From: Oscillibacter valericigenes
Lineage (GTDB): Bacteria > Bacillota > Clostridia > Oscillospirales > Oscillospiraceae
Reading direction: 5' to 3'
Length of the DNA: 64,000 bases
Assembly (NCBI RefSeq): GCF_021531435.1
Contig: NZ_JAFBIS010000002.1
Coordinates: forward strand, 147,874-211,873
This document shows positions 1-64,000 of the stretch, one piece after another. Positions within the stretch are counted from its first letter, which is position 1. The number at the start of each line of letters is the position of its first letter. The notes under the pieces were generated by a model, which saw nothing but the letters and a program-made list of their open reading frames with translations, ran no database searches and had not been told where the DNA came from. The translations under genes and the position numbers were made by a program.

Positions 1-620
1 GGGTCGGCGATGTACCGGTCCACATTGTCGGTGTTGATGCTGATCCAGTCGAACCCGGTGCGGTTCGGGGCGAAGAGCTTGTTGTAGGTGCCGAAGGCCA
101 GCTTCTGCACGAGGGGACTGGACCGGTCTTCTCCCACCCGGCGGGCTTCCTCGGTGGCCACGGCCCTGCCGCCGGCGATGACCGCCGGGGGCATCTGACC
201 GGTGCCCATGAGGATAGCGCCGTCCACGGTGCCGGGATAACGGATGAGGTAGGTCCGGGCCAGGAAAGAGCCCATGGAGTGGCCCAGCAGGAAATAGGGC
301 ACGCCGGGGAACCGCCTGCCCGCCAGCTGGCGGCGGGTGTAGATGTCATTTACCACCCAGTTCCAGCTGCCCTTGGGACCGAAGTACAGCCGTGGGGCAC
401 CCTCCGCCACGGACTGGCCGTGGCCCAGGTGGTCATGGCCCACCACGGCGAAACCGTGAGTGGTCAGATACTCCGCAAAGGGCTCATACCGCAGGATGTA
501 CTCCGCCACGCCGTGGGAAATCTGCAGAACGGCCCGGACTTCTCCCTCAGGGACCCACTCCACCGCATGGATGGCGGTATGTCCGTCGGCGGACGGGAAA
601 GTAAATTCGTTTCTGACCAT
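1..620 (-). CDS. alpha/beta hydrolase (serine aminopeptidase S33 / lysophospholipase-like), C-terminus cut by window edge
   Basis: The reading frame starts with ATG at 620 and stays open to the left window edge, giving about 206 N-terminal residues. An AAGGAGG ribosome site lies just upstream. The protein shows the Hydrolase_4 pattern: an oxyanion-type HGVAEY stretch near residue 36, GHDHLGHG near residue 61, and the nucleophile elbow GHSMGS with the catalytic serine near residue 117. The Asp/His of the triad would lie beyond the edge. This family hydrolyses monoacylglycerols, lysophospholipids or small esters in the cytoplasm; the exact substrate cannot be told. It is divergent from glpK across about 76 nt, so a link to glycerol/lipid breakdown is plausible but is inference. 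Confidence 0.85.
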   Translation of the reverse strand, partial: MVRNEFTFPSADGHTAIHAVEWVPEGEVRAVLQISHGVAEYILRYEPFAEYLTTHGFAVVGHDHLGHGQSVAEGAPRLYFGPKGSWNWVVNDIYTRRQLAGRRFPGVPYFLLGHSMGSFLARTYLIRYPGTVDGAILMGTGQMPPAVIAGGRAVATEEARRVGEDRSSPLVQKLAFGTYNKLFAPNRTGFDWISINTDNVDRYIAD

Positions 621-696
621 GGAAAAACCCGCCTCCTTGTGTTATATTGGAACCATCATATCATATGTTTTCAACAATTACCAGAGGAGGCCGCCA

Positions 697-2208
697 ATGG
701 AAACTTATATTGCCGCCATGGACCAGGGGACCACCAGCTCCCGGGCCATTCTGTTCAACCGGGCGGGGGAGATCGTCTCCCGTGCCCAGTATCCCTTCCG
801 GCAGATCTATCCCCAGCCCGGCTGGGTGGAGCACGATCCGGTGGAGCTTTGGAACATGGAGAAGAAAGCCCTGGCGGAGGCGGTGGACGCCGCCCACATC
901 GACCCCAAGCAGATCGCGGCCCTGGGCATCACCAACCAGCGGGAGACCACGGTCCTTTGGGAGCGGGCCACCGGGCAGCCGGTGTATAACGCCATTGTGT
1001 GGCAGTGCCGCCGCACCGCCGCCATCTGCGACCGGCTGAAAGCCGACGGTTGGTCGGAGGCGGTGACGGACAAGACCGGATTGCTGATCGACGCCTACTT
1101 TTCCGGCACGAAGATCAAATGGATCCTGGACAATGTCCCCGGCGTCCGGCAGCGGGCGGAGCGGGGCGAGCTGTGCGCCGGCACGGTGGATTCCTGGCTC
1201 ATCTGGAATCTGACCGCCGGGAAGGTCCATGTGACGGACTACTCCAACGCCTCCCGGACCATGCTGTTCAACATCCATACGCTGCAATGGGACGAGGACC
1301 TGTGCCGCGCCCTGGACATTCCCATGTCCCTGCTGCCCCAGCCCCGGCCCAACAGTGAGGTCTACGGCACGGTGGCGGGGGGGATCCCCGGCCTGGAGTC
1401 TCTTGCGGGCATTCCTATCTGCGGCAGCGCCGGAGACCAGCCCGCCGCCCTGTTCGGCCAGGCCTGCTACCTGCCGGGCCAGGCGAAAAATACATACGGC
1501 ACCGGCTGCTTTACCCTGATGAACGTGGGCGGACAGGCGGTGCGCTCCCGGGCGGGGCTGGTGACCTCCGTGGGCTGGTCCGTGGGCGGAAAGCTGACTT
1601 ACGCTCTGGAGGGCAGCGTGTTCAACGCCGGCAGCACCATCCAGTGGCTGCGGGATGAGCTGGGGCTTATCCGGTCGGCGCCGGAGTGCGACCGGCTGGC
1701 GGAGAGCGTGCCCACCTCCGGCGGCGTGTATGTGGTGCCCGCCTTTACCGGCCTGGGCGCGCCCTATTGGGATATGTACGCCCGGGGCACCATCGTGGGT
1801 CTGACCCGGGGCACCACCCGGGCCCATATCGCCCGGGCGGTGCTGGACTCCATCGCCTTCCAGGTGACGGACCTGGTGCGGGCCATGAACGACGACGCTC
1901 CCTGTCCCCTCACCACGCTGCGGGTGGATGGCGGCGCGTCGGTCAGCGACATCCTGATGCAGACCCAGGCGGACCTGCTGCGCCTGCCGGTAGACCGTCC
2001 CGCCCAGGTGGAGACCACCGCCTTCGGCGCGGCGGCGCTGGCGGGGCTGGCCGCGGGCGTATGGAGCGGCCTGGAGGAGCTGGCGGGCCTGCGCCGCAGC
2101 CAGCACGTGTTCCTGCCCCTGCGGGAGGAGGACGCCTGTGCCGCCGATTACCGCCAGTGGCGCAGGGCGGTGGAGCGGTCCCGCATGTGGATTGAAAACG
2201 AATTGTAA
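697..2208 (+). CDS. glpK: glycerol kinase
   Basis: 503 aa, the normal length for the family. It phosphorylates glycerol to sn-glycerol 3-phosphate with ATP in the cytoplasm. The N-terminal phosphate-binding motif MDQGTTSSR is at residues 8-16. GTGCFTLMN and the FGGY-type segments GWSVGGKLTYALEG and VDGGASVSDILMQ follow in the expected order. The ATG at 697 is chosen because AGAGGAGG (683-690) sits 6 nt upstream and the family start motif follows at once; the frame is open further upstream but that part runs antisense through the divergent hydrolase. No glpF or glpD is adjacent, which is unusual for a glycerol utilisation locus. A weak promoter (TTGTGT, 16 nt, TATCAT) may lie in the divergent gap. 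Confidence 0.96.
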   Translation: METYIAAMDQGTTSSRAILFNRAGEIVSRAQYPFRQIYPQPGWVEHDPVELWNMEKKALAEAVDAAHIDPKQIAALGITNQRETTVLWERATGQPVYNAIVWQCRRTAAICDRLKADGWSEAVTDKTGLLIDAYFSGTKIKWILDNVPGVRQRAERGELCAGTVDSWLIWNLTAGKVHVTDYSNASRTMLFNIHTLQWDEDLCRALDIPMSLLPQPRPNSEVYGTVAGGIPGLESLAGIPICGSAGDQPAALFGQACYLPGQAKNTYGTGCFTLMNVGGQAVRSRAGLVTSVGWSVGGKLTYALEGSVFNAGSTIQWLRDELGLIRSAPECDRLAESVPTSGGVYVVPAFTGLGAPYWDMYARGTIVGLTRGTTRAHIARAVLDSIAFQVTDLVRAMNDDAPCPLTTLRVDGGASVSDILMQTQADLLRLPVDRPAQVETTAFGAAALAGLAAGVWSGLEELAGLRRSQHVFLPLREEDACAADYRQWRRAVERSRMWIENEL

Positions 2209-2224
2209 ATAAACAAAAAATGGA

Positions 2225-2253
2225 TTGCGTTTGCCGAAAAAGCAGGGTATACT
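2225..2253 (+). promoter_or_regulatory. sigma-A promoter for the 2323 gene
   Basis: TTGCGT (2225-2230), 17-nt spacer, TATACT (2248-2253). It starts 17 nt after the glpK stop and serves the zinc-ribbon gene. Confidence 0.7.
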
Positions 2254-2322
2254 GATTTCGATAAGCAAGATCATGCTTTGAAAGGACAGGCCGAAAGGCC
2301 TTAGTGAAAGGAGTTTTTCAGG

Positions 2323-2700
2323 ATGGCGTTTTCTTTTGATGAACTGACGAAAAAGGCGAAGGATATGGCGAATCTGGCAGCTGATAAGGCCAAGGATGCC
2401 GCGGAGCTGACCAAGATCAGCGTGGCGATCGCCGGAGAGCAGAAGGAGATCGACAAGAACTACCGTACCATCGGCGAGTGGTTCGTCAATGAGTACGAGG
2501 GCGAGATCCCCGATGCCGTCCGGGAAATGGTGGAGGCCGTGGCCGCTTCCAAGGCGAAGATCGCCGAGCTGGAGGCCAGCAAGCCCACCAAGGAAGAGCC
2601 TGTGGCGGAGGCGGCGCCTGCCGCCAAGAAGTGCCCCATCTGCGGCGCGGAGTCCGACAGCAAGTTCTGCCCCAAGTGCGGCGCCCCCATGGGTGAATAA
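2323..2700 (+). CDS. small alpha-helical protein with C-terminal zinc ribbon
   Basis: 125 aa. Residues 1-85 are predicted helical and highly charged (Lys/Ala/Glu rich), probably a coiled coil. A Pro/Ala/Glu linker follows, then a double CxxC zinc ribbon (Cys104, 107, 116, 119) ending the protein. No signal peptide or membrane segment. An AAAGGAG site precedes the ATG at 2323, and the gene has its own promoter and terminator, so it is a monocistron. Similar small zinc-ribbon proteins are common in Clostridia and have no assigned function; I cannot name one. The structure suggests a cytoplasmic scaffold or nucleic-acid-binding role, which is inference only. Confidence 0.8.
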   Translation: MAFSFDELTKKAKDMANLAADKAKDAAELTKISVAIAGEQKEIDKNYRTIGEWFVNEYEGEIPDAVREMVEAVAASKAKIAELEASKPTKEEPVAEAAPAAKKCPICGAESDSKFCPKCGAPMGE

Positions 2701-2720
2701 ACGGAAAAGTAATCAGTTTG

Positions 2721-2757
2721 AGAGCACCCCGGCAAAGCCGGGGCGCTCTTGCGTTTT
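2721..2757 (+). terminator. intrinsic terminator
   Basis: GC-rich hairpin (AGAGCNCCCCGGC / GCCGGGGCGCTCT type stem) followed by TTGCGTTTT, 20 nt after the zinc-ribbon gene. Confidence 0.75.
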
Positions 2758-2808
2758 CTGACAGAATATGTTATCCTGTGGCCGGATTTTGAAGCGGAGG
2801 AAACGGCC

Positions 2809-3915
2809 ATGGCGAGGATTTGGAGATTTGTCAAAAAAGAAGCGGTGCTTTGCATCGCGGCAATGTGCGCGGTGCTGACCATGTTTTTGGTGCCGCCGGA
2901 CGGCGGCTATCCCGGCTACATCGACCTGCGGGTGCTGTGCCTGCTGCTGTGCCTGATGGCGGTGGTGGCGGGATTTCGCTCCTGCGGCGCCTTTCAATGG
3001 CTGGCCTGTCAATTACTGTCCTGGGGCGGCAGAGGCCGTGGGTTGGCGGTGACGCTGGTGCTACTGCCCTTTTTCAGCGCCATGCTGGTGACCAACGATG
3101 TGGCGCTGCTGACCTTCGTTCCCTTTACGCTGCTGCTGTTGGAGACCCTGGACTGCCGGGAAGCGGCTATCCCGCTGCTGGTATTACAGACCATCGCGGC
3201 GAACCTGGGAAGCATGGCCACCCCGGTGGGGAACCCCCAAAACCTCTTCCTGTACGCCGCCTACAGCCTGTCTGCCGGGGAGTTCTTCTCCGTGATGCTG
3301 CCGCTGACCGCGATCAGCCTGGTGTGTTTGACGGCAGCGTCCCTGCCGGTGCTGCCGAAGGAGCTGGCGGTGCCGGAGCTGGCTCCGGCGGTCATTCGAA
3401 ACGCCAAGCGGCTGGCACTATACGGTATCCTGTTCCTGCTGTGTCTGTTGACGGTGTTCCGGGTGTTGCCCTACGGTATCCTGACGGTACTGGTGCTGGC
3501 GGCCGTTGCCGCCGTGGAACCAAAACTGCTGAAAACGCTGGACTACGGCCTGCTGGCGACCTTCGTGTGCTTTTTCATCGTCTCCGGGAACCTGGGGCGG
3601 GTGGAGGCGGTGCGGGCCTTCCTGCAAGCGCTGCTGGAGCGCAGCACCCTGCTGACGGCTACACTCACCAGCCAGGTCATCAGCAACGTTCCGGCGGCGG
3701 TGCTGCTGTCCGGTTTCACGGACAACTGGCGGCCGTTGCTGGAGGGCGTGAATATCGGCGGCCTGGGGACTCCAGTGGCGTCTCTTGCCAGCCTCATCAC
3801 CCTGAAGCTCTATCTGCGCTGGCCCGGAGCGAAGCCGGGGCGGTATCTGGCGGTATTTACCCTGGCAAATCTGGCGGGACTGGCGGTCCTGCTGGCGGCA
3901 GCATATTTCCTGTAA
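2809..3915 (+). CDS. anion permease of the ArsB/NhaD (ion transporter) superfamily
   Basis: 368 aa, polytopic with about 9-10 hydrophobic segments. Family hallmarks are the first hairpin motif TNDVALLTFVPF (about residue 95), GNPQNLFLYA after ATPV (about residue 137), and the second-repeat motif SNVPAAVLLSGFT with GVNIGGLGTPVASLASLI (about residues 285-325). The two halves form the inverted repeat typical of dicarboxylate/arsenite/Na+-H+ carriers. The substrate cannot be deduced; proteins of this type are variously annotated as citrate, sulfate or arsenite permeases. The ATG at 2809 follows GCGGAGG; the frame is open 20 codons further upstream but that overlaps the preceding terminator. No arsR or other telling neighbour is present. 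Confidence 0.85.
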   Translation: MARIWRFVKKEAVLCIAAMCAVLTMFLVPPDGGYPGYIDLRVLCLLLCLMAVVAGFRSCGAFQWLACQLLSWGGRGRGLAVTLVLLPFFSAMLVTNDVALLTFVPFTLLLLETLDCREAAIPLLVLQTIAANLGSMATPVGNPQNLFLYAAYSLSAGEFFSVMLPLTAISLVCLTAASLPVLPKELAVPELAPAVIRNAKRLALYGILFLLCLLTVFRVLPYGILTVLVLAAVAAVEPKLLKTLDYGLLATFVCFFIVSGNLGRVEAVRAFLQALLERSTLLTATLTSQVISNVPAAVLLSGFTDNWRPLLEGVNIGGLGTPVASLASLITLKLYLRWPGAKPGRYLAVFTLANLAGLAVLLAAAYFL

Positions 3916-3995
3916 AGCTGTTGCATTTGCTATTTTGAAATTCCAACTGATTTGGTATGATACTGCCAAGAAATCATAAAGAGGGAGGTCTTTCC

Positions 3996-4373
3996 GTGCC
4001 GTTGTTTGAATTGAAGTCCCTGTCCCAGACCTGCGTTTTGGAGAACGCCACCGACGATTACCGCTCCGCCCGCAAGGTGGGCCAGTTCCGCATCGGAGAA
4101 AAAGCGGCCTATCTGCCCGGCTTTCCCGGCACCCGGTATGTGCCCTACGACGCCGTGTCCCACGCCTGGACGAAAAAGACCTCCATCACGGTGAAGGGCT
4201 GTTGCGGCAAGGCGCTGCCCATGGTCCGCTTCCGGATGTTCTACGACGGGGAGTTCTACCAGGATTTCATGTTTGACAAGCTGGAGGATGCCAATACTGC
4301 CCTGGACATCCTCCACACCGCCCGGCCGGACATCCCGCTGGAGCGGGAGAGCACTGAGTGGCGGGCTGTCTGA
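3996..4373 (+). CDS. conserved-looking hypothetical protein
   Basis: 125 aa, GTG start at 3996 with GAGGGAGG 6 nt upstream; the upstream ATG at 3957 has no ribosome site. Mixed alpha/beta composition, no signal peptide or membrane helix. The pattern of alternating beta strands (GQFRIGEKAAYLPG, RYVPYDAVSHAW, KTSITVKGCCG, VRFRMFYDG) resembles a PH-like barrel, but I do not recognise a named family. A possible promoter (TTTGAA, 16 nt, TATGAT) lies around 3934-3961. It converges on the PurO-like gene and the two share one perfect palindromic terminator that contains both stop codons. Confidence 0.75.
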   Translation: MPLFELKSLSQTCVLENATDDYRSARKVGQFRIGEKAAYLPGFPGTRYVPYDAVSHAWTKKTSITVKGCCGKALPMVRFRMFYDGEFYQDFMFDKLEDANTALDILHTARPDIPLERESTEWRAV

Positions 4374-4413
4374 GAAAAACACCGTTGGGAACTTCCCAAC
4401 GGTGTTTTTCTCA
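4371..4413. terminator. bidirectional terminator containing both stop codons
   Basis: Perfect 21-bp inverted repeat around C4392. The first base triplet (4371-4373) is the TGA of the rightward gene, and the last (4411-4413, read on the minus strand) is the TGA of the leftward gene. Both arms carry an A5/T5 run, so it can work in both directions. Confidence 0.92.
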
Positions 4414-5115
4414 GAACTTATTTTTGATGACCTGGGTGTATTCGCCGCTTTTCAGGTCGATGTACCGCACGAACAGGGACACCTTGTTGTCCGGGTTCAG
4501 CGCATCCCACATCCGGTCCGCCAGGACTTCGGCACTGGGCGCGTCCAGGATGACCCGCTCCGGCTCGCCCTCGAAGGAGGGGAGGGGACTGCCGTCACCC
4601 ATGTAGGTGTGGATGAAGCGGCCCTCACCGGCCAGAGGATGGTCGTAGGTATAGAAGTACCGCAGGCAGCAGGAGGGGTCGCCGTCGGCGGACTTCAGGA
4701 TGGACAGCTTGAAGCTGCCGTCGGGGGAAATCAGGCCGGAGATGCGGGGGGTGTAGTTGGGGCCGTCGGGCTCAAACTCCCGGCTGTGCAGGGCGGAGGC
4801 AAAGGTCTTGCCCGCCAGCAGGCCGTCCCGGACGGTGTCGGTCTGGTCGCCGTTGGTGACCACCAGGCTGTCACCCACCTGACGGACGGGGTGGTAGATG
4901 ATGAGGCTGGGGTCCGTCATCTTGGAGGGGTCGTGGGCCTCGGTGCGGATGCCGTCCCCGGTGACGGTGAACACCCGGTTCCGGGAGTTCTCGCTGCGGC
5001 CCATGATGAAGTAGGCGGCCACGGCGTATTGGTTGTCGGCGCTGCGGCCCAGGACAATGCCCCGGCCGGGGTAGGGGGTGCTGCTCAGCAGCTGCATGAG
5101 ATCCAGTTTGTTCAT
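4411..5115 (-). CDS. IMP cyclohydrolase, PurO-type
   Basis: 234 aa. The N-terminal segment YPGRGIVLGRSADNQYAVAAY (split here: YPGRGIVLGRS then NQYAVAAYFIMGRS) and SRNRVF match the archaeal PurO-like IMP cyclohydrolase family, which closes FAICAR to IMP, the last step of purine synthesis. The fold is NTN-hydrolase-like without self-cleavage. Later conserved-looking parts are YHPVR, PNYTPRISG and FVRYID. An ATG at 5115 is preceded by AAAGGAGCC. It lies 12 nt downstream of the metallopeptidase gene in the same direction, so they may be cotranscribed. No other pur gene is adjacent. Family assignment is by recalled motifs, so moderately sure. Confidence 0.75.
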   Translation of the reverse strand: MNKLDLMQLLSSTPYPGRGIVLGRSADNQYAVAAYFIMGRSENSRNRVFTVTGDGIRTEAHDPSKMTDPSLIIYHPVRQVGDSLVVTNGDQTDTVRDGLLAGKTFASALHSREFEPDGPNYTPRISGLISPDGSFKLSILKSADGDPSCCLRYFYTYDHPLAGEGRFIHTYMGDGSPLPSFEGEPERVILDAPSAEVLADRMWDALNPDNKVSLFVRYIDLKSGEYTQVIKNKF

Positions 5116-5127
5116 GTTGCGGCTCCT

Positions 5128-5643
5128 TTATCTCAAAAGTTTTTTGCGTTCCTTGTAGTCCGGGAGGTATTGGCCCAGCAGGGCGTAGAACCGGGGGCCG
5201 TGATTTTTCTCCCGGATGTGGCACAGCTCATGGACCACCACCAGGTCGATGGCCTCCTCCGGGCAGTCCATGAGAAAGCAGGAAAAGCACAGGCTGTTTT
5301 TCCCGCTGCAGCTCCCATACCGCTTCCGGGCGGCGGTGATCTTCAGCCCGGTGGGGCGGATGCCCATTTTTTCGCTCCAATACGCCACTTTCCCCGGCAG
5401 AATGGCCCGGGCCTTCGCTTTCAGGGCGGTAATATCTGCCTCCGTGGGGGGCGGTGGGGCGGAGGTCATCCGCTGCCGCTGCTGCTCCAGATGGGCCTGT
5501 ATCCAGACGGTATGGCTTTCCACGAAAGCGTCGATTTTGGCCTGGGACAGCCGCAGGGGTGCCCGGACCAGCACCCGGCAGTCCCGGGTGATCTCCAGCG
5601 CCAGGGTCCTCCGGCGGGAGCGGATCAGTTCGTAAGATTCCAT
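5128..5643 (-). CDS. YgjP/SprT-type zinc metallopeptidase (DUF45 family)
   Basis: 171 aa. The gluzincin motif HELCH is at residues 138-142 with a third ligand candidate His148 in the KNHGPRF segment, preceded by the family signature KRYGSCS (108-113) and SLCFSC. This matches the YgjP-like peptidases, cytoplasmic HExxH proteins of poorly known substrate. ATG 5643 is preferred; the frame extends 36 codons upstream but through a hydrophobic stretch without family similarity and into the promoter area shared with proS. Divergent from proS across 174 nt; same strand as, and directly upstream of, the PurO-like gene. Confidence 0.88.
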   Translation of the reverse strand: MESYELIRSRRRTLALEITRDCRVLVRAPLRLSQAKIDAFVESHTVWIQAHLEQQRQRMTSAPPPPTEADITALKAKARAILPGKVAYWSEKMGIRPTGLKITAARKRYGSCSGKNSLCFSCFLMDCPEEAIDLVVVHELCHIREKNHGPRFYALLGQYLPDYKERKKLLR

Positions 5644-5723
5644 GGGACTAAGAATATCACGGGAAACCGGAAAACACAAGAGAAAATCGAAAAAAGGTAG
5701 TACCATATTCAAAGCAGGGAAGG

Positions 5724-5752
5724 TTGACATTTCTGCCCGGAATGGATACAAT
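5724..5752 (+). promoter_or_regulatory. sigma-A promoter for proS
   Basis: TTGACA (5724-5729), 17-nt spacer, TACAAT (5747-5752). The leader to the ATG is only about 60 nt, too short for a T-box. Confidence 0.85.
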
Positions 5753-5817
5753 AATACCTTAGTGAAAACCGCGTGTGCGATACATTATCATAATATAGCA
5801 GCAAAGGATTTGAGATT

Positions 5818-7257
5818 ATGGCACAGGATAAGAGACAAGTGGACGCCATCACTGCCCGGGACGTGGATTTCGCCCAGTGGTACACCGACGTCTGCAAAAA
5901 AGCCGAGCTGATCGACTATACCTCCGTGAAGGGTATGTTCATCTACCGCCCCTATGGCTACGCCATCTGGGAGAACATCCAGAAGGAGCTGGACAAGCGG
6001 TTCAAGGAGACGGGACATGAGAACGTGTATCTGCCCGTTCTGATCCCCGAGTCCCTGCTCCAGAAGGAGAAGGACCACGTGGAGGGATTTGCCCCTGAGT
6101 GCGCCTGGGTCACCATGGGCGGCAGCGAGAAGCTGGAGGACCGCCTCTGCGTCCGCCCCACCTCCGAGACTCTGTTCTGCGAGCATTACGCTAACATCAT
6201 CCACTCCTGGCGGGACCTGCCCAAGAAGTACAACCAGTGGTGCTCCGTCCTGCGGTGGGAGAAGACCAGCCGTCCTTTCCTGCGCCACCGGGAGTTCCTG
6301 TGGCAGGAGGGCCACACCATGCATGCCACCGAGGAAGAGGCCCGGGAAGAGACCATGCAGATGCTGAACATCTACGCCGACTTCATGGAGAACTTCCTGG
6401 CCATGCCCGTCATCCGGGGCCGCAAGACCGAGAAGGAGAAGTTCAAGGGCGCTGAGGAGACCTACACCGTGGAGTGCATGATGCACGACCACAAGGCTCT
6501 CCAGGCCGGCACCAGCCACTATTTCGGCGACGGCTTTGCCAAGGCCTTCGACATCACCTTCGCCGGCAAGGACAACCAGCCCCACCATCCCCATCAGACG
6601 AGCTGGGGCGTGTCCACCCGCATGATCGGCGGCATCATCATGACCCACGGCGACGACAACGGCCTGGTGCTGCCTCCCCGGGTGGCCCCCATCCAGGCGG
6701 TGGTCATCCCCGTGGCCCAGCACAAGCCCGGCGTTCTGGACGCCGCCGCCGCCCTGCGTGACCGTCTGACCGCGGCGGGTATCCGTGCCAAGATGGACGA
6801 TTCCGACAACTCTCCCGGCTGGAAGTTTGCCGAGTATGAGATGAAGGGCGTGCCCCTGCGGGTGGAGATCGGTCCTAAGGACATGGAGAAGGAGCAGTGC
6901 GTCATCGCCCGCCGGGATACCGGCGAGAAGGTGATGGTGCCTCTGGCGGAGCTGGAGGACAGGGTGGCGGAGCTGCTGGACGCCGTCCACGACAATATGT
7001 ACGCCATGGCGCTGAAGAACCGTGAGGACAACACCTTCGACATCAAGACCCCCGAGGAGGCCAAAGCCATCGCCGACGGCAAGGGCGGCTTCCTGCGGTC
7101 CAAGTGGTGCGGCTCTCTGGAGTGCGAAATGGCCATGAAGGAGCGGGCGGGCGTTTCCTCCCGCTGCATGCCTCTGGCACAGTCCGGCACCGAGGGCGTG
7201 TGCCCCGTGTGCGGCAAGAAGTGCACCACTGATATTTACTGGGGTGTAGCATATTAA
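5818..7257 (+). CDS. proS: prolyl-tRNA synthetase, archaeal/eukaryal (ProS type 3) form
   Basis: 479 aa class II synthetase charging tRNA-Pro. It lacks the insertion domain of the 570-aa bacterial type and has the compact form instead. Motif 2 (RWEKTSRPFLRHREFLWQEG) is around residues 142-161 and motif 3 (GVSTRMIGGIIMTHGDDNGL) around 263-282. Next come the anticodon-binding domain (VVIPVAQHKP onward) and a C-terminal domain rich in cysteines (KWCGSLECE, CMPL, CPVCGKKC) ending GVAY, the terminal Tyr being typical of this form. The ATG at 5818 follows a weak AAGGATT site. A repeated four-hairpin element begins directly after the stop codon. Confidence 0.97.
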   Translation: MAQDKRQVDAITARDVDFAQWYTDVCKKAELIDYTSVKGMFIYRPYGYAIWENIQKELDKRFKETGHENVYLPVLIPESLLQKEKDHVEGFAPECAWVTMGGSEKLEDRLCVRPTSETLFCEHYANIIHSWRDLPKKYNQWCSVLRWEKTSRPFLRHREFLWQEGHTMHATEEEAREETMQMLNIYADFMENFLAMPVIRGRKTEKEKFKGAEETYTVECMMHDHKALQAGTSHYFGDGFAKAFDITFAGKDNQPHHPHQTSWGVSTRMIGGIIMTHGDDNGLVLPPRVAPIQAVVIPVAQHKPGVLDAAAALRDRLTAAGIRAKMDDSDNSPGWKFAEYEMKGVPLRVEIGPKDMEKEQCVIARRDTGEKVMVPLAELEDRVAELLDAVHDNMYAMALKNREDNTFDIKTPEEAKAIADGKGGFLRSKWCGSLECEMAMKERAGVSSRCMPLAQSGTEGVCPVCGKKCTTDIYWGVAY

Positions 7258-7258
7258 A

Positions 7259-7388
7259 GAGGGGACTTCGTCCCCCCCCCTTTAGATTCCCCCTCACCAG
7301 TGAAGCGTTCTTCACTGGTGTCGCCGCCCAAGGCGGCTGGGTCAATGTATTTTTGTCAGGCGCATGTCCTGACAAAAATGATTGAAAT
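7259..7388 (+). repeat. four-hairpin intergenic element, copy A (after proS)
   Basis: Structured stretch starting 2 nt after the proS stop. H1: GGGGAC/GTCCCC at 7261-7275. H2: perfect 11-bp stem 7295-7305/7310-7320 (CACCAGTGAAG, loop CGTT). H3: GCCGCC-CAA-GGCGGC at 7323-7337. H4: perfect 12-bp stem 7349-7360/7368-7379 starting ATTTTTGTCAGG. The conserved tail is TGATTGAAAT (7379-7388). GATTC (7285-7289) can pair with GGGTC (7339-7343), enclosing H2 and H3. The second copy follows secA at 30900-31028 with different stem sequences but the same architecture. H4 has no T-run after it, so it is not an ordinary terminator. Confidence 0.8.
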
Positions 7389-7449
7389 GCAAAAAGGAAT
7401 TACCTCCAAAAATTTCTGAAAAATTTCATCAAAAACGGAGAAAATCCTC

Positions 7450-7478
7450 TTGACATCAAGGGGATTTTCTTTTATTAT
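7450..7478 (+). promoter_or_regulatory. sigma-A promoter of the S10 operon
   Basis: TTGACA (7450-7455), 17-nt spacer, TATTAT (7473-7478), in an AT-rich setting. It is near consensus, as expected for the main promoter of the ribosomal protein cluster. Confidence 0.88.
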
Positions 7479-7483
7479 ATAGA

Positions 7484-7763
7484 GGCTGTGCGGCAGGGGA
7501 TGCCCTGTCCGCGGCACTGCGATGAACCGGGAGATTGCTCCGAGAGGAGGTAACTTCCGGGGAGTATGTCCGATAATCGGGCGGCTGAGAAGTTCTGTGC
7601 GTCGCGTAGATCGCCACGCCATGAACAGAGTACCGGCCTGCTTTGTGCCGGTATTTTTCATGAGCTGGAATGATACGCACGGATAAGCGTATAGAAAATC
7701 TCTCGCCGTAGGTCGTCGAGACTGCGTGACAAAACGACGTACGAAATCAGGAGGAAACAAACC
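7484..7763 (+). promoter_or_regulatory. long 5' leader of rpsJ with internal terminator-like hairpin
   Basis: About 280 nt without a convincing coding frame between the promoter and rpsJ. It contains a 5' hairpin around GGCAGGGG/CCCTGTCC (7490s-7510). It also contains an intrinsic-terminator-like structure: stem TACCGGC (7631-7637)/GCCGGTA (7647-7653) followed by TTTTT (7654-7658). The layout suggests transcription attenuation of the ribosomal protein operon, but the sensing factor is unknown. 13 nt of the leader (7713-7725) recur inside rpsJ (7840-7852). The AGGAGG site for rpsJ is at 7750-7755. Confidence 0.6.
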
Positions 7764-8075
7764 ATGGCACAGAAAGAAATGATCCGCATTCGTCTGAAGG
7801 CCTATGACCACCAGGTCATCGACCAGAGCGCAGAGAAGATCGTCGAGACTGCCAAGCGCACCGGCGCCGAGGTCTCCGGCCCCATCCCTCTGCCCACCAA
7901 GAAGGAAGTCGTCACCATCCTGCGGGCCGTGCACAAGTACAAGGACAGCCGCGAGCAGTTCGAGCGCCGCACCCACAAGAGACTGATCGACATCACCAAG
8001 TCCACTCCCAAGACCGTCGAGGCTCTGATGGCCCTCGAGCTGCCTGCCGGCGTGGAGATCGAGATCAAGCTGTAA
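7764..8075 (+). CDS. rpsJ: 30S ribosomal protein S10
   Basis: 103 aa, standard length. S10 sits in the 30S head and also acts as NusE in antitermination. Conserved parts visible are [10 protein letters not shown] at the start, the loop [12 protein letters not shown] (residues 38-49) and [16 protein letters not shown] (62-77). First gene of the fused S10-spc-alpha cluster. AGGAGG lies 8 nt before the ATG. Unlike in most Firmicutes, rplC does not follow closely: 263 nt of non-coding sequence intervene. Confidence 0.98.
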
Positions 8076-8338
8076 AGCTGGTTTCGTACGCACTCCCTCA
8101 TTTAAATAGTTTGCTGTCCCAAGTCCGTGCCACAGGGTTCCCGTCGCAAACCAGCGCAGCATTTGCAACGGGAAAAGGAAAAAGGAACTAAGCGAGCGGA
8201 ATTTTTCGCAAAGCGGAAAATGAAGCGGAGCGGAGTTTCTTTTGACGCGGACGGGTCATGTCGGCAGAGCAATGCGGCGGGGACCCAACCCCGGATGTAT
8301 CTAAGCCGACCAATAACCTATCAGGAGGAGAATACACA
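8076..8338 (+). other. 263-nt structured non-coding spacer between rpsJ and rplC
   Basis: No plausible gene. Visible pairings: GCTGGTTT (8078-8085) with AAACCAGC (about 8151-8158), and an alternative hairpin in which a CCCGTCGCAAA-type arm pairs with TTTGCAACGGG, which shares bases with the first. Further on, TTTTCGC/GCGGAAAA is followed by purine-rich GCGGAGCGGAG. TTTCGTACG (8082-8090) is complementary to CGTACGAAA just upstream of rpsJ (7738-7746). No promoter of good quality was seen. This looks like a regulatory leader for the rplC part of the operon. Confidence 0.5.
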
Positions 8339-9058
8339 ATGAAAGCTATCATCGGCAAAAAAGTGGGCATGTCCCAGATTTTTGACGAGAACGGCCATGT
8401 GATCCCCGTCACCGTCATCGAGGCGGGTCCCTGCACGGTCGTTCAGAAGAAGACTTCCAAAAAGGAAGGCTACCAGGCTGTTCAGCTGGGCTTCGAGGAT
8501 GTCCCCGAGCGTAAGCTGACCAAGCCCGAGATGGGCCACCTGAACAAGGCTGGCGTGTCTCCCAAGAAGTACCTGCGCGAGTTCGACCTGGAGAACGCCG
8601 CCGAGCTGAACATCGGCGACATCGTTAAGGCCGACACCTTCAAGGCCGGCGACTTCGTCGACGTCACCGGTATCAGCAAGGGCCATGGCTATCAGGGCGT
8701 TATCAAGCGTCACGGCGCTCACCGCCTGAAGGAGACCCACGGTTCCGGTCCTGTCCACCGTCACGCCGGCTCCATGGGCTCTTCCACCGATCCCTCCCGG
8801 ATCTTCAAGGGCAAGATCGGCGCCGGACACATGGGTGTTGACCAGGTCACCGTCCAGAACCTGTCCGTCGTGAAGGTCGATCCCGAGCTGAACATGCTGG
8901 TCGTCTGCGGCGCCGTTCCCGGCCCCAAGGGCGGTCTGGTGACCATCAAGTCCACCGTCAAGGTCCACAAGGTCAAGCAGGCCGGCGCTGACATCAGCAA
9001 GAACCCGCAGAAGGCTTCCGGCCGCAACCCGCAGAAGGCTTCCGCCAGAAACAAGTAA
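8339..9058 (+). CDS. rplC: 50S ribosomal protein L3
   Basis: 239 aa, about 30 residues longer than typical bacterial L3. L3 binds 23S rRNA near the peptidyl transferase centre early in assembly. The start MKAIIGKKVGMSQIF and the core segment GHGYQGVIKRHGAH through GAGHMG are clear. AGGAGG (8323-8328) precedes the ATG. The C-terminal extension contains a direct repeat of NPQKASGR / NPQKASAR before the terminal NK, which looks like a small internal duplication in the basic tail. Confidence 0.98.
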   Translation: MKAIIGKKVGMSQIFDENGHVIPVTVIEAGPCTVVQKKTSKKEGYQAVQLGFEDVPERKLTKPEMGHLNKAGVSPKKYLREFDLENAAELNIGDIVKADTFKAGDFVDVTGISKGHGYQGVIKRHGAHRLKETHGSGPVHRHAGSMGSSTDPSRIFKGKIGAGHMGVDQVTVQNLSVVKVDPELNMLVVCGAVPGPKGGLVTIKSTVKVHKVKQAGADISKNPQKASGRNPQKASARNK

Positions 9059-9076
9059 GAAAGGGGTGCTTGAGTA

Positions 9077-9700
9077 ATGTCTACTATGAAGGTTTTGAAC
9101 ATGGCCGGCGCAGAAGTCGGCACTGTGGAACTGAACGACGCGATCTTTGGTATCGAGCCCAACGAAGCCGTTGTGCATGAAGTCGTCAAGAACCACCTGG
9201 CTAATTGCAGACAGGGCACCCAGAGCGCCCTCACCCGCGCCGAGGTTTCCGGCGGCGGCAAGAAGCCCTGGCGTCAGAAGGGCACCGGCCACGCCCGTCA
9301 GGGCAGCACCCGTGCTCCCCAGTGGACCCACGGCGGCATCGTGTTCGCTCCCAAGCCCCGGGATTACAGCTACGTGCTGAACAAGAAGGTCAAGCGCCTG
9401 GCGCTGAAGTCCGTCCTGTCCGCCAAGGCTGCCGAGGGCAAGCTGGTCGTGATCGACTCTATCAAGATGGACGCCATCAAGACCGCTGACTTCCGCAAGT
9501 TCCTGACCGCTGTCGGCGTGGACGGCAAGGCCGTCGTCGCCACTCCCGCTGTTGACACCGTCATCGTCAAGAGCGCCCGGAACATCCCCGGCGTGCTGAC
9601 CACCCCCGCCGCGCAGCTGAATGTCTATGACATCCTCAACGCGCAGTATCTGGTCGTGGATCAGGCCGCCCTCGCAAAAATCGAGGAGGTGTACGCATAA
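9077..9700 (+). CDS. rplD: 50S ribosomal protein L4
   Basis: 207 aa. L4 lines the peptide exit tunnel through its extended loop, seen here as KKPWRQKGTGHARQGS and APQWTHGGIVFAPKPRDY (about residues 60-95). In gamma-proteobacteria L4 represses its own operon; whether this holds here is unknown. It follows rplC by 18 nt with a GGGGTG-type site, and its TAA shares one base with the rplW ATG, so the two are translationally coupled. Confidence 0.98.
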   Translation: MSTMKVLNMAGAEVGTVELNDAIFGIEPNEAVVHEVVKNHLANCRQGTQSALTRAEVSGGGKKPWRQKGTGHARQGSTRAPQWTHGGIVFAPKPRDYSYVLNKKVKRLALKSVLSAKAAEGKLVVIDSIKMDAIKTADFRKFLTAVGVDGKAVVATPAVDTVIVKSARNIPGVLTTPAAQLNVYDILNAQYLVVDQAALAKIEEVYA

Positions 9701-9993
9701 TGACTGCTTACGATATCATTATCCGTCCCATCATCACCGAGCGTGCCATGTCCGGCGCCGCCGACAAGAAGTATGTCTTCGAGGTCGCCAAGGACGCCGG
9801 CAAGATCGAGATCAAGAAGGCTGTTGAGGAGATTTTCGGCGTGAAGGTCGCTTCCGTCAACACCCTGACTGTCCCCGGCAAGGAAAAGCGCATGGGCGCC
9901 GGCCGTCCCGGTATGACCAAGACCTGGAAAAAGGCCTATGTCCAGCTGACTGCCGATTCCAAGACCATCGAGTTCTTCGAAGGCATGGTCTGA
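9700..9993 (+). CDS. rplW: 50S ribosomal protein L23
   Basis: 97 aa. L23 sits at the tunnel exit and is the docking site for trigger factor and SRP. IIRPIITERAM near the N-terminus and FGVKVASVNTLTVPGKEKRMG are family features. The ATG overlaps the rplD stop by one base (TAATG), and a GAGGAGG inside the end of rplD supplies the ribosome site. Confidence 0.97.
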   Translation: MTAYDIIIRPIITERAMSGAADKKYVFEVAKDAGKIEIKKAVEEIFGVKVASVNTLTVPGKEKRMGAGRPGMTKTWKKAYVQLTADSKTIEFFEGMV

Positions 9994-10016
9994 TAACGGA
10001 AGGAGAGTAAAGCGAT

Positions 10017-10850
10017 ATGTCTATCAAAACTTTTAAGCCGACGACTCCCTCCCGCCGTCAGATGACGGTCTCCGGTTTCGACGGCATCGACAAGAAGGCC
10101 AAGCCCGAGCCCAGCCTGACCGAGACTCTGAAGAAGAGCTCCGGCCGCAACAGCTACGGCCGCATCACCGTCCGTCATCGCGGTGGCGGCAACAAGCGCA
10201 AGTACCGCGTTATCGACTTCAAGCGCGACAAGGTCGGCTCCGCCACCGTGCTGCGTCTGGAGTATGACCCCAACCGCAGCGCCAACATCGCCCTGATCGA
10301 GTATGAGGACGGCGAGAAGCGCTACATTCTGGCTCCTGTCGGCCTGAAGGCCGGTCACAAGATCATGACCGGTCCCGACGCCGATATTCTGCCCGGCAAC
10401 GCTCTGCCCATCGCCAACATCCCCGTTGGTACCATCATCCACAACATCGAGCTGCATCCCGGCAACGGCGCCCAGCTGGTGCGCTCCGCCGGTACCGCCG
10501 CTCAGCTGATGGCCAAGGAAGGCAGCGACGCCCAGATCCGTATGCCCTCCGGCGAGGTTCGCATCGTGCGTACCAACTGCTACGCCACCATCGGTCAGGT
10601 GGGCAACATCGAGCACGAGAACATCAACATCGGCAAGGCCGGCCGTAAGCGTCACATGGGTTGGCGGCCCACCGTCCGCGGCTCCGTCATGAACCCCAAT
10701 GACCACCCCCACGGCGGCGGCGAGGGCCGTGCGCCCGTCGGTCGTCCCGGCCCTGTCACTCCCTGGGGCAAGCCTGCTATGGGTTACAAGACCCGTAAGG
10801 GCAAGAATCCCACCAATAAGTTCATCGTGAAGCGTCGCAACGAGAAGTAA
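10017..10850 (+). CDS. rplB: 50S ribosomal protein L2
   Basis: 277 aa, normal length. L2 is needed for subunit joining and peptidyl transferase activity. The N-terminal [26 protein letters not shown] (about 58-69) and the signature [13 protein letters not shown] with its functional His (about 229) are all present, followed by the basic tail. GGAGAG lies before the ATG. Codon use is strongly biased to C/G-ending codons as in the whole cluster. Confidence 0.98.
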
Positions 10851-10864
10851 GGAGGCAAGTCAAT

Positions 10865-11128
10865 ATGAGCAGATCCATTAAAAAAGGCCCGTATGTTGCC
10901 CCTGAGCTTCTGAAGCGGGTCGAGGAAATGAACGCCAAGAACGAGAAGAAGGTCCTGAAGACCTGGAGCCGCAGCTCCACCATCTTCCCCGCCTTCGTCG
11001 GTCACACCATCGCCGTCCATGATGGCCGCAAGCACGTGCCCGTCTATGTCCAGGAGGACATGGTCGGCCACAAGCTGGGTGAGTTCGCTCCCACCCGCAC
11101 CTTCCGCGGCCACCGGAAAGACAACTAA
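10865..11128 (+). CDS. rpsS: 30S ribosomal protein S19
   Basis: 87 aa. S19 is in the 30S head and contacts S13 and the tRNA region. [10 protein letters not shown] at the start and [21 protein letters not shown] then APTRTFRGH in the second half define the family. It lies 14 nt after rplB with a clear AAGGAGG. Confidence 0.98.
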
Positions 11129-11147
11129 GTAAAGGAGGATGCAGAAC

Positions 11148-11492
11148 ATGGATAAGAAAGAAGCCAAAGCCTACCTGCGCTATGTCCGCATTTCTCCCCG
11201 CAAGGTCCAGATCGTCTGCGACCTGATCCGCGGCAAGGATGCCGGCACCGCCATGGCCATCCTGATGCAGACCCCCAAGGCCGCCTCCGAGCCTCTGATG
11301 AAGCTCCTGAAGAGCGCCTGCGCCAACGCCGAGAACAACTTCGGCATGGACCCCGCTAAGCTGGTGGTGTCCGAGGTCTTCGCCACTCCCGGCCCCATCC
11401 TGAAGCGGATGATGCCCCGGGCTCAGGGCCGTGCCTATCGTATCAACAAGCGCACTTCTCACGTCACCCTGGCTGTGACGGAAAAGGCATAA
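11148..11492 (+). CDS. rplV: 50S ribosomal protein L22
   Basis: 114 aa. L22 forms part of the exit tunnel wall with its beta hairpin (here [18 protein letters not shown] then [10 protein letters not shown] at the C-terminus). Two in-frame ATGs exist; the one at 11139 abuts the AAAGGAGG (11131-11138) and is too close, so 11148 with a 9-nt spacing is chosen. [16 protein letters not shown] near residue 18 is the family N-terminal signature. Confidence 0.96.
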
Positions 11493-11510
11493 GAGGGAGG
11501 AGAACAGTTT

Positions 11511-12395
11511 ATGGGACAGAAAGTTAATCCCCACGGCCTGCGCGTGGGCGTCATCAAAGACTGGGATTCCCGTTGGTATGCCAGTGATGAGAAGGTCGGC
11601 GATCTGATCGTCGAGGATCAGAAGATCCGTAAGTTCCTGAAGAAGACCCTGTACGGTGCCGGCGTGCCCAAGATCGAGATCGAGCGCAGCGCCGATGTCG
11701 TCACCATCTACCTGCACTGCGCCCGTCCCGGTGTTGTCATCGGCAAGGGCGGCGAGCAGATCGAGCAGTACCGTCTGGCCGTCGAGAAGATGATCGGCAA
11801 GAAGGTGAAGCTGAACATCGTCGAGGTCAAGAACCCCGACATGAACGCTCAGCTGGTGGCTGAGAACATCGCTCAGCAGCTGGAGAAGCGTATCTCCCAC
11901 CGCCGCGCCATGAAGAACGCCATGGCCCGCGCCATGCGCGCCGGCGCCAAGGGCATCAAGACCTGCTGCTCCGGCCGTCTGGGTGGCCGCGAGATCGCTG
12001 GCGTTGAGCACTATCACGAGGGCACCATCCCCCTGCAGACCATCCGCGCCGACATCGAGTACGGCTTCGCGGAGGCCGCCACCACCTTCGGCCGCATCGG
12101 TGTGAAGGTGTGGATCTACAAGGGTGAGGTCCTGAGCCAGACCCTGCGCACCACTCCCCGCACCATGGACACCTCCAAGCCCTATCAGGAGCGTCGTGAG
12201 CGTCGTCCCCGCCGTGATGGTGACCGTCGTCCCGGCGGCTTCAACCGCGGCGGCCAGGGCGGTTTCAACCGTGACCGTCAGAACGGCGGCATGGGCCGCA
12301 ACGGCCAGGGCCGTCCCCAGGGCGGTTTCAACCGCAACAACAACGCTCGCCCGGCTGCTCCCGCAGCCCCCGCTAAGGAAGGAGGAGCCCAGTAA
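11511..12395 (+). CDS. rpsC: 30S ribosomal protein S3 with a long Gly/Arg/Asn-rich C-terminal tail
   Basis: 294 aa against about 220-230 usually. Residues 1-220 are the normal S3, with N-terminal [13 protein letters not shown], a type II KH motif [15 protein letters not shown] (about 77-91) and the C-terminal S3 domain. From about residue 225 a low-complexity extension runs through [13 protein letters not shown], then three GGFNR repeats, a [16 protein letters not shown] stretch and an Ala/Pro end. The tail resembles RGG-type RNA-binding segments. S3 guards the mRNA entry channel, so the tail would project to incoming mRNA (inference). The stop overlaps the rplP ATG by one base. Confidence 0.96.
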
Positions 12396-12817
12396 TGTTA
12401 ATGCCCAAGAGAGTCAAATACCGCCGCATGCAGCGCGGCCGTATGACTGGTAAGGCCACCCGCGGCAACACCGTCGCTTACGGCGAGTATGGCCTGGTGG
12501 CCGAGGAGCCCGGCTGGATCAAGAGCAACCAGATCGAGGCTGCCCGTATTGCCATGACCCGTTACACCAAGCGTGGTGGTCAGGTCTGGATCAAGATTTT
12601 CCCCGATAAGTCCGTTACCATGAGAGCCGCCGACTCCCGTATGGGTTCCGGTAAAGGTAACCCCGAGTACTGGGTCGCCGTCGTGAAGCCCGGCCGTGTC
12701 ATGTTCGAGATTGCCGGCGTGTCCGAAGATGTTGCCCGCGAGGCGCTGCGTCTGGCCAGCCACAAGCTGCCCATCAAGACGAAGATCGTCGCCCGCACCG
12801 AGGAAGCAGGTGAGTAA
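12395..12817 (+). CDS. rplP: 50S ribosomal protein L16
   Basis: 140 aa. L16 helps form the A-site tRNA pocket. The ATG at 12395 gives the family start [11 protein letters not shown]; an ATG two codons later would remove it. GGAGGAG at 12381-12387 lies inside the end of rpsC and gives correct spacing. The TAATG overlap couples it to rps[22 protein letters not shown] (about 80-99, partly shown) is the conserved core. Confidence 0.97.
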
Positions 12818-12818
12818 G

Positions 12819-13022
12819 ATGAAGGCAAGTGAAATCCGTAAGATGACCCCCGAGCAGCTGAATGAGAAGCTGGCTGGCCTGAAGAAGGACCTCTTCTATC
12901 TGCGTATGCAGCACGCCACTAATCAGCTGGATAACCCCGTGAAGATCCGGGAGACCAAGCACGACATTGCCCGAGTCAAGACCGCGCTGGCGGAACTCGC
13001 CGCGGCTGACCAGAAGCAGTGA
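12819..13022 (+). CDS. rpmC: 50S ribosomal protein L29
   Basis: 67 aa, two-helix protein at the tunnel exit. Start MKASEIRKMTPEQL and the signature LFYLRMQHATNQLDNP are clear. Only one base separates it from the rplP stop, and the AGGTGAG within the rplP end serves as the ribosome site, so it is coupled. Confidence 0.95.
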   Translation: MKASEIRKMTPEQLNEKLAGLKKDLFYLRMQHATNQLDNPVKIRETKHDIARVKTALAELAAADQKQ

Positions 13023-13039
13023 GAAGGAGGTAAGCGAAC

Positions 13040-13306
13040 ATGAACGAAGAGAAGAGAACTTCCTCCCGGAAGACCCGCGTTGGCAAGGTCGTTTCCGACA
13101 AGATGGACAAGACCGTGGTCGTCGCCATCGAGGACCGCGTGGCCCATCCTCTGTATAAGAAGATCGTTGGCCGTACCTACAAGCTGAAGGCTCATGACGA
13201 GCAGAACGCCTGCGGCGTCGGCGATAAGGTCAAGGTGATGGAGACCCGCCCCCTGTCCAAGGACAAGCGCTGGCGCGTGGTCGAGATCATTGAGAAAGCG
13301 AAGTAA
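13040..13306 (+). CDS. rpsQ: 30S ribosomal protein S17
   Basis: 88 aa. S17 is a primary 16S rRNA binder with an OB fold. Conserved elements are [17 protein letters not shown] and [15 protein letters not shown], then [27 protein letters not shown] precedes the ATG by 9 nt. Confidence 0.97.
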
Positions 13307-13320
13307 GGAGGTGCCGAAGT

Positions 13321-13689
13321 ATGATTCAGCAGGAAACTTTTCTGAAAGTCGCCGATAATACCGGCGCCAAAGAGATCAAGTGCATCCGCGTTCTGGGCGG
13401 CTCCAGCCGGAAGTTCGGCAACATCGGTGATGTGATCGTGGCTTCCGTCCGTAAGTCCACCCCCGGCGGCACTGTGAAGAAGGGCGAGGTCGTGAAGGCT
13501 GTTATCGTCCGCAGCGCCAAGGGCGTCCGCCGCAACGACGGCACCTATGTCCGCTTCGACGACAACGCTGCCGTCCTGATCAAGGACGACCACAACCCCA
13601 GAGGTACCCGTATCTTTGGGCCTGTGGCTCGCGAGCTGCGTGACAAGGATTATATGAAGATCCTGTCCCTCGCTCCCGAAGTGATTTGA
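13321..13689 (+). CDS. rplN: 50S ribosomal protein L14
   Basis: 122 aa, exact family length. L14 binds at the subunit interface and is the target of RsfS silencing. [19 protein letters not shown] at the start and [21 protein letters not shown] in the middle are diagnostic. AAGGAGG lies upstream. Confidence 0.98.
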
Positions 13690-13702
13690 GGAGGGCAGCG
13701 AA

Positions 13703-14014
13703 ATGGCTATGAACGTTAAGAAGGGCGATACCGTTGTCGTCCTGTCCGGCAAGGACAAGGGCAAGCAGGGCAAGGTGCTGGGCACCGTTCCCGGCTCCCT
13801 GAAAGTTGTCGTGGAGGGCATCAACATGGTGACCTGCCACATCAAGCCCCGCCGTCAGGGCGAGGAGGGCGGCATCGTCAAGCGCGAGGCTGCCATCGCC
13901 GCCTGCAAGGTGCAGGTTGTGTGCCCCAAGTGCAAGAAGGCCACCCGCGTCGCCCACAAGGTCGAGGATGGCAAGAAGACCCGCGTGTGCAAGCACTGCG
14001 GCGCTGAGCTGTAA
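13703..14014 (+). CDS. rplX: 50S ribosomal protein L24, cysteine-containing form
   Basis: 103 aa. It has the KOW motif at [20 protein letters not shown] (residues 5-24) and the [17 protein letters not shown] segment. The C-terminus carries two CxxC pairs (CPKCKKATR and CKHCGAEL), consistent with a zinc-binding variant rather than the cysteine-free one of Bacillus. L24 starts 50S assembly. AGGAGGG lies before the ATG. Confidence 0.96.
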
Positions 14015-14031
14015 GAAAGGAGCGAGAACAA

Positions 14032-14571
14032 ATGGCTAGACTGAAAGAGAAATACAATGCCGAAGTCGCTCCCGCTCTGATGAAGCAGTTCGGCTACAAG
14101 AGCGTCATGCAGATCCCCAAGATCGACAAGGTCGTCGTGAACGTGGGCTGCGGCGAGGCTCGTGAGAACTCCAAGGTCCTTGAGAACGTTGTCGGCGACC
14201 TGGCCCAGATCACCGGCCAGAAGCCCATCATCACCAAGGCCCGTAAGTCCATCGCTAACTTCAAGCTGCGTGAGGATATGCCCATCGGCGCCAAGGTCAC
14301 CCTGCGGGGCGACAAGATGTGGGAGTTCCTGGACCGTCTGTTCAACGTGGCTCTGCCCCGTGTCCGTGACTTCCAGGGCATCAACCCCAACTCCTTCGAC
14401 GGCCGCGGCAACTATGCCCTGGGCATCAAGGAGCAGCTGATCTTCCCCGAGATCGAGTACGACAAGATCGACAAGATCCGCGGCATGGATGTGGTCATCT
14501 GCACCACCGCTCACACCGATGAAGAGGCCCGCGCTCTGCTGGAGCAGGTCGGCGCTCCCTTCGCCCGCTAA
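14032..14571 (+). CDS. rplE: 50S ribosomal protein L5
   Basis: 179 aa. L5 binds 5S rRNA and contacts the P-site t[42 protein letters not shown] (shown in part), [21 protein letters not shown] and the end [17 protein letters not shown] are typical. AAAGGAG precedes the ATG. Confidence 0.98.
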
Positions 14572-14585
14572 GGAGGAAGAGACAA

Positions 14586-14771
14586 ATGGCTAAGAAATCT
14601 ATGATCCTGAAGCAGCAGGGCCCTGCGAAGTTCTCCACTCGCAAGTACAATCGCTGCAAGCTGTGCGGCCGCCCCCACGCTTACCTGCGTGACTACGGTG
14701 TCTGCCGTATCTGCTTCCGGGAGCTGGCCTACAAGGGCGAGATCCCCGGCGTGCGCAAGGCTTCTTTCTAA
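14586..14771 (+). CDS. rpsZ: 30S ribosomal protein S14, zinc (type Z) form
   Basis: 61 aa, the short zinc-binding S14 of Gram-positive bacteria. [21 protein letters not shown] (two CxxC pairs, residues 24-43) is the zinc knuckle, and the end [11 protein letters not shown] matches the family (consensus GxIPGVxKASW with Phe in place of Trp). GGAGGAAG lies upstream. The next gene, rpsH, is 310 nt away, unlike the tight spacing elsewhere in this operon. Confidence 0.97.
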
Positions 14772-14803
14772 GAAAAAAATGGATTTGGCGCAGCGAAAAA
14801 TAC

Positions 14804-14832
14804 TTGACGAACCTCGGTTCTTCTGGTACGCT
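14804..14832 (+). promoter_or_regulatory. internal sigma-A-type promoter before rpsH
   Basis: TTGACG (14804-14809), 17-nt spacer, TACGCT (14827-14832), inside the rpsZ-rpsH gap. It would boost the second half of the spc operon. Confidence 0.55.
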
Positions 14833-15081
14833 AGAAAAGTGGGACATTTCTACGGAAATGTGCCCACTGCGCCATGTTCAGATATAATTTCTTAAAAAAC
14901 CGAGCCTGGCACAATTACTTTTTTGTAACCAGGGCCTATGATATGGGGGCCTGGCGATATACGGATGGCGAAAGGTCATGACTAATTGGGCACGAGCGTC
15001 AGCGGACTGCTCCATTAGCCATGATACCTCGCTGCCGGAGCGGTTCATCGAACCGCAACTCTATAAATAGGAGGATTTACC
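14833..15081 (+). promoter_or_regulatory. structured leader of rpsH
   Basis: Non-coding and rich in hairpins: GTGGGACATTTC/GAAATGTGCCCAC (about 14840-14868); CCAGGGCC/GGCCTGG with one bulge (about 14931-14956); CATG-A-CTAAT/ATTAG-C-CATG (about 14977-15023); and GAGCGGTTC-ATC-GAACCGC with further AACTC pairing (about 15038-15060). The AGGAGG for rpsH is at 15070-15075. It probably acts as a ribosomal-protein autoregulatory leader; the ligand is unknown. I do not recognise a catalogued family. Confidence 0.55.
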
Positions 15082-15480
15082 ATGCATATCACCGATCCTG
15101 TTGCGGATATGCTGACCCGTATCCGCAACGCCAACAGTGCAAAGCACGACACCGTTGATGTCCCCGCTTCCAACATGAAGAAGAGCATCGCTCAGATCCT
15201 GCTGGATGAGGGCTACATCAAGAGCTTCACCGTGGTGGACGACGGCCTCCAGGGCATGATCCACATCACGCTGAAGTACAACGCGGGCAAAGAGAAGGTC
15301 ATCACTGGCCTGCGCCGCGTTTCCAAGCCCGGCCTGCGCGTCTATGTGGGCGCCGATGAGCTCCCCCGCGTGCTGCGTGGCCTGGGTATCGCCATCATCT
15401 CTACGTCCAAGGGCGTCATGACCGACAAGAAGGCCCGCGAGCTGCATGTCGGCGGCGAAGTCCTGGCATTCGTCTGGTAA
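15082..15480 (+). CDS. rpsH: 30S ribosomal protein S8
   Basis: 132 aa, normal. S8 is a key 16S assembly protein, and in E. coli it represses the spc operon by binding m[21 protein letters not shown] near the start and [21 protein letters not shown] at the C-terminus (shown in part) are diagnostic. TAGGAGG 6 nt upstream of the ATG. The long structured region before it makes autoregulation here worth considering. Confidence 0.98.
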
Positions 15481-15496
15481 GGAGGGCAAACGAACA

Positions 15497-16042
15497 ATGT
15501 CTAGAATTGGCAGAATGCCCATTACCGTTCCCGCCGGCGTCACCGTGAATGTCGCCGAGGGTAATGTGGTTACCGTCAAGGGACCCAAGGGCGAGCTGAC
15601 TCGCGCGCTGCGCCCCGAGATGATCATTAAGCAGGAAGGCAATACGATCACCGTAGAGCGTCCTTCCGATGACAAGCTGCACCGCAGCGTGCACGGCCTG
15701 ACCCGTACTCTGCTCCACAACATGGTCGTCGGCGTGACCGATGGCTTCAAGAAGGAGCTGGAGGTCAACGGTGTTGGTTACCGTGTGGCCAAGGAGGGCA
15801 AGAACCTGGTCATGAACCTGGGCTTCTCTCATCAGGTGATCGTTCCTGAGATCGAGGGCATTACCATTGATGTCCCCGCTCCCAATAAAATCGTCATCAG
15901 CGGCTGCGACAAGCAGGCCGTCGGCCAGTTCGCCGCTGAAGTCCGCGAGAAGCGTCCTCCCGAGCCTTATAAGGGCAAGGGCATCAAGTACGCTGACGAA
16001 GTTATCCGCCGCAAGGTGGGTAAGACCGGCGCTAAGAAGTAA
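15497..16042 (+). CDS. rplF: 50S ribosomal protein L6
   Basis: 181 aa. It is built of two similar domains near the L7/L12 stalk base. Start [15 protein letters not shown], with AAGGAGGG upstream; an in-frame ATG at 15446 lies within rpsH and is rejected. The C-terminal signature [19 protein letters not shown] is intact. Confidence 0.98.
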
Positions 16043-16056
16043 GGAGGTGTGCCGAT

Positions 16057-16416
16057 ATGATTAAGAGACCCAATACCAACGCCCAGCGTCTGAAGCGCCA
16101 CAAGAGAGTGCGCGCCAAGATCTCCGGCACCCCTGAGATGCCGCGTCTGAATGTGTTCCGCAGCGAGGCCAACATTTACGCCCAGGTCATCGACGATGTC
16201 AACGGCGTGACCCTGGCTTCCGCTTCCTCCCTGGATAAGGCCATCGAGGGTTACGGCGGCAATATCGCCGCTGCCACCGCCGTTGGCAAGCTGGTCGCCG
16301 AGCGCGCCAAGGCCAAGGGTATCGAGACGGTTGTTTTTGACCGCGGCGGTTACCTGTATCACGGCCGCGTGCAGGCCCTGGCTGAGGGCGCCCGTGAAGG
16401 CGGCCTGAAATTCTAA
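16057..16416 (+). CDS. rplR: 50S ribosomal protein L18
   Basis: 119 aa 5S rRNA-binding protein. [21 protein letters not shown] (shown in part) and the ending [28 protein letters not shown] (signature [12 protein letters not shown]) identify it. AAGGAGG precedes the ATG by 9 nt. Confidence 0.98.
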
Positions 16417-16434
16417 GGAAGGAGGAACGATACA

Positions 16435-16935
16435 ATGCCTAGATTTGAAAGAGAGCAGAGCGAGTATATCGAGAAGGTCGTATACCTGAACCGCGTTTCC
16501 AAGACGGTGAAGGGCGGCCGCGTTATGAAATTCTCCGCCCTGGTCGTCGTTGGCGACGGTAAGGGCAAAGTGGGTTACGGCCTGGGCAAGGCCGCCGAAG
16601 TCCCCGAGGCTATCCGCAAGGGCATCGAGGCTGCCAAGAAGAACATGATCACCGTGACCCTGTCTGGCACCACCGTTCCCCACGAGACCATCGGTGAGGC
16701 TGGTGCCGGCCGCGTGCTGATGAAGCCCGCTGCCCCCGGTACCGGCGTGATCGCCGGCGGCGCTGTCCGTGCCGTCGTCGAGGCCGCAGGCATCAAGGAC
16801 ATCCGTACCAAGTGCCTGCGTTCCAACAACCCCAACAATGTCGTCGCCGCCGCTTTCCAGGGCCTGAAGAACATGCGTGGCCCCGAGGAGGTCGCCCGCA
16901 TCCGCGGTAAGAGCGTCGAAGAGATCGTGGGTTAA
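16435..16935 (+). CDS. rpsE: 30S ribosomal protein S5
   Basis: 166 aa. S5 is involved in translational fidelity and mRNA helicase activity with S3/S4. [21 protein letters not shown] (residues about 21-41, signature VKGGR) and [21 protein letters not shown] follow, then [22 protein letters not shown] upstream. Confidence 0.98.
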
Positions 16936-16948
16936 GGAGGCGCTGAAC

Positions 16949-17131
16949 ATGGCAAACTTAAATATTAAGCTCGTCAAGAGTCTGAACGGCCGCCTGGAAA
17001 AGCAGGTTGCCACCGCACATTCCCTGGGCCTGCGCAAGATCGGTGACGTCACCGTGCAGCCCGACAACGATTCCACCCGCGGCAAGATCGCCAAGATCGG
17101 CTACATGCTGCAGGTCACTGAAGAGAAGTAA
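16949..17131 (+). CDS. rpmD: 50S ribosomal protein L30
   Basis: 60 aa. Start [15 protein letters not shown] with TAAGGAGG of the rpsE end 8 nt upstream. The family core [19 protein letters not shown] is clear. It sits between rpsE and rplO as in all Firmicutes spc operons. Confidence 0.96.
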
Positions 17132-17145
17132 GGAGGCACGGAATT

Positions 17146-17586
17146 ATGAAACTGAGCGAACTGTCTCCCGCCGAGGGCTCTGTCCGTCAGGCCTACCGCA
17201 AGGGCCGGGGCGCCGGCTCCGGCAACGGCAAGACCGGCGGCCGCGGTCACAAGGGTCAGAAGGCCCGCAGCGGCGGCAAGATCCGCGTGGGCTTCGAAGG
17301 CGGCCAGATGCCTCTGGCCCGCCGCATCCCCAAGCGCGGCTTCAACAACATCTTTGCAAAGCCCCTGGAGATCATCAACCTGAATGCTCTGAACGCCTTT
17401 GAGGACGGCGAGACCGTCACCGCCGAGGCGCTGTTGGCCAAGGGCATCCTCTCCAAGTGTGAGTATGGCTACAAGGTTCTGGGCAACGGTAAGGTTACCA
17501 AGAAGGTCAACGTGGAGGCTTCTGCTTTCTCCGCTTCTGCCAAGGAGGCTATCGAGGCAGCAGGCGGAAAGGCAGAGGTGAAGTAA
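17146..17586 (+). CDS. rplO: 50S ribosomal protein L15
   Basis: 146 aa. The basic, glycine-rich N-terminal part [19 protein letters not shown] and [18 protein letters not shown] lead to [10 protein letters not shown], as in the family. It is a late 50S assembly protein. TAAGGAGG upstream. secY begins two bases after its stop. Confidence 0.98.
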
Positions 17587-17587
17587 C

Positions 17588-18958
17588 GTGATCCAGACGA
17601 TTCGCAAGGCATGGGGCATTCCCGAGCTGCGGAAAAAGATCATCTTCACACTCCTCATCCTGCTGATCTTCCGGATCGGTAATGCCATCACGGTGCCTTA
17701 TATCAATGTCTCCGCGCTGAAGAGCCAGTTGGACATGATGGGTACCACCTATTTCGGACTGCTGAACGCCATGAGCGGCGGCGCCTTCGCGATGGCCACC
17801 GTTTTCGCCCTGAGCATCCAGCCCTATATCAACAGCTCCATTATTATCCAGCTGCTGACCGTCGCCATCCCCTATCTGGAGCGGCTGGCGAAGGACGGCG
17901 GCGAAGAGGGCAAGAAGAAGATCCAGTCCATCACCCGCTACACCACCGTGGCGATCGCCATCCTGCAGGCTGTGGGTTACTACTTCATGATGAAGCGGTA
18001 CGACCTGCTGGCTGCCGATGGCATCTGGCCCGCCCTGGTCATCATCGTGACCTTGATCGCAGGTTCTTCCTTCGTCATGTGGATGGGTGAGCAGGTCACC
18101 GAATTTGGCGTCGGCAACGGTATTTCCATCATCCTGTTCGCCGGCATCATCTCCCGCGTGCCCAACATGATCAGCGGTATGATCGACGGTGTCAAGACCT
18201 GGTCCAGCGTGCGCAGCGGCACTCTGACTCTGGAGACCCTGACCTCCGCCGGTTACAGCGCTGAGCGGGCCCAGCAGGTGCTGGATTCCGCCATCGCCCC
18301 CTGGGGCGTGGTGCTGCTGATCGTCGGTATGCTGGCCCTGATCGTTTTCATCGTGTTCATCAACGACGCCGAGCGCCGCATTCCCGTGCAGTACGCCAAG
18401 CGTCAGGTGGGCCGCAAGATGTACGGCGGCCAGAGCACCAACCTGCCCATGAAGGTGAGCATGGCCGGCGTTCTGCCCATCATCTTCGCCCAGAGCATCG
18501 CTTCTCTGCCCATCACGGTGTGGAGCTTCATCGGTGTTCCTGCGGACGGCACGGTCTCCCGTGCGATCTACGATGCCATTGATACCAAGTCCGTCATCTA
18601 CATGGTGGTGTACTTCATCATGATCATTGGCTTCAGCTACTTCTATTCCAGCATCCAGTTCAACCCCGTTGAGATCGCCAACAACCTGAAGAAGCAGGGC
18701 GGCTTCATTCCGGGCTTCCGTCCCGGCAAGCCCACTGTGGACTTCATCAAGAAGGTCCTGAACAAGATCACCCTGTTTGGCGCCATCTACCTGGGCGTTG
18801 TGGCGATCTGCCCCCTGATCGTGGGCAAGATCATCGGTAATTCCTCCGTGTCCATCGGCGGTACCTCTGTGATCATCGTCGTGGGCGTCGCGCTGGAGAC
18901 CGTTAAGGCTCTGGAGTCCCAGATGCTGATGCGTCAGTACAAGGGCTTCCTGGAATAA
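17588..18958 (+). CDS. secY: preprotein translocase channel subunit SecY
   Basis: 456 aa, GTG start two bases after rplO, with AGAGGTG inside the rplO end as ribosome site. Ten membrane segments are expected. MSGGAFAMATVFALSIQPYIN (shown in part) is the plug region, and RRIPVQYAKR starts cytosolic loop 4/5. SecA (31035-33788) and SecG (25501-25740) are encoded elsewhere in the window, so most of the translocase is here. The loop between the TM4 and TM5 area is somewhat extended (the WSSVRSGTLTLETLTSAGYS stretch). Confidence 0.98.
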   Translation: MIQTIRKAWGIPELRKKIIFTLLILLIFRIGNAITVPYINVSALKSQLDMMGTTYFGLLNAMSGGAFAMATVFALSIQPYINSSIIIQLLTVAIPYLERLAKDGGEEGKKKIQSITRYTTVAIAILQAVGYYFMMKRYDLLAADGIWPALVIIVTLIAGSSFVMWMGEQVTEFGVGNGISIILFAGIISRVPNMISGMIDGVKTWSSVRSGTLTLETLTSAGYSAERAQQVLDSAIAPWGVVLLIVGMLALIVFIVFINDAERRIPVQYAKRQVGRKMYGGQSTNLPMKVSMAGVLPIIFAQSIASLPITVWSFIGVPADGTVSRAIYDAIDTKSVIYMVVYFIMIIGFSYFYSSIQFNPVEIANNLKKQGGFIPGFRPGKPTVDFIKKVLNKITLFGAIYLGVVAICPLIVGKIIGNSSVSIGGTSVIIVVGVALETVKALESQMLMRQYKGFLE

Positions 18959-18976
18959 GAGAGAAGGCGTTTCGAT

Positions 18977-19609
18977 ATGAAACTCATTCTGCTGGGCGCC
19001 CCCGGCGCCGGCAAGGGCACACAGGCCGACATCCTGTGTAAAGAGCTGGACATCCCCACCATCTCCACCGGCAACATCCTCCGCGCCGCCATCAAGAACG
19101 GAACTCCCACCGGCATGAAGGCCAAGGCCTACATGGACGCGGGCAAGCTGGTGCCTGATGACGTGATCATCGGCATCATCACCGAGCGGGTGGCCGAGGA
19201 GGACTGTGCCAACGGCTACATCCTGGACGGCGTGCCCCGCACCATCGCCCAGGCTGAGGCCATGGAGAAGGCCGGGATCGTGTTTGACGCCGTTGTTTCC
19301 ATTGAGATCTCTGACGAGACTATTATGGAGCGCATGAGCGGCCGCCGGGTCTGCGAATCCTGCGGCGCCAGCTACCATCTGGTGGCTGTGCCTCCCAAGC
19401 AGGAAGGCATCTGCGATAAGTGCGGCGGCAAGCTGGTCCAGCGGAAAGATGATGCCCCCGAGACCGTGAAAGCGCGTCTTGAGGTCTATCATAAGGAGAC
19501 TGAACCGCTGAAGGCGTTCTACGCCCAGCGGGGACTCCTGAAATCTGTGGAAAATCAGCCCTCTGTGGCGGAGACCTCTCAGGCCATCCTCCACGCGCTG
19601 GGGAGATGA
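18977..19609 (+). CDS. adk: adenylate kinase, zinc-lid form
   Basis: 210 aa. It interconverts ATP+AMP and 2 ADP. P-loop GAPGAGKGT (residues 7-15), the LID domain zinc site Cys126, 129, 146, 149, and NMP-binding segments are visible. The usual DGFPRT motif reads DGVPRT here (84-89), a conservative change. GAGAAGG lies upstream. It is followed after four bases by map, the usual secY-adk-map order of Gram-positive spc operons. Confidence 0.97.
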   Translation: MKLILLGAPGAGKGTQADILCKELDIPTISTGNILRAAIKNGTPTGMKAKAYMDAGKLVPDDVIIGIITERVAEEDCANGYILDGVPRTIAQAEAMEKAGIVFDAVVSIEISDETIMERMSGRRVCESCGASYHLVAVPPKQEGICDKCGGKLVQRKDDAPETVKARLEVYHKETEPLKAFYAQRGLLKSVENQPSVAETSQAILHALGR

Positions 19610-19613
19610 GCGC

Positions 19614-20366
19614 ATGATCACGCTCAAGTCCTCCCATGAGATCGAACTGATGCGCCGTGCCGGAAAAATTACCGCGGCTGCCCGTGCTTATGCAGGGGAA
19701 TTGGTAAGACCCGGCGTAACAACCCAGGAGATCGACAGCGAAGTGGAGCATTTCATCCGCAAACAGGGCGCCGTCCCTTCGTTCCTCCACTATAACGGCT
19801 ATCCGGCCAGCGCCTGCATCAGCGTCAACGATGAGATCATCCACGGCATTCCCGGCAAGCGGGTGCTGCAGGAGGGTGACATCGTCAGCATCGATGTGGG
19901 TGCCTATATCGGAGGATTCCACGGGGACTGCGCGGCGACCTTCGCCTGCGGCAGGATCTCTCCCGAGGCTCAGGATCTGATCGACGTGACCAGACAGAGC
20001 TTTTTCGAGGGGATCAGGTTCGCGAAGGAAGGCCACCGGTTGTTGGATATTTCCGCAGCCATTCAAACTTATGTGGAAAGCCACGGTTACTCCATCGTCC
20101 GGGAATACGTCGGCCACGGCGTCGGCGCCCAGATGCATGAGTCGCCGGAGATCCCCAACTACGGTCATCCCGGCCGGGGACCGCGGCTTCTGCGAGGCAT
20201 GACCCTTGCAATCGAACCCATGGTGAACGCCGGCACGGCGGCCATCCAGCAGATGAGCGACGGCTGGACCGTCAAAACGCTGGACGGCAAGTGGGCGGCA
20301 CACTATGAGAATACGGTCCTGATTACCGACGGTGAGCCCGAGATCTTAACGGTCCCCGTCATCTGA
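19614..20366 (+). CDS. map: type I methionine aminopeptidase
   Basis: 250 aa. It removes N-terminal Met from nascent proteins. Metal ligands can be traced in the expected motifs SIDVGAYIGGFHGDCAATF (two Asp), VGHGVG (His), EPMV (Glu) and HYENTVLIT (Glu). The His in LHYNGYPASACISVN is the substrate-side residue. The ATG at 19614 follows a GGGAGATGAG sequence at the end of adk. Confidence 0.97.
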   Translation: MITLKSSHEIELMRRAGKITAAARAYAGELVRPGVTTQEIDSEVEHFIRKQGAVPSFLHYNGYPASACISVNDEIIHGIPGKRVLQEGDIVSIDVGAYIGGFHGDCAATFACGRISPEAQDLIDVTRQSFFEGIRFAKEGHRLLDISAAIQTYVESHGYSIVREYVGHGVGAQMHESPEIPNYGHPGRGPRLLRGMTLAIEPMVNAGTAAIQQMSDGWTVKTLDGKWAAHYENTVLITDGEPEILTVPVI

Positions 20367-20382
20367 ACGTAAGAAGAAACGT

Positions 20383-20667
20383 ATGGAAATTGCAAAATCA
20401 GATATTGTTCGGTCTGACGCCGGCAGGGACAAGGGAAAACTCTTTGTCGTACTTGCGGCGGAGGGGGAGTACCTTCTGCTGGCGGACGGAAAAGGCCGGA
20501 AGGTGGAATCACCGAAGCGCAAAAAGCGCAGGCATGTGCTGTTTGTGGCCGCGGATTCGACCCGGCTCTCCGAGAAGATCAAAAGCGATGAGAAGATCAC
20601 GAACAGTGAGATTCGCAGGACTCTGGCGGGCTACCGCACGGAAGTCCAACCGGACCAGGAGGGATAA
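20383..20667 (+). CDS. KOW-domain RNA-binding protein (L14e-like)
   Basis: 94 aa. The first 40 residues form a KOW-like barrel (IVRSDAGRDKGKLFVVLAAEG), then a basic patch SPKRKKRRHV and a helical C-terminus. Proteins of this kind are regularly found between map and infA in Clostridia and are annotated as KOW/L14e-like RNA-binding proteins of unknown role. The ribosomal protein context supports a ribosome or rRNA partner, which is inference. ATG 20383 follows a GTAAGAAG site that is weaker than those of neighbours. Confidence 0.8.
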   Translation: MEIAKSDIVRSDAGRDKGKLFVVLAAEGEYLLLADGKGRKVESPKRKKRRHVLFVAADSTRLSEKIKSDEKITNSEIRRTLAGYRTEVQPDQEG

Positions 20668-20670
20668 CGT

Positions 20671-20889
20671 TTGGCAAAATCCGATATGATTGAAGTGGAA
20701 GGTGTTGTGGTGGAAGCCCTGCCCAACACGACGTTCCAGGTTGACATTGGAAATGGACACACGATCTTAGCGCATATTTCCGGAAAACTCAGAATGAATT
20801 TCATCAGGATTCTGCCCGGCGATAAGGTCACGGTGGAGATGTCCCCGTATGACCTGACCCGCGGCCGGATCACCTGGCGCAGCAAGTAA
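20671..20889 (+). CDS. infA: translation initiation factor IF-1
   Basis: 72 aa, OB fold, exact family length. TTG start at 20671 with AGGAGGG ending 7 nt before it; translated [20 protein letters not shown], then [21 protein letters not shown]. Only three bases separate it from the KOW gene. IF-1 blocks the A site during initiation. Confidence 0.96.
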
Positions 20890-20922
20890 GCCAGGCGAAA
20901 GTAAAAGACTTGAAACCGCTGA

Positions 20923-21054
<132 letters not shown>

Positions 21055-21080
21055 CATTTAATTGGAGGTGCTTTAAGAGT

Positions 21081-21446
21081 ATGGCACGTATTGCCGGTAT
21101 TGACCTGCCGAAGGATAAGCGTATCGAAATCGGCCTCACCTATATCTACGGCATTGGCAGAAAGAGCGCCAAGGACATCCTGGCGCAGACGGGCATCAAC
21201 CCCGACACCCGCGTCAAGGATCTGACCGACGCCGAGGAGCAGCAGCTCCGTGACGCCATCGACGCCTATACCGTCGAGGGCGACCTGCGCCGCCAGACCG
21301 CACTGGACATCAAGCGCCTGACCGAGATCGGCTGCTATCGCGGCATCCGTCACCGCAAGGGCCTGCCTGTCCGCGGCCAGCGCAGCAAGACCAACGCAAG
21401 AACCCGCAAGGGTCCCAAGAAGACCATTGCGAACAAGAAGAAGTAA
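21081..21446 (+). CDS. rpsM: 30S ribosomal protein S13
   Basis: 121 aa. [21 protein letters not shown] (shown as the start), [12 protein letters not shown] helix-turn and the basic tail [18 protein letters not shown] identify it. S13 contacts the P-site tRNA and L5. TTGGAGGTG upstream. Confidence 0.98.
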
Positions 21447-21461
21447 GGAGGGAGAACGAAA

Positions 21462-21869
21462 ATGGCAACTGCAAAGGCTTCCGGCGGCAAGAAAGTCATC
21501 CGCCGCCGTCGTGAGAAGAAGAACATTGAGCGTGGCCAGGTCCATATCCGTTCTTCTTTCAACAACACCATGGTGACTGTCACTGATACGCAGGGCAACG
21601 CCATTTCCTGGGCCTCCTCCGGTGGCCTGGGCTTCCGCGGCAGCAAGAAGTCCACTCCTTTCGCTGCCCAGACCGCGGCTGAGACTGCCGCCCGCGCCGC
21701 TATGGAGCACGGCCTGAAGACCGTCGAGGTCTTCGTCAAGGGCCCCGGCCAGGGCCGTGAAGCCGCTATCCGCGCGCTGCAGGCTGTGGGCCTGGAAGTG
21801 ACCATGATCAAGGACGTCACACCCATCCCCCACAATGGCTGCCGTCCCCCCAAGCGTCGTCGCGTGTAA
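21462..21869 (+). CDS. rpsK: 30S ribosomal protein S11
   Basis: 135 aa. [19 protein letters not shown] and [20 protein letters not shown], then [16 protein letters not shown] at the end, are the family signature. S11 lies on the 30S platform. AAGGAGGG upstream. Confidence 0.98.
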
Positions 21870-21893
21870 TCAAAAGAGGAGGTAACAAGCAAT

Positions 21894-22520
21894 ATGGCAA
21901 GATATACCGGCGCAGTCTGCCGCCTTTGCCGCAGAGAGGGCCAGAAGCTCTTCCTGAAGGGCGACCGCTGCTACACGGACAAGTGCTCCATCGAGCGTCG
22001 TGGTTACGCTCCCGGCATGCACGGCAATGCAAGAAACAAGAAGCTCAGCGAGTATGGCATGCAGCTGCGTGAGAAGCAGAAGGCCAAGCGCTACTATGGC
22101 GTTCTGGAGAACCAGTTCCATGACTACTTCGAGATGGCCAACAAGAAGGTCGGCATGACCGGCGAGAACCTGCTCAGCATCCTGGAGACCCGTCTGGACA
22201 ACGTGGCTTACCGCCTGGGCTTCGCCATGAGCCGCGCCGAGGCCCGTCAGCTGGTGCTGCACGGCCACTTCACCGTCAACGGCAAGAAGGTCAACATCCC
22301 CTCTTACCTCGTGAAGGTGGGCGATGTGGTGGAGCTGAAGGAAGGCTCCCGCAGCCTGGATAAGTTCAAGGGCTCCCTGGAGGCCAACGCTTCCCGCGTG
22401 GTTCCCAAGTGGCTTGAAATGGACAAGAACAATGTGGCCAAAGTCGTCGCAGAACCCGCCCGCGAGGACATCGATCTTCCCATCGAGGAGCACCTCATCG
22501 TCGAGTTGTACTCCAAGTAA
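21894..22520 (+). CDS. rpsD: 30S ribosomal protein S4, zinc-knuckle form
   Basis: 208 aa. Primary 16S binder. The N-terminus has a C9-x2-C12 ... C26-x4-C31 zinc knuckle ([14 protein letters not shown]), and an S4 domain follows at about 100-160 ([20 protein letters not shown] in part). In many Firmicutes rpsD is elsewhere; here it is in the alpha operon between rpsK and rpoA. GAGGAGG upstream. Confidence 0.97.
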
Positions 22521-22607
22521 TCGGAGGATACCCTCGAAGATGATACGAACTGTCTGCGGTATGCAGCTTTGCATGGCCGCAATGAGAAGATGAAGGAGGG
22601 TAACTGC

Positions 22608-23558
22608 ATGATCGAAATTGAAAAGCCCCAGATCGAGTGTATCGAGACCCCGGGCGACGCGACGTACGGCAAGTATGTCGTGGAACCGCTGGAGCGCGGA
22701 TACGGCACGACTCTGGGCAACGCGCTTCGCCGCATTATGCTGTCCTCTCTGCCTGGCACCGCTCCCACCACCATCAAGATCGCCGGTGTCCAGCATGAGT
22801 TTTCCACGATCCCCGGCGTGAAGGAAGATGTGACGGAGATCGTCCTGAACATCAAGGGTCTTCTGACCAAGCTGCACAGCGAGACTGTGAAGACGGTCTA
22901 TATCGAGGCGGTGGGCCCCTGCAAGGTCACCGCCGGCGACATCAAGGCCGACGGCGAGGTGGAGATCCTGAATCCCGATATGCACATCGCCACCCTGGAC
23001 AACGGTGCGACCCTGAACATGGAGATCACCCTGTCTCACGGCCGGGGCTATGTGCCCGCTGACCGCAACAAGCCCCAGCAGAACGTCATCGGCACCATCG
23101 CCGTAGACTCCATCTACACCCCCGTGTACAAGGTGAACTACACCGTGGAGCCTACCCGCGTGGGTACTTCCAGCGACTTCGACAAGCTGACCCTGGAGGT
23201 CTGGACCGACGGCACCATCTCCGCCCGGGACGCTGTGTCTCTGGGCGCCAAGATCCTGTGCGACCACTTCACCCTCTTCACCGACCTCTCTGAGAACGTG
23301 GGCAGCAAGCCTACCGTGGTGGAGAAGGCCGAGGCCCAGCGGGATAAGGTGCTGGAAATGACCATCGAGGAACTGGACCTTTCCGTCCGCAGCTTCAACT
23401 GCCTCAAGCGCGCCAACATCAACACCGTCGAGGACTTGATCTCCAAGACCGAGGACGAAATGATGAAGGTCCGCAACCTGGGCCGCAAGTCCCTGGAAGA
23501 GGTCATCAACAAGCTGGCCATGATGGGTCTGCACCTGGCTGACGAAGAAAACAACTGA
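22608..23558 (+). CDS. rpoA: RNA polymerase subunit alpha
   Basis: 316 aa. The N-terminal assembly domain contains [21 protein letters not shown], which nucleates RNAP assembly. The C-terminal domain from about residue 250 ([21 protein letters not shown], shown in part; [15 protein letters not shown]) binds UP elements and activators. ATG 22608 is chosen for its AAGGAGGG; the in-frame upstream ATG at 22569 lacks a ribosome site. An 87-nt gap to rpsD holds only part-palindromic sequence. Confidence 0.98.
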
Positions 23559-23610
23559 TTTTATGCCGCGTGTACGCGGCTGACCAAATCCTAACAAGGA
23601 GGAAACCGAA

Positions 23611-23955
23611 ATGCCCGGAACTCGGAAACTTGGCAAGACCACTGACCAGCGCATGGCGATGCTGCGTCAGCAGGTCACGGATTTCCTGGACAACGGGAAG
23701 ATGGAGACCACCGTCACCCGTGCCAAGGAGATCAAGCCCCTGGCTGAGAAGATGATCACCCTCGGCAAGAAGAGCGACCTGGCCGCTTACCGCCAGGCCA
23801 TGAGCTTCATCACCCGTGAGGACGTCTGCAAGAAGCTGTTCAAGGAGATCGCTCCCACCTATGCGGAGCGCAACGGCGGCTATACCCGCATCATCCGCAC
23901 CGGCGTGCGCCGCGGCGACGCTGCGGAGACCGCCATCATCGAGCTGGTAAAATAA
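23611..23955 (+). CDS. rplQ: 50S ribosomal protein L17
   Basis: 114 aa. [40 protein letters not shown] and the C-terminal [21 protein letters not shown] (in part) are diagnostic. Last gene of the ribosomal protein cluster, followed directly by a strong terminator. CAAGGAGG upstream. Confidence 0.98.
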
Positions 23956-23972
23956 TTATCACTCCCTGACTC

Positions 23973-24019
23973 AAAAGCCCTTTGCAATGTGTACCTAGGC
24001 ACATTGCAAAGGGCTTTTT
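23973..24019 (+). terminator. terminator of the S10-spc-alpha cluster
   Basis: Long perfect stem: AAAAGCCCTTTGCAATGTG pairs with CACATTGCAAAGGGCTTTT across an 8-nt loop, ending in T5. It lies 17 nt after rplQ. Confidence 0.95.
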
Positions 24020-24096
24020 GAACTGCGGCGGATTTTTCTTCCCAAATCAGCGGCAGTGTGTTATGATGGGCATAGAGAAAGGGAGGAGGCGGTTTC

Positions 24097-24480
24097 ATGC
24101 GGCGGGTGCGGTGCTATGAATGTGGGAAACGCTACGATTTTGATGTGGATGATTTTTGCCCGAAATGCGGTGCGTTCAACCAGCCTGACAGGGCGTCCCG
24201 GATCGATGCCGATGGAAATGTTGTCCGGGTGGATGGCCTGAATGAGTCGAACCACCGTGGCTCTTTCGTCCATTCGGAACTCCATGAGGAGAATAAAGAG
24301 CGCCGGGCCTCCGGATTGTCCAAGGGCACCAAGCGGAGTTCCCGGAAAACGGCACAGCCTGCCCTCCACCAAAGGCAAAAACAGGCAGGCTCACAGAGTA
24401 TTGGGGCGGTCATCAAATGGGTCATTTTCGCGATCATTGGCCTGAATATCCTCTCCAGTGTCCTCTCCGGATTGTTCTGA
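24097..24480 (+). CDS. membrane-anchored zinc-ribbon protein
   Basis: 127 aa. An N-terminal zinc ribbon (CYECGKRYDFDVDDFCPKCG, Cys6/9/21/24) is followed by a low-complexity polar middle (about 30-100) and a single C-terminal membrane helix VIKWVIFAIIGLNILSSVLSG (about 106-126). This is a tail-anchored topology with the ribbon in the cytoplasm. AGGGAGGAGG lies before the ATG, and a TATGAT -10 is near 24061-24066. No function can be assigned. A MITE-like palindrome starts at its stop codon. Confidence 0.8.
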   Translation: MRRVRCYECGKRYDFDVDDFCPKCGAFNQPDRASRIDADGNVVRVDGLNESNHRGSFVHSELHEENKERRASGLSKGTKRSSRKTAQPALHQRQKQAGSQSIGAVIKWVIFAIIGLNILSSVLSGLF

Positions 24481-24616
24481 TACTACTCTCCCATTAAAAT
24501 AAGATATTTTAATGGAACCGCCGCGCTTTGCGGGTCGGTGCGTCTCATAAGAATCCAACGCGCCGTTGGCGCTATAAAAACAAGACCATTGTCTTGTTTT
24601 TAATGGATTCTAGTAT
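24480..24616. repeat. MITE-like element with terminal inverted repeats
   Basis: Outer repeats ATACTA (24480-24485) / TAGTAT (24611-24616) and CCATTAAAA (24491-24499) / TTTTAATGG (24598-24606). Inside are further hairpins: CATTAAAATA/TATTTTAATG with a 3-nt loop (24492-24514), CCAACG/CGTTGG near 24555-24569, and AAAAACAAGAC/GTCTTGTTTTT near 24576-24601. About 137 bp, no coding frame, AT-richer than its surroundings. The organisation is that of a non-autonomous inverted-repeat element; no parent transposase is in the window. The last hairpin with its T-run may also act as a terminator. Confidence 0.6.
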
Positions 24617-24632
24617 GAATACATAAAATCAT

Positions 24633-24661
24633 GCCCGTGCCGAAAAGCACGGGCTTTTTTT
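24633..24661 (+). terminator. intrinsic terminator
   Basis: GCCCGTGC / GCACGGGC stem with a 6-nt loop followed by T7, between the MITE-like element and the deacetylase gene. Confidence 0.9.
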
Positions 24662-24747
24662 GATTTTAATTACATTTTTTTGCACCGGTATTTTTCGTCG
24701 AACTGCGTAAACTACCTCTGGATTTTTTGGGCGGGGAGATGTTGCCG

Positions 24748-25464
24748 ATGCGAAAACAAAAGCTGTCTGCGGCTGTATTCGCCGTTTTGACGGCGCTGAG
24801 CTGCTGCGGATGCGGAGGATCCGTACCCTCGGACGCACCAGCGGAGATCCCCGCGTGCGCCTGTTACGTCGCCTTGACATTTGATGACGGCCCCCGGCAG
24901 GGAACGACCGGCCGCCTGCTGGATGGCCTGCGGGAGCGGGGCGCCAGCGCCACTTTTTTTCTGGTAGGGGAAGAAGCGGAAGCAAATCCGGAGCTGGTGA
25001 AGCGAATGAAGGCGGAGGGCCACCAGATCGGCAACCACACCTGGAGCCATGTGCGGCTGGATGACGCCGCGCCGGATACCATTCGGCAGGAAGTGGGGAA
25101 GACAGATGCCCTTTTGACAGATCTGCTGGGCCCCGGCTCTTATTGGCTGCGCCCGCCCTACGGATTCATTACGCCGGGAACGGAGAAAGAGATCACGGTG
25201 CCCATGGTCAAATGGTCGGTGGACCCCAGGGACTGGGAGAGCCGGGACACGGCGAAGGTGGTACAGGCGGTCCTGCGGGATGTAAAGCCCAACAGCATCA
25301 TCCTGCTCCACGACATCTATCCTACCTCGGTGGACGCCGCTTTGCAAATTGTGGATACGCTGCAAGCGCAGGGCTATTGTTTTGTGACAGTGGAAGAGCT
25401 GCTCTGCTTGAACAGCATCACGCCGGAGGCGGGACAGATGTACCGCAGCGGCGATCCGGCATAA
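24748..25464 (+). CDS. polysaccharide deacetylase (NodB homology domain), exported
   Basis: 238 aa. An N-terminal signal MRKQKLSAAVFAVLTALS is followed by a cluster of cysteines, so it could be a lipoprotein, though the lipobox is not canonical. NodB domain: TFDDGP (residues 44-49, catalytic Asp and metal Asp), metal ligands in NHTWSH (His97 and His101), RPPYG (Arg/Pro motif 3), and SVDPRDWE and ILLHD (motifs 4-5). It is predicted to de-N-acetylate peptidoglycan or another exported glycan. The ATG at 24748 fits GCGGGGAG; an ATG at 24739 is possible and would add three residues. Confidence 0.9.
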   Translation: MRKQKLSAAVFAVLTALSCCGCGGSVPSDAPAEIPACACYVALTFDDGPRQGTTGRLLDGLRERGASATFFLVGEEAEANPELVKRMKAEGHQIGNHTWSHVRLDDAAPDTIRQEVGKTDALLTDLLGPGSYWLRPPYGFITPGTEKEITVPMVKWSVDPRDWESRDTAKVVQAVLRDVKPNSIILLHDIYPTSVDAALQIVDTLQAQGYCFVTVEELLCLNSITPEAGQMYRSGDPA

Positions 25465-25467
25465 AAA

Positions 25468-25495
25468 AAGAGACGACCCGCAGGCGTCTCTTTTC
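25468..25495. terminator. terminator between convergent deacetylase and secG
   Basis: GAGACG / CGTCTC stem with flanking A and T runs; usable from both sides. Confidence 0.75.
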
Positions 25496-25500
25496 ATACA

Positions 25501-25740
25501 TCAACCCAGGATCAGCAGGATCAAGGTGAGAATCAGGAACACAGCGCCGATCCACTTGGTCGCGCGGGCCAGCTTAGCGTCCATGGTCTTAGCCTTGTTC
25601 TTGGCCAGGAAAGAATCAGCCACGCCGCCGATGGCACCGGACAGGCCAGCGCTCTTGCCGGACTGAACCAGAACAGCCACAATAATAGCGAGGCCGCAAA
25701 TCAACTGCAGGATCGTAATGATAAGCTTCAAAGCACCCAT
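25501..25740 (-). CDS. secG: preprotein translocase subunit SecG
   Basis: 79 aa with two membrane helices (about 5-25 and 55-77) joined by the family loop VLVQSGKSAGLSGAIGG. SecG stimulates SecYE/SecA translocation. The start at 25740 (MGALKLIITIL) has AGGTTTTCCC and a GGAGG upstream; an in-frame ATG six codons earlier is possible. Its own promoter lies at 25800-25828. Confidence 0.95.
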   Translation of the reverse strand: MGALKLIITILQLICGLAIIVAVLVQSGKSAGLSGAIGGVADSFLAKNKAKTMDAKLARATKWIGAVFLILTLILLILG

Positions 25741-25799
25741 AGGGAAAACCTCCAACATTCACTTGTGTCAAAGCACAAAAAGTCGTTTCACAGGTAGCT

Positions 25800-25828
25800 A
25801 TCATATCATAGTTATGCGGTGTTTTCAA
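25800..25828 (-). promoter_or_regulatory. sigma-A promoter for secG
   Basis: On the minus strand TTGAAA (25828-25823), 17-nt spacer, TATGAT (25805-25800). Confidence 0.75.
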
Positions 25829-25903
25829 GGGGAATTTACAAAAAAGCAGAGAATTTCCTGAATTGTATGCTGTAGTGCTCCAGTTAAAAAAATGAGAAAA
25901 TGT

Positions 25904-25943
25904 GGAACAAATGTTTGCAATCCGCAAACAGCTATGATATAAT
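25904..25943 (+). promoter_or_regulatory. lexA promoter overlapped by an SOS (LexA) box
   Basis: SOS-type palindrome GGAACAAATGTTTG (25904-25917), close to the Gram-positive consensus GAAC-N4-GTTC with one arm base changed. It overlaps the -35 TTGCAA (25915-25920), which is followed by a 17-nt spacer and TATAAT (25938-25943). LexA bound here would block its own promoter, the expected autoregulation. Confidence 0.85.
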
Positions 25944-25974
25944 AATGCCGAATTATAAGGCGAGGAGGTCAGTT

Positions 25975-26565
25975 ATGGCGGAGCTTTCTCATATGCAGCA
26001 GAAAATTTACGATTATATTGCCTCCTGTATCCGGGAGCAGGGGTATCCTCCTTCCGTTCGGGAGATCGGAGAGGCGGTGGGCCTGAAATCGCCTTCCACG
26101 GTCCATTTTCATCTGAAACACCTGGAGGAAGCCGGCGTGATCGAGAAAGGCGCCGGGAAAGGCCGCGCCATTGCGCTGACCGAGCCTGAACCGCTGAAGA
26201 ATCAAGTGCCCATTGTGGGCAATGTGGCGGCGGGCAGCCCGATCCTCGCGCAGGAGTGCATTGAGGACTACCTGACTTTCGATACAGATGGCCCCAATAA
26301 TGAGTATTTTGCCCTGCGGGTGCGGGGAGAGTCTATGCTGAACGCCGGTATCCTGCCGGGCGATCTGGTGGTCGTCCACCGGCGGCAGACGGCCAATAAC
26401 GGTGAGATCGTGGTTGCCATGATCGACGATGAAGCCACCGTAAAGCGGTTTTCCAGGCAGAACGGCCACATCTGGCTTTTGCCGGAAAATGAGGCGTATT
26501 CTCCCATTGACGGAACTTACGCGCAAATTCTTGGAAAAGTGGTCGCCGTTGTACGGCGGTATTGA
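25975..26565 (+). CDS. lexA: SOS response repressor LexA
   Basis: 196 aa. N-terminal winged HTH (PPSVREIGEAVGLKSPSTVH, about 25-44) and C-terminal S24 peptidase domain. The self-cleavage site Ala86-Gly87 (VGNVAAGSPI), nucleophile Ser120 (RGESMLNAG) and Lys157 (EATVKRF) are all intact. It represses DNA damage genes until RecA-stimulated autocleavage. The ATG at 25975 follows GAGGAGGT; upstream in-frame ATGs fall inside the promoter. It converges on sigK. Confidence 0.97.
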   Translation: MAELSHMQQKIYDYIASCIREQGYPPSVREIGEAVGLKSPSTVHFHLKHLEEAGVIEKGAGKGRAIALTEPEPLKNQVPIVGNVAAGSPILAQECIEDYLTFDTDGPNNEYFALRVRGESMLNAGILPGDLVVVHRRQTANNGEIVVAMIDDEATVKRFSRQNGHIWLLPENEAYSPIDGTYAQILGKVVAVVRRY

Positions 26566-26566
26566 T

Positions 26567-26593
26567 AAAAGCGGGAGCGAAGCTCCCGCTTTT
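26567..26593. terminator. bidirectional terminator between lexA and sigK
   Basis: AAAAGCGGGAGC - GAA - GCTCCCGCTTTT perfect stem. The sigK stop codon lies in the T-run of one arm. Confidence 0.9.
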
Positions 26594-27296
26594 ATTTGTG
26601 GTGGGTATCGGGCGTATCATCCAGTTCTGCCCGCAGCTTTTCCAGCGCCCGCTTTTCAATGCGGGATACATAGCTCCGCGAGATGCCGAACGTGGCGGCG
26701 ACCTCCCGCTGTGTCAGAGGAATGGTGCCTCCCAGACCGTAGCGCAGGCGGATGATCTCCGCTTCCCGGGCGGTCAGCCGTTCCTGCACCAGCCTGCGGA
26801 CCTTCTCGGCGCTGTCCCGATCGTGGAGGTCCTCCAGCATGGTGTCGTCCACACCCACCACATCCATCAGCTGCAAAGCGTTGCCCTCCTTGTCCATGTC
26901 AATTGAATCGGACAGAGAAACCTCGCCCTGCAGCTTTTTCTGCGCCCGGAAATACATTAAGATCTCATTTTCAATACACCGGGCGGCGTAAGTGGCCAGC
27001 TTAGCACCCTTGGAGGGGTCAAAGCTGGAGATGCCTTTGATGAGCCCGATGGTCCCAATGGAGATCAGATCCTCCTGGTCGGCGCTCTGTACGTAATATT
27101 TTTTGATGATATGGGACACCAGACGCAAATTGTGCTCGATCAGAACGTTCCGGGCCTCCTGGTCGCCCCGGGCATAGCGCTCCAGCCACATCCGTTCCTC
27201 GGCGGCGGAAAGAGGCTTTGGGAATGACCCGCCCCCGGACAGACGCAGGGAAAACAGCAAGGAATTGGCGAATATCAGCAGCGCGGCAGACAGCAT
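26592..27296 (-). CDS. sigK: RNA polymerase sporulation sigma factor, pro-sigma-K
   Basis: 234 aa. A hydrophobic N-terminus of about 20 residues (MLSAALLIFANSLLFSLRL) is the pro-sequence removed by SpoIVFB. Region 2 follows (NVLIEHNLRLVSHIIKKYY, ISIGTIGLIKGISSFDPSKG), then KLATYAARCIENEILM and region 4 (ISRSYVSRIEKRALEKL, HTH). It directs late mother-cell genes during sporulation. The gene is continuous, with no skin-type insertion, so it needs no excision. This is the best evidence that the organism sporulates. Confidence 0.95.
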   Translation of the reverse strand: MLSAALLIFANSLLFSLRLSGGGSFPKPLSAAEERMWLERYARGDQEARNVLIEHNLRLVSHIIKKYYVQSADQEDLISIGTIGLIKGISSFDPSKGAKLATYAARCIENEILMYFRAQKKLQGEVSLSDSIDMDKEGNALQLMDVVGVDDTMLEDLHDRDSAEKVRRLVQERLTAREAEIIRLRYGLGGTIPLTQREVAATFGISRSYVSRIEKRALEKLRAELDDTPDTHHK

Positions 27297-27351
27297 AGAA
27301 TCCCCCCTCTCGACAATCTATGCGGCGGAGGGAAGTCCCTATGCCGCCTCT

Positions 27352-27380
27352 TTGCGTTTCCGGCGGAAGTGTGCTATACT
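27352..27380 (+). promoter_or_regulatory. sigma-A-type promoter for the 27409 gene
   Basis: TTGCGT (27352-27357), 17-nt spacer, TATACT (27375-27380). Confidence 0.65.
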
Positions 27381-27408
27381 GTTCCGGAGACAGGAAGGGG
27401 GCGGTGAA

Positions 27409-28128
27409 GTGGCCTGGTATGTGTATATGCTCCGGTGCGGGGATGGCTCCCTATATACCGGCTGCACCGACAATGTGGCCCGGCGGCTGGCGGCGCACCA
27501 GAGCGGCAAGGGCGCCAAATACACCCGCAGCCGCCCGCCGGTCTCCCTGGCATATCAGGAGGAGCTGCCGGACAAACCGGCGGCCCTGCGGCGGGAGGCG
27601 GCCATCAAGCGGCTGACCCGCCCGCAGAAGCTAAAGCTGATCGCGGGAAAGGAACGGTGCGCAATGCGGGAAATGCGGAGAAAAGAGCGGCAGATCACGG
27701 AAGAGGAAGCCTGGGCGGTGGTGGACAAGTGTGAATACGCCTTCCTGGCCATGACGGCGGAGGACGGCACGCCCTACGGCCTGCCGGTGACCATCGTCCG
27801 GGAGGGGCGGAATGTTTACTTTCACAGCGCCATGGAGGGCCGGAAGGTGGAGTGCCTGCGGCGGCAGCCCCGGGTGTGCCTCACCTGCGTGGGAGACACC
27901 GCCATCCAGCAGGACCGGTTCACGACCCTGTATGAGTCTGCTGTGGCCTTTGGAACGGCCTCTGAGGTGACAGAGGACCAGGATAAGGTCCGTGCCCTGC
28001 GGCTCCTGTGCCAGCGGCATACGCCGGACAATATGGCGGATTTTGACCGTGCCGTTCAGACCAGCCTGGCGCGGACAGGCATCTGGAAAATAACCGTGGA
28101 GGAAATGACGGGCAAGGCAAAACGGTAA
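27409..28128 (+). CDS. fusion of GIY-YIG nuclease-like domain and pyridoxamine-oxidase-like (Nim) flavin domain
   Basis: 239 aa in one frame. Residues 1-80 are a UPF0213/YhbQ-type GIY-YIG module (WYVYMLRCGDGSLYTGCTDN, RRLAAHQSGKGAKYT, RREAAIKRL). Residues 86-239 form a split-barrel flavin protein of the NimA/pyridoxamine 5'-phosphate oxidase-like family (MREMRRKERQITEEEAW, AFLAMTAEDGTPYGLPV, YFHSAMEGRKVECLR). GTG start at 27409 follows AGGAAGGGGG. The second domain begins with its own Met (27664) after AAAGGAA, so an internal start could also make a free flavin protein. The two activities (nucleic-acid binding or cleavage; flavin reductase or nitroimidazole reductase) have no obvious link. 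Confidence 0.85.
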   Translation: MAWYVYMLRCGDGSLYTGCTDNVARRLAAHQSGKGAKYTRSRPPVSLAYQEELPDKPAALRREAAIKRLTRPQKLKLIAGKERCAMREMRRKERQITEEEAWAVVDKCEYAFLAMTAEDGTPYGLPVTIVREGRNVYFHSAMEGRKVECLRRQPRVCLTCVGDTAIQQDRFTTLYESAVAFGTASEVTEDQDKVRALRLLCQRHTPDNMADFDRAVQTSLARTGIWKITVEEMTGKAKR

Positions 28129-28140
28129 TAGCAAAAATGG

Positions 28141-28173
28141 AACGCCCCCGGCAGAATTGCCGGGGGCGTTTTG
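28141..28173. terminator. bidirectional terminator
   Basis: AACGCCCCCGGCA - GAAT - TGCCGGGGGCGTT stem followed by TTG, between the fusion gene and the convergent binding protein gene. Confidence 0.85.
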
Positions 28174-28181
28174 CGCGATCT

Positions 28182-29708
28182 TTACGTTTCCCGCAGATGG
28201 ACGGTGCAGTCCGTTAGACCGTAAAACGGCTGGGAGGCGGTGGAAACGAGATTTTCCAGCACGCCGGACTGGGTGAGGACAGAGGTGGACTTGAAGCACA
28301 CGGGGATGATGGGCGCTTGCTCCTGCAAATGGCGGCACAGGGTTTCCATAGCGGCGGCCCGGTCGCCTGCGCCGGCGTAGGCTGCCAGGAGGCGGTCCGT
28401 CGTCTCATTGGACCAGCCGCCGTAATTCAAAGCGCCGCCGGTGGACAGCAGGGCGGACAGGTCCCAGTCGGCGGAGAGCCGGACCTCGCCGTAGTACAGG
28501 TCGAAATTCCCGGCGGCCAGGGCCGCGGTGTATTCCTCCCAGGGCAGGACCCGGACAGAAATGGCAATGCCGGCGTCGGCAAAAGATTCCGCCAGCTCGT
28601 TCGCCACAGAGGTCTTAAAGCTGTTTTCCTCGTTCACCAGCAGGGTGAGGGTACGGCTGCCCGTGTAGCTGCTCAGGTTCAGCGCGGCGGTGAGGTCGTC
28701 CCGGGAGTAGGAGCGCTCCAGGCCTGAGGGATACAGCGGGGAAGCGGGGGAGACGGGGAATTGAGTTGCGTCTCCGTGGCCGGAGAGAAAGGCGCTGACG
28801 ATGCGGTTACGGTTGGTGCCGATCCAGAGGGCACGGCGGAAGGCCGGGTCATCCAGCGGCTGCCGGGTCACATTGCAGCCGATATACTGGAAAACGGTGG
28901 TATCTGTGTCCGTATAGCTGATGTCGCCGGTCACACTGATGGGGGACGTGCCGGTAAGGTCGGCGGTAATGAGCTGCACATCCCGGGAGGTGAAGCGGTA
29001 GAGCATGGTATCCAGGTCGGCGGCCTCGACTAAGGCGATGCGGTCCGTGGGCTGCCGGGTGCCCTGCCACCAGGTCTGATTGGCCACCAGACAGGCCCCG
29101 GCCTCCGTCTGGGACAGAAGATAGGGCCCTGTGCCGATGGGCAAGGCTTCCGAACCGGCTTTGACAATGGGAATATCCAGCAGGGCGGGCAGGCCGCTGT
29201 TGGGGGAGCTGAGGATGACTGTCACGGAGCCCTCCCCGGCGGAGACGGCGGTGATGCCGGAGAGCCGGGCCTGATAGCGCTCGGACGTCCTGGCACGGTT
29301 CAGCGCGGAGCGGACGTCGGCGGCGGTGAGGGGGGAACCGTCGGAAAAGGTGACGCCCTCCCGGAGGACAAAGGTATAGGAGGTGAAGTCCTCACTGGCG
29401 GTATAGTCGGCGCACAGCCAGGGCTGGGGCTCGAAATCCGGCCCCAGGCGGAACAGCCCCTCACAGATCAGGGAGGAGACCACCTGCTGCATCCCGTCGG
29501 GGCAGGTCACCGGGTCCAGGGACTGGTCCGGCGCGTAGGGCAGGGCCAGCTGCTCCGGCAAAAGGGAGCGCTTGCCGTCCTCCTCCCGGATCTCGCCGGG
29601 CTGGAGCAGCTCCGGACTTTCCTCCTCCAGAGGTTCCACCTGCCAGCAGCCGGACAGCAGGCCCACACAGGCCAGGGCGCATAGGATCAAAACCAGACGC
29701 TTTTTCAT
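28182..29708 (-). CDS. peptide-type ABC transporter substrate-binding lipoprotein (SBP family 5)
   Basis: 508 aa. The signal peptide ends in lipobox LLSGC (Cys21), so it is membrane-anchored outside the cell. The SBP_bac_5 body includes LREGVTFSDGSPLTAADVRSA (about 125-145; shown in part), IGTGPYLL, and the later TLLVNEENSFK and VRVLPWEEY segments typical of oligopeptide or nickel binding proteins. AAAAGGAG precedes the ATG at 29708. No permease or ATPase genes are adjacent; it stands at the end of a leftward run with pgeF, so it is an orphan binding protein. Ligand unknown. Confidence 0.88.
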   Translation of the reverse strand: MKKRLVLILCALACVGLLSGCWQVEPLEEESPELLQPGEIREEDGKRSLLPEQLALPYAPDQSLDPVTCPDGMQQVVSSLICEGLFRLGPDFEPQPWLCADYTASEDFTSYTFVLREGVTFSDGSPLTAADVRSALNRARTSERYQARLSGITAVSAGEGSVTVILSSPNSGLPALLDIPIVKAGSEALPIGTGPYLLSQTEAGACLVANQTWWQGTRQPTDRIALVEAADLDTMLYRFTSRDVQLITADLTGTSPISVTGDISYTDTDTTVFQYIGCNVTRQPLDDPAFRRALWIGTNRNRIVSAFLSGHGDATQFPVSPASPLYPSGLERSYSRDDLTAALNLSSYTGSRTLTLLVNEENSFKTSVANELAESFADAGIAISVRVLPWEEYTAALAAGNFDLYYGEVRLSADWDLSALLSTGGALNYGGWSNETTDRLLAAYAGAGDRAAAMETLCRHLQEQAPIIPVCFKSTSVLTQSGVLENLVSTASQPFYGLTDCTVHLRET

Positions 29709-29731
29709 AGCGAAAAGACTCCTTTTGAGGC

Positions 29732-30532
29732 TCAGGGGCGGACGATTACAGCGGCCTGGACGCCCCGGGCGTCGCCCATCTTCCGATGGGACCAGAACAG
29801 GTCCGGGCGGCAGGCGGTACAGAGGCCGCAGACGTCGATGTGCTCCGGGAGTACACCCGCGCGCAGCAGCCATTGGCGGTTCAGTCCCGCCAGATCCACG
29901 TGGTACTTGGGAGAGCGCCAGGTGAGGTACGGCTCCGCGTCGGTGCCCAGAGCATCCCTCATGGCGTCGGCCACGTCGCTGTCCGTCTCAAAGCAGCACG
30001 AGCCGATACAAGGGCCGATGGCGGCCAGAATATGTTCCGGCTTTGCACCGTATGCGGCGGCCATGGCCGCCACCGCTTTTTCCACGATGCCCCCGGCGCA
30101 GCCCCGCCATCCGGCGTGGACGCCGCCCACGGCCCCGGTCACCGGGTCGTGGAGGAGCAGGATGCCGCAGTCGGCGGAGAACACTACTAACGGGAGATTC
30201 GGCTCGTTGGTGATAAGGGCGTCGGCGGTGTAGTCCCGCTCCCGCCAGAGGCCCTTGCCCGCGTCGTCGGCGGTGCAGACCCGGACGGTGGTCTCATGGA
30301 CCTGCTTGGAAAGTACCACCCGTTTTTCATCCAGCCCCACGGCGCCGCAGAAGCGGCGGTAGTTCTCCGCCACGGCGGCGGGGTCGTCACCCCGGCTGGG
30401 GCCCAGGTTCAGACTGTCCCAGGGCGGGACGGACACGCCGCCCTTCCGGGTGGAAAAGGCGTGGCGGATGCCGGAGAGCAGGGGAGAGGTCAAAAAGACG
30501 AGGCCGTTTTGTTCGCGTGTTTCAAAAGGCAT
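29732..30532 (-). CDS. pgeF: peptidoglycan editing factor PgeF (YfiH / LACC1 family)
   Basis: 266 aa, multicopper-oxidase-like fold once called polyphenol oxidase. Metal ligands in order: His in KQVHETTV (about 79), Cys in SADCGI (about 121), His in GVHAGWRG (about 138). Family segments STRKGGVS and AIGPCIGSCCFE are intact. PgeF removes serine-containing misbuilt muropeptides in E. coli, and LACC1-like members have purine nucleoside phosphorylase activity. It lies 23 nt before the binding lipoprotein and 12 nt after the small membrane gene, so the three are probably one transcript. Confidence 0.92.
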   Translation of the reverse strand: MPFETREQNGLVFLTSPLLSGIRHAFSTRKGGVSVPPWDSLNLGPSRGDDPAAVAENYRRFCGAVGLDEKRVVLSKQVHETTVRVCTADDAGKGLWRERDYTADALITNEPNLPLVVFSADCGILLLHDPVTGAVGGVHAGWRGCAGGIVEKAVAAMAAAYGAKPEHILAAIGPCIGSCCFETDSDVADAMRDALGTDAEPYLTWRSPKYHVDLAGLNRQWLLRAGVLPEHIDVCGLCTACRPDLFWSHRKMGDARGVQAAVIVRP

Positions 30533-30544
30533 GGGAACCTCCGT

Positions 30545-30766
30545 TCAGTCCTGTTTTTCTTCTACTGTATGATGGTGATAGCCCTGGTAGGCATTGTTCA
30601 GCCCGGCCAACAGGACAAAAAAGCCAATGGCGGACAGCAGGATGCCCCATCCGCCCAGCAGAATGCCTGCCATGCACAACAGACCACCTGCCAGCAGCAG
30701 GGCGATGCCATAAAGGATGTCCTTGATGTCCTGCAAAAGAGCCAGGACACCGTCATTGTCTTTCAT
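30545..30766 (-). CDS. small two-helix membrane protein
   Basis: 73 aa. Charged start MKDNDGVLALLQDIKDILYG, then two hydrophobic helices (about 20-38 and 42-60) and a His-rich polar end (YHHHTVEEKQD). GGAGTTTTCC precedes the ATG at 30766. I do not recognise a family. It heads the leftward set with pgeF; the tight 12-nt spacing suggests coexpression. No clear promoter of its own was seen; a GC-rich hairpin (30792-30826) lies just upstream. Confidence 0.7.
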   Translation of the reverse strand: MKDNDGVLALLQDIKDILYGIALLLAGGLLCMAGILLGGWGILLSAIGFFVLLAGLNNAYQGYHHHTVEEKQD

Positions 30767-30791
30767 GGAAAACTCCTTTCTGGGTAGCAAA

Positions 30792-30826
30792 GCGCCCCCT
30801 GCCCTCCGGCAGGAGAACAGGGGGCG
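30792..30826 (-). terminator. GC-rich hairpin between secA element and small membrane gene
   Basis: GCGCCCCCTG pairs with CAGGGGGCG, with a nested GCC/GGC hairpin. Only a weak T-run follows on the minus strand, so termination may be partial. A second hairpin, GGGGAAACC/GGTTTCCCC, is at 30851-30871. Confidence 0.5.
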
Positions 30827-30899
30827 TGATCAGACAGAGGAAAGGGGCTAGGGGAAACCTACGGTTTCCCCAGTTCATTCGCCAAAGGCAAATGAAGAA

Positions 30900-31028
30900 A
30901 TTTCAATCATTTTCGCCGCGGCGTGTACGTGGCGAAAATACCTCGACCCGTGCGCCCTTGGGACGCACACACCAGTGGCCAATGTCACTGGTGGTGGGGG
31001 AGGTCGAGGGGGAGCCTGCTCCCCCTCG
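30900..31028 (-). repeat. four-hairpin intergenic element, copy B (after secA)
   Basis: Read on the minus strand it begins about 7 nt after the secA stop. H1: GAGGGGGAG/CTCCCCCTC at 31028-31005. H2: CACCAGTG/CACTGGTG at 30993-30970. H3: GTGCGTCC-CAA-GGGCGCAC at 30968-30950 with one G-U pair. H4: ATTTTCGCC/GGCGAAAAT at 30939-30909. The tail is TGATTGAAAT ending at 30900. CTCGACC (31008-31002) can pair with GGTCGAG (30948-30942), enclosing H2 and H3. Layout, the CAA loop of H3, the CCCCC and GGGTC linkers, GTATTTT and the tail match copy A at 7259-7388, while H1, H3 and H4 stems differ and still pair. Confidence 0.8.
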
Positions 31029-31034
31029 AAAGCG

Positions 31035-33788
<2,754 letters not shown>

Positions 33789-33891
33789 AGTATTTGAAAC
33801 ATCCTTTCCAAATCCCGCTTGTAAAAGAAGCGGGAAGAAAAATACATACTTTTATTAAATAAGAGAAGCGTGCCCATAAAAAAGCAAGAGT

Positions 33892-33920
33892 AGCATACCA
33901 CAAATGCCCAGGGATTGCAA
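33892..33920 (-). promoter_or_regulatory. sigma-A promoter for secA
   Basis: Minus strand TTGCAA (33920-33915), 17-nt spacer, TATGCT (33897-33892). The leader contains a CCCGCTTCTTTTACAAGCGGG-like hairpin (about 33812-33832). Confidence 0.75.
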
Positions 33921-33956
33921 AGAAAAATGAGGATTTCCGAAAAAAGTTCACAAACA

Positions 33957-33988
33957 GGCGGCGGTTTTCCCCAAAACCGCCGCCTGTT
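33957..33988 (-). terminator. strong hairpin after the 43-aa ORF
   Basis: AGGCGGCGGTTTT pairs perfectly with AAAACCGCCGCCT across CCCC, 11 nt beyond the micro-ORF stop on the minus strand. It would insulate secA from upstream transcription. Confidence 0.7.
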
Positions 33989-33998
33989 CCCTCACTTT

Positions 33999-34130
33999 TT
34001 ATGAAAAACAAAGCTCCTCGTCCAGCAGCACCGGCTGCCGGCTGCCTGACGCGAAGGCGTATTGCGGCAGGGGGAACCAGTCGTCCGGCAGGGACGGGAA
34101 CCGCAGCGTTCCGGCGGCCACGGCGCTCAC
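33999..34130 (-). CDS. micro-ORF, 43 aa, unrecognised
   Basis: GTG start at 34130, stop TAA at 34001-33999. It has all the signs of a real small gene: promoter TTGTTT (34173-34168), 17-nt spacer, TATGCT (34150-34145), AGGAAAGAG ribosome site 5-10 nt before the GTG, and a strong terminator hairpin just downstream. The peptide reads in part VSAVAAGTLRFPSLPDDWF and LPQYAFASGSRQP, ending LCFS; it is Pro/aromatic rich with no membrane helix. I know no homologue. A longer overlapping frame on the same strand (34149 leftward) is Arg/Gly-rich junk-like and is less likely. Confidence 0.5.
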   Translation of the reverse strand: MSAVAAGTLRFPSLPDDWFPLPQYAFASGSRQPVLLDEELCFS

Positions 34131-34144
34131 CTCTCTTTCCTGTC

Positions 34145-34173
34145 AGCATAGCGGCATTTTACGCGAAAAACAA
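34145..34173 (-). promoter_or_regulatory. promoter for the 43-aa ORF
   Basis: TTGTTT - 17 nt - TATGCT on the minus strand, ending 15 nt before the GTG. Confidence 0.55.
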
Positions 34174-34223
34174 GGCGGTTTCGGTTATAGAACAAAAACC
34201 GGACATTTTACCGCAAACGTTCA

Positions 34224-34252
34224 TTGTGCTTTTGAGTGGGATATGCTACAAT
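34224..34252 (+). promoter_or_regulatory. sigma-A promoter for the MBL hydrolase
   Basis: TTGTGC (34224-34229), 17-nt spacer, TACAAT (34247-34252). Confidence 0.75.
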
Positions 34253-34302
34253 CATGGCAAGAAAAGAAGAACCCCTACAAAATCCAACAAGGAGGAACTC
34301 TT

Positions 34303-35904
34303 ATGAAGCTCAGCTTTTTCGGCGCCGATCAATGCGTGACCGGCAGCTGTCACTGTCTGGAAGTGAACGGTAAGCGCATCCTGGTGGACTGCGGTTTGCA
34401 GCAGGGACGGGACGAGGTCTCCAACGCCGAGTTCCCCTTCGCGGCGAACAGCATCGACTGCGTGCTGGTCACCCACGCCCACATTGACCACTCCGGCCGC
34501 ATCCCCATGCTCATCAAGCAGGGCTTTCAGGGCCGTATCCTCACCACCCGGCTGACGGCGGACCTGCTGGACATCATGCTGCTGGACTCCGCCCACATCC
34601 AGGAGCAGGACGCCGAGTGGAAGAACCGCAAGGGCGAGCGCTCCGGCGCGCCCCATGTGGAGCCGCTGTACACCATCGAGGACGCCTCCCGGGTCCGGGA
34701 GTTCATGACCACCTGCGAGTACGGCGAAAAGATCGACCTGTGCGAGGGCGTGACGGTGGAATTCGTGGACGCCGGCCACCTGCTGGGCTCCGCCAGCATC
34801 ATCGTGGACGCCACCGAGGGCGGCGTGACGAAGCGGCTGGTGTTCTCCGGCGACCTGGGCAACATCAACCAGCCCATCATCCGGGACCCGGTCCACATCC
34901 ACGGCGCCGACTATGTGGTCATGGAGTCCACCTACGGCGACCGCAACCACACCGAGGTCTGGAGCTACACCGACGACCTGGCGGAGATCATCGACAAGAC
35001 CATCGCCCGGGGCGGCAACGTCATCATCCCCTCCTTCGCCGTGGGCCGCACCCAGGAGCTGCTGTACTTCATCCGGGAGATCAAGGACGCGGGCCTTGTG
35101 AAGTCCAACCCGGATTTCCCCGTCTATATCGACTCGCCCCTGGCGAAAAAGGCCACTACCATCTTCACCGGGAACCTCCACGGCTATCTGGATGAGGACG
35201 CTCTGGCCCTGGTGCAGGACGGCACCCACATGTTCAACTTCACAAATCTGCGGATGACGGAGACTTCCGAGGAGTCCAAGGCCCTGAACGAGGAGCCCAC
35301 CCCCAAGGTCATTATTTCCGCCTCCGGCATGTGCGACGCGGGCCGTATCCGCCACCACCTGAAGCACAACCTCTGGCGGAAGGAGTGCACCGTGGCGTTC
35401 GTGGGCTACCAGGGTGAGGGCACCCTGGGCCGCAGCCTGCTGGAGGGCACCAAGAGCGTGAAGATGTTCGGCGAGGAGATCGCCGTCAACGCGGAGATCG
35501 TGAACTTCCAGGGCCTTTCCTCCCACGCCGACCGGGACCATCTGCTGAGCTGGATCGCGGACTTCAAGGAGCCCAAGCCCCAGCACGTCTTTGTGGTCCA
35601 CGGCGACCGGGAGGTGGCGCCCTTCTTCGCCCAGAGCATCCAGGGCATGGGCTTTACCGCCCACGCGCCCCAGTACACCGAGGTCTACGACCTGATCGCC
35701 GACAAGATGCTCTCGCCCGGCTACCTGCCCGAGCGGAAGGCCAAGGCCGTCGCCGGCGGCAAGACCAGCTCCGCCTACGAGCGCCTGGTGGCCGTGGGCG
35801 AGATGCTCATGGCGTCCATCAAGCGCTCCAAGGGCCGGGACAACAAGAGCCTTGCCCGTTTCGCCGACCAGCTCCGCCAGCTGCTGGAGAAGTGGGAGGC
35901 GTAA
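34303..35904 (+). CDS. metallo-beta-lactamase fold, beta-CASP RNA exonuclease-like protein
   Basis: 533 aa. Zinc motif THAHIDHSG (residues 57-65), then DAGHLLGSAS and SGDLG (motifs 3-4). The beta-CASP domain has SFAVGRTQELL (motif A region), SASGMCDAGRIRHHLKHNL (motif B region) and GLSSHADRDHLLSW (motif C), and the C-terminal VVHGD. This is the CPSF73/YSH1-like bacterial type, distinct from RNase J, predicted to process RNA; the substrate is unknown. The C-terminal ~60 residues form a basic helix. AAGGAGG lies 8 nt before the ATG. It may be cotranscribed with rlmD 66 nt downstream. Confidence 0.92.
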   Translation: MKLSFFGADQCVTGSCHCLEVNGKRILVDCGLQQGRDEVSNAEFPFAANSIDCVLVTHAHIDHSGRIPMLIKQGFQGRILTTRLTADLLDIMLLDSAHIQEQDAEWKNRKGERSGAPHVEPLYTIEDASRVREFMTTCEYGEKIDLCEGVTVEFVDAGHLLGSASIIVDATEGGVTKRLVFSGDLGNINQPIIRDPVHIHGADYVVMESTYGDRNHTEVWSYTDDLAEIIDKTIARGGNVIIPSFAVGRTQELLYFIREIKDAGLVKSNPDFPVYIDSPLAKKATTIFTGNLHGYLDEDALALVQDGTHMFNFTNLRMTETSEESKALNEEPTPKVIISASGMCDAGRIRHHLKHNLWRKECTVAFVGYQGEGTLGRSLLEGTKSVKMFGEEIAVNAEIVNFQGLSSHADRDHLLSWIADFKEPKPQHVFVVHGDREVAPFFAQSIQGMGFTAHAPQYTEVYDLIADKMLSPGYLPERKAKAVAGGKTSSAYERLVAVGEMLMASIKRSKGRDNKSLARFADQLRQLLEKWEA

Positions 35905-35970
35905 CGCGCTCCCGTCCTCCGCTGCGAGGACATATTTCCGCAGGTTCAGCCTGCGTACCCGGAGGCCACT

Positions 35971-37332
35971 ATGGAACAACTGAAAGAAAACCACATCTAT
36001 TCCAGCACCGTGGAGGGCTACTCCAGCGAGGGCCTTGGTATCGTGCGGCTGGACGGAGCCGTGGTGTTCGTGCCCCAGGCCATCCGGGGCGAGGAGATCG
36101 ACCTGCGCATCACGAAAGTGATGAAGACCTGCGCGGCGGGAGAAGTTGTTCAGATACACAAGCCGTCCCCGGAGCGGACAAAGCCGGAGTGCCCGTATTT
36201 CGGCAAATGCGGCGGCTGCGACTTCCAGCACATGAGCTACACCGAGGAGCTGTGGGCCAAGCGGCAGCGGGTGCAGGACGCCCTGACCCGTCTGGGCGGC
36301 ACGGGCCTCCAGGTGGAGGAAATTCTGGGGGCCAAAGATCCGGCCCATTACCGCAACAAGAGCCAGTACCCCGTGGGGGCTGACGGCGCCATCGGCTTTT
36401 TCCAGGCCCGGACCCACCGGGTGGTCCCCATCGACCGCTGCCTCATCCAGTCGGAGGCTTCCGACAAAACAGCCAAAGCCGTGGGAGACTGGATGAAAAA
36501 ATACAAGATTTCCGCCTACGACGAGCGCACCGGCAAGGGCCTCATCCGGCACATCTACGTCCGGGTGAACAAAAAGGGCGAGAGTCTGTGCTGCGTCGTC
36601 GCCAACGGCAAGCAGGTCCCCCGGGAGCCGGAGCTGGCGGCCTTTGTCCGGGCCGCCGCGCCCCGGACGGTAGGCGTGGTGCTGAACACCAACACGAAAA
36701 AGGGCAACGTCATTCTGGGGGACAAGTACCGCACCATCTGGGGCCAGGACTTTTTGATGGACACCCTCTGCGGCCTCCGGTTCAAGCTGTCCGTGCCGTC
36801 CTTTTACCAGGTGAACCGGGACCAGGCGGAGGTGCTGTACGGCAAGGCGTTGGAGTTTGCCGGGCTGACGGGAGAGGAGACGGTCCTCGACCTGTACTGC
36901 GGCACCGGCACCATCACCCTCTGCCTTGCTAAGCGGGCAAAACGGGCCATCGGCGCGGAGATCGTGCCCCCGGCCATTGAGGACGCCAAGGAGAACGCCG
37001 CCCGGAACGGCATCGAAAACGCGGAATTCTTCTGCGGCGACGCGGCGGACATCGCGGCAAAGCTGGAGGCGGAGGGCCTGCGGCCGGACGTCATCACCGT
37101 GGACCCGCCCCGGAAGGGCCTGGCCCCGGAGGTCATCGCCTCCGTAGCGGGCATGGAGCCGAAGCGGGTGGTGTATGTCTCCTGCGACCCCGCCACCCTT
37201 GGCCGGGATGTGAAGATCTTCCGGGAGCTGGGCTATCAGCCCGTCCGGGCCTGCGCCGTGGATATGTTCCCGGGCACGCGGCATGTGGAGAGCGTCGTAT
37301 TGCTGTCACACAGCGGTGCTGAAACACGCTGA
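35971..37332 (+). CDS. rlmD: 23S rRNA (uracil-C5)-methyltransferase RlmD/RumA family
   Basis: 453 aa. TRAM domain at residues 1-60, then a 4Fe-4S site (CPYFGKCGGC: Cys74, 80, 83, and a later Cys in DRCLIQSE). A SAM-binding Rossmann domain with DLYCGTGTITLCLA (about 308-321) follows, with TVDPPRKG and catalytic YVSCDPATLGRD. It methylates U1939 or U747 of 23S rRNA; Gram-positive members may do both. The weak ribosome site before ATG 35971 (GGAGGCCACT) is well placed. Confidence 0.93.
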   Translation: MEQLKENHIYSSTVEGYSSEGLGIVRLDGAVVFVPQAIRGEEIDLRITKVMKTCAAGEVVQIHKPSPERTKPECPYFGKCGGCDFQHMSYTEELWAKRQRVQDALTRLGGTGLQVEEILGAKDPAHYRNKSQYPVGADGAIGFFQARTHRVVPIDRCLIQSEASDKTAKAVGDWMKKYKISAYDERTGKGLIRHIYVRVNKKGESLCCVVANGKQVPREPELAAFVRAAAPRTVGVVLNTNTKKGNVILGDKYRTIWGQDFLMDTLCGLRFKLSVPSFYQVNRDQAEVLYGKALEFAGLTGEETVLDLYCGTGTITLCLAKRAKRAIGAEIVPPAIEDAKENAARNGIENAEFFCGDAADIAAKLEAEGLRPDVITVDPPRKGLAPEVIASVAGMEPKRVVYVSCDPATLGRDVKIFRELGYQPVRACAVDMFPGTRHVESVVLLSHSGAETR

Positions 37333-37394
37333 GGCGGGGCAAACATATGCCGCCCCCTGCCTCTGAACGCAAATGATGATGGCAGGAGGGGAAT

Positions 37395-38546
37395 ATGCAA
37401 ATGGATCCCTACTTTTTGATCATCACGGTCATCGATGTCTTTGTCCTGGGAATCATGTGCATTCTTACAAAGCATAATGAAACATTGAGTAAACAGAAAA
37501 GACTCTGGTTTATCAGGTCGTTTGTATTGATCATTGCGATTTCTGTCTTAGAGGCAGTTACCGTCGTTGTGGATCAAGGGCCGCCATCACTCCGATGGAT
37601 CAATATTTTTGCAAATTACCTGGGATTTGGATTGACACCCGCAGTTCCGATTTTTCTTGCTTCCGCTCTGGAGAACAACCGGAGCACAAGATATGCCCTT
37701 CTGCTTGAGGCTGTATATCTGCTGTTATTGGCGATCTCGTATCCGTATAAGATCGTTTTTTACATCGACCGGAACAATCAATATATGCGGGGAGACTTTT
37801 TCGGAATATACATTGCGGCCTATTTTGCCGGCATACTTTATCTGCTTGCCATCACGGTTCAGGTTGTCAAAATGTACCAGAATAAAAGCAAACATCATAT
37901 TTATTTGATTACCGCATTCCTGTTAGTGGGTACGATGGTACAGGTGGCCTTTCCGCAAATTCATGTAACCTGGCTGTGCGTAACGCTTCTGGCGATCCTT
38001 TTCTTTACATATTGCAACGGAATGTGGCAGCAATTGGATGAACTGACCGGACTGCTGAACCAGAACAGTTACCTGAATAAGACGGATGCATTATCACAAA
38101 GCGGGACGCTGGTGGTTTTTGACGTCGATGATTTTAAACAAGTCAATGATCATTACGGTCACTTGACGGGAGACCAATGCCTGAAAGAGATCGCCGACTG
38201 CATCAAAAAGGCGTATTCGAAAGACGGCTTTTGCTACCGGATCGGCGGGGATGAATTCTGCGTTTTGCTCAATGAAAACGCGGATACGGAAGCATGTTAC
38301 AGAAACCTGATCAAGGAATTGAATATCAGGAGAAAAACGCGGAAGATTCTTCCCCGCGTGTCTGTCGGTGCAGCGCCGTTTGCGGCAGATGATGACATTC
38401 TGACGGTCAAAGAAGCTGCCGATCAAAATATGTATCAATTCAAGAGAAAGCAAAAAGCAGGTGACACAGAAAGCGGGGGAGAGCATCAGGACACGATCCC
38501 GCCTCCCCATCCCGCACAGGCGCCTCGTATTGCTTCCGAGGGTTGA
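37395..38546 (+). CDS. membrane diguanylate cyclase (GGDEF protein)
   Basis: 383 aa. Seven or so hydrophobic segments fill residues 1-210, followed by a GGDEF domain (about 215-365: ELTGLLNQNSYL, VVFDVDDFKQVNDHYGH, YRIGGDEFCVLL, RVSVGAAPFAADD, ADQNMYQFKRK). The active motif GGDEF and metal Asp residues are intact; the RxxD inhibitory I-site is absent. It makes cyclic di-GMP at the membrane in response to an unknown cue. AGGAGG supports ATG 37395; an ATG two codons later is possible. The gene is clearly AT-richer than its neighbours, which points to acquisition or weak codon selection. Confidence 0.9.
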   Translation: MQMDPYFLIITVIDVFVLGIMCILTKHNETLSKQKRLWFIRSFVLIIAISVLEAVTVVVDQGPPSLRWINIFANYLGFGLTPAVPIFLASALENNRSTRYALLLEAVYLLLLAISYPYKIVFYIDRNNQYMRGDFFGIYIAAYFAGILYLLAITVQVVKMYQNKSKHHIYLITAFLLVGTMVQVAFPQIHVTWLCVTLLAILFFTYCNGMWQQLDELTGLLNQNSYLNKTDALSQSGTLVVFDVDDFKQVNDHYGHLTGDQCLKEIADCIKKAYSKDGFCYRIGGDEFCVLLNENADTEACYRNLIKELNIRRKTRKILPRVSVGAAPFAADDDILTVKEAADQNMYQFKRKQKAGDTESGGEHQDTIPPPHPAQAPRIASEG

Positions 38547-38761
38547 CAGGTCCGGATACGCCTGAATTTGCAGCCCCGGATATACACCCGGCGGATGGAG
38601 TTTCATGGAAATCAACGGCGCTGTTTTTTGGGGGCCGGGTCTGCCGCATAAAAACGCACAAAAAATATAAAATTTATTTGGCCCCTCGTTTTTTACTGAA
38701 ATTTATGATATGATGGCCCAAAAGAACAGAAGCCCAAAGGAGCAGCAAGGAAAATTTTGCC

Positions 38762-40384
38762 ATGAGATTCTGGAATAAGAGAGAAAACATCATACCGGTG
38801 CTGTACGGGATATTGGCTTTCGTATCCGTTATTTTGCTGCTGTTCGTTTCTCAAACAGAGAATATAGAAACATTCGCGGCACGGAATGAGCAGGGACAGC
38901 AGACCATAGAAAATGTGGACTTCCGGGAGACGGAGGACGCTTCCGCGCCGGTGGGCCTGCGCCAGACGTATCGCTGGCCCCTGCCGGACAGCATTGAAGA
39001 AAACTGCTGCCTGGCGTTTTATACGGTACACCAGTATGCGGAGGTCTATTTCGACGGAGAGCTGATGTACAGCCTGATGCCCCAGGCGGGGAACCGGATC
39101 GGACGGACCAGCGGCAGCAACTGGATCTTCGTGCCCCTGTATCCGGAGGACGCGGACAAGGAGGTCCGGGTGGAGATCACTCCGGTCTATGAAAGCGCCC
39201 GCGGCAGGACGATCACATTTTATATGGGAACGCACCTGCAGATCTATCTGAACCAGCTGAAAAAGGACCTTCCCCAGATCGTCCTCAGCATCCTGGCAAT
39301 CACCATCGGCGCTGCGTTTGCCTTGGTGTCGCTGTATAACCGCCTGAAACGCGGAAACAGGCAGGGGGGAGAGCTGCTCTACTTAGCGATCTTCTCTGTG
39401 ATCATCGGCCTCTGGAAACTGTCTGACACCCGGTTTTCGCCCCTGATGTTCCCACGGAACCCGCTGCTGCTGTCTTATATTTCTCTGGCGATGCTGATGC
39501 TGGCGCCGGTGCCGCTGATGCTGTTCGTCCGCAGCTGCTCCAGAGGGACATCCTACCGCATGCTGGATGGAGCCTGCCTTGCTTCTGTGGCGTCCGGTGC
39601 GGCACTGATCATCCTCCAGACCGCTAATATCATGGATTTCCGGGAGAGTCTGCCTGTCACTCATGTGATCATCGTGCTGACGGGAGTTTCCATCACAGTC
39701 AATGAGATCCGGGAATGGAAGCGGGGGAAGCGGACGAGCCAATCCCGCATTATGGCGGTGGGCTTCCTGCTGTGCACGGTGGGGGCGCTTCTGGATCTGT
39801 TCCTTTACTATGAGCGCGGAAATTCCGCCGGCGTGCTGTATACGCTGACAGCATTCCTGGTGTGTATCGTCCTCACGGGCGCCGAGTCCAACCGGGAGCT
39901 GAATTACAGAGCCCATGTTGACATGCATACCGGCCTGTACAATAAGAGCTCCTGCAACGAGCAGTTCAGCGGCAATGAGGCGGTGCAGGAGCCGACGGCG
40001 GTGTTCATGTTCGACCTCAACGGATTGAAGCAGGTCAATGATACCATGGGACACGATGCCGGCGACACGCTGATCTTCCAGTTTGCCGATATTCTGCGGA
40101 AGAATCTGCCCGCCCGGACCTTTGTGGGCCGCTACGGAGGAGATGAGTTCATCGCTATCCTGCGCCCGGCGGACGATGAGGCCATCCGCAAGGCATTGGA
40201 AGATGTGGCCGGAGCGGTGGAGCGCTATAACCGGGGAGATGTCCAGGTCCCCATCAGCTATGCCGTGGGCAGCGCCATGTCCACGGACTATCCGGGAGAG
40301 CCTATGCGGACACTGCTGGAAAAAGCGGATACGGATATGTACGGGGATAAACGCCTGAAGCACGCCTCCCAGGAGAACATTTGA
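38762..40384 (+). CDS. 7TMR-DISM-like membrane diguanylate cyclase (GGDEF protein)
   Basis: 540 aa. TM1 (about 10-29), then an extracytoplasmic beta-rich domain (about 45-165: YRWPLPDSIEENC, YFDGELMYSLMP, WIFVPLYPEDADKEVRV) resembling a carbohydrate-binding DISM sensor. A block of seven membrane helices (about 178-385) and a C-terminal GGDEF domain follow (MHTGLYNKSSC, MFDLNGLKQVNDTMGHDAGD, RYGGDEFIAIL). Active-site residues are intact and no RxxD I-site is seen. GC content is nearer the genome average than that of the GGDEF gene before it. The start at 38762 is preceded by AGCAAGGAAAA. The two small downstream genes are on the same strand. Confidence 0.9.
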   Translation: MRFWNKRENIIPVLYGILAFVSVILLLFVSQTENIETFAARNEQGQQTIENVDFRETEDASAPVGLRQTYRWPLPDSIEENCCLAFYTVHQYAEVYFDGELMYSLMPQAGNRIGRTSGSNWIFVPLYPEDADKEVRVEITPVYESARGRTITFYMGTHLQIYLNQLKKDLPQIVLSILAITIGAAFALVSLYNRLKRGNRQGGELLYLAIFSVIIGLWKLSDTRFSPLMFPRNPLLLSYISLAMLMLAPVPLMLFVRSCSRGTSYRMLDGACLASVASGAALIILQTANIMDFRESLPVTHVIIVLTGVSITVNEIREWKRGKRTSQSRIMAVGFLLCTVGALLDLFLYYERGNSAGVLYTLTAFLVCIVLTGAESNRELNYRAHVDMHTGLYNKSSCNEQFSGNEAVQEPTAVFMFDLNGLKQVNDTMGHDAGDTLIFQFADILRKNLPARTFVGRYGGDEFIAILRPADDEAIRKALEDVAGAVERYNRGDVQVPISYAVGSAMSTDYPGEPMRTLLEKADTDMYGDKRLKHASQENI

Positions 40385-40416
40385 AAGGATTTTTCAACGG
40401 GCAAGGAGGAACGGCG

Positions 40417-40674
40417 ATGCACAGATTGACTGACGCGGCGGATCGCTATCTGAAGGACTGCACCTGGAGGGACATCTCCGTCCTGAAATTCTGCCTGATC
40501 GCACTGGGGGCCCTGCTGGGCATCGCGGTGCCCGCCCGGAAAAAGAAGGCGGCCGCCTGGGTATCATCCCTGGTGTTCGTGGCCGCGTATGTCCCGCTGA
40601 TGGCCGAATTCCTGCCCTATCTGCTTGGAAAACGGGCAGGCGCCGGGGATATTTCCGGTGAAAAGCAGTTGTAA
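40417..40674 (+). CDS. small two-helix membrane protein
   Basis: 85 aa. Amphipathic N-terminus (MHRLTDAADRYLKDCTWRD), then two membrane helices (about 22-45 and 52-78) around ARKKKAA. AAGGAGGAAC lies before ATG 40417. It begins 32 nt after the GGDEF gene and may be coexpressed with it. It resembles short permease-like proteins common in Clostridia, without known function. Confidence 0.75.
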   Translation: MHRLTDAADRYLKDCTWRDISVLKFCLIALGALLGIAVPARKKKAAAWVSSLVFVAAYVPLMAEFLPYLLGKRAGAGDISGEKQL

Positions 40675-40697
40675 AATGCGGGGTGTTGGTGTATCAT
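40669..40697 (+). promoter_or_regulatory. promoter for the 40739 gene
   Basis: TTGTAA (40669-40674), overlapping the stop codon of the previous gene, 17-nt spacer, TATCAT (40692-40697). Confidence 0.6.
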
Positions 40698-40738
40698 AAT
40701 CCCGTGAACCTGGATCACATCTGAACAGGAGGTTATTT

Positions 40739-40924
40739 ATGAGCAAGACCGCGAGAATGGTAATGAAGATCATTGGCGCAAGCCTGGCGTTTGCCGCGTT
40801 CGTCTGCCTGCTGATCGGCGGCTGGCATGACCTGAGCGTGGGCTGCTGCGGCATGAAGAAGCGCCTGTGCCAGAAATTCGGCTCTGAGTACGATGATTAC
40901 GCCGACGAGGAACTGTACGACTGA
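40739..40924 (+). CDS. small single-helix membrane protein
   Basis: 61 aa. Basic start MSKTARMVMK, one membrane helix (about 10-30), a Cys-rich GCCGMKKRLCQK segment and an acidic tail (EYDDYADEELYD). AGGAGG precedes the ATG at 40739. Short proteins with this helix-plus-acidic-tail layout occur widely in Clostridia; I cannot assign a role. It has its own promoter and is followed by a strong terminator that isolates rpoB. Confidence 0.75.
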   Translation: MSKTARMVMKIIGASLAFAAFVCLLIGGWHDLSVGCCGMKKRLCQKFGSEYDDYADEELYD

Positions 40925-40935
40925 CAGAAGATAAG

Positions 40936-40971
40936 AAAAGGGCCTCATCCCGTGGGATGAGGCCCTTTTTT
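40936..40971 (+). terminator. terminator upstream of rpoB
   Basis: AAAAGGGCCTCATCCC - GT - GGGATGAGGCCCTTTT stem plus T-run. Confidence 0.93.
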
Positions 40972-40993
40972 GCCCGAAAAACAGAAAAATCCC

Positions 40994-41022
40994 TTGACAA
41001 GCAAGAGACAAAATGGTAAAAT
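40994..41022 (+). promoter_or_regulatory. sigma-A promoter for rpoBC
   Basis: TTGACA (40994-40999), 17-nt spacer, TAAAAT (41017-41022). About 207 nt of leader follow, containing no coding frame and a GCCGGACAGGGCGGGGGCGG-like GC-rich end before rpoB. Confidence 0.85.
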
Positions 41023-41229
41023 GAATCGCTTATATGATGAAGTGGGATAGAACCCCATCTTCATTACCTGGATTTAAGATAGCATATTTCCCATGACAAT
41101 GCAAGAGAGGAACGAAGTATTTTTAACAACTGCTCCTTGTGTGTCGTTCAAACCCGCTGCTTTCCAGAATAACAACTTGCTTTTCCCGCCGGACAGGGCG
41201 GGGGCGGCAGAAGAAAGGTGAATGAGAAG

Positions 41230-44922
<3,693 letters not shown>

Positions 44923-44931
<9 letters not shown>

Positions 44932-44969
44932 TCCAGAACCATTCGTCACACTGAACATTCTGGATCATT
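44923..44969 (+). promoter_or_regulatory. mutually exclusive hairpins at the rpoB-rpoC junction
   Basis: Fold 1: AATGATCCAGAA (44927-44938) with TTCTGGATCATT (44958-44969), perfect 12 bp. Fold 2: GACGAATG (44923-44930) with CATTCGTC (44940-44947), perfect 8 bp. They share bases 44927-44930, so only one can form. The rpoB TGA is 44929-44931, and the rpoC AAGGAGG follows at about 44970-44976. Confidence 0.7.
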
Positions 44970-44987
44970 GAAGGAGGAAATCGCAAT

Positions 44988-48773
<3,786 letters not shown>

Positions 48774-48783
48774 TTTCCCGATT

Positions 48784-48819
48784 AAAAAAGGAGGACCGCA
48801 AGCTGCGGTCCTCCTTTTT
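48784..48819 (+). terminator. rpoC terminator
   Basis: AAAAAGGAGGACCGCA - AGC - TGCGGTCCTCCTTTTT stem and T-run, 10 nt after the rpoC stop. Confidence 0.95.
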
Positions 48820-48958
48820 CCATGGTTCCCGGATGCGCACCAACAGGGGACTGCGGCAGGGTAGGAGCGCATATGTGCATCAAAAAATGAAAAAAAGGCG
48901 GATAAAACGGGCATGATTTGTGAAAGAGGAAAAATAAAAATCCATTTTGCAGAAATGC

Positions 48959-48987
48959 TTGACGATTGACGAAGGCCATGCTATAAT
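48959..48987 (+). promoter_or_regulatory. sigma-A promoter for the L7Ae-str operon
   Basis: TTGACG (48959-48964), 17-nt spacer, TATAAT (48982-48987). The region 48820-48958 before it shows no gene. Confidence 0.85.
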
Positions 48988-49046
48988 TTTCAACTGCGCG
49001 GATGTATTCTGCGAATTTTGCCATGCAATACAGGAGGAAAATCCCC

Positions 49047-49286
49047 GTGTTGACGGAACTTGCTTCTCAGGAAAAGGTCATCGGCGTGAAGCAGTCCCGT
49101 AAAGCGGTCCGGGAAGGACGTGCCAAGCGGGTCTATCTCGCCTGTGACGCGGATCCCGCCATCACCGAACCGGTGGCTGTCAGCTGCGAAGCGGCCGGTA
49201 TCCCGGTGGAGACGGAGCACACCATGGCCCAGCTGGGCCGCGCCTGCCGTATCACGGTGGGAGCCTCCGTGGTGGCGGTCCTGTGA
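49047..49286 (+). CDS. L7Ae-family K-turn RNA-binding protein (YbxF/RplGB-like)
   Basis: 79 aa. GTG start at 49047 with AGGAGG 9 nt upstream; an ATG at 49002 lies in the leader. Sequence features: GVKQSRKAVREGRAKRVYLA, DPAITEPV and CRITVGASVVAVL, the small bacterial L7Ae form. These bind kink-turns in RNA; in Bacillus the equivalent gene lies at the same position before rpsL. Its exact target (23S rRNA, RNase P, riboswitch K-turns) is unknown. Confidence 0.9.
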   Translation: MLTELASQEKVIGVKQSRKAVREGRAKRVYLACDADPAITEPVAVSCEAAGIPVETEHTMAQLGRACRITVGASVVAVL

Positions 49287-49384
49287 TTTTGGTTTTTTCG
49301 GAATAACCCCAGGGTTTTCCGCAAAAAATAAAGGCTGTCCGTAAAAAGCGGGCTGCCAAAAATATGTAAGAAAGGAGAAAATCA

Positions 49385-49801
49385 ATGCCTACTTTTAACC
49401 AGCTGGTCCGTAAAGGAAGAGAACAGGCTACCTACAAGTCCACTTCTCCCGCCCTGCAGTTCGGTCTGAACACCCTGAAGACCAAGACCACCGATCTGCC
49501 TTCTCCCCAGAAGAGAGGCGTCTGCACCGCCGTGAGAACCGCGACCCCCAAGAAGCCCAACTCCGCTCTGCGTAAGATCGCCCGTGTGCGTCTGACCAAT
49601 GGCTACGAGGTCACCGCTTATATCCCCGGCGTGGGTCACTCCCTGCAGGAGCACTCCGTCGTCATGATCCGCGGCGGCCGTGTCAAGGACCTCCCCGGCG
49701 TCCGTTACCACATCATCCGCGGTACTCTGGATACCCAGGGTGTTTCCGGCCGTATGCAGAGCCGTTCCAAGTACGGCGCCAAGCGTCCCAAGCAGAAGTA
49801 A
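49385..49801 (+). CDS. rpsL: 30S ribosomal protein S12
   Basis: 138 aa. [13 protein letters not shown] start, core [20 protein letters not shown] and [20 protein letters not shown] (the streptomycin-site Lys residues in PKKPNS and RVKDLP are wild type). S12 acts in decoding. GAAAGGAG upstream. The next gene, rpsG, is 143 nt away across an AT-rich spacer. Confidence 0.98.
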
Positions 49802-49944
49802 GTTCTGCCAAATTCTGAAAGTTTGCCGAATAGGTTTATATATATAAGTATGTTACCGCTTCGGCAGGCATTCTACGGAAGGCTGAAATATCGCCTTTTG
49901 AGTACCTATGAGATCATAGAATTATTATGAAGGAGGGAAGCATA
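49802..49944 (+). other. AT-rich spacer between rpsL and rpsG
   Basis: TGCCGAA (about 49824-49830) and TTCGGCA (about 49859-49865) can pair, enclosing an AT palindrome TTTATATATATAA. No gene or clear promoter. It may be an S7-type regulatory or processing site as in the E. coli str operon; this is inference. Confidence 0.4.
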
Positions 49945-50415
49945 GTGCCCAGAAGAGGTAATGTTCCCAAGAGAGAAGTTCTGCCCGATCCCGTATACGG
50001 CTCCGTCCTGGTGACCAAGCTGGTCAACAGCGTCATGCTGGACGGCAAGAAGGGCGTCGCGCAGAAGGTGGTCTACGCGGCCTTCGACCAGATCAAGGAG
50101 AAGACCGAGAAGGACCCCGTTGAAGTATTCACCCAGGCTATGGAAAACATCATGCCCAGCCTGGAAGTCAAGGCCCGCCGCGTGGGCGGTGCCAACTATC
50201 AGGTGCCCATGGAAGTGCGCCCCGCCCGCCGTCAGACCCTGGGTCTGCGCTGGCTGACCGCTTACGCCCGCGCCCGCAGCGAGCGCACCATGGCCGAGCG
50301 GCTGGCCGGCGAGATCATGGACGCCGCCAACAACACCGGCGCCGCCGTGAAGAAGCGCGAGGAAGTCCACAAGGCTGCCGAGGCCAACAAAGCCTTCGCA
50401 CACTTCCGCTGGTAA
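49945..50415 (+). CDS. rpsG: 30S ribosomal protein S7
   Basis: 156 aa. GTG start at 49945 giving the canonical [28 protein letters not shown] at 49930-49937. The further core [20 protein letters not shown] and [17 protein letters not shown] are diagnostic. Primary binder of the 30S head. An ATG six codons earlier is in frame but sits at the ribosome site. Confidence 0.97.
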
Positions 50416-50430
50416 GTTAGGAGATACAGT

Positions 50431-52560
50431 ATGCCGAGAAAAACACCTCTTGAAAATACCAGAAATATCGGCATTATGGCTCACATCGATGCTGGTAAGA
50501 CGACGACTACCGAGCGTATTCTGTACTACACCGGCGTGAACTATAAGATCGGTGAGACCCATGATGGTACCGCTACCATGGACTGGATGGCGCAGGAGCA
50601 GGAGCGTGGTATTACCATCACCTCTGCCGCCACCACTTGCTACTGGGAGGGCTCCGCGAAGTTCTTCCCCGAGGGCAAGGGCCGGAAGTTCCCCAAGACC
50701 CGTATCAACATTATTGATACCCCGGGCCATGTGGACTTCACGGTGGAGGTCCAGCGCTCCCTGCGCGTGCTGGACGGCAGCGTGACCGTTCTGTGCGCCA
50801 AGGGCGGCGTGGAGCCCCAGTCCGAGACCGTGTGGCGCCAGGCCGATAACTACAAGGTCCCCCGCATGATCTACGTCAACAAAATGGACATCATGGGCGC
50901 GGACTTCTACAACGTTCTGCGGATGATCGACGATCGTCTGAAGTGCAACGCTGTGCCCATCCAGCTGCCCATCGGCAGCGAGGATACCTTCCGCGGCATC
51001 GTGGACCTGATCGAAATGGATGCTGACATCTATTATGACGATCTGGGCAATGATATGCGCGTGGAGCCTATCCCCGAGGACATGGTGGATCTGGCCAACG
51101 AGTACCATGAGAAGCTGATGGATGCCGTTTCCATGTTCGATGACGAGATCATGGAGATGTATCTGGGCGGTGAGGAAGTTCCTCAGGAAAAGATCCGGGC
51201 CGCTATCCGTAAGGCCACCATCGCAAACGAAATGGTTCCCGTCGTCTGCGGCACCTCTTACAAGAACAAGGGTGTCCAGAAGATGCTGGACGCTGTGGTC
51301 GACTATATGCCCTCTCCTCTGGATATCCCCCCCATCAAGGGTGTGAATCCCAAGACCGATGAAGAGGAGGAGCGTCCTTCTGACGACAACGCTCCCTTCG
51401 CCGCACTGGCGTTCAAGATCATGACCGACCCCTATGTGGGCCGTCTGAGCTTCTTCCGCGTGTACTCCGGCCACCTGACCACTGGCTCCACCGTGCTCAA
51501 CAGCGTGAAGAACCAGAAGGAGCGCATGGGCCGCATCCTGCAGATGCACGCCAATCACCGGGAGGATATTGAAGAGGTCTACGCCGGCGACATCGAAGCC
51601 GCTGTCGGCCTGAAGAACACCACCACCGGCGATACCCTGTGCGATGAGAAGCACCCTATCATCCTGGAGTCCATGGAGTTCCCAGAGCCCGTTATCCGCG
51701 TGGCTATCGAGCCCAAGACCAAGGCCGGTCAGGAAAAAATGACCATGGGCCTGATCAAGCTGGCCGAGGAGGACCCCACCTTCAAGACCTACACCGACGA
51801 GGAGACCGGCCAGACCATCATCGCTGGCATGGGCGAGCTGCACCTGGAGATCATCGTGGACCGTCTGCTCCGCGAGTTCAAGGTGGAGGCCAACGTCGGC
51901 GCTCCCCAGGTCGCCTACAAGGAGACCATCAAGAAGGCCGTGGATCAGGAGACCAAGTACAAGCGCCAGAGCGGCGGCAGCGGCCAGTACGGTCACGTCA
52001 AGATCAAGGTCGAGCCCAACGAGTCCGGCAAGGGTTACGAGTTTATCAACGCCGTCGTGGGCGGCTCCATTCCCAAGGAGTTCATCCCCGCTGTCGACGC
52101 CGGTATCCGCGGCGCCCTGAACGCCGGTGTTGTCGCCGGCTTCCCCGTGGTGGACGTCAAGGTCACCCTGTACGACGGCTCTTATCACGAGGTCGACTCC
52201 TCTGAAATGGCGTTCAAGATCGCCGGTTCCATGGCCTTCAAGGAGGCTATGCGCAAGGCCGATCCCGTCCTGCTGGAGCCCATCATGAAGGTCAGCGTCA
52301 TCGCTCCCGACGATTACCTGGGCACCGTCATCGGCGACCTGACCGCACGCCGCGGCCAGATCCTGGGCCAGGAGGCCCGTCCCGGTGCGCAGCAGGTGGA
52401 CGCTCTGGTGCCTCTGGCCAACATGTTCGGCTACGCCACCGACCTGCGTTCTTCCACCCAGGGCCGCGGCCAGTACACCATGGAGCCCCACAGCTATTGC
52501 GAGCTGCCCAAGAGCCTGCGCGATAAGATCGTGGAGACCCGCACCAAGGGCCAGGAGTAA
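50431..52560 (+). CDS. fusA: elongation factor G
   Basis: 709 aa. GTPase domain: P-loop [13 protein letters not shown], switch [20 protein letters not shown]. Domain IV follows ([33 protein letters not shown]), then domain V. It drives translocation. It lies 15 nt after rpsG with TTAGGAG. Some length sits in a switch I-adjacent insertion ([20 protein letters not shown]), common in Clostridia. Confidence 0.98.
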
Positions 52561-52568
52561 TTCGGGTA

Positions 52569-52597
52569 TTGATTTTCCCCGCGATATACTGTAAAAT
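52569..52597 (+). promoter_or_regulatory. additional promoter before tuf
   Basis: TTGATT (52569-52574), 17-nt spacer, TAAAAT (52592-52597), in the 103-nt fusA-tuf gap. Confidence 0.6.
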
Positions 52598-52663
52598 AAG
52601 CAATGCTGATTGAATTTCGCGTTGCTGCAAGTTGATTTTGTAAATTGATAGGAGGATTTTCAA

Positions 52664-53866
<1,203 letters not shown>

Positions 53867-53875
53867 TATCTGCCT

Positions 53876-53910
53876 AAAAAAGACTGCCGCGAAAGCGGCA
53901 GTCTTTTTTT
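53876..53910 (+). terminator. terminator of the str operon
   Basis: AAAAAAGACTGCCGC - GAAA - GCGGCAGTCTTTTTTT stem with a GNRA-like loop. Confidence 0.95.
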
Positions 53911-53912
53911 GC

Positions 53913-54386
53913 CTATTTTTCTCCGCTGGCGGAACGGATCAGTGCTTCCTGAAAGCCGTCTGCTCCAGGGCAGCAGATGTCTCCCGCCACCGGCAGGTCT
54001 TCACAAAGATATAAATTGGCCTGGACGCCTTCCGCACGGTCCGGGTAGTTGGTAACGGTGTACGTATACCGGGATACCTGCTTACCCCGGCAGTCGGCCA
54101 GATCAAACCCCTGGGCCTTCTGCAGTTCGTTGTATGTCAGGTATGGCTCCGCCAGGGTTTCCGGCAGAAGAAATTGAAGCGTTTCCACCGGCTCCGGCTC
54201 CACCTCCCAGCCCAGAGACTGGAGATAGGCCACCCGCTGGGCGTTGTCGGTCAGCTGGGGGGCATCGGTGGAATCCTCTGTTGTCATGCGGCCCATCAGG
54301 ATAATGAGCGCGGCTATCACGGCCCCCATGACGATCACGGCGGCAACGGCTTTTTTTCGGGAAAATTTGGCGGTCCAGATCAGCAT
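53913..54386 (-). CDS. membrane-anchored DUF4830-like protein
   Basis: 157 aa. An N-terminal membrane helix (VAAVIVMGAVIAALIILMG, about 14-32) is followed by an exported domain with AQRVAYLQSLGWEVEPEPVE, TYNELQKAQGFDL, KQVSRYTYTVTNYP and the end CCPGADGFQEALIR. This fits the Clostridial DUF4830 pattern as I remember it; no function is known. GGAGGGATTC precedes ATG 54386. It is convergent with tuf and divergent from the pseudouridine synthase gene. Confidence 0.75.
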   Translation of the reverse strand: MLIWTAKFSRKKAVAAVIVMGAVIAALIILMGRMTTEDSTDAPQLTDNAQRVAYLQSLGWEVEPEPVETLQFLLPETLAEPYLTYNELQKAQGFDLADCRGKQVSRYTYTVTNYPDRAEGVQANLYLCEDLPVAGDICCPGADGFQEALIRSASGEK

Positions 54387-54461
54387 ATCGAATCCCTCCT
54401 GCCATTTCCTATTCATTTCCGGGGGAGAATATGATAAAATATCCCCAAAGGAGTGAGTGGC

Positions 54462-55181
54462 GTGGAAATGCAGCGGCTGGACAAGATCATTGCCTCCACG
54501 GGAAAGTGGTCCCGGCGGGAGGTCAAGGCTCTGATTCGCCAGGGCCGGGTGCTGGTGGACGGTATCCCCGCGCGCTCCGCCGAGGACAAAACGGACCCGG
54601 AGTCGGCGGAAATCACTGTGAACGGCGAGGCGTTGGTCTACCGACGGTATACCTGGGTCATGCTGAACAAGCCCGCCGGGTATCTCTCCGCCACCGAGGA
54701 CGGCCGGGGCCCAACTGTCCTGGACCTGCTGCCGCCGGAGCTGAAAAAACAGGGTCTGTTTCCGGTGGGGCGGCTGGATAAGGACACGGAGGGCCTGCTG
54801 CTTCTGACCAACGAGGGCGGGCTTGCCCACGACCTGCTGTCGCCCCGGCACCACGTGGAGAAGGTCTACTATGCCCAGGTGGCGGGCCGACTGACGGAGG
54901 AGGACTGCCGGGCGTTCGCCTCCGGTATGACGCTGGACGACGGCCTTGTCTGCCAGAGCGCCGGACTGGAGATCTTGTCGGCGGGGGAGGAGAGCGAAGC
55001 CCATGTCACCCTGCGGGAGGGAAAGTTCCATCAGGTGAAGCGGATGCTGGCGTTTCGGGGAAAGCCGGTGCTGTATCTGGAGCGGGTGCGGATGGGCAAT
55101 TTGCCCTTGGACCCGTCACTTTCACGGGGAGATTACCGTTTTTTGACACCAGAGGAATTGGAGAGCCTTCGAAGCCTTTAA
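54462..55181 (+). CDS. RsuA/RluB/E/F-family pseudouridine synthase
   Basis: 239 aa. The N-terminal S4 RNA-binding domain (MQRLDKIIASTGKWSRREVKA in part) is followed by the catalytic domain with GRLDKDTEGLLLLTNEG (catalytic Asp, about 106-122), HHVEKVYYAQVAG and REGKFHQVKRML. It isomerises a uridine in 16S or 23S rRNA. GTG at 54462, 8 nt after AAAGGAG, fits best; GTG 54453 is inside the ribosome site and ATG 54468 is distant. Confidence 0.92.
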   Translation: MEMQRLDKIIASTGKWSRREVKALIRQGRVLVDGIPARSAEDKTDPESAEITVNGEALVYRRYTWVMLNKPAGYLSATEDGRGPTVLDLLPPELKKQGLFPVGRLDKDTEGLLLLTNEGGLAHDLLSPRHHVEKVYYAQVAGRLTEEDCRAFASGMTLDDGLVCQSAGLEILSAGEESEAHVTLREGKFHQVKRMLAFRGKPVLYLERVRMGNLPLDPSLSRGDYRFLTPEELESLRSL

Positions 55182-55204
55182 CACAAACAAAGAAAAAGAC
55201 GAAA

Positions 55205-55236
55205 CTTCACCAAAAAGAACACGACTTTTTTGGTGA
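55205..55236. terminator. AT-rich hairpin after the pseudouridine synthase gene
   Basis: TTCACCAAAAA pairs with TTTTTTGGTGAA around GAACACGAC. A run of A, not T, follows on the plus strand, so on that strand it is a weak terminator. Confidence 0.45.
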
Positions 55237-55252
55237 AAAAAGAAAAAACATC

Positions 55253-55281
55253 TTGCATTTTGCCGAAACTGCCGATATAAT
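55253..55281 (+). promoter_or_regulatory. sigma-A promoter for the CdaR-like gene
   Basis: TTGCAT (55253-55258), 17-nt spacer, TATAAT (55276-55281). Confidence 0.8.
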
Positions 55282-55342
55282 ATAGTCATTGACAAAATGG
55301 ACAAAAATTTTGAACGTGTGATGATAGGTGAGGAGGACGACC

Positions 55343-56434
55343 ATGTCTGGGAGAATTTTTCAAAACGTGGTGCTGCAGCTGAAGGAAAACACGGATCGAA
55401 CTGTCGGTGTGATCGACGGAGAAGGCATCGTCATTGCCTGCAGCGAACTGTCCATGATCGGCCAGCGCTGGGCGGAGTATGTACCGGTGGTCAACAATGC
55501 CGCCGGCGCTATGACGTCCTCCGACGGCAAGACATTCAAGGCGCTGAACGGCTGGAGCAACCAGTTTGACTACGCCGCGTTCGCCTTTGGCGACAACGAG
55601 GTCAGTAAGACCGTCTGCGCCATGGCGACTGTGGCCCTGAACGCCGCCAAGTCCTATTACGAAGAAAAGCATGACCGCGGCTCCTTTATCAAAGACATCA
55701 TCTCGGATAACATCATGCTGGGCGACATCTACATGCGGGCCAAGGAACTGCGGGTCACCGCCGACGTGCCCCGGGGCGTGTTTGTGGTCCGCTCCCTGAA
55801 AAAGGGTGAGTCCGTCCCTACGGATGTGGTCCAGTCCCTGTTCCCCGACCGGCAGAATGATTTCGTCCTCAGCATCGGCGAGGGCGACGTGGTGCTGATC
55901 CACCAGATGCCCGAGGGCTCCGGCATCAAGGAGCTGAACAAGATCGCCGCCTCCATTGAGGAGGCGCTCCGCTCCGGCAGCGAGAGCACGGTGGTCGTGG
56001 GCGTGGGCACCATCGCCACCCATCTGCGGGACCTGGCCAAGAGCTATAAGGAGGCCAACATCGCCATCGAGGTCGGCAAGGTGTTCGACACCGAAAAGTA
56101 TGTCATCAACTACGAGAACCTGGGCATTGGCCGCCTGATCTATCAGCTGCCCACCACCCTGTGCGAGATGTTCCTCCAGGAGGTCTTCAAGAAGAACCCC
56201 ATCGACGCCCTGGACAAGGAGACCCTGTTCACCATCCACAAGTTCTTTGAGAACAACCTGAACGTGTCCGAGACCGCCCGGAAGCTGTTCGTCCACCGCA
56301 ACACCCTGGTCTACCGGCTGGAGAAGATCAAGAAGCTCACCGGACTGGACCTGCGGGAGTTTGATGACGCCATCACCTTCAAGGTGGCGCTGATGGTCAA
56401 GAAGTACCTGACCAGCCGCGGCATCGACTCCTGA
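55343..56434 (+). CDS. CdaR/PucR-family transcriptional regulator
   Basis: 363 aa. The N-terminal half (about 1-130: TVGVIDGEGIVIACSELSMIG) looks like a sugar-diacid-recognition/GAF-type sensor, a GGDEF-like degenerate middle domain follows (about 130-270), and a C-terminal PucR-type HTH ends it (TLFTIHKFFENNLNVSETAR, LFVHRNTLVYRLEKIKKLTG). Such regulators sense small metabolites (glycerate, galactarate or purine products), but the ligand here is unknown and no catabolic genes are adjacent. ATG 55343 follows GAGGAGG; upstream is its own promoter, and a terminator follows, so it is monocistronic. Confidence 0.87.
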   Translation: MSGRIFQNVVLQLKENTDRTVGVIDGEGIVIACSELSMIGQRWAEYVPVVNNAAGAMTSSDGKTFKALNGWSNQFDYAAFAFGDNEVSKTVCAMATVALNAAKSYYEEKHDRGSFIKDIISDNIMLGDIYMRAKELRVTADVPRGVFVVRSLKKGESVPTDVVQSLFPDRQNDFVLSIGEGDVVLIHQMPEGSGIKELNKIAASIEEALRSGSESTVVVGVGTIATHLRDLAKSYKEANIAIEVGKVFDTEKYVINYENLGIGRLIYQLPTTLCEMFLQEVFKKNPIDALDKETLFTIHKFFENNLNVSETARKLFVHRNTLVYRLEKIKKLTGLDLREFDDAITFKVALMVKKYLTSRGIDS

Positions 56435-56450
56435 GAAAAACTTGGCAATG

Positions 56451-56479
56451 AAAAGCTCTGGCTTCGGCCGGAGCTTTTT
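56451..56479 (+). terminator. terminator of the CdaR-like gene
   Basis: AAAAGCTC-TGGC-TTC-GGCC-GGAGCTTTTT hairpin with a G-U pair and T-run. Confidence 0.8.
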
Positions 56480-56665
56480 GCTTGCAAAACAGACGGTATA
56501 ACAAGGGCCAGGTATTCCGCGGCGTATTGCCGGTTTTGCTTTTTTGGCGCCGGGAAAAAGGAAATTCTTCCAAAAACGGAAACATTTTCAGATAGTGGAG
56601 CTTGTATATGGCGCAAAAGTGGCTGTAATCAGGCATTCACTTCCGCAAAATCTTGCAAACAGAGA
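56480..56665. other. non-coding gap before ftsE
   Basis: Apart from the flanking terminator and promoter I see no gene. It is moderately AT-rich and contains a partial GCCGG...CCGG inverted pattern around 56528-56560. No recognised RNA. Confidence 0.4.
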
Positions 56666-56694
56666 TTGCATTGCGGGGGAAAACCGTATATAAT
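56666..56694 (+). promoter_or_regulatory. sigma-A promoter for ftsEX
   Basis: TTGCAT (56666-56671), 17-nt spacer, TATAAT (56689-56694). Confidence 0.8.
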
Positions 56695-56772
56695 GTGATT
56701 TACTTAAGAATTATGTCGACCGGCCGACGGGATGCGGAACCGGAGGCCGCCGTGTCTATAAGAGGTGCCTGT

Positions 56773-57465
56773 ATGATTCGTTTGAAAGATGTGGAGATGG
56801 AGTACGAAAACGGGACCAGGGCCATCCGGGGCATCACCCTGACCATTGAGGACGGGGAGTTCGTGTTTCTGGTGGGGCCCTCTGGCTCCGGCAAATCCAC
56901 CATTATCAAGCTGCTGACCGGCGAGGTGGAGCCCTGTGCCGGCCGCATTATGATCAACGGTTTTTCCGTCAGTAATATTTCCGAGCGGCAGATCCCCCTG
57001 ATGCGCCGGACCCTGGGGGTCATTTTCCAGGATTTCCGGCTGATCGAAAAGAAAACGGTGTACGACAACCTGGCCTTCGTTATGCGGGCTGTGGGGGCGT
57101 CCCCCAGCGAGATCAAAAAGCGCATCCCCTATGTGCTGGAGCTGGTGGGGCTGGGCGGCAAGGCCGACCGCTATCCCACGGAGCTCTCCGGCGGCGAGCA
57201 GCAGCGTGTGGCCATTGCCCGGGCGCTGGTGAACAACCCCAACACCATCATTGCAGACGAGCCCACCGGCAACCTGGACCCGGAGCGGTCCCTGGAGCTG
57301 ATGAGCCTGCTGGTGAAGATCAACGAGCTGGGCACCACCGTGGTGGTGGTGACCCACGAAAAGGATCTGGTGGACCGCTTCGGCAAGCGGGTCATCACCA
57401 TCGACGCCGGCCATGTGGTCAACGACAGCGTGGGCGGCTATGTGGGAGGACACATCCATGGCTAA
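56773..57465 (+). CDS. ftsE: cell division ATP-binding protein FtsE
   Basis: 230 aa ABC ATPase. Walker A GPSGSGKST (about 36-44), Q-loop FQDFRLIEKKTVYDN, signature LSGGEQQRVAIARALVN, Walker B IIADEPTGNLDP, and H-loop VTHEKDL. With FtsX it regulates septal peptidoglycan hydrolysis rather than transport. ATG 56773 follows AGAGGTG; frames open further upstream are within the promoter. It overlaps ftsX by 8 nt. Confidence 0.96.
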   Translation: MIRLKDVEMEYENGTRAIRGITLTIEDGEFVFLVGPSGSGKSTIIKLLTGEVEPCAGRIMINGFSVSNISERQIPLMRRTLGVIFQDFRLIEKKTVYDNLAFVMRAVGASPSEIKKRIPYVLELVGLGGKADRYPTELSGGEQQRVAIARALVNNPNTIIADEPTGNLDPERSLELMSLLVKINELGTTVVVVTHEKDLVDRFGKRVITIDAGHVVNDSVGGYVGGHIHG

Positions 57466-58345
57466 GCACGATTTCGGATATTTCGCCCATGAGGGCCTTT
57501 CCAATATGTTCAGCCACGGGTTCATGTCCTTTGCCGCCATCGGCATCACGGTGGCCTGCCTGCTGATCATGGGCACCTTTACCCTGGTGGCGGTGAACGC
57601 CAACGGCCTTTTGAAGGACCTGGAGCAGGAAAATGAGATCCTGGCCTATGTGGATGACACCTATACCGAGCAGGAGGCCAAGGCCCTGCAAAAGAAGCTG
57701 GAGGCCATCCCCAACGTGACCTCCGCCACGTACATCAGCAAGCAGCAGGCGACAGCGGATTTTGCCGCCCGGTATCCTGAGGAGCAGCTGTTCCAGAATC
57801 TGGACCCGGAAATATTCCGGGACCGCTACGCCATCAAGGTCGCGGACCTGGAGCAGCAGGGCCAGACTGTGGAGAAGATCGAGAATACCCCCGGCATCGC
57901 CAAGGTCAACGCCCATGAGGAGATCGCCGGCGGCTTTGTCACCGTCCGCAATGTGGCCACCGTGGTGTGCGTGGCGCTGATCGCCATTTTGTTCGTGGTG
58001 TCGGTGTTTATCATCTCCAACACCATCAAGCTGACCACCTTTGACCGCCGGGAGGAGATCGCCATCATGCGGATGGTGGGCGCCACCAACGGCTTCATCC
58101 GCTGGCCCTTCGTGTACGAGGGATTCCTGTTCGGCATCCTGGGCGCGGCGGTGGCCTTCTTCCTCCAGTGGGGGCTGTACGAGGCGGTATCCCGGGGCGT
58201 GGCGAACAACGATACCCTCCAGCTCATCCATATCATCCCCTTCCAGCAGCTCTGGATCCCGGTGGCGGTGGTGTTTGCCGCGGCCGGCATCCTGATCGGT
58301 GTGGGCGGCAGCCTGTCCGCCATCCGCAAATTCCTGCAGGTGTAA
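57458..58345 (+). CDS. ftsX: cell division membrane protein FtsX
   Basis: 295 aa. TM1 (about 24-46), a large extracellular domain (about 47-160: EILAYVDDTYTEQEAKALQKK; the contact site for the hydrolase), then three helices (about 165-190, 215-240, 265-290). KLTTFDRREEIAIMRMVGATNGFIR (in part) is the FtsX coupling motif. The start ATG overlaps the ftsE end, with GTGGGAGGAC as ribosome site. Confidence 0.95.
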   Translation: MAKHDFGYFAHEGLSNMFSHGFMSFAAIGITVACLLIMGTFTLVAVNANGLLKDLEQENEILAYVDDTYTEQEAKALQKKLEAIPNVTSATYISKQQATADFAARYPEEQLFQNLDPEIFRDRYAIKVADLEQQGQTVEKIENTPGIAKVNAHEEIAGGFVTVRNVATVVCVALIAILFVVSVFIISNTIKLTTFDRREEIAIMRMVGATNGFIRWPFVYEGFLFGILGAAVAFFLQWGLYEAVSRGVANNDTLQLIHIIPFQQLWIPVAVVFAAAGILIGVGGSLSAIRKFLQV

Positions 58346-58355
58346 GGAGCGCAGC

Positions 58356-59579
58356 ATGAAGACCATGAAACGAATATGCCGTATGCTGGCGGCGCTGGCA
58401 TTGGCGGTTTGCCTTGTGGGGGCGGAGATGTCCCCGGTGCTGGCGGTGACCCAGGCGGAGATCGACAGCCTGAAAAACGAGGCCAAGGAGCTTGGCGATC
58501 AGAAAAAGGAACTGGAGGCCAAACTGAAGGAGCTGGCAAACGACAAGAGCAAGGCTCTGGAGCAGAAGAAGCTCCTGGACCAGCAGATCGACAACACCTC
58601 CGCCCAGATCAAGAATGTGGAGACCCAGATCGCGGATTACGCCGACCTCATCACCCAGACGGAGGCGGAGCTGGCGGACGCCGAGGCGCGGGAGGCGGCC
58701 CAGTATGAGCTGTTCTGCCAGCGGGTCCGGGCCATGGAGGAGAGCGGCGAGGTCAGCTACTGGTCCGTCCTCTTCGGCGCGTCCAGCTTCACGGATATGC
58801 TGACCCGGCTGAACGATGTGAACGAGGTCATGGACGCCGACCAGAAGGTCATCGACGATTTGAAAGACCTCCAGGCGGAGATCACGGCGAAAAAGGAGCA
58901 GCTGGAGGACAGCAAGGCCGAGCGGGAGGCTGCCAAGGCGGAGCTTGTCAACAAAAAGTCCGAGCTGGACAAGCAGCGCCAGCAGGCCATCGCGCTGGTG
59001 AATGAGATCAACGACAACGAGGAGGAGAACCAGGCCACGCTGGACGCCCTGGATAAGGAGGAGGAGCGCATCCTGGCGGAGGCCCTCCGCAAATCCCGGG
59101 AGCTGGCCGCCCAGCAGGCGGCTGCGGGTAAATCCACCCAGTCCAATCCCGGCGGCTACATCTGGCCGGTGGACAGCCGGTACGTCACCTCCACTGTGGG
59201 CGGCCGCGCGTCCCCCGGCGGCATCGGGTCCACCAACCACAAGGGCACCGACATCGGTCGGGTGGGCTATACCTCGCCCATCTACGCCGCCAAATCCGGC
59301 ACGGTCATCGTGTCCCAGTATTCGAGCTCCTACGGCAACTACGTGGTCATCTCCCACGGCAGCGGTAATACCACGCTGTACGGCCACATGAGCAGCCGGA
59401 AGGTGGAGGCAGGCCAGTACGTGAACCAGGGCGACGTCATCGGCATCACCGGCTCCACGGGCCATTCCACCGGCCCCCATCTCCACTTTGAGATCACGGA
59501 GAACGGCGTGCGCATCAATCCCCTGAACGACGGCGCGGAGCCCCGCAAGGGCTATCTGACAGGTTATACCCTGGCATAA
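58356..59579 (+). CDS. murein hydrolase / activator with coiled coil and LytM (M23) domain, EnvC/PcsB-like
   Basis: 407 aa. A signal peptide (about 1-31, ending near SPVLAV) is followed by a long two-part coiled coil (about 33-265, Glu/Lys/Ala/Gln rich) with an SYWSVLFGASSFTDMLTRLND-type turn, the part that docks on FtsX in related systems. The C-terminal M23 domain (about 285-390) has HKGTDIG and GPHLHFE. The zinc ligands (His/Asp and HxH) are intact, so it may be an active endopeptidase rather than a dead activator. The gene follows ftsX by 10 nt with TAAGGAG, forming an ftsE-ftsX-hydrolase operon. Confidence 0.94.
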   Translation: MKTMKRICRMLAALALAVCLVGAEMSPVLAVTQAEIDSLKNEAKELGDQKKELEAKLKELANDKSKALEQKKLLDQQIDNTSAQIKNVETQIADYADLITQTEAELADAEAREAAQYELFCQRVRAMEESGEVSYWSVLFGASSFTDMLTRLNDVNEVMDADQKVIDDLKDLQAEITAKKEQLEDSKAEREAAKAELVNKKSELDKQRQQAIALVNEINDNEEENQATLDALDKEEERILAEALRKSRELAAQQAAAGKSTQSNPGGYIWPVDSRYVTSTVGGRASPGGIGSTNHKGTDIGRVGYTSPIYAAKSGTVIVSQYSSSYGNYVVISHGSGNTTLYGHMSSRKVEAGQYVNQGDVIGITGSTGHSTGPHLHFEITENGVRINPLNDGAEPRKGYLTGYTLA

Positions 59580-59591
59580 ACACATAATTCT

Positions 59592-59629
59592 CCCTCCCGC
59601 TCCATACCATGGGGCGGGAGGGTTGTTTT
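59592..59629 (+). terminator. terminator of the ftsEX operon, overlapping the next ribosome site
   Basis: CCCTCCCGC (59592-59600) pairs with GCGGGAGGG (59614-59622), followed by TTGTTTT. The GGAGGG of the 3' arm is also the ribosome site for the gene at 59630, so readthrough mRNA would have it sequestered. Confidence 0.75.
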
Positions 59630-60379
59630 ATGATCGCTTTGCTGGAATGGACCCCGCCGGAGCGGGGCAAACGGAAGAAGTCCGTCACCGTGAAGGAAGA
59701 GAGCGTGCTGCACCTGCGGCTCCTGCGAACCGTCGTGCAGCGGGGACCCCGGACGCCGGAGGCCGTTCTGCGCCGCCGGGTGCTGGCGGCGGGAAAGCGC
59801 CTGCGGAAGCTGGGGGTCACCCAGGCGGTGCTGCCGGAGGGCTTTTCCTACGGGCAGGAGCTGGCCCGGAATGGCATCCGCCCGGTGTCTACCCTGTCCC
59901 TGCGGCGGGCCCTGGCGGCGGACTGGGTGCGCTGGGCACTGGAGGAGAAGGGCCAGAGCCCAGCGGGGGCCCGGGTGGCGGTGTGCGCCGCCCAGCTCAC
60001 CGGGGAAGTGGTGCGGACCGTGACGGAGCTGTGCCTCCGGCACCGCTACGTCCTGCTGGACCTGCCCTACGGCGGGGAGGAGCTGTGCCGCCAGCTCCGG
60101 CGGGAGTACGGCGTGTCGCTGCTGCTGGGGCCGTCCAAAGAGCAGCTGGAGGGAGCGGAGGCCCTGGTGCTGTTTGACCCCCGGACGGATTTGAAGAATC
60201 CGACGTCGCTGACTCTGTACGACGAGAGTCAACCCCTGCCGCCCATGGGACTGCCCCCGGCCATGGAACAGAGCCTGCCGGCGGGAGCCGACCGGGGCCA
60301 GCTGCTGGCCGCCCTGCGGGAGGCGGGCGTTCTGCGTCCGGGGCAGATCGCCGTTGGCGGAGGGCTATCCCAAGTTTGA
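59630..60379 (+). CDS. hypothetical protein
   Basis: 249 aa. ATG 59630 with GGGAGGG 8 nt upstream. The N-terminal third is very basic (ERGKRKKSVTVKEESVLHLR, RRRVLAAGKRLRKLGV), and the middle has a Rossmann-like beta-alpha pattern (ARVAVCAAQLTGEVV, YVLLDLPYGGEELCRQL, EALVLFDPRTDL). The end IAVGGGLSQV could be a strand-loop. No signal peptide or membrane helix. It follows the ftsEX-hydrolase operon on the same strand but behind a terminator. I do not recognise the family; composition and codon use match the host genome, so it is resident rather than mobile. Confidence 0.7.
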   Translation: MIALLEWTPPERGKRKKSVTVKEESVLHLRLLRTVVQRGPRTPEAVLRRRVLAAGKRLRKLGVTQAVLPEGFSYGQELARNGIRPVSTLSLRRALAADWVRWALEEKGQSPAGARVAVCAAQLTGEVVRTVTELCLRHRYVLLDLPYGGEELCRQLRREYGVSLLLGPSKEQLEGAEALVLFDPRTDLKNPTSLTLYDESQPLPPMGLPPAMEQSLPAGADRGQLLAALREAGVLRPGQIAVGGGLSQV

Positions 60380-60407
60380 TGTGTGTTCGTGAATTTTGCC
60401 AACTTTT

Positions 60408-60436
60408 TTGAAAATAGCAAATAATGTGTGTAATAT
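60408..60436 (+). promoter_or_regulatory. promoter for the two-gene cassette
   Basis: TTGAAA (60408-60413), 17-nt spacer, TAATAT (60431-60436), in an AT-rich 147-nt gap. Confidence 0.6.
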
Positions 60437-60483
60437 CGAAAAATGAAGAGTTTCACCTTGAATAAGTTGTGTGCTTGAAAAGG

Positions 60484-60521
60484 AACGCCTCCCCTCGTAG
60501 ACTTTATACAGGGGAGGTGTT
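60484..60521 (+). promoter_or_regulatory. hairpin sequestering the ribosome site of the 60527 gene
   Basis: AACGCCTCCCCT (60484-60495) pairs with AGGGGAGGTGTT (60510-60521) over a 14-nt loop. The only good ribosome site for ATG 60527, GGGGAGG (60511-60517), is in the 3' arm. It could act as a translation switch or, with the TTTCTTT after it, as a weak terminator. Confidence 0.65.
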
Positions 60522-60526
60522 TCTTT

Positions 60527-60844
60527 ATGGGCAGCGCTCATTTCAACTTCATCAATAAAGACAGCCCAGAATATGAGCCGAGCTACGGCAGGACATACAC
60601 AGAGCGCCAGTACGCTATTTTGTGTGGAAGTATTCCGCTGGAAGAAGTTCGGGTCAATGAACTTACGCTCCTGTCCCGGAAGGCGTTTCAGAATGGGGAC
60701 ATTGATAATTACGAAATCGCTAAAGAGTTGCTAAACAGTAAGCAGTACCCCAATACATATTCCCCGTCATACACAATAGAAGAAGCGAAAGAAATTCTTC
60801 AAGCACTGACTCCATGGAAAATAGATTGGGGGGATTCGTCGTGA
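60527..60844 (+). CDS. hypothetical protein, first of a coupled pair
   Basis: 105 aa, soluble, acidic-leaning. Start MGSAHFNFINKDSPEYEPSY. A helical middle (YTERQYAILCGSIPLEEVRV and LTLLSRKAFQNGDIDNYEI) and EEAKEILQALTPW follow. No signal or membrane helix, no recognised motif. Composition is much more AT-rich and codon-relaxed than the preceding genes, marking the start of an accessory island. The stop TGA (60842-60844) overlaps the ATG of the next gene by one base, so the two are translated together. A toxin-antitoxin or effector-immunity pair is possible but unsupported by motifs. Confidence 0.65.
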   Translation: MGSAHFNFINKDSPEYEPSYGRTYTERQYAILCGSIPLEEVRVNELTLLSRKAFQNGDIDNYEIAKELLNSKQYPNTYSPSYTIEEAKEILQALTPWKIDWGDSS

Positions 60845-61209
60845 TGGAGTGGGAGAACCCCTTCGACGGGCAGGAAGAAGAATTTGAATTATTTGTTCCT
60901 TATGTTCGAGGAACCTATGCTTATCCGTATGCCTCAAGAATCACAGGGCAGGATTATAGGTTTGGGTTTGTGAGAAAATTTCTCCCCCGAGTACGAGGGG
61001 AATTGTGTGATTATGGGCGGGAATACAAAATAATGTTACCTCAAAATGGGATATACGAAATCGGAATCAAACGATGGAGTAAAGAGGACCATATGCTTCA
61101 ATCGAGAGAAGTTCACTGGTATGTTTTGTTTGATTCAGCTATATATGAAATCGAACGAAATGAAGTTCTCTATTATCTTTCCCACCCTTTGAATCAAATA
61201 GCAGAATAG
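60844..61209 (+). CDS. hypothetical protein, second of a coupled pair
   Basis: 121 aa. ATG 60844 within TGATG at the end of the previous gene; a GTG one codon earlier is in frame. Rich in aromatic and charged residues in alternating strands (EFELFVPYVRGTYAYPYAS, YRFGFVRKFLPRVRGEL, HWYVLFDSAIYEIERNEVLY), so probably a small beta-barrel. No known motif. AT-rich like its partner. A strong hairpin terminator (61211-61258) follows, shared with the convergent transposase gene. Confidence 0.65.
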   Translation: MEWENPFDGQEEEFELFVPYVRGTYAYPYASRITGQDYRFGFVRKFLPRVRGELCDYGREYKIMLPQNGIYEIGIKRWSKEDHMLQSREVHWYVLFDSAIYEIERNEVLYYLSHPLNQIAE

Positions 61210-61210
61210 T

Positions 61211-61258
61211 AAAAGGCCCTGTATGCTCCTCTGACTAAGGAAGCACACAGGGCCTTTT
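61211..61258. terminator. bidirectional terminator between cassette and transposase
   Basis: AAAAGGCCCTGT pairs with ACAGGGCCTTTT over a 24-nt loop; both flanks provide T-runs. Confidence 0.8.
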
Positions 61259-61259
61259 C

Positions 61260-62810
61260 TTATTCATCTGACTCGTTATGATATTTCTGGTAATAAGAAA
61301 GCATGGAAACGGGTGGGCGCTTTGGCTGCTCTTCATCAGATTCAAAAATGCCATAGACCGTTTCGTATTTTTCTATGTTGGATGGCATATGACCATTTCC
61401 GGTGTAAAGCCCCAAAACGCGTACTGCCATTTTCTTGGTGGTCATAGAGTATGTAACTCTTGGGGCTGCCAAGTGCCAGTATAAAGCCTTGGCTCTAAGT
61501 CTGGAGAAACTATATCCATTTCCGACGCGGTTTATTTGTTCAATGAAATGGTTGAGACCCTCTGAAGTGGCATTGGTTTCTGAACAGCCAGCGTCGAAGT
61601 AGTTGAAGATTTCCGTATGCCACCGAAGGATAGTATTTTGGAAGGTGCGGAACTCCGAAAACAACTCAGCACTTACGCCATAATTCTTTTCCCACGCCTC
61701 AATCTTTTTGGCGCCAGTAGGCGGGACATATTCCATCCATTGATTGCAGGCGGCCTCTGCTGATGCCCGGTCTGTGCAGCTATATATCAATTCAAAACTT
61801 TCTTTGAGCAGGCGCAGATGATTGAATTCCGGGAAAGTCTCGCATATGTTTGCCATGGCAGCAATCCGGGACTGCTTCTCCGCCAACTTCTTCTGCCCGA
61901 ACTTAAACAGATATGTATTCTTCAGAATCAAATCTCGAACATTGCTCAAATACTGCTTCTTCGCCATATCTGTTTCAGACCCGATTCTTGCGCCGATTAC
62001 ATCCATGATTTTGCTTTTGGTGCGGCTGATTTTTACATATAAGTCCTGATACACATGGTATTTGTCAACTATGATTTTAGCACGAGGAAGGCATTCTTGA
62101 ACATAGTCACGATAACCATTCGACATATCCATGGTGACAATCTGAATGTTCTTGTCGTAATCCACCATGCTTTCAATCGTTTGAATAATATCGTCCCTTT
62201 TATTATTTGCCTTCATCTCAAGGAGCTGCCCGGTTTCGTTATCAACAAAGATGGCTCTCATCGCATTTACGATATGCTTTTCATCAATGCCGAGGACTCT
62301 GGGAGCGACGATAGGCCCGCGACGCGATTTCAACTCTGAGACGTATTCATCAAATATGGTAGCAATCGTTGTGTCAGAATACCCGTATGCCGCACCCACT
62401 TCTACAAAGGGGCGTACAAAAGAATCTCTTTTGATTTGCTCGTTTAAACGCCGTGTCATCTGACGGTTCGGAAGAATGGAATAAAGGTCTCTGGCAAATG
62501 TTACACCGCATTCATTGCAGATGTAGCGTGTAGGGGCAAGCAGGATATCAACTTGGGTAATTCCAACATTAACGTCATGAATCGTACGGTTAGCTGCGTG
62601 ACCATGAACGTCAACGCTGTTGGATTTACAGCACGGGCAAGTCCTTGCTTTGAGAGGAGCGTCTTCGCAATAAAAAACCAGATAAGGAGAGCCATCTTTG
62701 GGCTTGTAGCACTCCTTTTCAATAAGCTCTGGAAGATTCAGAGATGGAGTAGGAGAAACGAGTTCCATCTCTTCTAATGAAAAGTCGATTTTCCGGGTAT
62801 TATCAGCCAC
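61260..62810 (-). CDS. ISL3-family transposase
   Basis: 516 aa, longer than the usual 400-440. The N-terminal zf-ISL3 zinc finger (CPCCKSNSVDVHGH, then CNECGVTFARD) is followed by an HTH-like segment and the DDE catalytic domain. The likely acids are Asp in LGIDEKH (about 174), Asp in IVTMDMSNGYRDY (about 227) and Glu in TNATSEGLNHFIEQINRVGNG (about 420). The frame is intact. No convincing terminal inverted repeats were found by eye on either side, so the element's boundaries are unknown. Codon use is AT-rich like the surrounding island. Promoter at 62870-62898. Confidence 0.92.
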   Translation of the reverse strand: MADNTRKIDFSLEEMELVSPTPSLNLPELIEKECYKPKDGSPYLVFYCEDAPLKARTCPCCKSNSVDVHGHAANRTIHDVNVGITQVDILLAPTRYICNECGVTFARDLYSILPNRQMTRRLNEQIKRDSFVRPFVEVGAAYGYSDTTIATIFDEYVSELKSRRGPIVAPRVLGIDEKHIVNAMRAIFVDNETGQLLEMKANNKRDDIIQTIESMVDYDKNIQIVTMDMSNGYRDYVQECLPRAKIIVDKYHVYQDLYVKISRTKSKIMDVIGARIGSETDMAKKQYLSNVRDLILKNTYLFKFGQKKLAEKQSRIAAMANICETFPEFNHLRLLKESFELIYSCTDRASAEAACNQWMEYVPPTGAKKIEAWEKNYGVSAELFSEFRTFQNTILRWHTEIFNYFDAGCSETNATSEGLNHFIEQINRVGNGYSFSRLRAKALYWHLAAPRVTYSMTTKKMAVRVLGLYTGNGHMPSNIEKYETVYGIFESDEEQPKRPPVSMLSYYQKYHNESDE

Positions 62811-62869
62811 AGAGAGTCACCACCAAATCTTCATTTGTGAGAATGATTGCGCCTTACTACTATATTGTG

Positions 62870-62898
62870 ATTATACCACATTTTGCCGTCATAGTCAA
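62870..62898 (-). promoter_or_regulatory. strong sigma-A promoter for the transposase
   Basis: Minus strand TTGACT (62898-62893), 17-nt spacer, TATAAT (62875-62870). Confidence 0.8.
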
Positions 62899-62900
62899 AG

Positions 62901-62924
62901 AAAATCGAATATTTGTTCGATTTT
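62901..62924. promoter_or_regulatory. palindrome with LexA-box-like core between divergent promoters
   Basis: AAAATCGAA - TATTTG - TTCGATTTT, arms of 9 bp. Its core CGAATATTTGTTCG (62906-62919) matches the Gram-positive SOS consensus CGAACATATGTTCG at 12 of 14 positions. It lies just upstream of the transposase -35 and about 25 nt upstream of the -35 of the secreted-protein gene. Confidence 0.5.
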
Positions 62925-62944
62925 TTGCGGATGCACGCTAAAAT

Positions 62945-62972
62945 TTGACTAAATCAGAAAATTGGGTAAACT
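62945..62972 (+). promoter_or_regulatory. promoter for the secreted protein gene
   Basis: TTGACT (62945-62950), 16-nt spacer, TAAACT (62967-62972). TTTGACTA here is the inverted copy of TAGTCAAA at the divergent promoter. Confidence 0.55.
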
Positions 62973-63017
62973 GCAATGCAACCCTAAAAAGGGAAATTTA
63001 GAAGGAGGTTTTCCAAA

Positions 63018-63827
63018 ATGAGAAAGCTCATGTCTCTCGCTCTCGCATTGGTGATGTCACTGGCACTGGCAGCACCCGCCGCCGCTGCGGATGTCGGAAC
63101 TTCAGGAAACGCAGGGACGGTCCCTGTAACCATCTCCGCTGAAGCAACGACCTTCAGTGTCACTGTCCCCACCAACATCCCGCTGAACGTCGATGCCAAC
63201 GCCGCCGTGACCTGCGCCGACAACCTGAAAATCATCAACAACTCCGCCGGACCCGTGGAGGTCACTGCCATCGCCGTGCAGAACGACGCATGGAGTATTG
63301 TCAGCTTCAATGGCGGTAATCGTTCCTCTCTCGCCTCCGAGAAGGTGAACTCCAACAAGCTGGGTCTTGCTCTGAAGCCTTCTGGCGGCACGCAGATTGC
63401 TACCTCTGACACAGGCAATCAGAACCTCACCCTGCCGGAAGACCAGTGGGTCATCCCTGCGGGCGGAAATCTGCCTTTCGAGTGCGCTGGCATTGCCACG
63501 GCGGTCAGTGCATCTGCATCCAATGTGCAGGCTGCCAAGGTGGTATTTACGCTCGCTTGGAAAACAACTGACGTGCGTACATTGAATATTACTAAGGCAG
63601 GTTTGGGAGAGGGGCCTTTTGCTACCATATCTTATCGTAAGGGGATGACGTGGGGTGAGTGGGTTGATAGTAGTTATAACACTTATGGATTTGAGTTGTT
63701 TACCACGAATGATGACGAAACAATAATAAGATGGAATACGTACTGTTGGTTAGAATATGAAGTTGGTGGTGTCAGTGTCTCACCCGATGATGTAATGGGT
63801 GTTGATATAATTATAATTATGGACTAA
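63018..63827 (+). CDS. secreted mosaic beta-rich protein
   Basis: 269 aa. Signal peptide MRKLMSLALALVMSLALAAP with probable cleavage after AAAA-D (about residue 25). Residues 25-185 form a Thr/Val/Asn-rich beta-sandwich-like domain (VPVTISAEATTFSVTVPTNI; GPVEVTAIAVQND; WVIPAGGNLPFECAGIATAV), encoded by GC-rich, host-like codons. From about residue 190 (nt 63585) the DNA turns AT-rich; this part reads SYRKGMTWGEWVDSSYNTYG and ends DDVMGVDIIIIMD. A GMTWxEWVxSxYNT-like module is something I recall from other Firmicutes exported proteins, without known function. AGAAGGAGG upstream. No sortase motif or anchor, so probably released or bound through a partner. Confidence 0.75.
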   Translation: MRKLMSLALALVMSLALAAPAAAADVGTSGNAGTVPVTISAEATTFSVTVPTNIPLNVDANAAVTCADNLKIINNSAGPVEVTAIAVQNDAWSIVSFNGGNRSSLASEKVNSNKLGLALKPSGGTQIATSDTGNQNLTLPEDQWVIPAGGNLPFECAGIATAVSASASNVQAAKVVFTLAWKTTDVRTLNITKAGLGEGPFATISYRKGMTWGEWVDSSYNTYGFELFTTNDDETIIRWNTYCWLEYEVGGVSVSPDDVMGVDIIIIMD

Positions 63828-63899
63828 GACGATACAAATAGTTGTCTATTTTTCTAAATAAGCGATTCTGTAAAAATCGACAAACAGTATGCTGTCAAT

Positions 63900-64000
63900 C
63901 CAATCGACCGAGGTTCCAAAATGAATATTCCAGCCCGAGGGAACCGGGAATCCGGTGAAATGGAAACCACGATTCCGGTAGAACGGGAACCGCTGTTCCG
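63900..64000. repeat. degenerate ~23-bp tandem repeats running off the window
   Basis: Units of the form AACC-N3-ATTCCGGT-N-GAA-N-GG recur from about 63934 (unit starts near 63935, 63958 and 63981), with poorer copies before (TTCCAAAATGAAT, ATTCCAGCCCGAGGG). Between the secreted protein stop and here (63828-63900) I see no gene. Repeats of this kind can be the subterminal binding sites of an IS21-like element or a repeat array; the continuation lies outside the window. Confidence 0.4.

Follow-up and report, generated by a model that had tools for sequence, protein, structure and literature searches.

The two structured stretches located behind proS and secA in the window, the whole 64,000-nucleotide stretch of the Oscillibacter valericigenes genome analysed here, belong to a family of dispersed DNA repeats that carry no gene and have so far been left undescribed. 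The elements of this family usually start at stop codons and were probably spread by an IS1182-family transposase recognising the shape of a DNA hairpin and not its sequence. The preferred hairpin target is likely to be, above all, a transcription terminator. Dispersal, nesting, strand-symmetric pairing and position at stop codons were all observed, and in sister genera so were the duplication of whole hairpins and a transposon that may serve as partner. As far as our searches of the literature and of Rfam reach, both the family and this variant of hairpin-targeted transposition are new.

The initial annotation had described four hairpins (H1-H2-H3-H4) followed by a tail, ATGATTGAAAT, in one order after each of the two genes, and both copies were indeed located, in gene sense. 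Their positions were retained and their bounds were shifted: H1 of copy A starts at 7256, inside the proS stop codon TAA (7255-7257), and copy B, which begins 4 nt past the secA stop codon (31035-31037), runs beyond 30900 and ends near 30844 after two additional hairpins (H5 and H6). H5 and H6 are absent from copy A, whose genome match is G000:C22:155128-155261. The features of both copies are as follows.

7256 to 7388, plus strand: copy A, which consists of the core alone (H1-H2-H3-H4 and tail), covariance-model match with E = 7.3e-25
7256 to 7283, plus strand: H1 of copy A, AAAG.GGGGAC TTC GTCCCC..CTTT
7295 to 7320, plus strand: H2 of copy A, with arms CACCAGTGAAG and CTTCACTGGTG
7323 to 7337, plus strand: H3 of copy A, GCCGCC CAA GGCGGC
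7349 to 7388, plus strand: H4 of copy A with the tail GATTGAAAT; conserved 7-nt loop CGCATGT (YRCAYGY type)
30844 to 31030, minus strand: copy B, full length (core, H5 and H6), genome match G000:C22:178773-178904
30902 to 31030, minus strand: H1-H4 core and tail of copy B
30874 to 30896, minus strand: H5 of copy B, TTCATTTGCC TTT GGCGAATGAA; H5 also recurs in other genera
30848 to 30873, minus strand: H6 of copy B, CTGGGGAAACC GTA GGTTTCCCCTAG

At the far end of copy B, repeat matches extend to query positions 563-568, which corresponds to about 30838 in the window. The tail ATGATTGAAAT has exactly two exact occurrences within the 64-kb window; with at most one mismatch it occurs six times against 0.69 expected, and none of 100 shuffles reached six. 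No T-run follows H4, in agreement with the earlier description, and none follows H1 in copies A and B. An S10-Clostridia ribosomal protein leader (Rfam RF03136; 7514-7584, plus strand) lies just downstream of copy A and served as RNA control.

A covariance model built from 18 copies of the own genome (R1) produced 28 matches in that genome at E ≤ 4.5e-13, a count that leaves out a further 22 weak matches (E 2e-4 to 0.84), and BLAST of the same genome yielded about 20 further copies, some of them partial. At E ≤ 0.001, R1 matched 28 of 60 relatives, namely G042, from another family, and 27 of 37 genus genomes, one of which (G019) enters by a single weak match only. The covariance-model search for further copies that had been proposed with the annotation thus gave a positive answer. 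Copy numbers reach at most 31 per genus genome, and the repeat unit is 130-190 nt long. With a stricter pattern, 37 named stretches were retrieved, all from Oscillibacter, Dysosmobacter or unnamed Oscillospiraceae or Clostridia. The expectation that no Rfam family would fit was borne out: apart from the S10 leader, only matches well below gathering score (E up to 5) were obtained. A description of this Oscillibacter repeat was found neither in Rfam nor in the literature searched, outside which most subscription journals lay. Two core copies were also present on an IMG/VR contig of 9000 bp classed as viral (L126), which may represent a prophage, host DNA or a carried element.

Position relative to genes was analysed for 89 copies from four own-genus genomes (90 copies minus one too close to a contig end). 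A same-strand stop codon closing an open stretch of at least 80 codons was found within 9 nt of the element start in 68 of them, orthologous copies being counted apart, against 3-8 of 89 at four upstream control offsets and 8 for antisense stops at the 3' end. Inspection by eye of the remaining 21 copies indicated that in at least 15 of them H1 lies at the stop, a module interrupting H1 or splitting it from H2. Some copies were placed, also by eye, between groES and groEL (L336, and L033/L021 of the own genome).

The element is present at the proS and secA sites of some congeners and absent from those of others. Similarly, L034 is filled in G000 and empty in G017, G023 and G060, L054 is filled in G000 and empty in G017 and G023, and, conversely, L236 of G060 and the site shared by L250, L257 and L274 are filled while G000 is empty. 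Several empty proS sites carry an ordinary terminator directly past the stop codon. When six filled and empty sites were compared by eye, a hairpin followed the stop in the empty copies of proS and L054, secA was mixed, and no hairpin followed the stop at the empty sites of L034, L236 and L250; in this comparison, which bears on hairpin replacement, the flanks are too diverged for the cut to be located. Repeats of gene ends were seen in addition. At L161 (G012) and L182 (G009) at secA, and at L257 (G060) and L274 (G023), the 3' end of the upstream gene is repeated downstream of a hairpin module over about 45-70 bp by eye, and at L037 (G000) 26 bp of the gene end, including the stop codon, are repeated directly behind the element.

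The weak R1 matches of G042 (best 9.5e-7), a genome originally found by R1 alone, belong to a relative in which the H4 loop, the tail and H5 are the same. A model of this H4-tail-H5 heart (R3, for which 10 rows came from the own genus and 11 from G042) had matches in 28 of 394 genomes of the order, spread over 14 of 168 genera, only 12 candidates being scored per genome; 23 of the positive genomes are from the own family, four from that of G042 and one from a third. This interior heart is common to the window copies and the sister-genus elements. The own-type core was also found in genus g42 (L336, G377), whose member G383 carries the hairpin-duplication type described below.

Among 57 sister-genus loci (60 sampled, three dropped at contig edges), the element was flanked in 25 by a direct repeat of 20 or more matched bases, against 5 of 99 control pairs composed of left and right flanks from different loci of one genome. 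All 25 flanking repeats coincide with a hairpin (median start and end offsets of -1 and 0); 13 of them are identical and the others 79-97% alike. Repeat and hairpin lengths are correlated (0.68), with the hairpin mis-called at L373 and the repeat shifted at L382. Since only about half of these duplicated hairpins display a T-run by eye, and terminator status is judged here from shape and place, 'terminator-like' is the fair wording for them. The unit between the repeats measures 160-268 bp and is gene-less. In 18 of the 25 loci it carries AGNNTGTC at both ends with at most one mismatch, the control for a single end at internal positions being 10/500. Every one of the 25 loci has an antisense frame downstream, and at 23 a sense frame also stops within 140 nt on the upstream side, so that these loci seem to sit between convergent genes. 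Hairpin duplication was not seen at the remaining 32 of the 57 loci, including all 11 of G064. For the own genus, the AGNNTGTC inverted end was found in none of 90 copies from four genomes (60 nt upstream or 260 nt downstream) and a duplicated gene-end hairpin in none of 89, the five repeats listed being coding or gene-end stretches.

G064 is also the host of L414, a transposon with a 512-codon frame that was assigned to family IS1182 by NCBIfam (385.6 bits for a cut-off of 270) and has the Pfam domains DDE_Tnp_1_6 and DUF772. L414 begins and ends with CAGACTGTCGAA, it has the same end sequence as the sister-genus elements with AGNNTGTC, and it displays the same hairpin duplication: a 32-bp hairpin stands on both sides, its copies differing in their two loop bases. 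By eye, the left copy lies 7 nt past the stop codon of the upstream gene; the flanking hairpin has no T-run. No match to the R3 heart was found within L414, and the elements are therefore not simple internal deletions of this transposon. The loops of the hairpins flanking L322 and L414 are mutually reverse-complemented (TTTTT/AAAAA and GA/TC, respectively), as if one hairpin had flipped. Within the window's genus, G024 contains two copies of a DUF772 transposase whose end AGGCTGTCGAAAAAGTC directly abuts a hairpin, the other ends lying off the contigs. The own genome, with an assembly 97% complete, has no IS1182 match (no PF13751 match, its two DUF772 matches being IS5). Other IS1182-like candidates, L407/L410 and L411, were set aside as partners, no AGNNTGTC ends or hairpin repeats being found for them. 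Given the inverted ends and the hairpin duplication in sister genera, both shared by L414, the elements there appear to be hairpin-targeting mobile elements, with IS1182-type transposases as their most likely movers.

In the mechanism that we propose, a hairpin is extruded, the transposase would join the element ends to it at both of its feet, and the whole hairpin would then be copied to either side by fill-in repair. The branch of the window's genus may have lost or replaced the inverted ends, and insertion there would probably have replaced the gene-end hairpin, as described for IS1272. Because this branch shows neither the ends (0/90) nor the duplication, we infer that IS1182-type enzymes moved the window copies, and in what manner, from the shared heart, the position at stop codons, the hairpins found where certain sites are empty, and the occurrence of such transposons in the genus. 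With every hairpin a potential target, elements made of hairpins would land in one another's loops, and this would give the nested, arm-swapping structure observed. A bolder formulation, put forward tentatively, is that of a bacterial transposition lineage targeting DNA shape alone, which would cut the two feet of any extruded hairpin, duplicate whole terminators at gene ends and, its products being hairpins too, nest in itself three deep with stems re-perfected as DNA; the window branch would then be the terminator's replacement at the stop codon.

Nesting itself was apparent from a census of segment lengths, for which 83 of the 90 copies could be parsed, nine of these being without the H2 5' arm. 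Lengths are close to all-or-none: H4 measures 31-44 or 78 nt, H3 with its linkers 24-28 or 81-83, and H2 20-26 or 62, while H1 with its linker measures 23-45 in most copies, with larger values up to 196. Inserts were located in H4 (7/83), H3 (4/83), H2 (1/74) and H1 or its linker (13/83). When orthologous sites of G017, G023, G060 and G000 are compared, entire modules are present in one genome and missing from another, in the loops of H1, H2, H3 and H4 or in the H1-H2 linker. Hairpin modules are nested inside element loops up to three deep; at L274, module W lies inside module Y, itself inside the core. Module X (model R2) has 35 matches in four genomes, many of them outside the element and some in the loops of other palindromes.

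The stems of H1, H3 and H4 had been reported to differ between copies A and B yet to remain paired, and this was read as covariation implying selection on structure, as RNA or as single-stranded DNA. Covariation was confirmed on an alignment of 98 matches representing 90 distinct copies: double changes affect 21 of 34 pairs, with 307 such cells against 69 in shuffles and none of 500 shuffles as high, related copies not being independent in these counts. Selection at the RNA level as its main cause was rejected. Stem cells comprised 58 G-U, 54 A-C, 85 other mismatches and 2752 Watson-Crick pairs, the mismatches of H1 being inflated because A-type H1 rows are partly misregistered. In contrast, 16 distinct S10 leaders of these genomes gave 48 G-U and no A-C among 317 cells, a control with very similar sequences and with a structure predicted from the alignment of these same leaders, which favours G-U. 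Outside the stem totals, an A-C mismatch in H4, equivalent to G-T on the other strand, was found in 39 of 74 copies. Since G-U and A-C are about equally frequent, unlike in the RNA leader, pairing looks DNA-level, and the stems probably stay perfect on account of a role of the structure as DNA and not mainly as RNA. Taken by themselves, H2 and H3 have more G-U (16) than A-C (5), so an RNA contribution may exist.

The closing stem (P0) suggested around H2 and H3 (GATTC/GGGTC in copy A, CTCGACC/GGTCGAG in copy B) was abandoned, its own pairings barely beating permuted ones, with 15 of 300 permutations as good or better. Folding energies of the core favoured the minus strand in 60 of 77 copies, driven by H4, those of H2 favoured the plus strand in 45 of 82, and strand energies were mixed overall. 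A cross-genus count of G-U and A-C on alignment A7 (4/50 for H4, 27/7 for H5) was spoiled by register shifts and was left unused. The 7-nt loop of H4 (YRCAYGY), often with an A opposite a C beneath it, is kept across families while the stem varies (A6); judging by this pattern, it looks like a recognition site.

These data bear on three other explanations. It is unlikely that the element is, as one option of the initial annotation had it, a 3'-UTR regulatory RNA, or an intercistronic one, spread by duplication, whose folding after departure of the ribosome from the stop codon would serve mRNA stabilisation or processing. The near-equal G-U and A-C counts over all stems, the additional A-C of H4, the S10 leader control (although its predicted structure is biased to G-U and its sequences are closely similar) and the unsupported closing stem all argue against such an RNA, as do presence and absence among sister species and, in sister genera, the inverted ends and hairpin duplications. 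Moreover, sense is meaningless at 23 of the 25 duplicated loci because they lie between convergent reading frames. Such a role would nevertheless be in agreement with the gene-sense orientation at stop codons in the window's genus, with the copies between groES and groEL, with the conservation of the H4 loop and tail between genera whose stems differ, and with the G-U lean of H2 and H3.

The annotation's other option, a REP/IS200-type palindromic repeat, was right as to a mobile palindromic repeat but not as to its type. Movement of a REP/RAYT- or IS200/IS605-type single-stranded DNA element by a Y1 transposase would account for hairpin ends, for the duplication unseen in the own genus and for module W, which was inserted after AAGA without clear duplication; Y1 matches were also counted in 15 of 41 genus genomes, and the 10 genomes that R1 did not match have none. 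It is improbable, however, given that none of 28 Y1 loci has an element or module beside it, that Y1 frames of the own genome are short only (106-139 codons), and that sister-genus elements have inverted ends and long duplications, which to our knowledge Y1 enzymes do not make. Least credible of all are ordinary intrinsic terminators of host genes that happen to look alike. H1 does resemble the terminators of certain orthologous proS sites that lack the element (L143, L144), but the unit is a repeat of 130-190 nt, T-runs are missing after H1 and H4 in copies A and B, and some copies lie within an apparent groES-groEL arrangement. The idea of H1 as the host's own terminator was likewise discarded, the type-B hairpin occurring in the window only with copy B; GGGGAC..GTCCCC with at most two mismatches is found there at chance level.

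Elements moved through hairpin targeting by IS1182-type enzymes, our preferred reading, can be compared with several known systems. Double-hairpin elements are small mobile palindromic repeats of eukaryotic mitochondrial genomes; we know of no transposase partner for them, and the present family resembles them as a small mobile palindromic repeat but differs by its bacterial host. The pneumococcal repeats BOX, RUP and SPRITE are described, in the part of the source cited here, as small, intergenic, co-located and inserting into one another, one of them being terminator-like (PMC10969869). They share with our elements the nesting of small intergenic repeats in each other; however, hosts and families are different and that part of the source reports no whole-hairpin target duplication for them.

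IS1272 and TnSha1, members of family IS1182 from staphylococci, are the closest in enzyme and target. According to the cited sections, they insert in hairpins without sequence consensus, their targets include several confirmed terminators, copies near genes lie immediately downstream of them, and all or part of the hairpin is deleted without duplication (PMC4923244, PMC5678879). An IS1182-family transposase, hairpin targets and position at gene ends are features in common, whereas the sister-genus elements duplicate the whole hairpin, are gene-less with 160-268 bp, and belong to a family with nested modules. One pathway drawn for such elements (pathway b) has joining at the 5' feet duplicate the whole stem-loop (PMC5678879), and the sister-genus loci look like its outcome. 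With respect to these sections, hairpin targeting was known from IS1272, and whole-hairpin duplication and deep nesting are additions.

An abundant repeat family of gut Oscillospirales thereby gains a likely mechanism, and the sister-genus loci would represent genomic examples of the stem-loop duplication pathway drawn, in the section cited above, as a model for IS1272. Strong stem covariation can arise from DNA-level hairpin dynamics, which calls for caution: some 'new structured RNAs' proposed from covariation alone could be such DNA elements. Duplication of gene-end hairpins is also a testable route by which mobile DNA may rewire the 3' ends of operons.

Another large family of repeats, several hundred bp long and with the motif CCCCCATTTTCTTTTT..AAAAAGAAAATG / GGGCCGTGCACGGTCC, was encountered at L138, L165, L131, L166 and L172. 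It also lies close behind stop codons and hosts modules X and W, the latter being present at L166 and absent from L172 of a sister genome.
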